From assembly GCF_027942865.1 (NCBI RefSeq), contig NC_134510.1, positions 28,065,163 to 28,129,162 of the forward strand: DNA of 64,000 nucleotides. The letters run 5' to 3'. The notes beneath the pieces are model-generated. The model was not told the origin of the DNA and did no database searches. It saw nothing but the letters and a program-made list of their open reading frames with translations. Origin of the DNA: Odontesthes bonariensis. Its lineage: Eukaryota; Chordata; Actinopteri; Atheriniformes; Atherinopsidae. Every line of letters begins with the position of its first letter. The first letter of the stretch is position 1. Below, piece after piece: positions 1 to 64,000 of the stretch. The position numbers and the translations under genes were made by a program.

Positions 1-1430
1 GACATTGTATCACATTCAAATGATAAGAGACAACAAGATGGAATAAACAACTCAACCTGAGGGCACTGACTGTGACAAGCTACTGACGTACATCTATCTT
101 CTTATCATCGCTGGCACCACTATGCTTGTCAACCCAGCACAGAAAGTCTAGTTACAGCCTCTTGTCTGCATCAAAACAAGACCAAATTAGTGTCACTGTG
201 TGCAAGATGTGTCTTGTTCAAAGAATCTTGTTTGCGTCTGAGACCGTCTCCGCCTCCACATTGTTATTAGTTGTAGAGTTTGACCGAGGCAGACATCAGT
301 CTCAGTCTCTTAAAGGTGGTCATTGGTATCAAGTACTTAAAAACACCTTTTGGCCATACTGACTGATAAGGCAGTCTAAATGGTGCTCCTGTCCGCACAC
401 GTGCTAAACGGTTATAAAGCAGGCTGGAATGTGGTACTTGATCAAATGTGCATTTCACTGCTATGACGCAAGTCTAACTGTGTCTCCCTGAATTTAGCAT
501 TTTTAAATATCAAAGAAAAGGCTTGATCTTGCAGAGTAACAAAGATTTTCTTCCTGTAAATTGATGTTTTTGACGAAGCTGTTCACATCTCATGACAAGT
601 AATATGGAAGCTGTTTATTGAAAAAACATCAATCTCAATCTAAATCTTAGCTAATATGTAAAGATTGTCTCATAAACAGTTGTGTGAAGCAGTTTTTGCA
701 GTTTGTGCTTTGAAGTAGCCAGATTACAAATGTATATTGTGTGTGCCTGCATTTGTATGGCTTTGACCAATTGTCAGTGGACTCTAACCCTCCACGTTGG
801 ACGCTGGCACTATCAGCAGTGGAAGGATAAGCAGGATAAGGGAGTGTGTTTGATTTACAGCAATAAGAGATAGAATAATGTTTTTTATGTTGGAGAAAAT
901 CCCATGGGGTTCAAAATGGCATCAGAACAAGCGGGTTTTCAATGAAAAGCTAAATGTAACATATTCCTATTACAGCTACGTTTTAGTATGAACTCTGAGG
1001 GGACTTCACTCATTTAAATCTTTCTAATAATCACAAAGGTCCTTCTTTTCTTTCAGAAGTTATTTGATTTTGGTGTTGATACATCTAAGGTGTAGTTTCA
1101 TGGCATGCATTGACAAGTACCAGAATAAGAACAATAATGTCTCTGGAGAAACTGGGAGACAAAGCTGTGACAGAAGGCAGGACATGTCAAGACACGGAAG
1201 AAAGAGTAAAAATACTGGTTTCCTCCTGGGGAAAAATACAGCACATGTCCCATCAGTTATTGTGGATTGTGACCAGTCATTATCAGTCAGTATGTGGTTA
1301 CAAGATGGTAAATACACAGTACGTTCTAGATGGGTGTTGAGAAAGTAAATGTCTGATTTGTGTGTGTGTGTTATAAAAGTGTACACGGATTCACAGATTC
1401 TCTGAAACAGTGCATTTTTTAAATCTATTT
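1..1430. other. Intergenic, no gene recognised
   Basis: Only short open frames without splice support or recognisable protein similarity are present on either strand. No RNA gene or clear repeat was seen. The right-hand part probably adjoins the 3' end of the minus-strand apoA-IV gene. Confidence 0.6.
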
Positions 1431-1431
1431 G

Positions 1432-1437
1432 TTTATT
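1432..1437 (-). terminator. Candidate poly(A) signal of minus-strand apoA-IV
   Basis: TTTATT on the plus strand reads AATAAA on the minus strand, about 265 bp after the stop codon. This gives a 3' UTR of ordinary length. No transcript evidence is available. Confidence 0.45.
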
Positions 1438-1702
1438 TTTGATAACTTACAGAGATTACAAAAAAGGTAACAATTTCTAACTTTACAACACAGTAAAAAC
1501 AGTATATACATGTTTAGCAAGTGCAGGGTTTTGCTTTGCAATTTTCAGCTTAGCAATAAATATTATGCTGTTGGTATTCACTCAGTTTAATTCCTTTTAC
1601 AGTATAGTTCATCTATATAAACTCTTATATTTCATGGTAGACCAGCAAGGTCAGGGTTTTGTTCAATTGTGCCTTGTGACATGGAGATAGGTGGAGATTG
1701 GT

Positions 1703-2686
1703 TTAGTTGGCGTCGACAAAAGACTGGTAGAGGGACATGAGCTGGGCCTGAAGGTCCTGGGCATAGGGGTCCAACTTTCCTCTCAAGTCCTCAGCATAGG
1801 GAGTAACCATTTGCTTTACCAGATTGGCTCTCTGACTGAGCTCAACTTGGACCTTCTCAGTCATGGGGGCCACACTTTTTTGGAACTCCTGCAGATGCTG
1901 GTCAACTTTCTGCTTCAGGTCGTCAGTGTAGGGTCCCAGCTGGGCCTGGAGATCCTTCACACTCTGCTCCAGGTTGGTCTTCAGCTCCTCGCTCTTCTGC
2001 ACCAGGGTGGTCCTCAGGGCCTCGGAGTCCAGGGAGTCGGCGTAGGGGGCCAGCTCCTGTTTGAGCTGCTCCACTCTTTGCTGGATCTGGGCCTTCATGT
2101 TCTCAGTGTAAGGTTCCAGCTTGTCCCTGACAGAGCTCAGCTCCTGGGTCAGCACATTTTTCAGCACATCAGCCTCCGTGGTGATCTTATTCATCATGTC
2201 ATGGGCTGCGGGGGGAAGCTGCTCCTGCAGGGTGACTGCATACTCGCTGGCTAGGTCAGCACTTTCTGTCAGACGGTCACTAGAAGACAAAGTGATTGTC
2301 CTAACATCAGAGGTTTGTTTAACACCACACCAGTCATATGACATGTGCTCCCCAGAGACTCAGTGCTATTAATGTCACACATCTTACTTGATTTCCTGTC
2401 CAATCGGTGATTTCCTGATCATCTGGAGGGTGTCATCAGCTGTCTGTGTGGCCTTGGCAATGTAGTCCCAGAAAGCATCAGTCAGCACTTCCAGCTGTGG
2501 TTTGGGTGCATCAGCATAGAAGAGATTGGCATGGCAGCCTGTTGGATGGAAATAACAATGATGTGAGAATAGGGCAGATATCCAGTCTCACTGTTCATTT
2601 TCATTGCGATGGCCATTAGCTTTGACTTGAAAATCTTGCGACTTACCAGAGAGCACTGCAACAGCTAGTACAACAAACACCTTCAT
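1703..2686 (-). CDS. apoa4: Apolipoprotein A-IV (copy 1, minus strand)
   Basis: Secreted exchangeable apolipoprotein of plasma and chylomicron-type particles. Coding exons read 2686-2647, 2538-2388 and 2279-1703, with consensus GT-AG borders, and give 255 residues. The first exon encodes a hydrophobic signal peptide starting MKVFVVLAVAVLSGC and ends in phase 1; the second intron is phase 2. The mature protein begins near ANLFYADAPKP. The last exon encodes tandem 22-residue amphipathic helices, most starting with Pro followed by Tyr, Met or Phe (PYTEN, PYADS, PYTDD, PMTEK, PYAED), which is the apoA-I/A-IV/E hallmark. The length is well below mammalian apoA-IV but usual for fish copies. It lies head to head with a second 255-residue copy about 1.8 kb away. 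A fish apoA-I-like name is possible, but the AD-PKP start and the partner copy favour apoA-IV. Confidence 0.9.
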
Positions 2687-2807
2687 GACTGTGACCTGTT
2701 GAAAGATAATAATGTTGTATTTATCTCTTAAAGCTGTACTCAGAAAAGGTCAAAACAATTCTATTAGCCTTTTAAAGTTTTGGTTTTAGATTCAGTGCTA
2801 TTCTCAC

Positions 2808-2845
2808 CTGCTTTGGGCTTGTATCTCTCAGAGCTTAGTGTGCTT
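2808..2845 (-). other. Noncoding first exon of apoA-IV copy 1 (approximate 5' end)
   Basis: On the minus strand a CAG|GTGAGA donor ends at 2808, and an acceptor (CAACAG, with the exon starting near 2695) lies just before the ATG. The 5' end is placed about 28-35 bp downstream of the TATA box and is only an estimate. Confidence 0.6.
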
Positions 2846-2872
2846 GTGAGTGTGTCGGTCTGGTCTTCCGTG

Positions 2873-2880
2873 TATATATA
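2873..2880 (-). promoter_or_regulatory. TATA box of apoA-IV copy 1
   Basis: TATATATA on the minus strand, correctly spaced from the inferred noncoding exon. Confidence 0.75.
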
Positions 2881-2919
2881 CTGAAGTCAGATGACAGTTG
2901 AAGTATCTAGTTAAGAGCA

Positions 2920-2950
2920 CAAAGTCCAGGAGTCCCTGCCATGCTGTCAC
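2920..2950 (-). promoter_or_regulatory. Promoter module with HNF4-type core, apoA-IV copy 1
   Basis: Read on the minus strand, this 31-bp stretch starts GTGACAGCA and ends TGGACTTTG. The end is the reverse complement of CAAAGTCCA, the HNF4-specific binding core. The stretch matches 4290-4320 in front of the other apoA-IV gene at 25 of 31 positions with no gap, and lies 39 bp upstream of the TATA box. HNF4 control of apoA-IV is established in mammals; binding here is inferred. Confidence 0.65.
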
Positions 2951-4289
2951 TACAACTGTTTTCCTGTTTCTGCTGCTTCTCTGGGATATTATCACAGTGC
3001 TTCTGGATTTCAGATAGTCCTAGCAAAACATATTCAGCTCCTCAATTAATATTATATTAGTTCTCCACTGACCCCTATTTAGAAAGCAAAGTAAAGTAAT
3101 TATAAAGTAATTAACTGTCCATGTACTACAAGTCTCTATATAATGATAATATACTCACCCTAGTGGACTTTGTCTTCAGGTAATGCAACAATAATAAAAA
3201 AACATTAAACTGGAAACACATTAACTGATTCTTTCCTTTTGATTTAGACGAAAACATAGTTAGTGTGGATTGTATTTAGATCTTTTTTTGTCGTTTATAA
3301 TCAGTATTATTGATGTCTCCATTGTTCTTCTCATCACATTTTTCCAACGGGTTTGAAGAGAAAGCCCAAAGAACCTCATCTTTTAGTCTGTAGTGGAAGG
3401 GTTTTTGCATGCTGCTACCTGAATGCATAATTAGGGCAGCAAAGTTGAAAAAAAAATTTAAGTGACAACGATATCCATGTTCATCTGAGTTGTAAAATGT
3501 ATAAGTTGTAATTTACAAGTGAATATAAAATTGTGCTGGGACACTTTCTTACAAAAGTCTTTAAGGACTCTACAAAATGTTCAACATCTTTTCCATTAAA
3601 ATTGAAACATTTCAGTTTATTGCTTCATTCACTTGGGAGAAGCTTTACCTGTCTAAGAGCAAAAGGGGTCAAAACTCAAAGACAAAGACATTTGATTAAA
3701 ATACAACTCTCTTATACTGGCTCATGACAATTGAACTATGATATGTCTGGTGTGAGACAGCACTTACTTTGTCCCTGAGAGGCTGACGGTGCCTGAATGT
3801 ACTGACCTTTGGCCAGACACAGGATTGCTGAACATTGGATTGACACAGAAACTAGAACTATTAATTACCATGACGTGAGCTGGCAACATGTCGAGCTAAA
3901 AGAGACAGTAAAATATTGTCTGTGTAATCAAATCTGGACATCAAAGAAATTAAAGGCACAGATTATATCTGTCCTAGCACAGAATTGTATGTGGCTGTGT
4001 GATTACATATAGCCAAATGAGGGTAATTTGGGAATAGCTATGCTCCGTTGTTGCATTCTAATAGTGATTAAACATATGTATTTAGTAACTCATATCAGGT
4101 CAACAGTGCATCCACTATCTTGACTTTATATAAAAATATGCAGCTAGTGGATCATCAATAAGAAATTAAGCTGAACACAGTCATGCACCCAGCATGTTTG
4201 CATTTCCATATAAAATTAGGGGCTTATGCATATGTCTTGCATGAATTATCTGGCACAAGATGTCAGTGGGGTTAACAGGGTGAGGCAAA
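2951..4289. promoter_or_regulatory. Shared upstream region of the divergent apoA-IV pair
   Basis: AT-rich DNA between the two promoters with no coding signal. The only motif that stands out is the direct-repeat-1 site listed separately. It may act as a two-way control region, but this rests on position alone. Confidence 0.35.
3803..3815 (+). promoter_or_regulatory. DR1-type nuclear-receptor site
   Basis: TGACCTTTGGCCA is two hexamer half-sites, TGACCT and TGGCCA, separated by one base: the arrangement bound by HNF4 and PPAR-RXR. It sits between the two divergent apoA-IV promoters, about 490 bp from one promoter module and 850 bp from the other. No binding data are available. Confidence 0.4.
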
Positions 4290-4320
4290 GTGACAGCAGG
4301 GCACTACCTCTTGGACTTTG
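4290..4320 (+). promoter_or_regulatory. Promoter module with HNF4-type core, apoA-IV copy 2
   Basis: Starts GTGACAGCA and ends TGGACTTTG at 4312-4320, 22 bp before the TATA box. It is the counterpart of 2920-2950 on the opposite strand: same length, 25 identical positions, the differences concentrated in the middle. Confidence 0.65.
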
Positions 4321-4342
4321 GGATCATTATTGTCTGGCTGGC

Positions 4343-4349
4343 TATATAA
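4343..4349 (+). promoter_or_regulatory. TATA box of apoA-IV copy 2
   Basis: TATATAA followed by a probable noncoding exon that ends at a CTCAG|GTAAGA donor at 4416. Confidence 0.75.
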
Positions 4350-4518
4350 GATGCCTAACCTCACCAGCTGAGCACAAGCACAATCAAGTGGATTTACAGA
4401 TCGCTTGCAAACTCAGGTAAGAAGAGGGGAAAGAGAGGAAACTGTCGTCCTGTCAACTGCTTGGTGAAAACGTATTGGTGACTAACTAGTATTTTCTTCT
4501 CACTTGGGTCTAAGAGTC

Positions 4519-5525
4519 ATGAAGGTCCTTGCTGTGCTCGTCCTGGCCGTTTTCACTGGTGAGCAAGCTGGAAAAACAGCAACTCTATTGCAAATGCAAA
4601 TCTCAATTAATATAAATCAGACACCTGTCCTACATTGTTGAAATGTTTATGTTGTTCTTTTATCTACTAGGCTGCAATGCCAACCTCTTCTATGCTGATG
4701 CCCCAAAGCCACAAATGGAAGTGGTGACTGAGGCTTTCTGGGACTATGTTTCCAAAGCCACCCAGACAGCTGATGACACCCTTCAGTTGATCAAGAAGTC
4801 TCAGTTTGGACAGGATGTCAGGTAAGTCAGACAAGACCACATGACATGATAACAATTAAGAAAAACCATATAGAGTTCACTGACATGCAGACACTAAGCT
4901 TAAAATCACATTATCCTGCTTTTCCTCTCATCTCATCTTTTCAACTAGTGCCCGTCTGACAGAAAGTACTGACTTGGCCAGCAAGTATGCAGTCACCCTG
5001 CAGGAGCAGCTTCCCCCTACAGCCCAGGAACTGATCACCAAAGTCACCACTGAGGCTGATGTGTTGAGAGAGCGTGTGACCCAGGAGCTGAGCACAGCCA
5101 GGGAGAAGCTGGAGCCCTTCACCGAGAACATGAAGGCCCAGATCCAGCAAAGAGTGGAACAGCTCAAACAGGAGCTGGCCCCCTATGCTGACTCCCTGGA
5201 CTCTGAGGCCCTGAGGACCACCCTGTTGCAGAGGAGTGAGGAGCTGAAGGCCAGCCTGGAGCAGAGTGTGCAGGACCTCCAGGCACAGCTGGGACCCTAC
5301 ACTGACGACCTGAAGCTGAAGGTTGACCAGCATCTGCAGGAATTCAAGGAGAGCATGGCCCCCGTCACCGAGAGAGTTCAGAGTGAGCTCGGGCAGAGAG
5401 CCCAGCAGGTGAAAGAATTGGCCGCTCCCTACGTTGATGACCTGAGAGATAAGCTGGACCCCTATGCCCAGGACCTCCAGGCTCGTCTCACCTCTCTCTA
5501 TGAGTCCTTTGTTAAAACCAATTAA
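4519..5525 (+). CDS. apoa4: Apolipoprotein A-IV (copy 2, plus strand)
   Basis: Secreted lipid-binding apolipoprotein, paralogue of the minus-strand copy. Coding exons are 4519-4558, 4671-4821 and 4949-5525, the same sizes (40, 151 and 577 bp) and phases as copy 1, and again give 255 residues. The signal peptide starts MKVLAVLVLAVFTGC and the mature chain begins near ANLFYADAPKP. The helical part carries Pro-spaced 22-mers (PFTEN, PYADS, PYTDD, PVTER, PYVDD). About 37 residues from the MKAQIQQ motif to LRTTL are identical to copy 1, and the underlying DNA is nearly identical there, while flanking helices differ more. The ATG is fixed by the short signal exon. No premature stop is seen; both copies look functional. 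Confidence 0.92.
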
Positions 5526-6087
5526 GTCAACCTCCAGCTTGAAATGAACCAAAAACCTACATTTAATTTACCAGAAGTGCTCGATCGCTGATCTCTGGAT
5601 CATGCCCATGTCAGTGCAACAACCGAATTTACAATGTTTCAAAAATCTTTGATGTCATCAGATATATTTACATTGTCAAAAAAGTTGATACATAACAACT
5701 ATGTGTTGATCTGTGACCACACACTGTTTAATCTTCCTATATTATGGAAAGTAAAGTAAAAGCAAAACCATCTTGAGAGTCTGATGTGTTTCTTTAAAAA
5801 AATGTTTAAAGTGTCTTGTTGAAGTTTTCTTACAGCTCTAAACATCAAATGAATTACAGAATTTCTTCAAAATCTTTATAAAAGATAAACCAAAAATCTA
5901 AAACATCACCTACATGCATCTCAATGTCAATGCATGTCAATGCAGACAGAAAACTGTTTATCAGCATATTTGAACAAGAAAATGCATGATACTCTGAAAT
6001 AGTGCTTATTATTGAATACATTATACACTGATACATTAACTCAAATGACACATGAATAGAACATTTTGTAGTGATTCCAATAGATCA

Positions 6088-6093
6088 AATAAA
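6088..6093 (+). terminator. Possible poly(A) signal of apoA-IV copy 2
   Basis: AATAAA about 560 bp after the stop codon. A variant signal nearer the stop is equally possible. Confidence 0.25.
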
Positions 6094-7415
6094 AAGTGGA
6101 AGTAAGTGTATAACACATTAGAATTAGAATCAGTATACAAATCAAGGTTTCCAGATTAGGTGCCAATTGTTAGAGCTTCCATATGAAGTGACCGGTGGAC
6201 CCATCTTTCGTAAATCTCTGATGTGTATGACTTAGTATTTTCTTGACTAATCAGTAACTGAATTATGTGATGCCGTCATGCCACGACCTAAAGAGCTCTT
6301 AGTTGTGCTGATGTGCCTGGCCATGGATTTTTCAAGATCCAAAAAATATTCTATAGAAATCATTCAACAGTCATTAAAATGATCTACCAGTGGCAAATAT
6401 TTCAAACAGCCGCTGGTTCATCCAGGATCAGGCTGCCCAAGTAAATCAGCCAATGGGTTGACTGTGTCATGCACAATTAAGATTCTAAGAGCTGATATTT
6501 AAATGTAAGGATGTACAGCTAAGTCTTGCAGCTTTGGAGGCCATAGATAAATGTGTCTACAATCAGAACAAGTTTGCATTTGATCCGCGAGAAGAAAGAC
6601 TTTTTCATCCGAAAAAAAAAAACATTGTAGCGATACTAGAGTTGGAAATTAAGGCTTTTGGAAAACGTACTCTGGACAGACGTCTCTAAAGATATACTCA
6701 GTAAGTCATATCCCCAACTGTGATCGTATACAAAGAAGAGTGGTCCAATAACCTGAACTGTTGCTTAACTTAGTAAGTAAGTAACTGGAGCATTGGCTCA
6801 GTGACTTGGTTTATTGGTCTGATAGGTGAAACTATGAATTCTACATCTTATCAAGAGCGCCTGAAGGCAATGTGAGGCCACAGTGAAAGCACAAAATAAC
6901 AGCTTAAAAAAGAAGAAATCAAGTGGGCACTAGATTAATATAGTTTTAAAAGTCAATCATAAGCTTAGTCTTTCAAAGACATTAAAAATTTACCTTACAT
7001 CATTTTTAAAAAAGGGATATAATCACTGTTTTTTTGTTCTTAACAAAAATGCTTTAAATTTATCATAATGTATCATTACATCACAAATATATTTGTGTAA
7101 GGTGTGTAAATATGAACAAAGAACTCACATTAACACACACAAAAATGTTGTGTGTTGTTCGGTATCTGCTTGCAAGAGCCCCTCCCTCAACACACCCCTG
7201 TAGGACTTGTTGTGGGTACTGGAACTGGGCATGTTCGAGTTTGTCTGTGCAAGTTTGGAAGTTCAAAAACATATCCTGCTTTTACTTTGTTTTTTTCATT
7301 CATTTTGTGCCTTCATCCCTGCAGTCAGATTGCTCCCACGCTGCCTTATCCAGTGGCAAACAACATTCCTTTGTTCTGTCCCCAGCTGCCCCAGGCTCTG
7401 CACATCATTAACCCT

Positions 7416-7419
<4 letters not shown>

Positions 7420-7448
<29 letters not shown>
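7420..7448 (+). repeat. CA microsatellite
   Basis: About 14 uninterrupted CA units. Confidence 0.95.
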
Positions 7449-10400
7449 GCTCTGGTTTCTCATTAAGACTGTTGATGGGGGTAGATACATTCTGTATATG
7501 AATACTTCATAGTTTACAGTTGTAAACTACTCGTGTTATTTAATTTATTTTTTGTTTTTGGGGCACATTTTTCTACTCACAACGTTTAATTGCAATTATT
7601 ACAACTATTATACTGTTGCACCTACAACTGTTAAAACATAATACAATGGGGGTTAAGAACTAATAATAAATCAATTCACTTGAGATTAATTACAATAAAT
7701 GAATGACCAAAAAAGTTGTTACACACTTACTTTAAATCTGTTCACTCCTCTTCACTTGTTGTAAATGTGACTGAATCTTTGCTCTTTAATTTGCTCAGAT
7801 AAATGTATACCAGAGAAGGTGATTTGCTAAATTATGTGATCACTCAAGTTACATTTCCTAGTTCTCGATGCTCGGTTTTTTCTGAGATGGATCAGCTAAT
7901 TCTAACCACCCCTGCTCCAGTAACTTTAAAGTTCTGTTCAATGTAAAAGTGCTGGGAAAGTGATCGACCAATCACTTTGGTAAACCCCCTTACTCCTTTG
8001 TAAAGTTAGAGATTGACATCACTTTTATGTCTCTATGGTAAACATGGAGCTGCTGCAAAGAGATGTTTTACTCAGCATGGAGTCACACTTACACTGTGTG
8101 ACTTCGTGTCTCTTTTCTTGATGGTGAAGGTTTGACTGCTGCAGGCATTTATCGTGCTTGTTGCGGTGACAGACTCAACGGGGCTCCCACATATTTGACT
8201 CTTTTCACATCAATCAGCTGAAACCATTTTGACAGATGATAGTCTTGAAAGAGAGTTTTTTTTTTTTGCCATTTTTTGTCTTTATTTTGCAGTCTAAAAA
8301 GAAAGAACAGAGTCAAGAAACAACGGCAGAGAGAAGGGGAGGTTATGATATGATATGCCACACAGTACTCCCAGCTGGGAATCAAAGGTTATGTGCGTCT
8401 GAACGGCTTTTAGCCCACAGCCCTACACAGTAACCTCACTGACTCATCTGAACAGATGACTGTCTGTTCAAGGAGTGAGATCATATCAACATAAAACCAA
8501 ATTCCTGGGGTTACTTTTGTTCAACCCAGCCAGATTCAGATTTTTCACTGTATTACCTCAGAGTTTATCTCAACTCTCTCGCTTTCACTTCCCGTTCTGT
8601 TTCTTTTTCCTGAAGGCCAAGAAAAGTAAGGGAAAACATTAAATCTTATGTACTGTGGCCTGTAGCCTTGTTGTGTGCGTGTTTGTATAAAACAGACACA
8701 ATATAGCTAGTTTTCATTTGTGTACTCCACGTTGGTGTTCATCGTAGTGGTAGAGGAAGAAGAATGTTTCACACGACAGATTAAAAATGTTCCTGAAACT
8801 GGAAATGTGCAAAAACAAAGCAGTGCATGACAATACTCAAGAAGAATGATAGTATTAAACTGCTGATCATGATATGCTGCTGTAATTGAACTGGACTGGA
8901 CTGGTTATCAAGCTGTATCTCATTATGTGATGAACCTATTTTAGTGATACATATGAATTACTTGCTGTCTTGGAATACAGAGATCAAAGGGCTTCTTTTT
9001 TTTTTTAAAGAAGCAGACTGACCTGTAGCCAGAACTCTTTGCATCACCACCAGTTTTGTGTCATCGTTCCAGATTTTTAAGGAGTGCAAAGAATTTCATT
9101 GATTATAATACAATTGGATAAACTGACGTTGTTGGGTTATCATATAGGTTATCATACAAATATGTTATCATGTTCTCACACTACTTACCTGAACAAGCCA
9201 ACCCATTTAAACTTTGTCCCTGTGTTAAAATAAAATGATAGTACAGTCAAGTCTTCAGGGATGACAACAAAGAAGTCAAGTCCCAAAGAGCAAAGGTATT
9301 TACACATGGGCAGTGATAGAGTTAGAGTTGCATTATAACAAAAAAAATTGACTTTTTCTTTCTTTTTTTCTTAAAGGAACAGCAAAACAAACAAGAAATT
9401 CCATGATCTACAGCCAAGCCCTTCACTCTTTTTCTGACTTACAAGAAAATATTGTATTTATTGATTTGATGTTTTGGTTTTACACAAATCCTACCACTAG
9501 AAGTTCCAATACATAGCATGTGATGTATTAGATAAGTAATAGAATGTTTCTCTTGTAAAAAAAAAAAAAAATACATGTTTGTGATTAATGCCAGATTTTT
9601 GGTTGATTTTTTTTTAAAAATAAAAACAACAAATAATCTTTTAAAGCCTTAATCACAGCAGTTAAACAATGGGCCTTACTGATCGAGAGACCAATAATCC
9701 AAAACTAAACCAAAAAACTAGACTAAGAAAAAAAATCGATAAGGTTCATGACAATTAAAGTTTGCAACTGAACAATTATTTGCTGCTTGACAAGTTGTGA
9801 TAAATATTTTCTTTTAACATTAAAACTTTCTTTTACTTTTCTATAAATTTCTTGAAAATTAGGAACACCTTCACCATTATGTGGATTAGACTGAACTTTT
9901 TTTCTCTGTGGCTCCTAATCTACTTATTTACTTCTTCAGTGTCCTCACATCATTCTTAGCATTGTTTGATTTAAATCCCTCTTTTGTACGTGGGCTTATC
10001 GTACCCAACCTGTCCACAAGCTTGAACGTGCCCATCTGGTTGTGCAGAGATATTTGTTCTTCACTCATTTACTGGATATTTGAAGCTTTGTCCAAATGCA
10101 CAGCACAGATGTTCCTGCATAGAAATGCAATCAGACACCTATACAATCAGCAAATCACACATGCTACCATGTGCACCAGATTCCCATGCAAATGTGCCAT
10201 GTGTTTGGGTGTTGCAGGTCTTTCTGGGTTGTATAGCTGTGGTGTCAATGGTAAATGTTGGCAGGCCATTTACATTTAAATGTACATGTGAAAAGCTGTT
10301 TTACATCCTGCTGCCACTGGAATTGTATTCGGGAGTGACTACATGGTTGACAATGATCAAAGAAAAACCTGCTAAGTTGTGATCAATGGACACAAACTCG

Positions 10401-11148
10401 CCATGAGCAGTGGGGGAGAATTCAAACCAGTGATAAATGACTATAACACTAAGAGGGGGAAAAAAGGGGAGAAAAACAATGAAAACAAAAACAACATCAG
10501 GAAAAAATTTATTAAATATAATATATACATATAAATATATATATAATTAGTTTTATTTTCCTATTGTAACGCTTATTGAGCTCTGCATATAATAATATGA
10601 TAAATAAAAACCTGATTCATACCATCTTTATTTGACTGTAGCAACAGCCAGCTGAAAAAACATGCTCCACTGTTATAATTTAGCAATTACTGAGATAAGA
10701 GATTAAAATGCAGCTCAATTCTTGATAATTATACAAGTATTGTATTATATGATAATACCAAAAAAGGGGCGTTGAGTACATTTTAATGTTCACAATGAAA
10801 ATGCATATTATGCCGGTAAACTTTACCCATTACCTATGAGAAAACAACGACACGTTTTGAAATTACTCCGGGAAAATACTGTGAAGAAAAAAAAAACCTC
10901 TGCTTGATTGGGTGAGTGGTTTATATTTACAAAAGGATTGTCAGCCAAGCGGGAAAACCCGTGACTACGAAATAACGGAAAAAAGTTTTAATCATCACAT
11001 TGGTCGAGAAACTTTCACCTTGTTTTTTTGTTTTTGTTTTTTTTTCGTGTCAACCAGAGTGCTCAGTCATCTGTCCCAGCGCCAAACGATGAGAACTTCG
11101 GACGCAGCGTTGGTGTCAGGTGATTCTGTGCAGACAAATCAGCATCAC

Positions 11149-11154
11149 CACGTG
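11149..11154 (+). promoter_or_regulatory. E-box in apoEb promoter
   Basis: Palindromic CACGTG about 70 bp upstream of the TATA box, inside a short GC-rich patch (11140-11220) that also contains a run of C. A USF/bHLH-type site is inferred. Confidence 0.35.
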
Positions 11155-11220
11155 AACGCGCGCGAGAGAAACCCCCCCCCCCACCCTCCAACGCGCGGAG
11201 CAGCAGCAGCCTCCTGAGAC

Positions 11221-11227
11221 TATAAAA
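11221..11227 (+). promoter_or_regulatory. TATA box of apoEb
   Basis: TATAAAA, followed by a noncoding exon ending at the CACAG|GTGAGT donor at 11274. Confidence 0.8.
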
Positions 11228-11465
11228 GCCCTCAGTCACAGTCCCTGGAGCACGAAGGAAGCTCAGACTCACAGGTGAGTGGTAGGGCAGAGAAACGAGC
11301 TCCAAATTATTACCAGCTCTTAGAATTTAAATGTCTGTCATTAGTGAATACAATTTTTGTGTTTACAGAGTTTTTGTTAACAACATGCTTGATAGTCATA
11401 TTGTGAAACACAGGCAAGGTTGCTCTCTTGTAAAATTCAGCAGCATCTGTTTGCATTATATTTCC

Positions 11466-11515
11466 AGTGGTATCTATCTGCCCAACAACCAGTGGTATCT
11501 ATCTGCCCAACAACC
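11466..11515 (+). repeat. 25-bp tandem duplication ending at the apoEb start codon
   Basis: Two perfect copies, 11466-11490 and 11491-11515, the second touching the ATG. Each copy begins with AGTGG, so each supplies an AG that could end the intron. The first AG has the better pyrimidine context (TTTCCAG). The unit therefore lies in the 5' UTR or is partly removed by splicing. Confidence 0.9.
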
Positions 11516-12652
11516 ATGAAGGCTGTAGCTCTGATCCTTGCTCTGGCAGTCATCACTGGTAAGTGTTTCGCTAATTTACCTTCAAACAACATCTTGCTTT
11601 GTGTTTGAGTTTTTTTTTAAAAATGTATCCATGCTTTGCACATGTGTCCATTGTAGGCTGCAATGCCCGTGCTGTGCGCCAGGCTGATACCTCTCTCGCC
11701 CGCTTGGAGAGCAGTGTGGATCATTTCTGGCAATACATCTCTGAGCTGAACCAAAAAGCCAATGGGATGGTGGAGACCATCAAGGCCTCTCAGCTCAACA
11801 GAGAGCTTGAGTAAGTGCCCAGTTTCATTCCCTTGCCCTCATTTTGAATAAATAGCATTGAATCCACTCATTACTTTCCCCAGTCCATCTGCAACGTTCT
11901 CCCCCTGCTGTGTTCTAACCTAAGTATTCTTAAGTGTGATCATCTGTTTCTTCTACTTCTAGCACTCTGATCTCTGACACCATGGCAGAGCTGACCGCAT
12001 ACAGACAGGATATCAACAGCAAGCTGGCCCCCTTTACTGTAAGCTCCACTGATCAGCTGGCTGAGGACCTAGAGCTTCTGGCTAACAAACTCCAGAAGGA
12101 CATGACTGATGCCAAGGAGCGCAGCACTGAATATCTGGGTGAGCTCAAGACCATGGTGGAGCAGAACGCCGATGATGTCCGCAACCGCGTCAATACCTAC
12201 ACCAACAAACTAAGAAAGCGCCTGACCAAGGACACCCAGGAGATCCACGAGTAAGTCATGTCAAGGCTGTCAGATTTTAGATCTGTTTTGGCTGTTATTG
12301 TTTATGTGAAACCTAAATTTCTTTGTCCTCTTCCAATTCAAGCACTGTGACCACCTACCTGGGTGAGCTCCAGTCCCGCTCCTCTCAGAACCTTGGTGCC
12401 GTAAAGGAACAAGTTGTGCCCTACGTCCAGCAAGCCAGTGACACTGCCACCCAGAAGCTGAGCGACATCTCTTCAATCCTGGAGACCCAGGCTGACACCA
12501 TCAAGACCGAGCTGGAGAGCCGCATGAAGGAGCTGCGCACCTCCATGGACAGCAGGCTGGACGAGATAACAGACCTGTTGTCCCCAATTGCCACCAAGAT
12601 CCGTGAGCACTTTGAGGAAGTCGTGGACAAGGTCAAGACTTCAACTGCCTAA
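11516..12652 (+). CDS. apoeb: Apolipoprotein Eb
   Basis: Secreted ligand for LDL-receptor-family uptake of lipoprotein remnants. Coding exons 11516-11558, 11657-11810, 11963-12250 and 12343-12652 give 264 residues. Residues 1-18 form the signal peptide (MKAVALILALAVITGCNA). A conserved fish apoE segment with DHFWQYISELN and TMAEL follows, then amphipathic helices. The basic receptor-binding motif LRKRL lies at about residues 149-153 in NKLRKRLTKD, matching the heparin/LDL-receptor helix of mammalian apoE. The C-terminal lipid-binding helices end in KVKTSTA. Unlike the apoA-IV genes nearby, the helical part is split by an extra 92-bp phase-2 intron just after the receptor-binding helix. The order apoE then apoC-I matches the mammalian APOE locus. 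Confidence 0.95.
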
Positions 12653-13092
12653 AGAAAGACTGAGGGTTTCTTAGGGGTTGTAGATGGTAGTACAAGGAGG
12701 AGTGTGTAAACACTGATATGTGGTAGAGAAGAGGAAACTGAGAGTTACTGATGTACATTTGGTGTTCCTGTGTTCAGGATAAAGGGGGTGACTACAGGGA
12801 AGAAGATGTAAAGAAACATCTCTTACATAATATTCAGCAGAAGGGGTCATAAATTCGACATAGTCGCCCCATCTTCTTCTCTGGTCTTCCTTTGATCACT
12901 GAACACAAGCACCGCAGTCAATAACATTTCTATATTTCACATGCAAGAGACAGTCATTTGTAATAGGCTTCGCTTTTCTACTTTGAATTGTTTTGCAAGT
13001 TTTCTACAGTTTGCTGCTGGGTTTGAGTTTGAGGCGGGGATTTCAGCTCGTCTCATCCTTAAATGCATAAAAAACAATTGTCTTTTTTTTTC

Positions 13093-13098
13093 AATAAA
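13093..13098 (+). terminator. Candidate poly(A) signal of apoEb
   Basis: AATAAA about 440 bp after the stop. A second AATAAA at 13231-13236 is an alternative. Confidence 0.45.
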
Positions 13099-13239
13099 TG
13101 CACTGACTGATGTTTGTCAAATCTTGGAGTTGCATACAGATGTGTCAGCTCGTTTGTTGAGGAGGTGATATCAAACCTCTAAAAACAACCTGTATGGTCT
13201 GTCAGACCACGTTGTTCTTCACAAAAATGGAATAAAAAC

Positions 13240-16200
13240 TGACTTGATACATATTAGATTATCACTGAGTCCTCCATTATTCACGTGTTCCACATTTTGT
13301 ATGCCCACCATGCTGCTCCATATAAGTGCACTGCCTGTGACTGCAGTGTACTCAACAGGGCTGAGTGAATAAAGAACCTAGAAAAGATACTTCCTTTCCA
13401 CTATTTGTTTCTCTTATCAAACATTCAAGAGCAATCCATTATTTAAGATAAGTTCCAGTTACGTTTTGTCAACGATCCATCATCGTGCTTCATGCAGTGC
13501 TGTATAAAGTCAGAAAAAAATCAGTTTTAAATGTATTTACTAGATATACAGAGACAATCTAACTGAGCAACTCCTCTCTTACAATCTGCAGTAATTGCAT
13601 TAAGCTGACTGCATCAAGATAATCATAGTATGTAATAGCATTCATAAAGCAGCTGTGCCATGGTTTGGTTAGGTTAGGTTAAGGTTGTGTTCTCACAGTA
13701 GGAATTGATCCAAGTTCTGACAGCCAGTCAGAAGCGTCTGTATGTCATATACTTCTCTGTTTTCCACTCTCCTCTTATAGTACAACAGCATGCTGATTAA
13801 GTTGCTTATCTGAAAACTAAACTGCCCATCTCTGAAGCAGGAAGGGTGAAAAGTTTCTGTCTCTACATGTCCAGTTTCATGACTGAAAGCTGACATTTCC
13901 CTGCACTTCACCTCTTGCCCAGTGTTAACAGGCAGAGTCTTGAGACCATCTACCACCGTGCAAATTTGAAGGATCAATGGATCTGGCTAAATTGAACGAT
14001 TACAACACAGAAGTTGTCCTTTTGACTCTCATTGTACCTGTTTTCCTCCCCAACCGTCTTTATTCACTCCTATTTCACAGCCACCCCCACATCCCTCAGT
14101 GCTCTGCTTCTCTTGTCCAGACTTGTTAAGATCTACTTCCAGATTCCTTTCTCTTGATCCCAGCAGGTATCTGGGAACATTGTGTGCCATGGATTGAATT
14201 CTTTACAGCTCAACCTGTATCTTGACTTGGATCACACTGTAATACATTTGTGTATTGTGTACATAGTAGAACAGTCAGTAAGAGACATTAGCAGATGTAC
14301 AGGTTTATAGACAGTAGCCATGTTCATATTTTTATTTGGAAGCATTTTTGTTATTGACATTAGAAACCTGATGCATGTCATACCCGTTTCTACACTGGTA
14401 CTTGTTAAATCAAGGGGAAAAACATTGATCAGTTGTCTAGTTATCTTACAAGACTTATAGCTCCATCAGTCCCTTCAGTGGTGCCACATGCAAAAGATTT
14501 AAGCAAAATTGGGAGTTCTACCTGCTGTGTCTGACAGACAATAAAATGCTGATGAAACACAGCCAGATTTTCCCTTTAAAGTTCAGAGCAGAGGCCAGCA
14601 GAGGACACCATTTGTCCCCTGTGCATCTTCCCTCTGCTGACCCCTCCACTTGAATCCAGGGTGCACAAAGATGCAGCTGTGTTTTCTTTATAAGAAGATT
14701 TGCCTCATAAAGAAAAAAAAAGATTACATAAACTAAGCTTTGGGAACAAAACAGACATTTTATGGATGAGGAATCACTTTAGGTGCATGCAGAATAAAGA
14801 TGATTGGAGTTCAAATATCTAAAAGCTTTGTACATGATGAGGATGAATGTGATGTGACTGATTCCTGTAGAATTCTTTGAAGAAAGGGACCAATGTAGCC
14901 AGGGGTCCATGTTCAAAATATATCAGTAGTTTGAGTCTAAATCGAGTCTGCTGTTACCCCTAAGCAACTGTATGAGAAAGAAGGAGAAAGTGCTTCTAAA
15001 ATAATCTTAAAAACCATCTTTAGGTATAGAGAAGGTGAGAGTAAGCAGTTCATCTTCTCCACAAAACCACCACATTTAATTCTGAAGAAAACATGTTTAC
15101 AGCGTCTATCTGTGTTAAAGGGCACAGAGTGTAAAGTGAAAGAATGACTAACTCTGTGACCAGGTGTTTATCCCCTATGAAATCACTCCTTTCAGAAATG
15201 GGTGTTCATAATTAAGTGAAACTCCAACAGTACACTGCCAGTTGTGTGCAAGGATTATTCATGGTAAAAACAGGAAAACCACAAGAATCCTGCAAATTCA
15301 GCACTTCTGCTCCGTCTGTTAATACAGTGTGTCTGCACAGTGAGCACTGCCCAGCAACAACAACCAAAAAAAAAAAAGAAATTCCAGAGAATTAGCAGGT
15401 GCTTGCTAGCCCATGACTGCTAGTAACCCCTCCAAAAACACCCCTGCAGAGATTTTACCTTCTTTTACAACTCACATCCTTTCCTTCCTCTTTAGAGCTG
15501 GCACACAACATCAGTCACCACAGGGGCCTTGGCTAAATACAAAAAACAGCCTTTTTGTTAAGCTTGTTATTGCAAATTGGGAGCACACCAGACACGCACT
15601 TTCACACCCTACGCCTCCTGCAATTATTCACAAGGAGCTTGTATGCACGCAAGCTCAAGCTCATACATAAACCCACGGGCTACTTCATTACAAAAGAGAT
15701 GGAGATTTAAGCTCTCAGGATAAAGTGTGAATGCTCAGGGATGTGATGGCTCTTTTAACTTAATTAGGCCGTTCAACACAGCAAAAGTACCTCATCTAGG
15801 TCCAAGTCATCAGCAACAAATGGCCTTTTGGCCTTTTGCAACAGTCAGCTTGGTGTGAAAATAGATATGTTAAGCAGCGATAAGGTTTTTCAGAAGTCAG
15901 ATGCAGACTTCCTGACCTCTAACTCATGTCACACTTGTATTGAGGGGTTACTGCAGCACATCCAACTGTACTGTTTTTCTGTTTGCGAGTTAACTGGCAG
16001 GATGAATCAAATACGGTTTGGACTCAGTCACTTCCCTTTTTAAGAAGGGGAAGGTCTGCGCGAAACAGACATCAAATGTTGCAATGACACCCTAAGTAAA
16101 GATGGAAATGGAAAAACACCAAACCAAAGAAGCAGTGTGTGCTTTTGTGAACAAGATGTCATTGACTTATGACCCTAAAACTGTAGGGATTGCAGAAATT

Positions 16201-17640
16201 AAAATGCACTCTTCAGAGATTTTTGTGCATTTATTTAGGCCAGTCCATTTAATGGAGGGTCTCTGACCTCATTAAGGCTAGACAGGTAGGAAAGGAAAGG
16301 ATCAGGCCCGTAGTTTTTATACTGTCTTGAGTCCTTGCCTTGGTTACCATGGTTTTAGACTTTAAGTTAGAGAGACAAGGAAAACTGGAGCCATTGATCC
16401 TGATACAGTGATTTTCAGTTATCTTGACTTAACACACATAAACTGTCCCAAGAGGCTTATTTTGATGAATAGTATGTTTTAGGATATCAGAGATAGTTGT
16501 TAATCAGCAAAGAGAGTTTGTTTGTAATGCTTGTTGTAAAAATATCAGGGGAAATGTTACACAATTGCTTATCATGTAAAACTCTTTGAACGTTTTATAT
16601 GTCTGATTAAGATGTGATCATTTACATACAAAAACAGTTCTCGTTTTGATAGTTTGAATATATTTTGTTGCTAAGAAGTTTCTTCTTTCAATAAAGTAAA
16701 GTTTTAATGCAGGATTTTACTTTGTCCTATAGGCCCTCAGTTATACCTTCATTGAAATAAATGATCTGCAATGAATCAAATTAAGTTAATATTTCTAAAA
16801 TAATACTTTTACAGTCATTTTGCATCATGTAAAGAGTGTGCATCATATCCACAAACAGTCCCAGCAGGCTAGGTGCCTAATCACGTCCTGTAGAAGTATA
16901 AGTACTGAAATTATTAGTGGTCACATGTGAAGTATAGCAGCGCTGGACTCGGAGTGACAGAGCCCTCGCAGGGCCTCCGTCAGACCGAGCCCCGATTATC
17001 TGACCCAGTTATTTCATCCCGCTATGTCATCTTAAAATCTTGGACATACATTGCGTTTATGTGAGTAGAGTGGAAAAGTAAAAATTAGGAACATAGATTA
17101 TTTGTAAACTACAGAGTATGAATACATACATTTTAAGAATATAGCCAATTATAACAGAAATCCTGCTTCTTAACCTCAAAACCCAGTAAAGCCACTATCT
17201 CTTACTGTGTATCTGTGTATCTGTTTGACAGGGTCAATTCTTGGCTAAGGCTTCAGGTCCAAAGGAGATTCCAAATAGTTAATGTCTATGAATCTATGGA
17301 CTTTGTTCTTCTACATCCCATCCTATCTTATTTGTTCACATTACAGTTACGGAGGGAATAGAGCAGAATTGTAAGAAACCATTTTTCTCTGTTACCTCCA
17401 TTAACTGATATGTGAATCAGACACAACACAGTGCTGAGCGGGACTTCAGGTTGCGTTGCGTTGAGGTAAGACTTCAATCTGTCTTTCTTTTTTCTTTTTG
17501 CAGTGGTTTTCTTCCATTGAAGCATCCGTGAGCTTTGTTTAATGTAAGAAGATCGGCACTAATCAATAAAGGGGGCAGTGACACCTCAAGGACATCGCGC
17601 GTTATAGTTGACCAAGTCTGGCGTTTTGCGTCACACTTCC
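13240..17640. other. Intergenic between apoEb and apoC-I
   Basis: No gene seen. Apart from a GC-rich imperfect hairpin (16945-16993) the interval is ordinary AT-rich DNA. In mammals the equivalent spacer carries liver and macrophage enhancers, but no such element can be recognised here by eye. Confidence 0.55.
16945..16993. repeat. GC-rich imperfect inverted repeat (hairpin)
   Basis: Left arm 16945-16966 and right arm 16970-16993 are inverted copies with about 18 paired positions around a CGC loop. The base composition differs sharply from the AT-rich surroundings. The function is unknown. Confidence 0.6.
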
Positions 17641-17656
17641 TAAAATAGGGCAAGCC

Positions 17657-17664
17657 TATAAAAA
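17657..17664 (+). promoter_or_regulatory. TATA box of apoC-I
   Basis: TATAAAAA, followed by a noncoding exon ending at the AACAG|GTATGT donor (17727). Confidence 0.8.
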
Positions 17665-18183
17665 GGAGCGAACACATTGATGTTCAGAGACACTCGAATT
17701 TTTTTTCTCCTCTGCGACGGAAAACAGGTATGTTTTTTCATTTCATCACTTCAAAAAACAGAAAAGAGCTGATTTTGTCACTTTATTAACTGACGCAGAA
17801 AAGCCTAATAAGAGAGCTTAAAACATTTTACAAGTAGCCTTTTGTGATATTTTTATTGGAAAACATGCTCACCCAATTCATTTTGTAGATATAATTATGG
17901 CACGCTAAGAGCAAGCAAACACGCGCAAACACAACAGTGAAATCAAATCATATATAAGCTTTTAATGGTTAATTGTTGGCTAAATAAAAAATGGGTGGGG
18001 CTTGAATTGAACGGGAGCTGTTTACCTGCCGTGGTGCTGACACGCGGGAGTTGCAATTTCTAAACAAGAAAAAAACTTTTGCTGCCGTTTCCATTTTGAT
18101 CATCATGTTGCCCTGAAAGCGGTTAAGAGCACGACAGATATCGAATTGGACTTTTTCTTCCTCCTCAGTGATACACAGACAAG

Positions 18184-18610
18184 ATGAGGCTGTACCTTGC
18201 AGTTGCCGTGCTGATGCTGGCTTTTGTTGCATACACAGGTAGGTCTTGTATTTATCGCGCCTTTCAGAACTTCCCGTCGTCGCCCTGTATGTGACATCTT
18301 GAGTAAATTCTATGTTGTTCTGACCGGCAGAGGCGCAGGAGGAGGCCGTTGATGACAAGTTCAGTCAGTTCGGCCAGCAACTCGGTGACTTCGGAAAGAG
18401 CCTGGCTGAGAAGGCCAAGACTACCTTTCAGGACATTCAAGACAGCGAATTTGCGGTGACCACCAGGTAGGAAATAAGCAAATGAACACAATCTCGCCAC
18501 TTATACTGTGGTGCAGGCCTATAACTCAAGATCATTGTCATATCCTTCACAGGAACTGGTTCTCAGATCAATTTGAAAAGATGAAATCCAAGTTTGGGGA
18601 TCAATCTTAA
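18184..18610 (+). CDS. apoc1: Apolipoprotein C-I
   Basis: Small secreted apolipoprotein; in mammals it inhibits CETP and receptor uptake and activates LCAT. Coding exons 18184-18238, 18331-18466 and 18553-18610 give 82 residues. Residues 1-19 form the signal peptide (MRLYLAVAVLML...). The mature chain begins near QEEAVDDKFSQFG and contains the family pattern of two amphipathic helices (KSLAEKAKTTFQDIQ, then NWFSDQFEKMKSKFG). The NWFSD-x-F motif near the C terminus is the apoC-I signature. The length is normal. An acceptor at 18168 starts the ATG exon. It lies directly after apoEb, as in mammals. Confidence 0.93.
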
Positions 18611-18780
18611 GACTGCTAGATTGGTTCCTGTCTCCAGCCTGCTAATGCCCTCCCTCCACGTCAGCCTCTCTGCCTGCTGACCTCTGACTGCACAGTGACC
18701 AGACTCAACGGTTACATTGCCTCTTTGTAAAGAGTTATTTTGACTGTAATCTCTTTGGGGCAAAATGTCAAAAAAAGTGC

Positions 18781-18786
18781 AATAAA
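18781..18786 (+). terminator. Poly(A) signal of apoC-I
   Basis: AATAAA about 170 bp after the stop. Confidence 0.7.
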
Positions 18787-18799
18787 AAAATTCAAAATG

Positions 18800-21120
18800 T
18801 TTTTGAAATAAATTCTCTGTTGTTATTTTTTTCTCATTGCAAATAAAACAAGAATTTATGTACAAAACTGAAGCGTCTTTGAGGCGTCTGTCTGATGAGC
18901 TTGATATAAGCAAATGAGAGTAGAAACAACACTCCACTTGGATGCCTAATAGCTGTCCTTTTCCCTCTGTCGTGCTTACATGCTGGTATATCAAATGACA
19001 CTTTGCTCTGCACATAGAACCAAACTGAATAGAGTTATCAAAATAAATCACAAAATTTTAAATATCAATTCTACTTCCAATATTTCTAAAAGTTTCTATC
19101 TGATGAAAACAAATTATCAGTTCTGGTCTTTTAAAGTACGGGCCTTCATCTTAGAAATAATTTGAATTAATGTCCTTATACCCTTAAAACATATCTTCTC
19201 TTATTTCTAAACACAGTTTGTTTAAACATCATGCAGAGTGTCAGCCCAACCAAAATCTTTAATGCAAAAGTTCAGATTTATGGCATACGTATGTTGCTTT
19301 GCACTTTTATTGTGGCCAACACCATGCTACAGTGGTGATCACTCTCCCTGCCCAGTAACAAGGTTCCTGCTTCAAAACGGGCGACCTGTCCAAGCTCCAG
19401 GGTCAGCAATCAGCTGGAGAAGCCAGCTTAAACAGGATGAAATGAGTAGAGCAGATCAAATTCCACCAGAGGTCAGAAATAACCAAAATAATTGCAATAG
19501 ATGGGTACATTGTAATTAATCCAATCTACAAAAATGTACTCATATAGCTGAAATATCAACGGGAAAAAAAATAGAATAATTCTCAAATGTGTGCCTCCTC
19601 TAGTTATATCAGCATTATACCTTATGTGCATGTAAATGTGCTTTATGGCACTAAAACACGAATCAGAGTTTGGGCCCTCATACAAATCAGAATTAAGTGC
19701 ACACCATTTATTGTTTAAGGACTTTTTTCATTTGGGGCAGGATTATATATATATATATGTAGATATATTATATAGAAGGCCATTCCAACATAAGATTTCC
19801 AGATGTGCTTGAAAACTTATGAATACTGTGAAGAACTGTGGTAGGTCCAGATATATACTTTCCCAAATCAATAATTTATACCAGAGTCCACATCAACTGA
19901 ATTAACCAAACATTTGGGGTCTTTTATCAAAGAATAGCAACATCTAATAGAGAGTAGTTTATTTTGTTTTAATCACAAGTATCAAAGGGCAAGTGCCAAC
20001 ATGGCTGCTTTTGGTATTTCACAACCTCTGGGATAAGGTCACTGTTTATGATGAGTTAATAATCCACCAGTTGTTCCAGTTCAATGAAATCTGTTTCACT
20101 GAAGAGTACAGTGACAGAGGTCAGTGGCAAGTTCATAAAGATGGCAACTTTTCGTTGGATTGCACTGAGCTGTCTGGGCTAAGATTACTTAGAGATCACT
20201 TTCACTTTGAGACAAAGATTTCAAGTAACCCACTTTGAGTTACTAGAAATATTGGTCAGCAACATCGGCGTGTCTGAACACGAGGAGAAATGGAGCATTT
20301 AAAGAGAAGTTTGAGGTTCAACCATTCTAAGAAAATCTTGGTCCAGTTTTGGTTTCCAACTACATGTTATGTTGTAAAGAAATCTAATCTCAGCATAGAG
20401 TCATTTCCACAGGGAACAAATAGCGTGAAAAGTTGCTAACTTCTGACAAGATCAAATTGATTTTGTGGTGGACTCTGCCCACTGAAATGCTTTGCTCAAC
20501 TGAAAATATTTATCTATTTGAACCCTGTCTTTACCAAAACCTCTATCACTACTTTGAGACTTTGACTGATCTGTACACATTAGGCACCCAACAACTGGGT
20601 TGAGATGTCTAAACCAAAGGGCGCCTGGACAGTTATTGAACCCAGATACTGTTGAAATGATATCAATAGTTCAGGACCTGCAGATGCAAAAAGAAAAAAA
20701 TCCCTTTACTTGTACTGGCATTTATATTGCAATAGATCCAATATTTAAAACAAACCAATGAAACTATCTTCAATAAAGGTAGATGTTTCCCAAAGTTGCA
20801 TGTCTTTTAAATCTGAGAGCAGTCAAAGCCGAAAACATGTAAGCTAGTCCAAATATTTTTTCGTTTTATTTGCATGTGTTTTTCTTCTTCTTTTTTTTTT
20901 TTTTTTTTTTAAAAACACTGTTGTCTGAAAAAGAGATAAAGATTTTGGATCTGTTCTTTGTGCAAAAAACAACAGGTTTAGAGCTGTTGTTTTGCAGTCA
21001 CTCTGTGGTTTGGCAATAAAACATCAGAGCAATGGAAAAACAAGGAGATTAATGATCATCCTATCAAGACCAGTGAACACACAAATAAAATGGCCTGATA
21101 ACTCTTGACTCAGTCAACTT
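18800..21120. other. Intergenic between apoC-I and apoC-IV
   Basis: Short open frames (for example near 19238 and 19993) lack splice or domain support. A T-run lies near 20888-20910. No identifiable element was found, though degraded repeats cannot be excluded. Confidence 0.5.
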
Positions 21121-21127
21121 CTGTTGA

Positions 21128-21176
<49 letters not shown>

Positions 21177-21181
21177 CAGAG
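21128..21181 (+). repeat. Hexanucleotide repeat, nine CCAGAG units
   Basis: Nine perfect units end 270 bp before the apoC-IV start codon. A GAAATG|GTAAAT sequence at about 21188 could be the donor of a noncoding exon, which would put the repeat in the 5' UTR; this is uncertain. Confidence 0.9.
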
Positions 21182-21451
21182 GAAATGGTAAATAAAAAGG
21201 AAAAAAAAGGGAAAATTTATGTTTTTTATTGTCTTTATGTTTTTGATGTTATTACACAATATAGAAGTCTGTCACTTTAATGAATACATCTTCATTGTTA
21301 AAAAGAAGGACAAAATAACAACATATATATTAACACGATGTGCTAAGGATGTGATAGGTGGTTGTTTGGCATGTATTTTGAACAGCTGCATTTACAAACC
21401 CTTTTATGAAAAACAAGCTGCTCATGGTTGTGTTTCTTCTTTTTTTGACAG

Positions 21452-22015
21452 ATGCATATTAAGGCACTTGTGTTTGTTCTCATCTTACTAATGCAAGGTA
21501 TAGCTAACTATTCTGCATATCCAGGAACGGTATTTACTTTACTTAACTGACAAGCAACACTTTCTGCAGCATGCTTGCCAGCTTTGGCACAGACAGCTGC
21601 TCCAGAACAACCTGACTCTCCAGGAGTACTACAGAGGCTAGCAGATAGGGCCAGGTATTTGAAAGCAGCTCATTCATAAATCCATTTTGGATCTCTGTGT
21701 AAATTATTTCTACTCACAAGCATTGGTATCAGAATGTGTTTTTGTGTAAACTGTAATATCTATTAGTTTGCATCTCAGTGTGTTTTTTGTCTATGTGTAT
21801 GTATAATACTCTATATACTCATCTCTATGCTTAGGCAAGCCAGAGCTAAAATCCAGGCTATTAGGGACACAGCGCTCGGCTTTGCTGGTGCTTACTATGA
21901 AGACCACCTCCAACCAGTGACCGGCGGCTATGTTGAGTGGGCTTCTAATGTTACAAGTGCCCTGTGGGAGAAGATTCAGACAACCATTGCCATCGAAAGG
22001 GCGCCGAGCAAGTAG
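21452..22015 (+). CDS. apoc4: Apolipoprotein C-IV
   Basis: Secreted small apolipoprotein of triglyceride-rich particles. Coding exons 21452-21497, 21570-21654 and 21835-22015 give 103 residues. Residues 1-22 form the signal peptide (MHIKALVFVLILLMQACLPA...). The mature chain has an acidic/proline-rich start, a basic helix (RLADRARQARAKIQ) and the segment GFAGAYYEDHL at about 59-69. This aligns with GF..TYYDDHL of human apoC-IV and is the reason for the call over apoC-III. N82-V-T is a possible N-glycosylation site. The position between apoC-I and apoC-II agrees with mammalian order, although apoA-II lies between it and apoC-II here. The start codon directly follows the acceptor AG. Confidence 0.85.
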
Positions 22016-22066
22016 TCCAGCTCACCAAGCCCTTCAGAATTGAAGATAAACTTACAGTAAACTTAC

Positions 22067-22072
22067 AATAAA
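22067..22072 (+). terminator. Poly(A) signal of apoC-IV
   Basis: AATAAA 52 bp after the stop. Confidence 0.65.
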
Positions 22073-22367
22073 ATAACCTACCATAACTTGCTGCACTCAT
22101 CATTTATCAATGTTTGTCAGTAGGCTTTGCTGATCATGAACAATAAAGACAGAATCGAACAAATGCTCCATGAAACGCCTCTGGTTGCCCCTGAAGTAGA
22201 TCTGATTATGGGCCTAGATTTTTGGAAACAAAGGAGAATCAGGAAATCAGGAAAAGTGGTTGTGTGTACTGTTCTGTAGAAACATAGATTCACAGACATT
22301 TTTCCAAAGCATTACTTTTTTTCTGAATCTTGCAGGGATTACTTTTATCAGAGAAACAAATAGATTG

Positions 22368-22369
<2 letters not shown>

Positions 22370-22444
<75 letters not shown>
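22370..22444 (+). repeat. TA microsatellite
   Basis: About 37 uninterrupted TA units; a likely length polymorphism and assembly-error spot. Confidence 0.95.
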
Positions 22445-22449
<5 letters not shown>

Positions 22450-22817
22450 GAGAAATTTATAAGTGTGGTCCTTGGTGGGATCATTAAGTCTCATCAAAAG
22501 TTCAGAGTCACAAAAAGAAGTGAGAGATAGGAAACAAAAAGGCAGAAAAGCAGAAAACATTATGAAAGCAAGTATTTATCATCTTTCATTCAGCGTGTCT
22601 AAGGTTATGAGGTAGAAAGGTGAAGCCTCAGGGTTTTATGCAACTGGTCTAGACAGTACAGGGATGATTGAACATTTGACTCCAATCTCCATGCTGTGAA
22701 AGAAATGCTGATGAGAAAGACACAACACCATGTTCGATCAAAGCAGGAGCATATTCAAAGTTTGCTTTTTTTCTGGGCCATATATGATGTAACTGGTACA
22801 ACATACGTGCACTACGA

Positions 22818-22859
22818 CATTTTGCAAACACACAACTTCATTTTGCAAACACACAACTT
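22818..22859 (+). repeat. 21-bp perfect tandem duplication
   Basis: Two adjacent identical copies of a unit that starts CATTTTGC and ends ACAACTT. Confidence 0.9.
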
Positions 22860-22995
22860 CTGCATTATCAGGAGAACTCTGAGTGCATCTTGCCATGAAT
22901 ACAGATAAACTTACATGTCAGGCACATTGCACAATCTCATATTTCCACATGTACACAAATGGTAATGTACACTGAACTTTGTTAAGGTGAAAGTA

Positions 22996-23011
22996 TGTGT
23001 GTGTGTGTGTG

Positions 23012-23090
<79 letters not shown>
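22996..23090 (+). repeat. GT microsatellite upstream of apoA-II
   Basis: About 47 GT units with two interruptions. It ends roughly 60 bp before the presumed apoA-II promoter. Alternating purine-pyrimidine tracts of this length can adopt Z-DNA. Confidence 0.95.
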
Positions 23091-23093
<3 letters not shown>

Positions 23094-23150
23094 CAAGCAT
23101 GTGTGTATAGATGTGTGTATGGTCATCAGATGACGTTTGTTTGCAGTCCC

Positions 23151-23160
23151 CCCCTATATC
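23151..23160 (+). promoter_or_regulatory. Weak TATA-like element of apoA-II
   Basis: CCCCTATATC lies about 100 bp before a noncoding-exon donor (TAGCAG|GTAATC, exon end 23251). It is the best TATA candidate but not a strong match. Confidence 0.4.
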
Positions 23161-23382
23161 ATCTTGTCCAGATGTGAGCTCTAGGTTACAGACAACTCGC
23201 CTCCAGAGAAGACTGTCATTTCTCGGATCAGTACATCCAGCACACTAGCAGGTAATCATTATTGTTACAGCAGCAGCTTCTGTCTAAAGCTACTTATGAT
23301 ATTTTATTTCACACACTTTTCCTAAAACCTTTCAGACATCTAATTTTTCATCTGCATTTCTTTCTTTTCTGTCGTTTCAGAG

Positions 23383-24415
23383 ATGAACGCAAAATTTGTT
23401 CTTGCCCTATTCCTCGTTCTGCAGGGTAAGGCAACATTTCAATGCTATGTGAATAATTGTGCATGTTTTTGTCAGTAACAAAGCATGGTTAGGACTATAG
23501 AAAACCAGACAACAGGCAACAGAAGAAGCTTTAGATATTTCTCATCATGTCATTTGAATTAGTTAATTCCTTGGTGGAAAAAAGACTGAATCGTACATGT
23601 TTTCAGTGTATCTGTCTGTTTTGAAACAGTTTAATTGACAATGCAGCATGGCTCCAAAACTGCATTAAATGTGGTTGACATGCAAGATGCACGCTTATAT
23701 TTAAACTACACTTAATGGTAGCAGTCAGATTTTTATAAATTAAAGACATATTAAAGCAGATTTTACACTGTTTTTTTTAAACTCACATTTATAAACAAAC
23801 ATCCCAACAAAGTTTCTCCAATGCAAAACTTAACAGTGGTACTTTCTTTAAAAAAAATAAAGGAATATAATTTAACCTGTCAGCAGTTGTGTTTTTGTTT
23901 AAATAGCACTGAAGTAGTTTGGAAAATAAAGTTCTACTCTTCTTATTTCATCCCAGTGTCCACAAGCCTGTGTGACATTCCTGCACCATCCCAGGAACTT
24001 GTTGACAAATATGAGTCAATGAAATCTGTGTTCTACAAGAGACTGCTGAATGCTTACAGCAAGCTGCAGGCTGCCGTCGGAGACAGCGAACGTGGACAGG
24101 TTGCTAAGGAGTTTCTGGAGGCTATGCAAAGCAGGCCTGAGCTGCAAGCCGTCGCCAAGGTCGCCGGGTGAGTTTTCACAAAGAACCCCCCTTCCACGTT
24201 ATGACTTCTTTAAACATGTATATTGCTTTAAATAATTTGTTGTCCCTTTTTTGTGCAGTGGTCTGGGCTCAGAGGCAGCTCCCATAGTGGATAAGGCCCG
24301 TGTATCACTCTTGGGTTTGTACGAACAGTACCTGCGCCCCCACGTCGGCACCGGCCTGAGCGATGCCATCGACCAAATCAAGGTTGTCCTCGACGGAATC
24401 ATGCCCGCTGAGTAA
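23383..24415 (+). CDS. apoa2: Apolipoprotein A-II (fish apo-14 kDa)
   Basis: Secreted HDL apolipoprotein, known in fish as the 14-kDa apolipoprotein. Coding exons 23383-23425, 23957-24167 and 24259-24415 give 136 residues. Residues 1-20 form the signal peptide ([14 protein letters not shown]...). The mature chain begins [14 protein letters not shown], typical of fish apo-14 kDa, and continues with amphipathic helices, including [16 protein letters not shown] and the C-terminal [11 protein letters not shown]. The phase pattern matches the other apolipoproteins. It lies between apoC-IV and apoC-II, an arrangement not found in mammals, where APOA2 is on another chromosome. No disruption is seen. 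Confidence 0.88.
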
Positions 24416-24688
24416 AGATGACCAGCTGAAGCAAACCGCCTGTCAGAAGCCTGTAATAGATGATAAATCTTAGAATCTACATCAGTTTAGGCTGAGGGGA
24501 CACATGCAAAATGCAGATTATTTGTCTCTTTTTAAATCAATGCATTTGTCAATTCATGCAGAGTTACAAGCTTGGCAAACATGTCAACACCATCTGTGTA
24601 AGTTCTGCATGTGCAGTATTATGTGTTTGATACACTAACAGAAGTGTGTGTGTGCGTGACTGTGTATGTAAGTGTGTCTGTGTTCAAT

Positions 24689-24694
24689 AATAAA
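24689..24694 (+). terminator. Poly(A) signal of apoA-II
   Basis: AATAAA about 275 bp after the stop. Confidence 0.6.
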
Positions 24695-24699
24695 ATGAA

Positions 24700-26820
24700 G
24701 TAAAAGCGATTGGAAATGTGCTTCTTTATCAAAACAATGAAGACAGATGATTAAATACAGTTTAAATAAAACGTGTTGTTATCACTTAAAGGTCAACCAT
24801 TTGAGCATTATGGGATTTTTTTTTTAACCAATGATTATATATTTATAGATAGTTTCAGCTTTGATAAAACTAAAAATGTAAGATTAAAGAAATATTTCAC
24901 ACTGCAGACACTAATAAATATACTTTGCCACCTTTGCTCTGAATAGAACACTTGGATTTCTGGCCTCGTAAATGCCAAGCAAGCGAACCTTTTTCCTCAT
25001 AATGATGAAAAAAAAACAACTGCAACCTGTGTGTTCATATGATAACACACGTCTCAGTGACACAAACACATTAACAGAATGGAATTCTACTGCCAAAACA
25101 TTTGCTTGAACTAAAAGTGTAAAGCTAAACTTTGTTCATCTGTAATGATGCGTCGTGTCAAATTTCTATGAGTCAGAGATTGTGGGATTTTTTTAGTGTT
25201 GATAGGTGTTACCAGTTAATTGAGGGTATATCGTGCAAGAGCATGTGGACAGCGTCACTTTTTCACGCTGTCACTTCTCACCGTCTCGGGCATTTCAGTT
25301 AAAGAAAAAAAACACTGTTTTGCAATAATGCACATGACACACATGATAACTAACAGCAGAGTATAGTGTCATTGTTGCAGCCAACACTGATGAAGCCTTT
25401 ATGCAGCTAAATGATAACCAAACAGAGCAAGTCATCAGCTGGACCGAATCAAAGCCACAAGCTCTCTGACAATTTGAACCCCGCAGCTGCCTGCAGCTGG
25501 ACTCAAACTGAGCCAAGTCCTGAGGTCACAAGCAACATGACATGTGAGGCTGGATCACATGACAGGCTCCAATGTTTACTTTGGCCTGGATCTACATGTT
25601 TTCTTACAGAGAAAAAGACTTCCAAATGAGGGATCAAAAGTGAGACCTTGTGGTCTTTTTGTCTCCTACTCAGTGTCACGTTAAAAAAAACAAAAACTTA
25701 ATTATTAAAGTTTGATGCTTCCAAATAGCTTTCAATTATATCTATTGCACTGTTGATTATCTTTATAGTTTTCTAATATGAAAAATATTTTTCTCACCAT
25801 TTTTTATGCAGCCTGTGGAAATATGGATTTCTCCTCTGCAAACTACAACAGAAAAAGGTTTATCCTATTACAATTCATAAATGTTACAGATTAATAACAT
25901 CAATATATTTCTTAAGCTGGGGTTTGATGATTAACAGATAGCAATGTGCTCTTAAATCACAGAAAACTACATCTAAAGATTTCATAAATGATTATAATCT
26001 TGCACTCTTTAGGTCGAGATTTTCTATTTTGTTTTTCTTCTTAGAAATCTGATTGAAGTGAGCAAAATTACGCAAATTCTGAATGGTGTGAAAATCGTGT
26101 GCGCAAAATGCTGCTCAATGGCAAGCAAGAAACATTAGTACTTATTAACCCAATCCAAGTATCCAAATATTTACTTTCAATATATAACCACAGTCTAAAG
26201 GCCAGAAAGGCAAACCAATCAAAAGTAAACAACAATTTTGATCAGGATGTCTTTTTTAAAAACTATCAAGGTCACTTAAGGACGAAACAAACAATTTCCT
26301 TTCAAATCAAATCATAAGACACAAACAAGTAGTTTTCACTTATATTTGAGTCAAGCAGTGAGTTTTTTAGACTTTTTTTAGGGCAAAAAGCTGCAGTCTT
26401 TTGTTGTAGTCCAGCCAGCCAAAGTGTCTCGTAACCTGATTCAGCATGGATGATGTGTTCACCAAACTCCAGACTTAGGTCCATCTTAATTGGACTTAGA
26501 ACCATTGTTGAGTGCCATGACCACATCAGCCTTATTATGCAACTAACGGGCGCCTCCTAATGAAGGTGCGAGTGCATGCTGCATAAGAAAAGCTCCTGAT
26601 CTAATCAATAAGGAGTAGCTGATTGTGGAATATTCAAAATGTGGGTTAGAGGAGACATTTCTTGCAAGACCCCCACCTTCAGTCCATGTGTTTGTAGACT
26701 TGAAACATGACTACAGCTGTCATATGGATCATGTAAAAGTCATCTCCTTAGGTAGTCCCAATGTCTACTTCATCAAAACTCAGTGACACACTTGTCCTGC
26801 AAACAGTGCAGGTTTATCTC
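24700..26820. other. Intergenic between apoA-II and apoC-II
   Basis: No coding signal, RNA gene or clear repeat was recognised. Confidence 0.6.
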
Positions 26821-26823
26821 CCA

Positions 26824-26837
26824 CAAAGTGCACTTTG
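26824..26837. promoter_or_regulatory. 14-bp perfect palindrome in apoC-II promoter
   Basis: CAAAGTGCACTTTG lies 35 bp upstream of the TATA box. Each half resembles the CAAAGTCCA HNF4 core with one base changed. A nuclear-receptor or similar dimer site is inferred. Confidence 0.45.
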
Positions 26838-26872
26838 GCTCTGAGAGCGACAAGTCAACACATTTACACTCC

Positions 26873-26880
26873 TATATAAA
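26873..26880 (+). promoter_or_regulatory. TATA box of apoC-II
   Basis: TATATAAA, followed by a noncoding exon ending at the TTACT|GTGAGT donor (26945). Confidence 0.8.
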
Positions 26881-27276
26881 CAGCTCTGCTTGGTGGTGCT
26901 TCCTATTCTGTTTTCTTTTCACAGACGTTTCTGAAGAGGATTACTGTGAGTACAGACACTTTTGTTTCATTTTTTGAATAAATGAGACGGCAGCAGTGTT
27001 GAAATCACATGTTTGTTGCGTATAGAATTGGAGAAAGGCAGATGGCTATTACCTTTTGATCGGGTAAAAGGATGAACAAAATAGAAAATGAAGATACAAT
27101 TTGTTTTCATATCATAGGCGTAAAAACAATTATGTTTGGTGAGTGAGTGTAAATAACATAAATACCTCAGCAGGACCCGAGTGGGGAAGTATATGACAGT
27201 GCTTCACCCTAGTGGAAAGAGAGGGTTAAGGTTTAAGCGTCTCATTGTTGTTTTCCATTCACAGATCTGCATCATC

Positions 27277-28183
27277 ATGAATAAGCTGCTGGTCATCACT
27301 GTGCTTGTTGCACTTCTTGCACTAAGTAAGTGTATCCCCAGATGAGAAAAACACCAATTATAGAAGTGTTTTAGTTAGTGTTTAAGTTTAGAAAAAAAAA
27401 ACTATTGCTAATTAAGCCAGTATTTAGATTTGTTTGAATTCATAACATTACGAGTTTTGTTTAAGAAACAAAGTGTAAATGATTAGTGCATGTTCATTTG
27501 CAAACAATAAGAGTATATGGAAATAAATAGAAAATATATTTCTAAATCTAATCTTAGAAAAAATATTCTTCGAATGAATAAAGAAGCTTGATAAGAAAAA
27601 AGTTTTATTTTGCTGAACAAGGAGGAAAAGCTAAAAGGTTATATCTTCCCTTTCTTCAGACATGCAGTGTCTCGTGCTATCAAGCAGTGTGTCATGTTGT
27701 TTTCAGATGTTTTTACATTTTTTTTTTTTGAGGTGGATAAACTGCATCCTTTTGTTAACCTGAATAGAAACAAACATTTACCTTGTTTTACTGATCAAAT
27801 TTGGCATCCTTCGACTCATGTGACCGGTTTTCACGCAGGTGCTGAAAGCTTCCGCATGCCGAGGCAGGCTGAAGAAGAGGAGGGGACTCTGTCCAAGATC
27901 ACAGATGTGGTCAAGTCCTACTATGACGGGGCCGTTGACACTGTCAGTGGATACGTGGATAGCATCAAGGGCCTGAAGCTGGAGGAGAAAGCAAAGTAAG
28001 AGACTAAAAATGCGAATATATTCATAGTGTATGGACATAGATATCTATCTATCGTCAAAACTCTTCACTTTCTGTGTGTTATGTCTCCACAGGAATCTTT
28101 ATACAGACACCACCACAGTGGTAAGCACCTATGCTGGCATTATGCAAGATCAGCTTTACCACATTTTCTACAAAGAGCAGTAA
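27277..28183 (+). CDS. apoc2: Apolipoprotein C-II
   Basis: Secreted activator of lipoprotein lipase on chylomicrons and VLDL. Coding exons 27277-27325, 27839-27995 and 28093-28183 give 98 residues. The signal peptide is about residues 1-19 (MNKLLVITVLVALLALSAES). The mature chain starts FRMPRQAEEEEG, followed by a lipid-binding helix (ITDVVKSYYDGAVDTV) and a C-terminal lipase-activating region (NLYTDTTTVV...QLYHIFY) with the conserved Tyr residues. The acceptor at 27263-27264 starts the ATG exon. Length and exon structure are normal. It is the last apolipoprotein of the cluster. Confidence 0.94.
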
Positions 28184-28681
28184 AAAAAAAGAAAAAGAAA
28201 AAAGAAAACTTATTATCAAAGACCCTTAGCCTCCATTTCTGACAATACAAGAATGCTCAACCTGCACATGAAATGCCCACAAACCATTTGACATTCTGAA
28301 CCTATCACATATTTCACCATACGGAGCCTCAAGACCTCAAACAGCAACTGCAGAAATAACGGACACGGTGCTCTTTGTGACGAGCCACTGCACCAGTGAT
28401 AACCACCCAGTAAGGACCACAAATCCTTAGAAAAAAAAACAACTAATAGCTCACCCAGAGGAACTGGATGGAAAAATCTGGCGAACACAAGGGGCACTGA
28501 GCATATTTCCATACACCACAAATTTCTGCATGGGTCTCAAGAGTTGGAAAACAATCAGATGTGCAAATAACAATGGCATTAATCTTGTGGTCTGACACCA
28601 CCTAGTGGTGTTTCTGTTTTCTCACAGTTGACTCGAATGGCCATCCAACCTTTAAATTTAGATGTTTGTGTCATATCTTGA

Positions 28682-28687
28682 AATAAA
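28682..28687 (+). terminator. Poly(A) signal of apoC-II
   Basis: AATAAA about 500 bp after the stop. Confidence 0.55.
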
Positions 28688-28689
28688 AT

Positions 28690-30850
28690 ATTTATGCAAA
28701 AAAAGTTGTTCATGTGGTTGATTCATGATAACTTCACATCGTGTTTGACATTTGTTTGTGTCAGCTTTGTGTCTTCTGTCAGCTCAGAGGTGTGCAGAAT
28801 CACATGTTTTGTCTGCATAAATCTGCAATGAGCAGAGGCATCACCAGAACAGAAGGCTTCTGCTGCAATTAATATTGGATGAAAAGACGAAAAAAACAAA
28901 ACATTTTGAATATGAGCATGGAGAAACTGAGAGACATGAATCAAAAACAAAGACTGGGACGTTTTGTTTTATTGACTCTGACAGCAACTGACGCAAGGGT
29001 GCTGGGATTTTTAATTCATGAATACATCCACAATATGCTGCTGCTTCGGAGGCTGCAGGACAACATACACAAGAGATGAATTTGCTTTTAAGCACCATCT
29101 TATGTTGGTGTTTCAGAAGAAAAACACTGTAGAGAGTCAGAGGACAACTGCATATTGCGTGTGGGTTTTTAAAGGGCCAAGCTTTTCTAACACTACCACT
29201 TCTACTACTGCTGCAGTTGTTATATAAGCACTCAACATGTCGATAAAGTGCAGATCTGTGTCATAGCACAGCTGTTGAATGCGTGCGCAGACGTGTCAAG
29301 ACTGTGTGAGAATATGTATACGTTTTGAATTTGTAAACCATATGTAAAGTAGTTTCCCTTAATAGGCAAAAAAATACAGAAATATAATTCGGACTGATGC
29401 TAATTTAATTTAATCTATCAGTATCTGCAGTTTTCAGCATCACGCAACAAAAAGTCTACTCCAGTTTCTGTGTAAAATTCCCCAGATCTTTACACAAACA
29501 GAAACTCACCATGTTATTATCAGTCAATGATAACTAAATATGCAGAGTTTTTAATTACTCTCAGTGCTCTTTCACTTTTTATTTGACTGCGGTTATTATC
29601 AGCTGATGAGCTTCTTAAGCCACTGCTTCTAATTAGTGGATATTACGTGATGCAACGAGAACCTTGTTTCGATAGAACTGACACGCTGTTTTGTCACAGG
29701 ATATTTTTAAAACATTAACTATGGTCTCTTGAGAAATATCCAACAGCTGGGAAATAAATGAGAACACAGAAGTAACATGGAAACATTGATAACAGGTGAA
29801 GTTTTGGAGTCATTCAGGGGCAAACAGATCACTCAGTCAGAAATGTTCAGAAAGAATAAAGAGATTAGTTACCTTGATGCTGCCAGGACAGCTCAGAACT
29901 TTGAGGTATGGGCAGACAAGCTATGGTGGTGCCATGTGAACACTTGAAGCAGGACACTAGCAACGGACCCTTTGGCTCCTAAGAGCTTGGATCTGGCTTG
30001 TTCCAGCTTAGCCCGTGGATGTTTTTACAGATCAGGATCTTTGGAATCTAATAGCCAGGTTAACACCATGTCCTCTATGTAGTGGCTCTCCCTGTTCTTT
30101 GTTAGGTTTGGCTGTACAGCTTGTCCTGAAACAACTTGTGATACCATTGCCCCAGTAGGTAAGTGAATGCCAGATTCCTCACCAGAACCAAACTCTAAAA
30201 AGATAACTAATGTTATTTACTTCACCTGTAAGTGGTTATAAAGTTGTGGCTGAAAATTTAACCCACTTATTCTTGAGCCTGAGTGCAAAAATGTCTACTT
30301 AAATCAGACCTGAAGAGAAAAATAATATCATTAGCAAATATTTAGACTTCCAAGAAGACGATTCAGAGTTCTTCAATGTCTTAGGCCTCTTAAATATTGC
30401 ATCATGGTAAAATATTAACTTTATAAAGAGGAAATCATTTCCCAACTCTTAGGTGTTTATCTTTGTTGTCATTACAAAACATTTGTCCATTTATCTAAGG
30501 CACAGTTGTTCATTTTTGAGTGCACTTTGAACAGATTAAGCCATGAATTTGGATTTAAAAAAGTCAAAAGAATACTATCCAGCTTTTCGATGATCTTCGT
30601 GCAATAAAAAACTAAACTAAACTAAAAGCACACCTAGAAAAGAAAACTATACTTTGAATGTAGTCTTCTTTGTTTTCAGAGAGGAACAAAGAGTTACAGG
30701 AAACAAGGTGCGTCACTAACCGAATAATCTGTAAGCCTGAGGTGCCGCCAATTTATCTGATAAGGTTATTACAAAGTTTATGGCAGAGTGGGAAATGATG
30801 CCGATTGTTAATTCATTGCCTGTTCCTCCCACTGTCCTCCAAAAGTTTGA
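28690..30850. other. Intergenic between apoC-II and the protease-like gene
   Basis: No supported gene. TOMM40, a frequent neighbour of APOE in vertebrates, was not recognised here or elsewhere in the window. Confidence 0.5.
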
Positions 30851-30853
30851 AGG

Positions 30854-30860
30854 TATAAAG
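30854..30860 (+). promoter_or_regulatory. TATA box of the pseudo-protease gene
   Basis: TATAAAG 66 bp before the start codon, giving a short 5' UTR with no need for an upstream exon, as in trypsinogen genes. Confidence 0.65.
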
Positions 30861-30925
30861 TAGACAGACTGATGAAAGTACATACAGCACATACAGTCTT
30901 GCAGGAAGAGCACCTCAAAAACAAG

Positions 30926-33900
30926 ATGAATCTTCTTCTTCTGGCTGCTACTTTGGGGCTTGCAGGTAAGAACTTACCAAGTTGTGATGTAAAACAGAGG
31001 AGATGAATATTAGACTAGCCTGTCATAATTTCTCTTTGATCTTGTTGGTGGTTTTTAGGAGCATCTCCCCTGCAGGCAAACAAAGAGTGCCAACCTCATT
31101 CAAGACCCTGGCATGTCAGGCTGCACGGTGGAACGCATTGCAGTGGAGCGCTTATCAATGAGTGGTGGATAGTGACCTCCTTTGATTGCCAACCATCGTA
31201 GGTGTTATTGAATCATAGTGCCAACTGAAAACTGATTTAAAATTTTTTTGGAGGGGTTGGTTCCACAAAGTTCCAGCAGTTGAATTGAGATTTTATCATT
31301 ATTTGTGATAAAATAAGGCCGAGTTACTTCAAATATCTTCTGATGTTGTTCCTTTTGTCTGTAGTTCGAGTGCCCTGGCTTTTTAAATACGTCTTTAATG
31401 AGCTGCTCCAGAGTTTCTAGGTTTCCCGAAGGGATTTAAAAACCCTTAGTGTGTGTTGTAATTGTTTTCCCACTAAAAACAGTGATTCATTTAAAGAGCA
31501 GACCTTTTTGTTAACTTTTCTGACACTTAGATTTTTGTTACACGACAAGCATGGCAGTACATTTAACCAAACATTGTTGAGTCAGATCTAATCTGTTGTT
31601 TTATTCAGTGTTGTCTTTTAGTCTTTCTTGGATAGTGTTAGAAAGACTAAGTATTGCTGACTGGTGTTGAAAAATCTCAGGTTGACTTTAATTAAACCTT
31701 ATTCATCAACCTGCTGTTCACGTCTTGTTCACAGAGTACTGTTCCTCAGTCATGGACCTGTTTTTGCCTGAGGCCACAGAGCTTGATGAATTGAAGTCTC
31801 GTCTCTATCCTTTGCAGAACCTACAACACCATCGCGTCTCTGGGGGAACATGACCAAACTGTGGAGGAAGGCACCGAGCAGCACATTAAGGTTTCTCACG
31901 TGATCCGTCACAGCCCCTACCGCTCACCTCTCCACAGCCTCATCATGGTGCGCCTGGCCCAGCCGGCTCGCTTCACCCAGTTTGTGAAGCCTATTCCGCT
32001 GCCCAGCCGCTGCCCACAGCCTGGAGAGACCTGCTCCGTCAGTGGCTGGGGCTCCACCATTGCAAATCAGTGTAAGTGGAATTTAAAGGTAGAACTGTAG
32101 ATTTTACATGTAATTACTTTGTCATCAAACTAAAACATATGTATAATTGCAGGACAACCCACTGTAATTAAATATTTCAAAATACGTTCGAAAGTTCTCC
32201 TGTGAAGGCACACAAATGTCCCTTCAGCATTATTTATAGCAGCTTTATTAGGAATTAAACTTTATTATACATGCTTGAGCAAATAAACACAGGGGTGATG
32301 TCAACGACAGCTGCATTTTCTGGGTGTGTCAGTAATGACACTGATTTAGTGGGGTTACATGATGAGAATAATTCGATTATGGCTATAGTTGGGTTATGCT
32401 TCTTATTTGAGCAAGGGTAATTATCCTTGGATATATGGCGGTGAATGAATCGAATCATAGGCACAAAGCATGTCATACTCCGATACGATAGGTGGCGCTG
32501 TACCCATTTCAACTATTGCTGATAGAGCCACTTCCGGTTGATCGCTTCACCACCAACAACAACAAAATCAGGCGAACAAGATGAAGCTACTTCCCTCTAC
32601 ACTTCGTCTGTGATGAGCTGCTTATTGCACAAACGCGAACGGCGCATTCTCCATCACGTTGTTTGTTTCTTTCCGATGGCGGCGACAATTATAATATCGT
32701 CTCTTCCAACTTCCGGTTCCCGACCCCGAGAAAAAATCTTGAGCATGCGCAGAACACAAAGTCTAAAAGTCTAATTCACCACATGCTTCACCCGTCTACA
32801 AACACGTTTAATTTGACTTTCAACCGAGTTATCTCGGGGTCTTAATCCGATCACGAGTAATCCGATCCGATCCAATTTCTTGTCAGATTAAGATGTCTAC
32901 ATGAACTTAATAACTCAGTTTTATTGTAATTTAGCCAATAATCCGATCCTTTCAGTGCCACTGAGTCAGGCTTTGATTTCATACAATTTCAGTCTGACTA
33001 ACATTTTTATATGCATTATAAAAGTCTGGCTTTGGTAAGACCAGCAATGATGATCATTTTCTATTTCGTGTCATGCAAACGTGCTCATGGTAATCTACAG
33101 TCATGCGACTCATTGGAACAACATTAGCCTCTCTTCTGATGAAGTTTTGTTCATGTGTGACACGTTCCTTATCAAAGTTTGCACTTTGATTGGTGGTTGC
33201 AAATGCGTCTTCAATCCATCTTAACACTCTTCAGAAGAAAGAAGAAAAAAAAATTGCCGCAATAGTAGTAGTAACAACGTCTGTACAGGAGAAAAGCCTT
33301 ACACTAGATTTAGGCTTACAGCACTTCTGCTTTAATATTTCGCCCATGAGTCAGGGTAATGTTTGAGTCATCAGCAATTTGAAATGTATTTGATAAAAAA
33401 ACTTGTTATTATTCTGGTCACTGCAGCTCTAACAAGGCATGAACATTCTATGTTATCATGGCCTCCTTTGTCTATGTGTTAAAATGCCCAGTCAGTGATC
33501 AAGAGTTGAGAGTCAGTTGAGATCTTATGCTCCAGGGCAATAAGTGGCTGTGCATAAAAACAGGAGGCAATCCATTAACCAGTAGAATGAAAGAACATTC
33601 TTGTCAAATAATTTAAATGACATGCAATTTTACAAGTGATAGAATAGAAAAATACTTTCTTCATCTCCTGCGGGGGAAATTCAAATTTTCATGTCACTCA
33701 ATCAAAATATTTACAATGATTGTATATTAGAAAAAAATAAATGAATAAATAAATGTCAGAAGAACATGTCAGCAGTCACTGTTAAGAAGCATAATGACTG
33801 TGGGGACAAAGGACTTCCTGAACCTCTCACTCCCGATACATGTTATATCCATTTTGTTTTCACAATTTCAGACATAAAGATGAATAATAACATTCCATCT

Positions 33901-34430
33901 CTTTCCTCCTAAAAACAGATGACCCCTCTCCACACCTGAAGTGTATAACTGTGCCTATCGTGGATGATCAGACTTGCATGAACACCTTCCCTCCATACGT
34001 GTACTGGGGCCCACAAATGGTCTGCGCTGGTCAAGCGCACACAGACAACTGCCTGGTGAGCATGGACCCTAACCAAAGCTAAAGCAATTTTTTGCCACTA
34101 CTTCTGTCTTTGTGCTCATCTTAGTTTTTTTTCTCAATGTATTTATTAATTTCATCTTACCCTACAGTATCATAGCATTTCCGTCTCACATTGCACACAA
34201 TATTTTAAGTGTTTTTTTTTTTTACTGTCCCCTGTCCTCAGAACGAGAGAAGCGGTGTGATGGTGTGCGATGGCCAGCTGCAGGGCGTGACATGGTTCAG
34301 GCATGGCTGCGAGAACCCGGCAGACCCCACAGTTTACACCAAACTCTGCATGTACAATAACTGGATCAACAACGTAATGAACAACTTCACACCAACAACT
34401 ACACGCCGTCCACTGATGACGACGACATAA
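30926..34430 (+). CDS. Catalytically dead trypsin/kallikrein-like protein
   Basis: Predicted secreted S1-family serine protease homologue without protease activity. Coding exons 30926-30965, 31059-31197, 31818-32071, 33919-34055 and 34242-34430 give 252 residues, the five-exon plan of trypsinogen genes. Residues 1-15 form a signal peptide. The Ile-Val-Gly-Gly activation site is replaced by LQAN before KECQPHSRPW. His57 is replaced by Asp56 (VTSFDC), Asp102 by Ser100 (HSLIMVRL) and Ser195 by Arg193 (CLNERSGVMVC). The S1-pocket Asp (D187, TDNC) is kept, and all 12 cysteines of the vertebrate trypsin/kallikrein pattern are present (WGS, CAG and other core motifs intact). A Thr-rich tail NFTPTTTRRPLMTTT extends past the usual end and carries an N-glycosylation site. 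The reading frame is open throughout, so selection seems to have kept it. From memory, fish 'trypsinogen-like' genes at the antifreeze-glycoprotein/TOMM40 locus may be relatives; this needs checking. Confidence 0.85.
32320..32960. mobile_element. Probable degraded DNA-transposon (MITE-like) copy in intron 3
   Basis: CpG-containing stretch unlike the surrounding intron, with CTTCCGG twice and TAATCCGAT three times near the right side. The left edge (GGTTACATGATGAG) and the right edge read in reverse (GTTCATGTAGACAT) look like old inverted ends. The exact borders are unclear and the match to a family is from memory only. Confidence 0.4.
33640..33860 (+). repeat. Probable 3' tail of a teleost non-LTR (LINE-type) repeat
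   Basis: The phrases CTGCGGGGGAAATTCA and GGACAAAGGACTTCCTGAAC resemble the 3' region of a very common fish repeat. Old and diverged; family not assignable here. Confidence 0.4.
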
Positions 34431-34668
34431 AGAGCAGAGACACAGAGATAGAAAACACTGTTATGAACACTGCTCCTCACCATTTGGCAGGGGATGGTCG
34501 GTAATTGAAATGAAAACTTAGAGGTCATAATCAATTAAGATTGTGTGCAAGTTAAACTTTAGGTAATAGTAAAACTCAAATGAATTGTCTATTTCACATG
34601 GTTACTTGAAAATCTGTTGAAAGAAAACAAGCAATGCAATATCTTTTCATAGGCAGAAATTGTAATTT

Positions 34669-34674
34669 AATAAA
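34669..34674 (+). terminator. Poly(A) signal of the pseudo-protease gene
   Basis: AATAAA about 240 bp after the stop. Confidence 0.6.
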
Positions 34675-37600
34675 AATAAATGAATTGTGTTTATCCACTT
34701 TATATTGTTGTCATAAGTATCATTACACACTTTTTTTTCTTAGCTGGTTGATAGCTGCTGATATCTTTTTGTTTTGCTCCACTGGTTAGCCCTAAAAGCC
34801 AATAATTCCTTGAACTATAAGCTATATCACCACTTGTGCTTGAAACTGCTGTCTACAGAATGTTTAATTTCACAAGAGATCAAGTGAGTTTTTAGTGTGT
34901 ACTACTAAAGATGTTGCTCACTGTGAGGAACATACAGAGCTTATCACCTGAATCTGGGGCATTCCTGATCTCAGTGGAGTATTACATCCGCTTTTCATTT
35001 GCTTAAACAGTCCACAGTGGACATTTTTTGATTAATTTCAGCCTAGCAGCTATTTTCAGCGTAAAAAGTCTGCAGTAACACCACCTGGTGAGTATCAAAT
35101 AGTACTGTAATAAAGCAACAAATTGACGATTATATCAATTTCTCTACAAAGAGATGGATAATTCCCTGAAAGCTGCACGATGGTAAATATTATATAAATG
35201 CTGTAAATATTATCCTAACATTCATCATGTGGTTTGATACAATGACTATACAAGATTTATTGAATTTTCGTTTCCTGGTTGTGGAAAGAGTCAGCTGTTT
35301 GTATTGCTTTCTCACATTAATAATACAAGTAACAATATCCACTGCCCAGATAAATGTCAGGTTAGGGCCTAATCTTTCATATTGTGGCGCAGATTGGTGG
35401 TAGTTTGGGTCTTTTTGGTTCATTGAGAGTTGAGATCAGACAATACATGTTGTGCACTTGTTGCTCAGATTTGTCAAACTAGAACAGACCAAGCAAGTGC
35501 CCTCATTACATTCAATATGTGGTCCAGTGTGGACCAGAATGTTTGATCTAGCAAACAGGAGTGTACTGCCTCGCTGTGCGTAAGATGAATATGTTGGGTT
35601 GGGATAATTTGGGACAACTATTTTGCTATCTTGGAGCAGCTTCTTCTACGACATCCCACTGAACATAAAGATCAGTTCATGTAAGTTTAACTTGGAATTC
35701 TTATGTAACAAACTGACTTCTGTGTTTTACATGAGTAATTTGTATTTTGTTTGAAAAACAATTTTCTTAATGAAAATCTTTTCCTAAATTAATACACTTA
35801 ATTATTTTAAAACATTGAAAACAAATTAGTCAAATACAGATATTCTGGTAATAAGATGTGTCTGGAAATATTGCCTGATGGCGAGCAGATGCTGCCAAAG
35901 ATCAAGGAATAAATTATATGAATAACCACTAGAGGATGGTAAAGCCCAACAATACAAACACGAGGGCCACAGAGAGACCAGAGAGTGAGCGTCGGTGTGG
36001 ACAGGTGACCCATATTCCACATTCTTTACATTTTGTCTGAACTCTGCAAACACACCAAGACATTTGCAAAAATATGTTACAGCAATAAACACGTGGATGC
36101 GATCTAACATTACCAAGACACAAAGGAACTGGGGAACACATGGGGAAGTCAGAGGCATGCTCACAGACACAAACTCAAATATACACATGCACACACACTT
36201 ACATGAAAAGTGACTGACAGCTGCGTCCGTAATCACCCAAACAGAGGGGCCACTCTGCCATCTGTTCACAGCATTTCTCTCCCGTCCTCACCCCTTCTCT
36301 TCATGTTTTCTCACCTCAGTGGGAGACAGAAGGCAAACTGAGGGGTTGACTTTGGTAGCTGGGATGTCACTTTAGAACGCAGTGTGATATTAATTGGGGT
36401 GTATGCGCGGGGGGAAGTTTGAAGCATTTGGTTTTTCTTATTTTGAGTTGCGCTTAGGATAACCATTGTTCACAACTCTGAGGGATTTGACTGAGAGCAA
36501 TTTAATTCAATGACTTGTGAGTAACAGCAAGCTTTTACAGGAGCTACAATGGATTTTTTATTCTTTTTCTTTTTTTCTTTTCGTCAGAATACCAAAAAAG
36601 AGAAGTCTGAAATCTTATATAATCTTATATTTTCCCATATATATATTGTTGGTGTCTTTGTATACTGAATCCCAAATGATCTGCATGCTATTGGTCGCCT
36701 GTATACCTCCCTCCAAGAGGGTGTGGCTCACATATTCACAGTTTGCTTTTTAGATCTAATGCTTCTCTGTAATCGTCTAATCTCGCTATAAACCTTCTGG
36801 TATTTGAACTTGCTCATCTTATGCACTTCTGCAATTACCTCAGCTCTTCTCTGTAAACTTTAGATTAAATTGAACCTTCCTTTGTATCTAAATAAAGAGA
36901 GTCGTTGCTTTTCAATAAGGTTAAACAACTGACATTTTGAGTTAAAATCTTTTCAACAAACAATATGAGTTTACTTTGGTGAGCTGGAGGTCTGATAAGA
37001 CAAATATCACAAAATTCACCAGAACTTTGCAGATAAAGCCTATATTCCAGAGGTGTCCTGTGGTGTTTGGCTTAATGATGTTGCCAGCAAATCTTTTGGT
37101 TCCAATGGGTTGAGGGGTGGGCGTCTGTTGAATGGGCTTCTTCCATCACCCGGCCATTATACGGGAGTTGTTTCTCCCTGTAAGGGGCACATTATCTTGC
37201 ATCAGGAGGTTCTGTGGGGGGTGGGCTTAATCTGCTATTATGTTTTGGTTGTTATTGGTAACACCAGCATTAGCTTTAGGGCCAAAGGTTTCCCAGCAAA
37301 AGTAAGTATTGCAGTGAGATGATCACTGTTATTCACTTTATAGTTGACAGTGATTTTGTCTTACTGGTATAGAAGGGGAGTAGAATGAACTGCATCTTTC
37401 AGGGTATTAGTGTCCTTTTTTTAATCCAACATTGAGCAGAACTGGAAGTCTATTATCATGCTAGGTAAGGTGTAGCTTCTTAAGGCACTTTTTAGCTGTC
37501 AGTCTTTACATTGACACTGCTAACATGTGTATAATCAGGATAAATAATTGTTTGCAATGGTCACTATCCAAATGAAACATTAAGGGAGTGGATTGTATAA

Positions 37601-40569
37601 ATGTTTCAGTTCTGCAATAATTTGGTCAGAAACAAGTTTAATTTTCATTTTTTTATGAAGCTGGCTGAAAAAATAAAGTTTCCCTCAAATTATCACAATT
37701 CAGTGGGGACAATGAATGCTTGCACAAAATCTCATGGTAGTTCATGGAATTTTTGGTATTCTTTTTGGTTGTCAGAGGAAGATTACAGCCATTAGGATTT
37801 AGCCACTGGTCACTGTAAAGACTCATTAATTCATTAAACTTATTCAGTAGGTGATGTTGACCTGTACCATAAAGCTTGGCCAGTAGCTGTTATCGAAATA
37901 ATGCTCGCTCAGCATGTCTCTGATTCCTTATGAAGATATTTGAAATCTCCAGGGTTTACAAGCCAAAATGGACTTAAAAAAATAAGTTAAAAAGAAGAAC
38001 AAAAAGAAAACAAACAACAAAAAACATGCACTGTTTAAAGGCACAGATGTAATGAAAATGGCACGTTCATTTGGAATCCAGAGGTTGCTTTCACCTTCTT
38101 GAACCCTCATTCAGACAAACGGACCAACATAATAAGACTTTACACAAACAGTATTGAGGCTTTCTGAGTGACAACTTCTGGGATCTCCTCTCACGGCTAG
38201 GCTATTTTGAACATGCTTATCTTTATTAATGGTTAACTTTAGCTCCTTTCCTCTCCCCTACACTCCCTGCAACCAACATTATATAAATGATAGCAATGTT
38301 TCTAAAGGCCCTCCCTGCCTCTTACTCTCTATTTTGGCTGCCATAACTCAGGAATGCAAGCCTGGCCTACATTGAAAACAAATATCACCCTCAATTGCCC
38401 AAACACCATGGTATAAACTGATTAATGAGGGAATTAAAATGAAAGATGATCCATCGGGGGAAATCTTTTTCCAGGGGGGTGACAGAGCTTATCAGTGGCG
38501 GGGTACAATATCTGCAGAATAAACGCAGGGCTTCTCCCTCCCTTCTTCCATCTCCTTCCGTCGCTTCGTTTCTCTGGCAAACTGTCACCATCACTCATTG
38601 CAGACTTACATTCCCAGCATTCCCCTGTGGCACCTGGCTCATGAGAGGAGAAAAGTGGTGAACACGCACTCAAACTCACATTCACAAACTGAGAGAAAGT
38701 GCACACACTTTTACACTCACATCCCTCCATTATGTGCTTTTTCCTCTTAAAAACTGACAAGTACTTTTCACTGGGATGTAAATGAATATGGTAAGCTGCC
38801 TTACATTAGCACAACCTGCTGCATGTGTGTCTGTGTGTGTGCTTCTCTGCATTAGGCTACCGGCTCATTGAGGATAGCACAGGCCAAGTCAATCAGGCTG
38901 GATCTCTCCCAGTTGTCCCATTGAGACCTGTGGCTCATCAGGGGAGATAATTAGTCTGAAAAGCTTTAATGATACTCGCCTAATAGCTACAAGAGAACAC
39001 TGAGAGGCGACAGTGTGTATGTGTGCATTTGTATGTGGGATGCAGAGAAATAAACAGATGTGGGTTGTTTCTCTTAGAGGTGATAAGTAAACAAATAAGT
39101 GATCAAAATCATGTTTTGTGAATACATGTATTCATGAGCGTGTGGGTCCTGATAATATGCAAACTGATGGGATAATGAATGTTGTGGCTATCTGGCTCCA
39201 ACCCACACATGCACGGTTACACACACACAATATCCTTCTCGGCTTTCCCTCCGCTCCCATCATCATTGTTAGCATGGAGACCTGAGTTTACTTGAGCACA
39301 ACACAACCTTGGCTCATAAAACCACAGAAACAATGTATGTGTGTCTGACAGACAGAAAAGATAAAGAGGTGGAGGATGCATAATGCATTGATATTGGAAA
39401 TGGCTCTGAATTCAAATGAGCATGCATTTTGCTGGACGCAAGCAGTTTAACAAATAATTACTACATACTGTATTGCAGTGCTATTAGTGAAAATACTGTG
39501 CTTAACCAAAGTCACTTTTTTTTTAATAACTTTCTTATGCAATTAAATCATCTAGGTGTTTAAACTGATCATTTATTTGGACCTCTGCCCTTGTCCCAGT
39601 ATAGAAGCCCGGAAGGTAATCAAGTTATTGACCAAGGTGAGCTTGACATTGCTTGACTAAATGGCAATACAGTAGCTTTCAGCTTGTTATCATTGGGTTT
39701 CCTCCAGCTGACCTATTACATCACTGACCAAAAACCATAAATATGAATTTAACCAGTGGAAAAACTTGGTGAATTGGACATTTTTGCAGGTCTGCACATT
39801 GTGAAAGTGTAGTGAACTTAACTGTTTTAACAAAAAGTTGCATCTTATTCCCAATAGTTACTCTCCAGCTTCTTCTTTTCTTTCTCCCTATAACAAGCAA
39901 AGTAAAGAACTCACTGCTGTGCTTGAAATGTTTGGTCTAACTCAATGTGACTGAGTCCACCCACAGCAGAGGGCACACTTCTAGATGTGCCAATTTCAAA
40001 GGGTGTTGTTATTTCAAACGTGGATGTCGTCGATGTTGCTTTATCTCATCATTTTTGTGTTTTCTTCGACCTGTCTGTTACACACACACCAGCAGTGGGT
40101 CTGCAGTACAGGGAAGACTCATAAATGACAGAACAGGGACACAGTTTATGCAAATGATTAGGTTTGAGAAATGTCTCAACAAGTAAGTTAGAGCTGAAGA
40201 AGGCTCTCAGATGATAGGTGAAATTTATTTAAGAACAGAGAAATGAGTCCAGTTGCCTTAATTCAATTAACTAGGATTACCATGAACTGAGAATCTACAT
40301 CAACATACGTCTGTGCAGTTAGAAATAAAATGCTCGTTCAAGGCTTCAGCACAGACAGCCACAAGCTCAGCTTCTGTGGATGATATTTAGGTCACATGAC
40401 CTCCCACTGAGCGTTGTGCTGTTGCGGACGCAATCAGTACGTTTAACACTGCTTTAAGATGGAGAGTACCTGAGAAATCATTCAGCCAACTAAGAGCTAA
40501 AGTAGTTTCAGGTGATTTCCCATTCCAATATTATAATATGCAGCAGGCAGCCTGTGATCTGCAAAGTAT

Positions 40570-40815
40570 CCCATAGAGACAAAAAGAAAAAAAAAATGTG
40601 AAGAGACCACAGACACATGCAAAATGGCCAGAGAGACCACAAGAGATGTAAAATGACGACAAGGAAATACAAAATTACCACAACAAATAAGTAAGGTGAC
40701 CCACAAGAAGGCAAGGAAGGATTAAGAGGATATAAAGACCACAAAACACATAACAGGGCAGCAAAAGAAAAAAAAGAAAAATACATCTCACAGAAATGTA
40801 AAATTATCACAAAGA
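40570..40815 (+). repeat. Degenerate minisatellite
   Basis: Roughly 20-bp units built around GACCACA...AAAATG and variants, repeated about a dozen times with divergence. Similar purine-rich tandem repeats are common in teleost intergenic DNA. Confidence 0.6.
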
Positions 40816-40950
40816 TTGTCAAGATATGCAGATTCATTTACTAGATATGCAAATTGTTATAAGGCTATGCAACATCCAGCTATGAAAAGACAAAGCAAAT
40901 ACATATGACAAGGCTATGTGATTTGGGTTCATTTGGTTTCTTTCAGATTA

Positions 40951-40977
40951 ACTGTCTGTCTGTCTGTCTGTCTGTCT
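40951..40977 (+). repeat. CTGT microsatellite
   Basis: About six and a half CTGT units followed by a T-run. Confidence 0.95.
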
Positions 40978-43900
40978 TTTTTCTTTTTTTTTTTTTTTTA
41001 CATGGATGAGCCCATGCATGGGGTCAATGGTTCATCGTGTGTTTGTATTCTTACATTCTTGAGCCTACACCTTGTGTTTACTTGTAGTAGTGCAAATGAA
41101 GCCAGAAGGTGGATCTGTGCCACTTCAGGCAGAGAGAGGACAGAGAAAACAACAAAAGCACAGAGCCATATTAGTGGCATGCAGTAATGGAACAGCATCA
41201 ACTGATTTCAAAATGCATCAGGGATGGAAAAAAGAGATTACACTCTACTCTGATAATGCATTACTACAGATGGAGCTATGTTGAGGATGATCAAACAAAC
41301 ACAGTCAAGCACCGACATACATGAATTCTCTGTAATAGTTCACTCAAAATAGAGCTACAGCAACAAAGAGGTAAACCCCACAGGGACTCCATTTGGCTTC
41401 CTTTGCTACCGACTTCTCTAAAAGCACCGTAGACTGGCTTCGTTGCCATGGATGCATGCCAGTTATTCTCTTCTTTTTACACCAACGTTATTTCACTGTA
41501 TGTTTGTTTCTAAAGAAGGGTTGCTCACACTCCTGCTACATATCGGAACATGTTGTGTCTTGCCTTAAAATATTTTTGAAAATCTATGTAAGTGTTAGGA
41601 ATGCAGTAAGAAAACATCACCTGGGGGGACACTTTAGATACAGCTGCTCACTGCAGTGATCAGGTAATTTCCAGTGCACATCTTGCTCAAAAACACAGAA
41701 ACCGTGCACACTGGGGCAGAAAGCGATGTCCCTTTGCCATGACCAGGTGAGCATGACAAACTCCCTCGAGCAAAGCTGTCTGACAAGACTGTAACACAGG
41801 AAAGAAAAATCGAGTCTTATATCACTGCAAACCTGGGAAGTCCCTGCCTGCAGCACGGTGTCGTCTACACAAAACTGATAAAGCCACAAAGATCTGTACT
41901 TTTCTGTGCATTAGCAAAGTCAGTAAAAGTGCATTTACTCTCAACAGTCCCGCTGTAACCAAATATTACAACTTTATGCCAAAGAAACATAAATGATAAA
42001 TAATTAGACGTGCTCTCACACCTGGTTGAATATATATATAGATTAAAATATATATAAATCTATCATGCGCACACTGAGGACAGGCTGACTTTGAATCCCG
42101 ACTGGACAAGCATTCCCTGATATGATCCTGACTTTGTTCTGTCCTTGCTGCAGGATAAAAGCTAATCTTTGAAACGCAATACAGAACCTCCGCTCTGGCC
42201 CCTCAAGAAAAAGGTTGACTTCCCATATGCACGTTTGGTGGCAATTTTCTAAAGCATTCTGCGCCATAAACGCTATCTGTGAGAGGAGGGTGGGATGTAG
42301 GGCACATACAATTAGTAAGGAATGTTAGCGCTTCCCTCCCCCAACCCCACCCAACATTTAGTTAGAATGACACTAAGACAACTTTGTACAGTGCAGAACT
42401 ACAGAAGTATATGGCCCACATTACTACAGTGTATGAACATAGTGGCGTGGTGTGTCACAAACACAGCCAGACAGTGCGGGGAAGAGGGAGGGGAACTCTG
42501 GAGGTTTATAATTTACTCCAACAGACACATACTTACAGAAGAACAGAATCTGCTAAGCGTCTACCTCTGAAACACCGACTCTCTCACACAGAAGCATTTC
42601 ATCCTGTGGGTGTGTGAGAGAGATTATGCAGAGCTACAGTATGTCCTCTGATCCAGCATCAAATGAAGTGGACAGGCCAGATAAGCTGATAAGGATCCAT
42701 CTGAGAGAAATAGCAGGGCTCCTTACATACACGTAAACAGTTGATGCAGGAGAGTTGAAACCAGTAACTCAGCAAGCACTCAGGCTGAAAGCGACTGAAA
42801 ACTCCCATGTTTTCACTTACAGCACAGAGCAGGTTGAGAAGACCCTGCTGGCTCTGTAACAATCTTCACTACTTAGTTCTTTTTTTTTTATATATCCTTT
42901 TTTACCTCAAGGTAAAGGAAGTAGGTCACAGCAGCGGGTGAATGGTATATAATAGAAGCTGAGGTGAAAAGGGGAAATTGAAAATGAGAAAAACAGGTCT
43001 CTCCACACATGCTTGTCCTTCGTTTAATAAAACAAGTGAAACACACTCCAGATCCTGTTTATTCTGCAAGCAGGAGATGAGAGTGAACACCTGAATGAAA
43101 GAAAAAGAGGACAGGCTGGGATACAATGGGAAAGCTCCATTAGTAAGTCAGTGGAGCATATGATAGTAATTATCAGATGTACTCATGGGATGCCCTAAGT
43201 TGCTCTCACTGTCGGTGCTATTACAGTTACAACACGCAAGGGAAAAGAAGGGACATAGCGGAGTGTAGGAGTGACACTAACAGGCATTCTGCTGCATGAT
43301 GTAAATGCTGCCTCTGTTTTCCTGGCACCTGTGTGTGTGTCTGGCCTCAGGCACGTGTGAATGTTTTAAGACGTATTTCTTTTGCAGAGAGAGTTGGGCA
43401 AAAAGGTCAAGTGCATACCCTCTCATTATCCTGCAGCGCTCAACATGCTTCTAGGCATGTGTGCCAATTCAAACCAATCTTGATTTAGCACGACACTTAA
43501 GATGGGAGTAACGTGTTACTTTGGATTTTATGTGTGGTGATGTGTTGATAATGTGTAGATGATGACCAAAGACACAAGTGTGTGAGTGTGTTTTATTCAG
43601 ACAGCTGCTGCACTGTAATGTTAGCCAATGGGAGGAGCCTAAAACATGTACAGAAGTTCTCAGAGGAGTAGCTCTGAACAGCTGCTCCTCATTCCTCTGG
43701 GCCTTTCTCCCTCTTTTCTCCTTTTTTAACAGCAACTTTTTCTCTGATCCTTGCTCTCGCTTTCTCTTTACTGGGCCTCAGGGGACTTATTTTTGCTTTT
43801 GGCAGTGCTTTAAATCCAGCATGGTGTGTGACTATGTGAGCATTCTAAGTGTCTTATAACATACCATCAGCTTTCTGGTAAATTAATCCTTGCTGCAGTG

Positions 43901-45170
43901 CATTAACAGATTTACACTACGGCTGAAGTGATTTATACTCTGATTCTCATGTTTGGAGGATAGCCCGTTTTATTAGATTCTGAAATGCACAACACCATAT
44001 ATGGAGTTCTGAGTGCCTCAGTTCAAAATGTTACTACCGTGAGTAGCTAAGTGAGTAAGAATTGATCTTATTTCCAAGTGGCACGTTAAAAATGTCACAA
44101 TTTTTAAAAATATTTGTAGGGTGACTACTTTTTTTGTTCTATCCTTTACAACTTTCATAACAGATAACAGTTCAACACAAAATGTAAGTTTAGGCACTTG
44201 TACGGTCACCTGTACTTGTATGGTTCTGTGGTCACAACCCCTTTGGCCTGGACCCTAAACTCAGATGAGCTGAAGAGGAGATGTTAAGGATACAGAATAT
44301 GAACAAAATTGAGAGAAAGAAGGAGGAAGTTTAAACCTTTTGCTCCCCCAAAAGCTGCTGAGCACTTTGTGATTGTGATGTGATTTCAAATTCCTTCGCT
44401 CCTTCAAGAAACCGTTTTGAATCTCAAAACTGAGAGAGCTTTAACAACTGTCTACTGCAGCTGAGACACTGACAGATACGTACTTCACACAGGCTCACCT
44501 AAAAAAATAAAGAAGAAAAAATTTTGAAAATTCCACTGAGGTCTTTCACACGAGGGAGTTGTGTGCGTCTTTTTTTCCTGATTTGGAGTGGGTGATGCCT
44601 GTTGATGAGACTTTTTTTTGGAGCAAGTTCTTGAATAACTCTGGTGGAATATAGTTCCACCCAATACATGAACCAAGTCTTAAAGTTGACCTCAGCCTGT
44701 TATGGAAGATGTATTGTCATCTTAAACCTTGCGAATGGAGTAGCACACAACAACATTCCAGTAACTCAGCTGAACTCAAAGGGAGTGTCACACATAAACA
44801 CTCCCCCTAATCTCCCATTAAATTTCTGCTTAGGCACATCAATTTTGCATATTTATTGTTCTTTTTCTTCTAAACTATGCTGGAAATTCACTTTCAGCTG
44901 CATTTGTCTCTCAGAAACAACACAAAAATAACAGAACCGATTAGATACAAACATGTCCAGCTATGCCTTAATAAACCAGCATCCCACAGATGGCCTGGCA
45001 CTCCTGAGTGACACACACTCACACACTTGCTGAGGTTTTTGGCAGTGGGAGATCAGCCGCTGCTCGGCTTAATAGCAAGCTCACTGATACCATCAATGAG
45101 ACAAATATACCTTGCTGTGAAATAGATAATAGAAATGCGGCAAATAAATGCAGGCTCACACAGATAGATG

Positions 45171-45194
45171 CGCACACACACACACACACACACA
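45171..45194 (+). repeat. CA microsatellite
   Basis: About 12 CA units. Confidence 0.95.
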
Positions 45195-48100
45195 GGATAC
45201 ACAAGTACTTATTCTCTGTTTCATAATCGCATCAAAACAGTAAACACAGTCAGACCACACAGGATATTAAACCTGAGGACTGCGGCAGATAAACACATTC
45301 ATCACACTTATCGCTTCACACTTTATCTCTGAACTCTCTCACACCTTCACTCTTCCCCTCCCTTCCAAATTCCCCAGTCTGTATTTGTGTAATGCAGATT
45401 AATGACATCTTAGCAAAGCATCCTGTTTTGTACTTCATCTCCAATCCCTACTTTCATTTTCTTTCACCCTGGCAGCAACACCTCCCTCCACAGTCACTCC
45501 CCCAAATCTCTTTGGATAGCTGCTTTTCACAGCATCTGTATTACTTGTATACTTCCCCTGATGCAGCCAGTCCCCCATGGATCTATACATACCTGTTGAT
45601 GCCATGTGTGCTGCTCATTATGCAGGATGACAGAGCACATATTGTCAGTAAGGCCTTGTCCAACCTGGCTCCATCTCATCAGTACTGAATATAGAGTGGT
45701 GGGCCAACTTCTGTGTGTATATTGAGCTGAGTCTGGCCAAGCCGAGTGCTCCTGAGTAACCATCAGATGTGGACTGAGGAGGCAAAAGGGACACACAGTG
45801 GCTGTCATCCCTCAATAGGCCGACACAAAATGGCTAAATCAGTTTAAACCTACTGTAACTAAACCCAGCGAAGGGAGCAAGAAGACTCCCAGCGGGGAGA
45901 GAGAAGGAGGATGGAAGAAGGAAAGGACTTTAGGGAGAATGACAGTAATCCCTCTCATTGTTAGCAAGACTGAAAGCACTGATCCTCTCATTCTTTGTAA
46001 AACAAAGCATGAGGAGATCTCTCTCGTACTGAGACACAAACACACCAACTCCACATATTCCTGATATATATCACGCACTTAAAATCTGGTTTTACTCTGT
46101 TTATGGTTGCATTTCATGCATTTATTCATCAATATCACTAAGATTACCCCCTGAGGCGAAGTTTTGTAACTTTTAAAAGAGAAAATAACACAACAATCTA
46201 CTTTTGGACGAAAACACACACCATTCCAAATTCTACTTAATAGAGACCAGTTCATATCTTCCCTCAACTGAGACCCCAAAAACGTGCATGTTTTATGGCA
46301 GGTATTCAAGTGTAAAGGCCCACTAAAGATGCTTGCATGTAGCCTGAACTGTAATTTACATGTTCAGCATAATCCCTCTGTCCACCCTTACTCCTATGCA
46401 GCTTGCTTCCATCTTTGATGCTTTGCATTTGCAGATCGATTTCACCGGGTCACAGTGATGGGAGACTTTCAATTTCCTAATGGAAAACCAGCAGTGCAGT
46501 GGTTTTGACAGACCCGTGTAGGAGCATAATGTCACACAAAAAGGGTGCTTTTATGAGACATAGGAAGTGGAGAATGATCGGACAAGTGAGAGATTTTGTC
46601 TTGTCTTTTGACTCACAGCTTGTTTTGACGGTATAATTAGTTTACGATTACAGTTGCTATTGATAAGAATTATTCCCAAACTGTTACAGATTGTTACAGA
46701 TCTATGCACAAAGCAGCACTGCTATTTCCTAATGATTGATGGAACTAATTTCCATACGTAAAAGCAGGATAAAAGAACCCTGCATCGTTAAGTCAGCACT
46801 TAGAAAATACATGGAGACGTCACTGATGCAAAACGTGGACATCCCTTTGTCTGCCCTGTCGGAACAAATCATGGGATCTATCAATGTGGGGGGAAAAAAT
46901 GACATAATATGGTTAAATCAAAGATATTAAAATTTAGTGCAAGATGGGAATCAATTTAGATTATAATCCACTAGGAAGTAGAACAAAAGGAACACAGATA
47001 AATCACATCGAGAGCAATATGATTTCTGACATGAAGATGTAAAGGAGATGATAATCAGTGGTGACGTTGTTGGTGCATGTGTAGTGACTTTGAAAGCAAA
47101 TTTCCTGTCGTGATAAAGCAAAAAAACCAGCAATGACTGGAAATCTAAAGAGAGAGCTTTTGAAAATGGACTGCTGCGCAGGCAGGAATAAAAACACAGA
47201 GAGCAATGGGGTGTGATTGGTTTTCTTAAGTTTTTTCATTATAAATTCTACACAGCTGGAACAAAGTAAAAAGATACATCAACACACCACAGAGGTCACA
47301 AACAGTGTAGCACAAAATATACAGTATACATTAAAGAGAGAGAAATAAACTGAGAATGTCTCATTAAAAAAAGAATCTAAAATAATAAAGAATTCTTTCT
47401 TCTCTCAGCGAGTTGAAAACATGGGAAAAAGAAAACTCAGTAGTTCCAAAATGAAGAATCCCCTTGCTCAAAACAAATTTTATAACACAACATTTTTATA
47501 TAAAACATGTCACAACACAGTTCTCCAAGTTTACTTATCTATCTTCACCTGCCGTCACAGGCCTGCTAACAGTTAGCAAGTTTATGGCAAGATCAGCAGA
47601 CAGACACTGAAGAATAAAATAAGCCTTGTGGACACAGATAGTGGTTTGAGGTGAACTTTTTTTTTTAAAAGAAAAACATCAAGGCCATTTTTTCCAGTGT
47701 ACAACAAAGTAAAAGGGCACGTCAGCCCGCTATCAGACCTTTTTTGGCAGAAAGCGTAGGGGAAAAACAAAAATACCAGGAAGATGTACCTTAACACAGA
47801 AGCAATGCTGTTGTGACACTCAAAAACTTTCATTTGGTAAAAAGAAAAAGGTACCCCACATACTCCAGCAAAATCCCCAATCCCTCCCACAGCTTCATTT
47901 CCCTGTATGTTTCAAACCGGAGCGAACCTGTGCCAGAGATCACTCCTAACACGACTATCTGTGACTACCACACCGCAGCCCCTGAAAGTCCCATTTTGTT
48001 GTAATAGGAAAACAACAACACAGCAGGCTACAGTTTTAGATTCTCGGCCCTGTCGCCTAATACCACCAATTTCACAGTGAAAGCTGGAGGTAATGGGGCT

Positions 48101-48985
48101 GTGAGAGTGGTTTCTCACTTTTCAGCCTTACTCCAGGTTGCTTCCCAGACTCTGACTTACAGACTCTGTAAGAAATAGTTGTAATTACGGCCAGCAGCTT
48201 ACTAACCACAGTCACCTCGGACTCAGCATCACACACAGCTCTTCCTGCTCGACTTACAGGGAAACTAATGTTTGAATTCACAGAGAAAATACAGAGAGCA
48301 CAGAAAAACAAGCAAACTTACATAATGTACATGTGATCTGGAAATGTCGAGAATACATTTGTACAACCATGAAGACTTGAGTGTTTGGTGTTTAAAAAAG
48401 CAAGCAATTCTAGAAAAGAGGACTTATTAAATACCTTGCTTGTCTCTATTCAAAGCTAATTAGGGATATTGAAAAATATATAAACATTCACATGTGGCAA
48501 AAAAAAAAGAAATCAAACAAATCACATTAAAGCAAAGACGCCGCTTCTTTGGGCAAATTTTTTTTTACAGCCTAACAGTGTGCTTGAGGGATTAAATGCT
48601 GTGAGCACAAATCATCTACTGAGGCAAATCAAACTGAATAACAGGCTGTTAAAGTTGTCCCCGTTATTACCAAAAGAGAGGAAATAATTTTAGTGTAAAC
48701 TCCAAAACAGAGATGTTCAGTGTAACACCTGAATGCAGACACGCCACAGATAGAAAAGAAAAGAAAACAATGGCGTAGCAACATTCTGTCTAGCACTCGT
48801 GGTAGATTGGAAAGATTCAGCCACTGCTTTTACATTTTTGTCAGTCATGCTTCATCTGCAGAGGAGTCTACGGAAAAATGTGATTGGTAAGGAAAAAAAT
48901 TCTTAAAAAAACGTGTTCATGTCTCCCAGCACAAGTCGTTTTAAAACCTGTTATAGGACAAATTGGATGGAGTTCTTTGAGGGAT

Positions 48986-48991
48986 TTTATT
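48986..48991 (-). terminator. Candidate poly(A) signal of mcam
   Basis: TTTATT on the plus strand reads AATAAA on the minus strand, about 245 bp after the tentative stop exon. Confidence 0.35.
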
Positions 48992-49144
48992 TATAAAAAA
49001 GGAGAGCAGCTCCACCCAACTGATCTAATCCAGGTAATAAAACAAGCATAACCAAAGCTGAGCAGTGTGCGTACCTTAAAGCCATCAAAATAAAACCCAT
49101 CTCCCTGCACCACCTCTTGGTGTCCCCTCGGTCTGGGGGGAAAA

Positions 49145-49237
49145 ACGAAAAACAAAAACAAACAGCCCTCTTGTGTTTAAAACTGTCATCCTCTTCCCTT
49201 CATCCCTCTGAGTTATTTCCATCATCTGGTTTCATCA
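49145..49237 (-). other. Tentative terminal exon(s) of mcam
   Basis: Phase-0 splicing from 49805 to the strong acceptor TTTTTCTTTCAG ending at 49238 would make TGA the first codon of the last exon, so the protein would end GLLNKKASMEQ. A second strong acceptor further downstream (CCCCCCAG near 49138-49145) would instead add about 15 residues. Neither matches the human KYIDLRH end. Confidence 0.4.
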
Positions 49238-52200
49238 CTGAAAGAAAAACAACACATTTTTAAAACGAGCCTCAAATCAAACTGCGTTGTTTTTAACATT
49301 TCAGAAATATTTTCTCCATATATTCATTCATGTTTTATCAAACATAAAAAAAAAAAACTGAATTAACTTGTTATGTCATATATGTCAGGAATACTATCAG
49401 TTTTGAGTCAATAGTTTGGACACATCTATTCATGGATTGGCAGGTTATTGTCCTGCTAGCTCTACTAAAGTGAAATTGAATATACATGTAATTATCCGAT
49501 GAAAAGTTTTACATGTGTGGTGACATTTTTAGCTATTTTTAGCTGTCAGGCTCCATCATTTCCGCTGGAGATACCACTTTGTACAGCCTGTTTTCTTTGA
49601 ACAACAACATGTTTAGAAAATTGGTGACACTGAGATGGCTGATGATATTTCTGGTGACTGTGCTGTTCATGTTCACATGAAACTGTTAACTCCCCTGGAC
49701 TTGTCCCTGTATATTACTATGAGTTTAGAAAACACATCTATGAATGAAGAAGCCAGTGAGGCCTCCCAGAGTCTGGGAATGAAGTTAGTTTTCGGTGGTC
49801 TAACCTGTTCCATGGATGCTTTTTTGTTCAGGAGACCAGCCTCTTCATTGGCCTTATCCGTCTTCATCTCCACCACAATCTCGTTGTTCACCTCTCTGGT
49901 GGCTCTGAACATAGAAGCAGATTGAAAGTGTTTCATTGGAACGGCTCTTCATCGAGCCTGTGCTAAATCTAGTCAGGAAGAATTGATTTTTTCATCTCGT
50001 TCACAAAGAGTACCACGACAGTTAACCTTGTTTACACATGAGATAACAACTATCATCGTTTAACCCAACGGTCCTCCCATCCCTTCTACTCACACTTCCT
50101 TCTTGTCCTTCTTGCTGCAGGGCAGCTTGCTCTTCTTGTTCAGGAAGTAGATGAGGGCGACCAGCAGTAGGAGCAGCAGAACACACACCACCACAGCAAT
50201 CACCACCCCACTGGAGCCTCCCTGCTGCTTGTCAGCTACAGCACCACAATGGAGGGGACACATGGAGGGAAGGATGGAGGGGACGGATGGTGGGATGTAG
50301 GGTTGGTTGGATAGAGAGGAAGGAGGGATTTGAAGGTGGGAGGGAGGTGTGGAGGATTGATCACAGTGGAGGAGGTGGGAGGACGGAACGGGGAGTTTTT
50401 GATTCGCAAGGGGAGAGAGGCACCGTGAGGGGCGTTTGATTTGTGGGGTTGGAAAAAGAGGAGGAGGAGGGAGGAACATGATTTCATTTGGAGTGGATTG
50501 AAAGGGAAAAGAGGGGGATGGATAGGGTCCAGGTGAAAAGAATTAATGGATTGATGGGCGGGTGGGTGGAGAGGATAAGGGGTGGGGATTGGGATGTGGG
50601 GTTAGTCTAACTTCTGAATGCGATGACTGAAATGTGATGGGACCCAGTAACAGGGCCTGTAGCCTCACAGGTAATACTAGACAGCTGACCAGATCCAGAA
50701 AACAACACTGAGCATACTCACCCATCAACCTACACTTGTATTACTGTAACTGTGAGGACATGATACTATAAACACTGAGCGACATAAAAATGAATATTGC
50801 AAAGAAATAATAGCAATTTTTAAGGCAATTATATTTTTTCTGACTAAATGAGTATATTTTCTTTCATTTGTTTTTTGATTTTCAAGGATGTTGGATGATG
50901 GACTGTTTCTTGGCTGGGAGCTCTGACTTCTTGGCAACTTCCCTGGTATCCTAGCAACCTCACAGTAATAACAAGACTCCAGGAAAATATTTGAAGCCGC
51001 ACTTTTGTGTCGTGGTGGTTAAACCGACATCACCATCAGGTTAAAGCTGCCGTTGGCAGGTTTTCAAAATTCCGGGTCTAAAGTCGGAAAATTCGAACTG
51101 ATACAACTTTCAGGTCCCTCCCCCAACCTCTGACAAGCTCCGAATCGCCCCCCAAACCCCTCCCCCTCTGTGGACGAGGTTGTGCACGTGAGTTCACACC
51201 AGTGTGAGCGCACACAAGCTGCGGGCAGACTCACGCTCAGCAGCGTGTGCACAAGCTGTGATTGACAGGTAGGATTCCTCCACCCTAACGTGATTGGTTA
51301 AAAACAGCCGGGAGCGCTCGATTTTTGCAAGCATGATTACAGGCTTCAGAGGGAGCTACAGAATTCGTTATTTTTCCTAAACAGCCTATTTAATATTCTA
51401 CTTCCAGAATCCCATGACAGTTCAAGCTAATATGACTAAAAAAAAGTTGCCGACCGCAGCTTTAAACTGAGCTGAGTAAAGCTCTAAACATACTACTTGT
51501 AATATGAGATTCTCGTCATGTTTTGTGGTGTTTTATTAAAGTAAAGGACTAAGTAAGGAATGCTAAATTGCCTTTCTTTGCAACTATTTCCTTTCACAAA
51601 GACACCTGAAAGGGTTCCTCAAATCTTTTCAAGACGTTGCCTTTGAAACAAAATACCAGTCGGACATCCTGAGATGCACAAACGCCCCACCTAATTGCAC
51701 TATCTTAAGCATATTATGAGGGCAAGGGGATCTACTACAGGACATATTTAATTTGGTGCCGCATTCCTGTCTTGATGTTCATAATCCCAGTGATCATCAA
51801 AACAAAAAAAATGTGATAGCAAAAAGTGGTATTCAGTCCTCACTTGTGGTTAAAAGGATTGAGGTTGAGGTTAAAATTTCATGGTGGATCAATCAATTAA
51901 ATGCTGAAAATGAAACTACAGAAATGCACAGCAAGGTTGTTTTATGGTTAAATTCAGTGATTGGATCAACGGGAGTTCATCAGCATTGTCTCATGCTGCG
52001 CACCGACCTTTTTAGATGATGGTTGAATCAGTATTGATCCATCAGTTCTATCAATTCCATGTCGAACACAGCAAACTTTTTCAATTCAATTTCAGTGTTT
52101 ATATTTATCTATTTCCTTGACTAGACATGTGAATAAGTAAAAATTCTAATTTACGATGACATCCTGACAAAAGGCAAAACCTCTTGAGGACATTGAGCAA

Positions 52201-53511
52201 GGGGTCAAAGAGATACAACATAGATTAAAAACAAAATCAATACTTTATCCTAAAATATTTTTAATTGTTTTAACCTGATTTTGCCAACTACAATTATTTG
52301 GAGACTTTCTTCTATGAATTTGACAAGAAATTTGTCCAATAAAACTAAAATAATGATTTGATAAATCATCTAATGATCATTTAGAATTTAAAAAAAAATT
52401 AATCTTTGTCTTAAAACAAAGACACACAAACAATCTTTTTTTCCAGCCTCTCTATAGACATTTAGATATGATATATGTAACATTAAAAGCTTCATCAGTC
52501 ATTCATGGATTGGTCACTTTTCTGATAATGTTCCTAAAATGTTCCTAAATAAAGGAGGGAGACATGGTGCATGAGCGGGATTTGTGACTTGCACAAAATT
52601 GGACAGTACATAATGATGTATGACATGGCACTCTTTATGGAGTCCCAGTTTCCTCAAAGCATCATGTTGTATTGCAATAGCAACTTATTTTAGTGTGCCA
52701 AGCATCCAGTGCCTGTGTGATACAAAAAAACAGTAGATGGAAGCAGCTGTAAATATCCTTTCCTATCTGTTTAAGGTTGTTGAATGGTGACTGTTTTACT
52801 CGTGTAAATATGGTAATAATCATCAAAAGGCAAATAATCATCATGTTAAGTTGTATGACTTTTTCCTTTTTGAAGTTTTCTGTCCTTTTTCCTTTTTTCC
52901 TAAACTCTGTCCTCTCAACTACAGTTATACAAGTAGGCAACAGATACATACAGGAAAACATTAACTCTTGTGAACACAAATACATAACCCTGTGTGTGCA
53001 CACGGACATCAATTCACGAACAGTAACTCACAGCTCTAGACGAACACTATACACATGTTAAAAGGGTTAGCCATACAGACCTGACTTTAGCACAGGGTTT
53101 CCAGAGAGCAGCACTTTGAAAGAAAAAGAGTTTCTCAGTCCCATAGCAGAGCAAAGCAACAACCAAAACACACAGCGCTGAGAGCATACACACAAAAAAG
53201 CCAGTTTCACCATCTACATACAGCACCCGGAAAGTGACAACGACTAAAGGAAAAAGAAGAAAACCAGAAGGCAGTTGGAAAGAAGGTGGGACCAAAAACA
53301 CACAGTAAAGAAACAAGGAGAGGAATGGAAGAAATAGAACAGAATAGAGTTCTTTATTGTCCCCAAGGGGCCACAAAAACATGTAGTAGCATCCACAAAA
53401 TATAGGACAGACATCATACAAAGGTGACAAGAGAAGAAGAATAACCATATACAATATCCACAGTGTTCGGTAGCAATAGGGCAATATACAAGATTACAGT
53501 ACAGCAGAGGA

Positions 53512-53553
<42 letters not shown>

Positions 53554-56500
53554 TGGAAGGGTTTGGGCTAGAGGAGATGGATGGAGGGAAGATTTCTAAA
53601 TTACAGGGTCTGTACAACAAAGAGTCCTGAGAGAAGAAGGGAGGAGAGGAGAAGGAGGAGGGAGAAGGCTCTACCTTCAGCTGAGTTGTGAATTGCTGCA
53701 AGAGAGGAGAAGAAACAGAAGAAATGTTTGCGGTTATGGTGCAGCAAAAGAGCCAACTAGGATTGGGTGGCACCAGCTGTTAGTAAATCTGTTCTACTAG
53801 CTTGTTTGAACTAACTAGCTGGAAAAGCTACACAAAAGTAACACCTACAAGCCTTCAGAGATAAAGGTGGCCTGTGAAGCAATTCTGGCAAAGTGGCAGC
53901 ACAGGTCAACTTCTGTGTACAAGCGATGCACAATTACCCAAATAAAAGCACTAGTCACAGGGACAATCACTGGAAAATAGTATTATAAGAAGTATAATTT
54001 CATTGAATTCATGTGTAGGGGTAGTCAATGAGAAGACAGTCAGTTTGGAACTGCTCTGAGACACGAGGAGTCCGGTATGTACAATCTTTGAGCCAACACA
54101 TGCAAAAGTGCTGTGAACCTGAATGTGTGCACCCAGCGAGCAGCTTTCATAGGAATAAATGGGGTGCCATTCATCTGGATGGCATTATTTTTCCTCTCAA
54201 CACATCCATGCTGCTGCGCGCACATATTTGTAACAACTAACTCCCCACAGTACAATAACTAATTAGTTTGGTGCACTCTGCTTGGATTTACGGGTTAACA
54301 TCCAAGGGCACTTATATGAAAAGGTTGTGCAGCTACTTTAAATTTTTATTTTATTGCAACTGTCCCATTTTTTCCAAAAAGACTACGCAAAATTTAGTTA
54401 AATTAGTTTCCCATATATCTTCTTGAACTGACTCAGACTCCAAGGCAGATTCTAAAAACTTTGAGATGAAAAAAGAGGGAGACAAAGTAGTCTTGTTGCT
54501 CCCATCTTCTCACTGACCTCGCTTGAGAGATACCGGGAAGACCTTGCTATCTGTTCCATGCTCGTTGGAGACCTCACAGGTTACCCCGTTCTTCATGATA
54601 TCGGCCGTAGCTGGTAGGGTCACAGTGCTCACCATCTTGTAACCATCCAGTGATACGGACTGTTAGGGGCAAAGAATGAAGACATGGGAGTTGTGAAGTT
54701 GACATGGGTTCTCATAGATGTTACTGTTACCCAGCCTATGAATATTCAGCATCTATTTTTTCTTTTTTAAAACAGTTAGTTGTACAAGTTAAATCATCTC
54801 TCATCTTTGATCTTACACACATCATTATTTGCTTCTGACATTATCCAGTTTTTCAGAATTTTTTGGGAAAGTTTGAACTCATTTTATCACCCCATCTGGC
54901 ATTTTAATAATGAAATAATAGTACATTTCTTTAAAGTTGCTTCATTAGGGATTTTCTCTCGCTTTTGAAGTTTCAGAGCAGAAAATGTGAGGAGGTTAAA
55001 AGAACCATGCTTCAAACTTCACATAATGATCCAAATGAAATCATGGATTAAAGCGGCGCTATGCAACTTTCAGTAATACGGGGTTTGTTTACCATGCAAT
55101 ACACACCCCAAAGCTGTAGGGGGAGCTCCGTAGAAAATAAGGCGACAGTCTAGCCAGACTGTCGTAAACCCACCAGAAAACCCACCAGGCAATTTACGGT
55201 TTATTTTTCAAGACACTGGCAGAGAGTTGGGCTGTGTTCGAAACCGCCTACTACATACTACATACTTGAAAACGGCATACTCATCTATCTGACAGTATCC
55301 AGAGCGTTTACACACAGTGCACTTCACTCCTGCCCGAGCCGACATCAGCCGGCCTGAAAAGCTGATTTCGCTTAAGCTATAAACTCTGTAAATATATAAC
55401 TTTAGCAACATTTGACACATTTTCAGGCGAGAAAGTAGTCATTTAGACCCCCAAGGTGTTGAAAATCTGACAAAATACCGGCTATTTACAATTTTGTTCC
55501 CACGAATTCGCCGCTAGTAAAGCTAGCCGCAATGAGCAACGCACTTCCGGTTATGCCGTTTTGACTGCTCTCGTCCCGTTAACGGAATTTGACCGTTGCA
55601 TCTTGGGTAGTTTGAGTGTGACAAGTAACCTCATGATGAACACTCAACATTTCGGCGAATCTAGTATGCATCTAGTGTACATCCGGGAACTTAAAAAAGT
55701 ATGACTAGTAGGAATAGTAGGAGAAGTAGGCAGTTTCGAACACAGCCTTGGAGAGCCGTCGACAGCTAATGGAGAGGGGGTGTGTCTTATCAGGCTACCT
55801 GGCCAGAGAGTTATCAGAGCCCTTTACGACCTGCCGTGAAGCAGTAGTTCTCGGCTCTCGTGTGTCGCGAGACTTCCAGAGGTAAACAAAGCACGTGGCG
55901 CCACAGGCAAAGTTGCAAGCGCTGTTTCGGTCTAGGGCCACCAGATGGAGATGAAAATGTCACCGTTTTCATCAGAACGGGTCAGCCAAGCAATCTGATG
56001 ATTGCCAAGCAATTTTATGACCATGAAAAAGTTGCATTGTGCCGCTTTAAGAAAGAAGCAGTGATTTTAGTTTACTTAAACATTTCAATAGATTGTGAAG
56101 AAAACAAGTCTGCTTTTCTTGGATGCGTTTCCAGGTGTATACTGTACCTCTTTTCCTGAGGGCTTCCAGGTGAACTGAGGAGCAGGGGAACCATAAGCCG
56201 AGCACTTCAGAGTTACTGTGTCTCCTTCCTTCCCCACCTCTCCAGGAGCAGGATCCTCGATCATTGGTTTTCCTGAAAGTGTTGGGTAAACAAAGAGAAC
56301 AATGCAGTGAAACTTGGCAGTGAAAACAAACACATGTCCACCGTTCCATCTCATATTGGAATTAATCACACGGGAAGGAAGCATTATTCTGTCTCCACAA
56401 AATGCACAACTTCCCTCCTCTGACTAAAACAATAGCCCACACACTCTAACACCCATCATTGTTATTATGATCTGTGTGGGTGTGTATGGTAGTGTACAAT

Positions 56501-59500
56501 GGCTAATTTAGAAAAGACAAACTTCTCTGCTTTGAAGCAGAGGCCTCTCATACCTAAAAGGGACTTATTAGGGATGAAACTGTATGTTCAACAGATATAA
56601 CAATTAGTACAGTATGCATTTTCAGATGTTGTCGAGACATGTTTGTGTGTAAAAAAAAAATATATATATATATCATCCTTATCCATAGAAAAAGTTGGGT
56701 AAAATCTGACTAAAGGTAAAAGGCATGATTTATAAAACATTTAACCAGATGTGAACTTAAACTTTGGGCAAATATTTGCACATTTTAAATGTGAGGCCAC
56801 TAACATGTTTCCAGAAGGTTAGGACAGGGGCATGTTTACCATTGTGTTGAATCACCTCTTCTTTTAACAACACACTGAGCATTTGGAGACCAGCAGCTGT
56901 GGTTTCGAAGGTCAAATGTTTTCCCCGGATTTCAGCTGCTTAACAGGATTTCATGCTATTATAATACATGGCGGAATGTGGTTGGGAATTGTCTTGCTGA
57001 AATAAAAAAAAACCTTTTATCTCTAAATTTTGATTGCTCAGACCAATTGGTGGTTTCACACTTTATCTAAAGCGCTCTCTAATAGGCTTGGGCCTACAAA
57101 AGAATGGTGCGTTTGTGGATGCAGCTGTGGTTGAATGAGTTTCATAAGGGTTCCTGAGCAAATGCTTTTTAAAGCAGATCTGCTTTAGGGCCAAAAAAAT
57201 AAAAAAATCACAGCAACTAGGAATTGGGTCTCCAGCCAGGATTGGTCTGTTGTGTACAAAGATTTCTTAAGTTTCTCTAAATCTTTTGATGGCCTCATAC
57301 ACCACACAACCAAGGTTCCTGGTTCAAAATTCAGCTGGGGTCTTTCTGTGAGGAGTTTGTATGTTCCCTCTGTGTCTGCGTAGGCTTCCTCCAACAGTCC
57401 AGAAACATGGCAGAATCCACGTTATTGGTGGGTATAATTATTGATTCTACATTGACATTATTGATAAATTTGCCGCCTTGTTACTGATCCGCTACCCTAA
57501 TTAGCTGTAAGGTGTTCGATCTGTTTCTGGCATTAAATGAAAAAATGACAAAAAAAGTGTTTTTCATAAGTTCTCTTTATAAAATTTCAGGTACATAGAA
57601 GACTAAGCAATTTGCATCACTGCATTATATCAATATTTTTTAAAATAAGGCTGCATTAGCCGCTAATGTGACTGAAAGTTATTTTCTATGAGTGGGCTGT
57701 GCAGATCTGTGAATGTGACTCTGTGAATATAAATCTAGTGAGTATGTTACCTTTGACCGTGAGGTTGACACTGGCCTGGGCTGTCAGGCCTGGCACAGAC
57801 GGAACAGCTCCAACACACACGTACTCTCCTGCTTTGTCATAGGTAACCTCTTGTATTGATAGATTGCCGTCTTGAGAGAGCACTTCAGAGCCCTGGAAGA
57901 ACACAGACACACTGAAATAAAGCCAGTTTGACTCACATCATCCTTGCCTGAGTCTTTCTTTTTATTCTCTATATTTGAAAGTGAGAGTTGAACAGCACTG
58001 TGAATATCAAGACTCAAGGCACTCTGGTGTGCTGGGAAAGCAGAGGAGGATTCTTCACACACACTGTTTGACAGCACCGTGATAACAGATCATCCTCCAT
58101 GATAAACCTGTCTCTTGCAATACTTCACTATTTCTTCTCACAGGAATCCTTCTTAAGAACAACACTGTCTCTAGCCAGTTTCTATCACACCCAGGAGACA
58201 CAACAAAGAGATACACAGGCTACAAAAACAGTCCTGATGCTGCAGGAACACTCTGCACATAGCAAGTGCAGAAGCAGGGATGAATACAATGTATATCAAA
58301 AGTATGTGGCTTTACATTATAAGAATGCACTGGGATGCTTTAAATAGCCTGTAACAGAAAGCAAATAATGTTTTGGTGTTGTTTTCCATGGAAATCAATT
58401 GCAGAATATAGACAGTAAAAAACAAGTTGACCAAGCAAAAATGTTCAAATACAGAGCCTCTGGTAAAAATATATTTCTGTTTAACATCTGGCCAGTACAT
58501 TTTCAATTTGCAGCACTGATAAGTTAGTGATACAGCAACCATTATTATATGTAGGAATGCTCTGTGGAAAGATGAGGTGCATTAGCGTAGCTTAATGATG
58601 ATGTCTTAAGTCTATATCAGGCTTTCATTGCTGGCTAAAATCTTCATCATACACTATTATCTCCAAGCTAATTGATCTACAATCACTTTTTTATTGGTAG
58701 CGACTACCATCCCGAAAACTCCAACATAACAGAACCCTGGCCCTTTGTTTGGGGGCCACCTGGGTCTAAAAATACAATATTCAGTGCACCGTTAAAATCT
58801 TCCTCCAGCTTCCCATCTTGCCAGCTCACTCTGGCACATAGCCTGTGCCAGAGTGAGCTCCCAGGCCAGGCTATGACATGTTTTGATGGTGGCTGAGTGT
58901 AATTTGTGTCCCCAAAATGACATTTCTATGCGAACTTAGAAAAGGTGCATCACCCATATCAAAAAAGGTGTACCCTGAGAGAGAATCCAGTGGAGAGGAG
59001 TGGTACAATCCACCAACTAAAAATGACTGTTCTGAACAGAGCTGCTCAGACAAAATTGAGAATGCTCATGTGGTAATTTATCCCCGTGGTATTTTGATTA
59101 TAACATGTCTAAAACACTTTAAGACCTTGAGAGACCAAGTAAATTTACGCAAAAGGGGCACAATATGTCTCCTTACAATGAAGTTCAGCAGGAAAAATTG
59201 TCTGAGAGAAAAAAACATTTTATAAAGGAGCATCATTTGATATTCTTTAACATGAAAGTAAATAAAGTTGGAAAGACGTAAGAGGAAGAAAGGTTAAACA
59301 TTTCTGAAACAAACCTTTTTCCACTGAACTGTATGCACGTCAGATGCCTTGGTCTTGCACCGCCACTCCACCTTGTCTCCAAGCTTGACAACTTGAGGCT
59401 GATCTGGGGTCACGCTCACGGGGTCAATGTCTGACCAACAGAAAACAGACAGCAGCTTAGAGAAGGAGCAGGAGACACTTGAAAACATAAGGCTTTCCAA

Positions 59501-62500
59501 AAGGAGCTAAAGAGGTGCCGCTTCAAATCCAAAAGCCATATAATAAGCCATATAATAAGACTCTCAAAATGGCAGTACTGAACAAAAATGTAATATTTTT
59601 CTCTTTTGCAAGTGCAAAGCTTATACAGTTACTCTGGAGTTAAACTCATTTTAAAATGTTAAGAAAACATTTGAAACATTTGAAAAGTCTTTTTCAAAGC
59701 TGATCAATGTGTGCGATAAGATCAAATTAAGGTTGGGATAGCAGTAAATTAACAGATGAACTGTGAAAAATTGAAGTGGATATCGCCCGGCTGAAAGGAT
59801 TCCATTAAAGCTTACCCCATGCTAACCTCTCTAATTTTAAAGATTTACTGATTAAAAAAATAGCTCAATGCGAGGGTAAAAGTGCACAAACAGAAGGTAA
59901 ATTGTTCTTTACACAAACATTAACTCAATTCTGCAGTTTTACATGTTTGTGTGTGTCTTTGACTCACTCACAGTTGACTCTAAGGTTGATAACTCCTGTC
60001 AGGTCAGCTTCGAGGTTATCAAAGTCTGTGGCGGTGCATTTATAATTACCGGAATCTGTACGCTTGACAGATTTCAGTGTCAGGAGACCACCCTGACCAG
60101 GGACGCTCTGTCCCTGATTATGGAAAGAAAGTGTTAATATGGGTAAAGACTGAGGGAGAGGGTGAAAAAGATCATTTCATTTTTTGAGTAAAAAGAAATT
60201 CTAAGAAATGTTGCCTCTGCTCTCACTCAGAAGTTCATATGTGCATGAGATGTTTACGTACATCTTTAGAGAAGTCAAACTCAGGCTGAGGGTTTCCATC
60301 AGTCTCACATTTCATGTCCACATTATCACCCTCTTTGACTGCATTGGTGTTGAGTAGAAAAAAGGTAGCTTTCTCTGAAGGATCTAGATGGACAAGAACA
60401 GGAACAGAACAGGTGGAGAGTCCTTCATCGGTTACTTTTACATTGTTAAAGGTCATAAACAACGCATTCCAGAGGGTATACTTTCCCAGCACCCCCCTTT
60501 TCTATGCACCGGCATCCTTCTCTATCTGAAAATTGGATCTACATTCCAACTTGGAGCCTCGTGTAATGCTTCTGGGTGTATTATGTCCTAAAAAAATGGA
60601 AGCAACTGCATTTTCAAAGCTTCCCAAGTTTGGCACATTCACTGACAGGGTTACCTTGTACTGCTGTGACTAAAATACGTGTGGCGTATGCTGTGCTTCA
60701 TTCCCACTCCAACAAATATGATAGACCTACAGAAGACAATTTTTATTTATAAAACTAACTTATGAGGCTGTTGTTTGCTACAAATTCTACAAATTTAATT
60801 AGGCAGAAGAAAAAAGATGACATTTTATCCTGAAGTTTTCCCAAAAGTCCCTCTGACCTTTTAATGCATTAGTCAGACTTCTAAAATACATGGATACATC
60901 TTAGCTCGATACAAATCACCCAAAATGAAAGCTTATAAAACCAGATAAACACCCAAATATTATGATTAGGGTTAAAATCATTCCTGCATGTATACGCTGA
61001 ACGAGACTCAAATGGGCCTTGACGCTCTGCACATGCTCTAAAGTTCCAATAAAGCTGCTCTTTGTCACATTTTTTTGTGTTTGTTTTGCGTGATGGCTAA
61101 AACAAAAAGTCTGAAATTGTGACTGAAAATCAGTCTGTTAAGCTTTCGTGTCAACTTGCAGTTCCCTTAACTTTTTAAACTGTCGCTCTGCTCTGATAAA
61201 ATCGTGATTATATACCTGCAGCGTCGTCTGAGAAAATTCAGCATTCAAGTAGTTTATAGATGCCTCTACAGTGAATTCAGCTATACTTACACAAATGACA
61301 ATTTCCCACATAAAAAGTTAAAAGGGACATTTTAGAATCGCCTATTAACCTAACATGCATGTTTTTGGGACGGTGGGAGGAACCCAGTGTAGAGAGAACC
61401 CACGCATACTCTGGGAGAACATGCAAACTCCACACAGAACGGCCCCAGGAATCGAACCGTCAGTTTTTCTCTTTTCTCATTGTAGTGTTGACATACTGGT
61501 TTCATAGGAAACTTTTAATGATTAGAAGCAAGCAATAAAAGCATTCAAAATAGGTCAGAGGCAAGCAGTTTCCATTTAATAATTGAAAAAAATTTAAATA
61601 AAAGCTACTGAGAAAACTAACATTTGATCAAAAATATTGAATCAAATTAGTATTTGCTCATGGTGAAGTGGTTGGCACTTTCTTCTCACTGCAAAAAGAA
61701 TTTTGTGGTGAGCTATAGCCTTTTGTGTGTCGTCTGCATATTCTTTCTGTGGATGCACAGATTTTTTCCAGATTATTCAGTTTCCTCCCAGGACATATAT
61801 GTTAGATTAACCAGATATTCTATTTTAACCACACACCTGACTGAAAATGTGAATGATTGTTTGTCTAATCAAGTAATGTGTCAACCTATCACCTTAAAAA
61901 AAAAGTCTAAAGTGAGCTGAGAGACTTCTGGTTAAAATCCTCATTATAGCCTAACTACATGTAATCTCCCAGCCCCTGTGCTCTCGCCAGTCTGCTTACA
62001 GTTGAGGTTGATTTTGGTGGTGTCAGACTTCTTCTCCTGGATCTGGTTTCCTGGACTGGAATACTCCACAATGCAATGGAACTGAGAGTCCTTGTCAGCC
62101 TTCGTGGGCTGCATGAACAGGGTGCTCTTAATGGTGAAGAGCCCTGACGTCTCCTTCACCACAGAGTGAACCATGTAGGTCTCTGACAGAGAAGGGAGAA
62201 CATGTCTTAAGATGGATTACTTCAAATGATCAATTTGCAGGATGATATGAAGTTCGACCTGCCAGAGGACACATACTCTCGTTTTTGTCTTTGACCTCGG
62301 GAAGAGGTTCGTTGTTTTTGACCCAGATGATTCTTGGCACGGGGTGTCCATTCATCGCCGAGCAGGTGCCAATCTGATACACAAAGGAAAATACAGGAAG
62401 CGCAAATGATATGAGTAAAAGGGTAACTCTTATAAAAGCCATGTAATGTGGCAACACACAAACCTCTGAGCTGGTAGTATCCCCCACTGAAATGGCCTGA

Positions 62501-62537
62501 ACTGACTGTTTTGTGAGTTCTGGCTTCTCAGGGGCAC
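49235..62537 (-). CDS. mcam: MCAM/CD146-like cell adhesion molecule (partial, 5' end missing)
   Basis: Single-pass immunoglobulin-superfamily adhesion protein of endothelium, muscle and neural cells. Coding exons in transcript order: 62537-62464, 62373-62277, 62182-62000, 60383-60262, 60113-59972, 59430-59315, 57892-57751, 56272-56148, 54659-54518, 53695-53675, 50235-50094, 49904-49805 and a tentative stop exon from 49237. All phases agree. The first exon (GAPEKPELTKQS) corresponds to the start of MCAM Ig domain 2. NGHPVPRIIWVKN, YPSEKA and VGAVPSVPGL match human MCAM (NGYPIPQVIWYKN, YPTEKV, VASVPSIPGL). The transmembrane helix is GVVIAVVVCVLLLLLLVALI. The tail has KKSKLPC (human KKGKLPC), and NEIVVEMKTDKANEEAGLL matches SELVVEVKSDKLPEEMGLL. 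These tail matches favour MCAM over BCAM or ALCAM. N-glycosylation sites NLS and NLT are in domain 4. The signal peptide and first Ig domain were not found before 64000. Confidence 0.88.
50252..50595 (+). repeat. Purine-rich (GGA-type) low-complexity tract
   Basis: Imperfect GGAGG/GGATGG units over about 340 bp in the mcam intron just upstream (in transcript sense) of the transmembrane exon; the transcribed strand is pyrimidine-rich. Confidence 0.8.
51045..51461. mobile_element. 417-bp MITE with TTAA target duplication
   Basis: Bounded by TTAA at 51041-51044 and 51462-51465. The terminal inverted repeats begin AGCTGCCGTTGGCAGG on the left and AGCTGCGGTCGGCAAC when the right end is read in reverse. 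It has no coding capacity. The TTAA target suggests a piggyBac- or Kolobok-type helper; both ends are well preserved, so it is not ancient. Confidence 0.85.
53340..53480 (+). repeat. Possible retroposon tail
   Basis: Starts GAGTTCTTTATTGTCCCC and continues AAGGGGCCACA, resembling the 3' ends of common fish LINE/SINE copies. Short and diverged. Confidence 0.35.
53513..53552 (+). repeat. GT then GA microsatellite
   Basis: About 14 GT units followed by six GA units, in an mcam intron about 120 bp from the 21-bp exon. Confidence 0.95.
53675..53695 (-). other. 21-bp microexon of mcam
   Basis: Flanked on the minus strand by CCTCTCTTGCAG and a G|GTAGAG donor. It is phase 1 at both ends and encodes seven residues (AIHNSAE) just outside the membrane. 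It can be skipped without a frameshift. Confidence 0.55.
55052..56046. mobile_element. TTAA-flanked inverted-repeat transposon (outer element)
   Basis: Perfect TTAA target duplication at 55048-55051 and 56047-56050. The ends are AGCGGCGCTATGCAACTTT and, in reverse, AGCGGCACAATGCAACTTT (17 of 19 identical). No transposase frame is seen, so it is a nonautonomous element. A second element (55230-55747) sits inside it, leaving about 475 bp of the original. Confidence 0.85.
55230..55747. mobile_element. Nested 518-bp MITE (inner element)
   Basis: The inverted ends GGCTGTGTTCGAAACCGCCT and, in reverse, GGCTGTGTTCGAAACTGCCT differ at one base. It is flanked by TTG on each side (55227-55229 and 55748-55750), a probable 3-bp target duplication. 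It is younger than the outer element by position. No coding capacity. Confidence 0.85.
56650..56673 (+). repeat. A-run and TA repeat
   Basis: Poly-A followed by seven TA units in an mcam intron. Confidence 0.9.
57190..57420 (+). repeat. Degenerate copy of a common teleost interspersed repeat
   Basis: GAGGAGTTTGTATGTTCCCT and CAACAGTCCAGAAACATGG match, with changes, the widespread fish repeat whose consensus contains GAGTTTGCATGTTCTCCC and CACAGTCCAAAAACATG (recalled from memory). Confidence 0.5.
59532..59558 (+). repeat. Short 12-bp tandem duplication
   Basis: GCCATATAATAA occurs twice in a row in an mcam intron. Confidence 0.85.
61340..61465 (-). repeat. Second copy of the same teleost repeat, reverse orientation
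   Basis: CATGCATGTTTTTGGGAC, GAGAACATGCAAACTCCACA and GGAATCGAACC fit the reverse complement of the consensus better than the copy at 57190-57420, so this copy is younger. Confidence 0.6.
61655..61870 (+). repeat. Third, highly diverged copy of the same repeat
   Basis: GTGAAGTGGTTGGCACT, TTCCTCCCAGGACATATATG and GAAAATGTGAATGATTGTTT follow the consensus order with many changes. Confidence 0.45.
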
Positions 62538-64000
62538 CTAAGACAAAAAAAAATAATAAAATCATTAAATCATTATAATTCAGTGGAAGAAAACCCTCCA
62601 CGCTAATGTGACATTGTAGCACACATAATCTTGCCTTCATCATTTATAGTCCGAGTCACACATATGTTGACCTTGCTCATTAAGTCTAGCAGTAAATAAC
62701 CTGCTTCTTAGCATTCCACTCTGACCTGGTTCATAAGAGCTGATAAGGGTCACACCACAAAAAACTCCCACTTCCTACCCCCTGGCTCACACACACCGCC
62801 ACAGGTGTGAGCATTCCCGCTTGTTTCTCTGTTTTATTCCCAAACTCACTAATCCAAGGTCATCTTATCGCTGCCTACAGCTGTTGACTGCTTATGAAAA
62901 TAAACATTCAATGGGTATTTCTTTCTCTCTCTCAGTCACTCAGTTCTTATGCACAATCCCAATACCCCCTTGGCCCAACCACTTGGCCACAACCCTGTGT
63001 TTTGTTTCGCTGCTGCGTTGGGTAAAATGGACCGCTTCTTTCTGAGGATCGAGCCTTTCAATTGGCCCTCCAGATGGAGTGCTTTCAGATCCCCAAACAG
63101 AGAGGTATTCCTTTTTCTAGGTAAATATTTCTACCTCTATCCCCTGTAGACTCATTCTGAAGGACCACTACCCTTTCAAGGACACTCCAAAACTAGAGGT
63201 ACATCCAAGGGGGTGGGATTAGGACTGAGTGATTGTCTTTGTTAAATACATTTAGAACCATTTACCAGAAATAGATGATTTGTTTTCACGTTCATCTTCT
63301 GCATCCTCTTACATCCAATCCAATGTTTCTTTGTGCTTTAGGAAGAGTTTTAATTCTGTGTTTCAGCTTCACACTGTTTCATTTCTACTTTAGGCTTCCA
63401 AAGAATGAGACGCCCAGATATTGCTGCTGCAGCTGAACGCTCAGGAGACCACATAACTCAGTCCCATTAAGTTAAGGCGGTAGAGACACACAATAATTCA
63501 ACCCCCCTATAAGTCAAGCGGTCAAATGTGCAAAAAGAATAATTACAGGTTTGCGAGACAGGTTGTTTTCTTAGCAGTGTGGGCGTTAAGCATGTCAGAG
63601 AAGGCCTTTGTCAAATATCACTCTATTGAGGTTTTGTCTAACACTGACTGGCCCATTCGCAATAAAAAAAACTTATTTATGAGTTTCCTTTAAGCACTGG
63701 TGCCTCTGAGAGCACAAATGTTAATAGATAACTTATAAGCTCTTTTTCAAGAAGAGGCATGGCTAAGGACAGGGTTGCTTTGCTATTCTCTCAACACAAC
63801 CCCCTCCTCCTCCTTAGAGAGACCTATGGCCCAATCTGAAATGCAAATGAATCCTGCTCATTTTGGTTCGTCTGCGGTGGGAGGGGCAATGACACAGCAT
63901 CCTGCACAAGGGTCAACCCACGGCATCTTGGCGATGAATCCAGACTCGTATTAAGATGAGATATATGAGACATGACAAGTCTGATTGAACTATTCATCAA
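62538..64000. other. mcam intron or upstream region, first Ig domain not found
   Basis: No exon matching the MCAM signal peptide or first V-type Ig domain could be recognised on the minus strand. Those exons probably lie beyond 64000. Confidence 0.45.

Follow-up and report, generated by a model that had tools for sequence, protein, structure and literature searches.

A probable secreted pseudoprotease derived from fish trypsin, encoded beyond an apolipoprotein cluster in Odontesthes bonariensis

Does a fish trypsin gene that has lost its catalytic residues with its reading frame open still encode a working protein, or is it on its way to becoming a pseudogene? The question is raised by a gene, here called pseudotrypsin, that lies in a 64,000-nt stretch of the Odontesthes bonariensis genome (GCF_027942865.1, NC_134510.1:28,065,163-28,129,162, forward strand; hereafter the window). 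An earlier note had credited this gene with a TATA box, five in-frame exons, all 12 structural cysteines, and the S1-pocket Asp, and had reported that His57, Asp102, Ser195, and Gly193 were replaced by Asp, Ser, Arg, and Asn and that the IVGG sequence at the zymogen N terminus was gone. Reconstruction of the gene from the raw sequence and alignment of its product bore out each of these points. The rebuilt model comprises five plus-strand exons (Table 1) with a coding sequence of 759 nt for 252 amino acids and no internal stops. All four introns are of the GT-AG type, with phases 1, 2, 1, and 0, and the exons have a GC content of 0.55 versus 0.37 for the introns (GC3, 0.63). A signal peptide, judged by eye, consists of MNLLLLAATLGLAGA followed by S. 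No repeats of 25 bases or more were found within 30700-34800.

Table 1. Features of the pseudotrypsin gene, in window positions
Feature	Position	Strand	Details
TATA box (TATAAA)	30854..30859	+	exact match, 72 bp 5' of ATG; putative element
Exon 1	30926..30965	+	signal peptide by eye (MNLLLLAATLGLA..); 40 nt
Exon 2	31059..31197	+	N-terminal region, lacking both activation peptide and IVGG; Cys22, 42, 58; residue 57 is Asp
Exon 3	31818..32071	+	calcium-loop region, E70/E77/E80 kept; residue 102 is Ser; Cys128, 136
Exon 4	33919..34055	+	Cys157, 168, 182, 191; Asp189 kept; Ser190 to Asn; Gln192 to Leu
Exon 5	34242..34430	+	residues 193-195 are Asn-Glu-Arg; 216 Arg (or Phe); 226 Thr
Exon 5, further features	34242..34430	+	Cys201, 220, 232; Thr-rich tail NNFTPTTTRRPLMTTT; stop codon
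Polyadenylation-type AATAAA motifs	34669..34680	+	start 239 and 245 bp 3' of stop; putative

The product belongs to the trypsin fold family. Residues 22-232 matched the Pfam Trypsin profile PF00089 across positions 5-220 of 220 (E 6.6e-43; 147.5 bits against a cut-off of 20.6), and a second, overlapping match to PF09342 was weak (26.1 bits; cut-off 25.2). NCBIfam, which covers proteins of bacteria and archaea, produced no match. The best solved-structure match was a trypsin, 1utj (E 6.2e-51), which we take to be from salmon, and trypsins made up the top 23 among the best 60 of 506 matching solved-structure sequences. All 12 aligned trypsin cysteines are kept; these are the sites of six disulphides, bonds that are predicted from sequence. 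In trypsin, the acidic loop residues 70, 77, and 80 have a role in calcium binding, and Glu is present at all three in pseudotrypsin; one local trypsin carries Asp at 70 and 77. Gene architecture also follows fish trypsin. Its 40-nt exon 1 is matched in length by that of two trypsins on this chromosome, and introns 1-4 fall in the same phases; in the two local copies that were fully read, exon 2 measures 151 nt, 12 nt more than here (40/139/254/137 in pseudotrypsin versus 40/151/251/137). Fish trypsins, represented here by 1utj and by four near-identical chromosomal copies plus a diverged fifth, share fold family and cysteines with pseudotrypsin. Unlike them, it is devoid of the triad, the oxyanion Gly, the activation peptide, and IVGG, has an altered pocket, and ends in a Thr-rich C-terminal tail that is absent from the trypsins compared. 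By eye, this tail (NNFTPTTTRRPLMTTT, window 34380-34427) contains many Thr residues and one N-glycosylation motif.

The functional sites of trypsin have been replaced almost throughout. We aligned pseudotrypsin, with signal peptides removed, to 1utj and five trypsins of the same genome, a set of six trypsins that includes the near-identical TRY94 and TRY98, with L045, read without its last exon, set aside. From standard trypsin numbering and function, we selected 16 invariant sites that serve catalysis, activation, or the S1 pocket; Asp189 is the sole one kept. The triad reads H57D, D102S, and S195R and the oxyanion site G193N, residues at odds with an active S1 peptidase. At the zymogen activation sites, I16L, V17Q, G18A, and G19N convert IVGG to LQAN, D194E accompanies them, and no DDDDK-like activation peptide was seen in the N-terminal region. 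Beyond the losses listed in the earlier note, the alignment revealed S190N, Q192L, D194E, S214W, W215F, G216R, and G226T. The assignment of 214-216 is ungapped; a one-residue shift would instead delete S214, keep W215, and give G216F, raising retention to 2/16, and in both readings residue 216 is something other than Gly, leaving the conclusion unchanged. Retention at functional sites (1/16) contrasts with 59/95 at the remaining positions shared by all six trypsins, 12 cysteines included (Fisher p=2.4e-5), and with 47/83 once the cysteines are removed (p=1.4e-4); these p-values are rough because two of the trypsins are near-identical and neighboring sites are non-independent. A count with four trypsins and signal peptides included gave 1/16 versus 74/144 (p=3.5e-4), and the six-trypsin count is preferred.

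These replacements bear directly on the decoy role suggested in the earlier note, and on that of a canonical-inhibitor trap. A decoy would use its former active-site cleft to bind trypsin inhibitors or substrates and thereby spare active trypsins, and the Asp189 kept at the base of the pocket is in its favor. Its surroundings argue otherwise. Ser190 is now Asn, Gly216 Arg (or Phe), and Gly226 Thr, and Trp215 is Phe (or kept, in the shifted alignment); Ile16 and Asp194, which order the pocket, are changed as well, such that an open S1 pocket would not be expected from the sequence. Trypsin specificity, which calls for Asp189 together with an open pocket, is likewise at odds with Arg or Phe at 216 and Thr at 226. 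Because Ile16, Asp194, and the pocket glycines are lost, both catalysis and canonical inhibitor trapping are unlikely. The replacement of 190, 216, and 226 leaves the decoy proposal considerably weakened, and we consider it highly improbable.

A second alternative is that pseudotrypsin is a recently silenced trypsin-like gene becoming a pseudogene, with its function gone and its frame open by chance. Silencing has in its favor the long branch of the gene, the changes at 36/95 of the invariant trypsin sites outside the functional set, and the ongoing decay of further trypsin copies elsewhere on the chromosome. A local example of such decay is provided by two trypsin-like fragments about 160 kb from pseudotrypsin on the same chromosome; they contain in-frame stops, point in opposite directions, and are flanked by the trypsin cluster and CBL (L013-L014, C6:27931.6-27936.1 kb). 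Pseudotrypsin, in contrast, has no stops, frameshifts, or splice damage, keeps 12/12 cysteines, and shows losses concentrated at functional sites. To gauge how long an open frame would last, neutral decay was simulated in 300 runs that started from an intact local trypsin, used the base composition of the pseudotrypsin introns, and introduced substitutions only, without indels. After decay to 42% identity (observed, ~39%), the mean number of stops was 7.4, and neither an open frame nor a full set of cysteines survived in any run (0/300 each). The frame was open in 0/300 runs at 60% identity and, at 80% identity, in 22/300, with all cysteines kept in 10/300. Given that simulated decay to this divergence leaves no open frames, the gene has probably been under constraint for most of its divergence, although the simulation treats all divergence as neutral. 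Silencing, if recent, would require a long constrained, non-enzymatic phase beforehand, and we judge it unlikely as an account of the gene. A short, recent relaxation of constraint is possible, and the very long branch fits a phase of relaxed constraint as well as rapid adaptive evolution. Since the cysteines are kept and the frame is open, the fold likely matters. The earlier argument that decay would not be expected to spare the fold holds to this extent, in that the gene is intact and no simulated frame stayed open at comparable divergence; its premise that only the catalytic parts had been hit was too strong, with 36/95 other sites also changed.

Where, then, did the gene come from? A whole-genome search located pseudotrypsin once in the 945-Mb genome. 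Among at least 30 matches, four were the gene's own exons (4/5 exons, 90-98% identity), and the 26 others had identities of 29-51%; by BLAST, identity to seven trypsin rows was 37.9-39.7%. Trees placed pseudotrypsin with the trypsins. Against seven non-trypsin S1 genes of this genome, the trypsins with pseudotrypsin included split off with 99/99 support (14 rows) and 98/97 support (17 rows); against five of these seven, support was 100/100 (13 rows). Fourteen non-trypsin S1 loci had been collected (L001-L008, L030-L035), and seven of them entered these trees, the others being L002, L003, L005-L008, and L031; the 13-row tree was also built without L001, L004, and both decayed rows. Within the trypsins, support for the nearest split of pseudotrypsin was 70/65 (17 rows) or 81/99 (13 rows), and its branch length was 1.59-1.88. 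On this sequence evidence, pseudotrypsin descends from fish trypsins along a long branch, with no sister group among them singled out by the trees. Intron content offers a further comparison. Six exons make up each of the local trypsins that were read by script (two genes), the number also given for notothenioid TRYP1 in PMC11708224. Copies in the local cluster carry an extra last intron (two by script, a third by hand) that is absent from pseudotrypsin, from the trypsins in L041 and L047, and from both decayed fragments. L041 (C6:20.73 Mb) encodes a trypsin with the triad and IVGG, without the last intron, and several of its exon 5 residues are in common with pseudotrypsin (MVCDG-LQGV, HGC). 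The L041 trypsin is a candidate for the nearest relative, one without tree support.

On the same chromosome, five trypsin genes occupy C6:27.890-27.919 Mb; two were read completely by script and a third by hand, and the remaining two are represented by exon pieces. This cluster (L009-L012, C6:27890-27919.7 kb) consists of four near-identical trypsins, one of them inverted, and a diverged fifth copy; the near-identity of the copies suggests recent duplication. A lone last-exon-like trypsin fragment was also observed near C6:27919.6 kb. Past the cluster come the decayed fragments (27.932-27.936 Mb), CBL exons (27.942-27.950), and a TOMM40 exon (27.995). Within the window, the order is two apolipoprotein A1/A4/E genes, an apoE-type exon, an apoC-I exon, two small genes, pseudotrypsin, and an immunoglobulin-domain gene, which puts pseudotrypsin ~101 kb past the TOMM40 exon and beyond the apolipoprotein cluster. 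The A1/A4/E pair (PF01442; window 1706-2359 on the minus strand and 4884-5522 on the plus strand) is similar in sequence and divergently oriented. For the apoE-type exon, the apolipoprotein A1/A4/E domain scored below cut-off (65.9 of 90 bits). The two small genes look like apolipoproteins by eye and had no Pfam matches, and the immunoglobulin-domain gene is BCAM-like by eye. In the 8 kb just beyond the window (L029), the open frames contained no gene recognizable by eye.

This map bears on possible orthology between pseudotrypsin and the trypsinogen-like protease (TLP) of notothenioids, a gene tied to the origin of the antifreeze glycoprotein (AFGP). The earlier note had raised an orthologue at the TOMM40/antifreeze locus, and pseudotrypsin does share a chromosome region with trypsins, CBL, and TOMM40, genes that published accounts put at the AFGP locus or on its flanks. 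Notothenioid TLP and tryp3 are likewise trypsin-related genes in a chromosome region with TOMM40 and CBL. Published accounts, PMC11708224 among them, however, place the TLP/antifreeze locus between hsl and tomm40, whereas pseudotrypsin lies past tomm40 and the apolipoproteins. The decayed trypsin-like fragments, across TOMM40 and near the trypsin cluster, sit at the inferred place of tryp3 or TLP and are possible counterparts of one or the other. Because pseudotrypsin falls outside the interval matching hsl-tomm40, position speaks against TLP identity, in a comparison made by map place alone and with hsl not located here. We accordingly regard TLP as a very unlikely identity for pseudotrypsin, and the placement at the antifreeze locus gives way, by position, to one past TOMM40 and the apolipoprotein cluster.

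We therefore favor, as the probable explanation from sequence, a functional secreted pseudoprotease, an S1 trypsin non-peptidase homologue that arose from a duplicated fish trypsinogen and would act by binding a partner. Following duplication, the product would be secreted, as suggested by its hydrophobic N terminus, and would fold as trypsin does, held by six disulphides and perhaps by the calcium loop. It would need no activation cleavage and would be unable to cleave peptides; partner binding would run through surface loops rather than the old cleft. Possible sites of action are the plasma, given the adjoining apolipoprotein genes, or the gut. A more specific and rather doubtful version envisions an old, teleost-specific plasma or gut binding scaffold derived from a digestive trypsin, with an O-glycosylated Thr-rich tail and an S1 pocket plugged from inside: an internal arginine (Arg195 or Arg216) would hold Asp189, and no activation cleavage would be needed. 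Were this version true, the gene could have been taken up as a lipoprotein or plasma partner at its site next to the apolipoprotein genes.

Proteins of this general kind are familiar. Haptoglobin, azurocidin, protein Z, the HGF beta chain, and insect serine protease homologues are non-catalytic S1 homologues in which the trypsin fold is kept, catalytic residues are lost, and the function is binding. Because such non-catalytic relatives are well established, there is nothing new in the general idea. Pseudotrypsin resembles them, at the level of general features, in keeping the fold while losing catalytic residues, and differs in being a single-domain trypsin derivative in which the whole triad, the activation site, and the S1 pocket are changed. 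Annotations of public fish genomes may well include the gene already, labeled as trypsin-like. In PMC5968468, a transcript from the gut of sea bass carries the product name 'Trypsinogen-like protein 3', a label that points to a trypsin relative, and pseudotrypsin is possibly the 'trypsinogen-like protein 3' of fish annotations. In the titles and abstract beginnings examined from open-licence papers, we found no description of this gene at the apolipoprotein cluster.

Trypsin is one of the best-understood enzymes. Set against that background, pseudotrypsin would offer a clean case of the passage from enzyme to binding protein, in which fold family and cysteines are kept and nearly all working parts are replaced. 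Its map position also sets it apart from the trypsinogen-like genes of the antifreeze locus, with which its neighborhood makes it easily confused.
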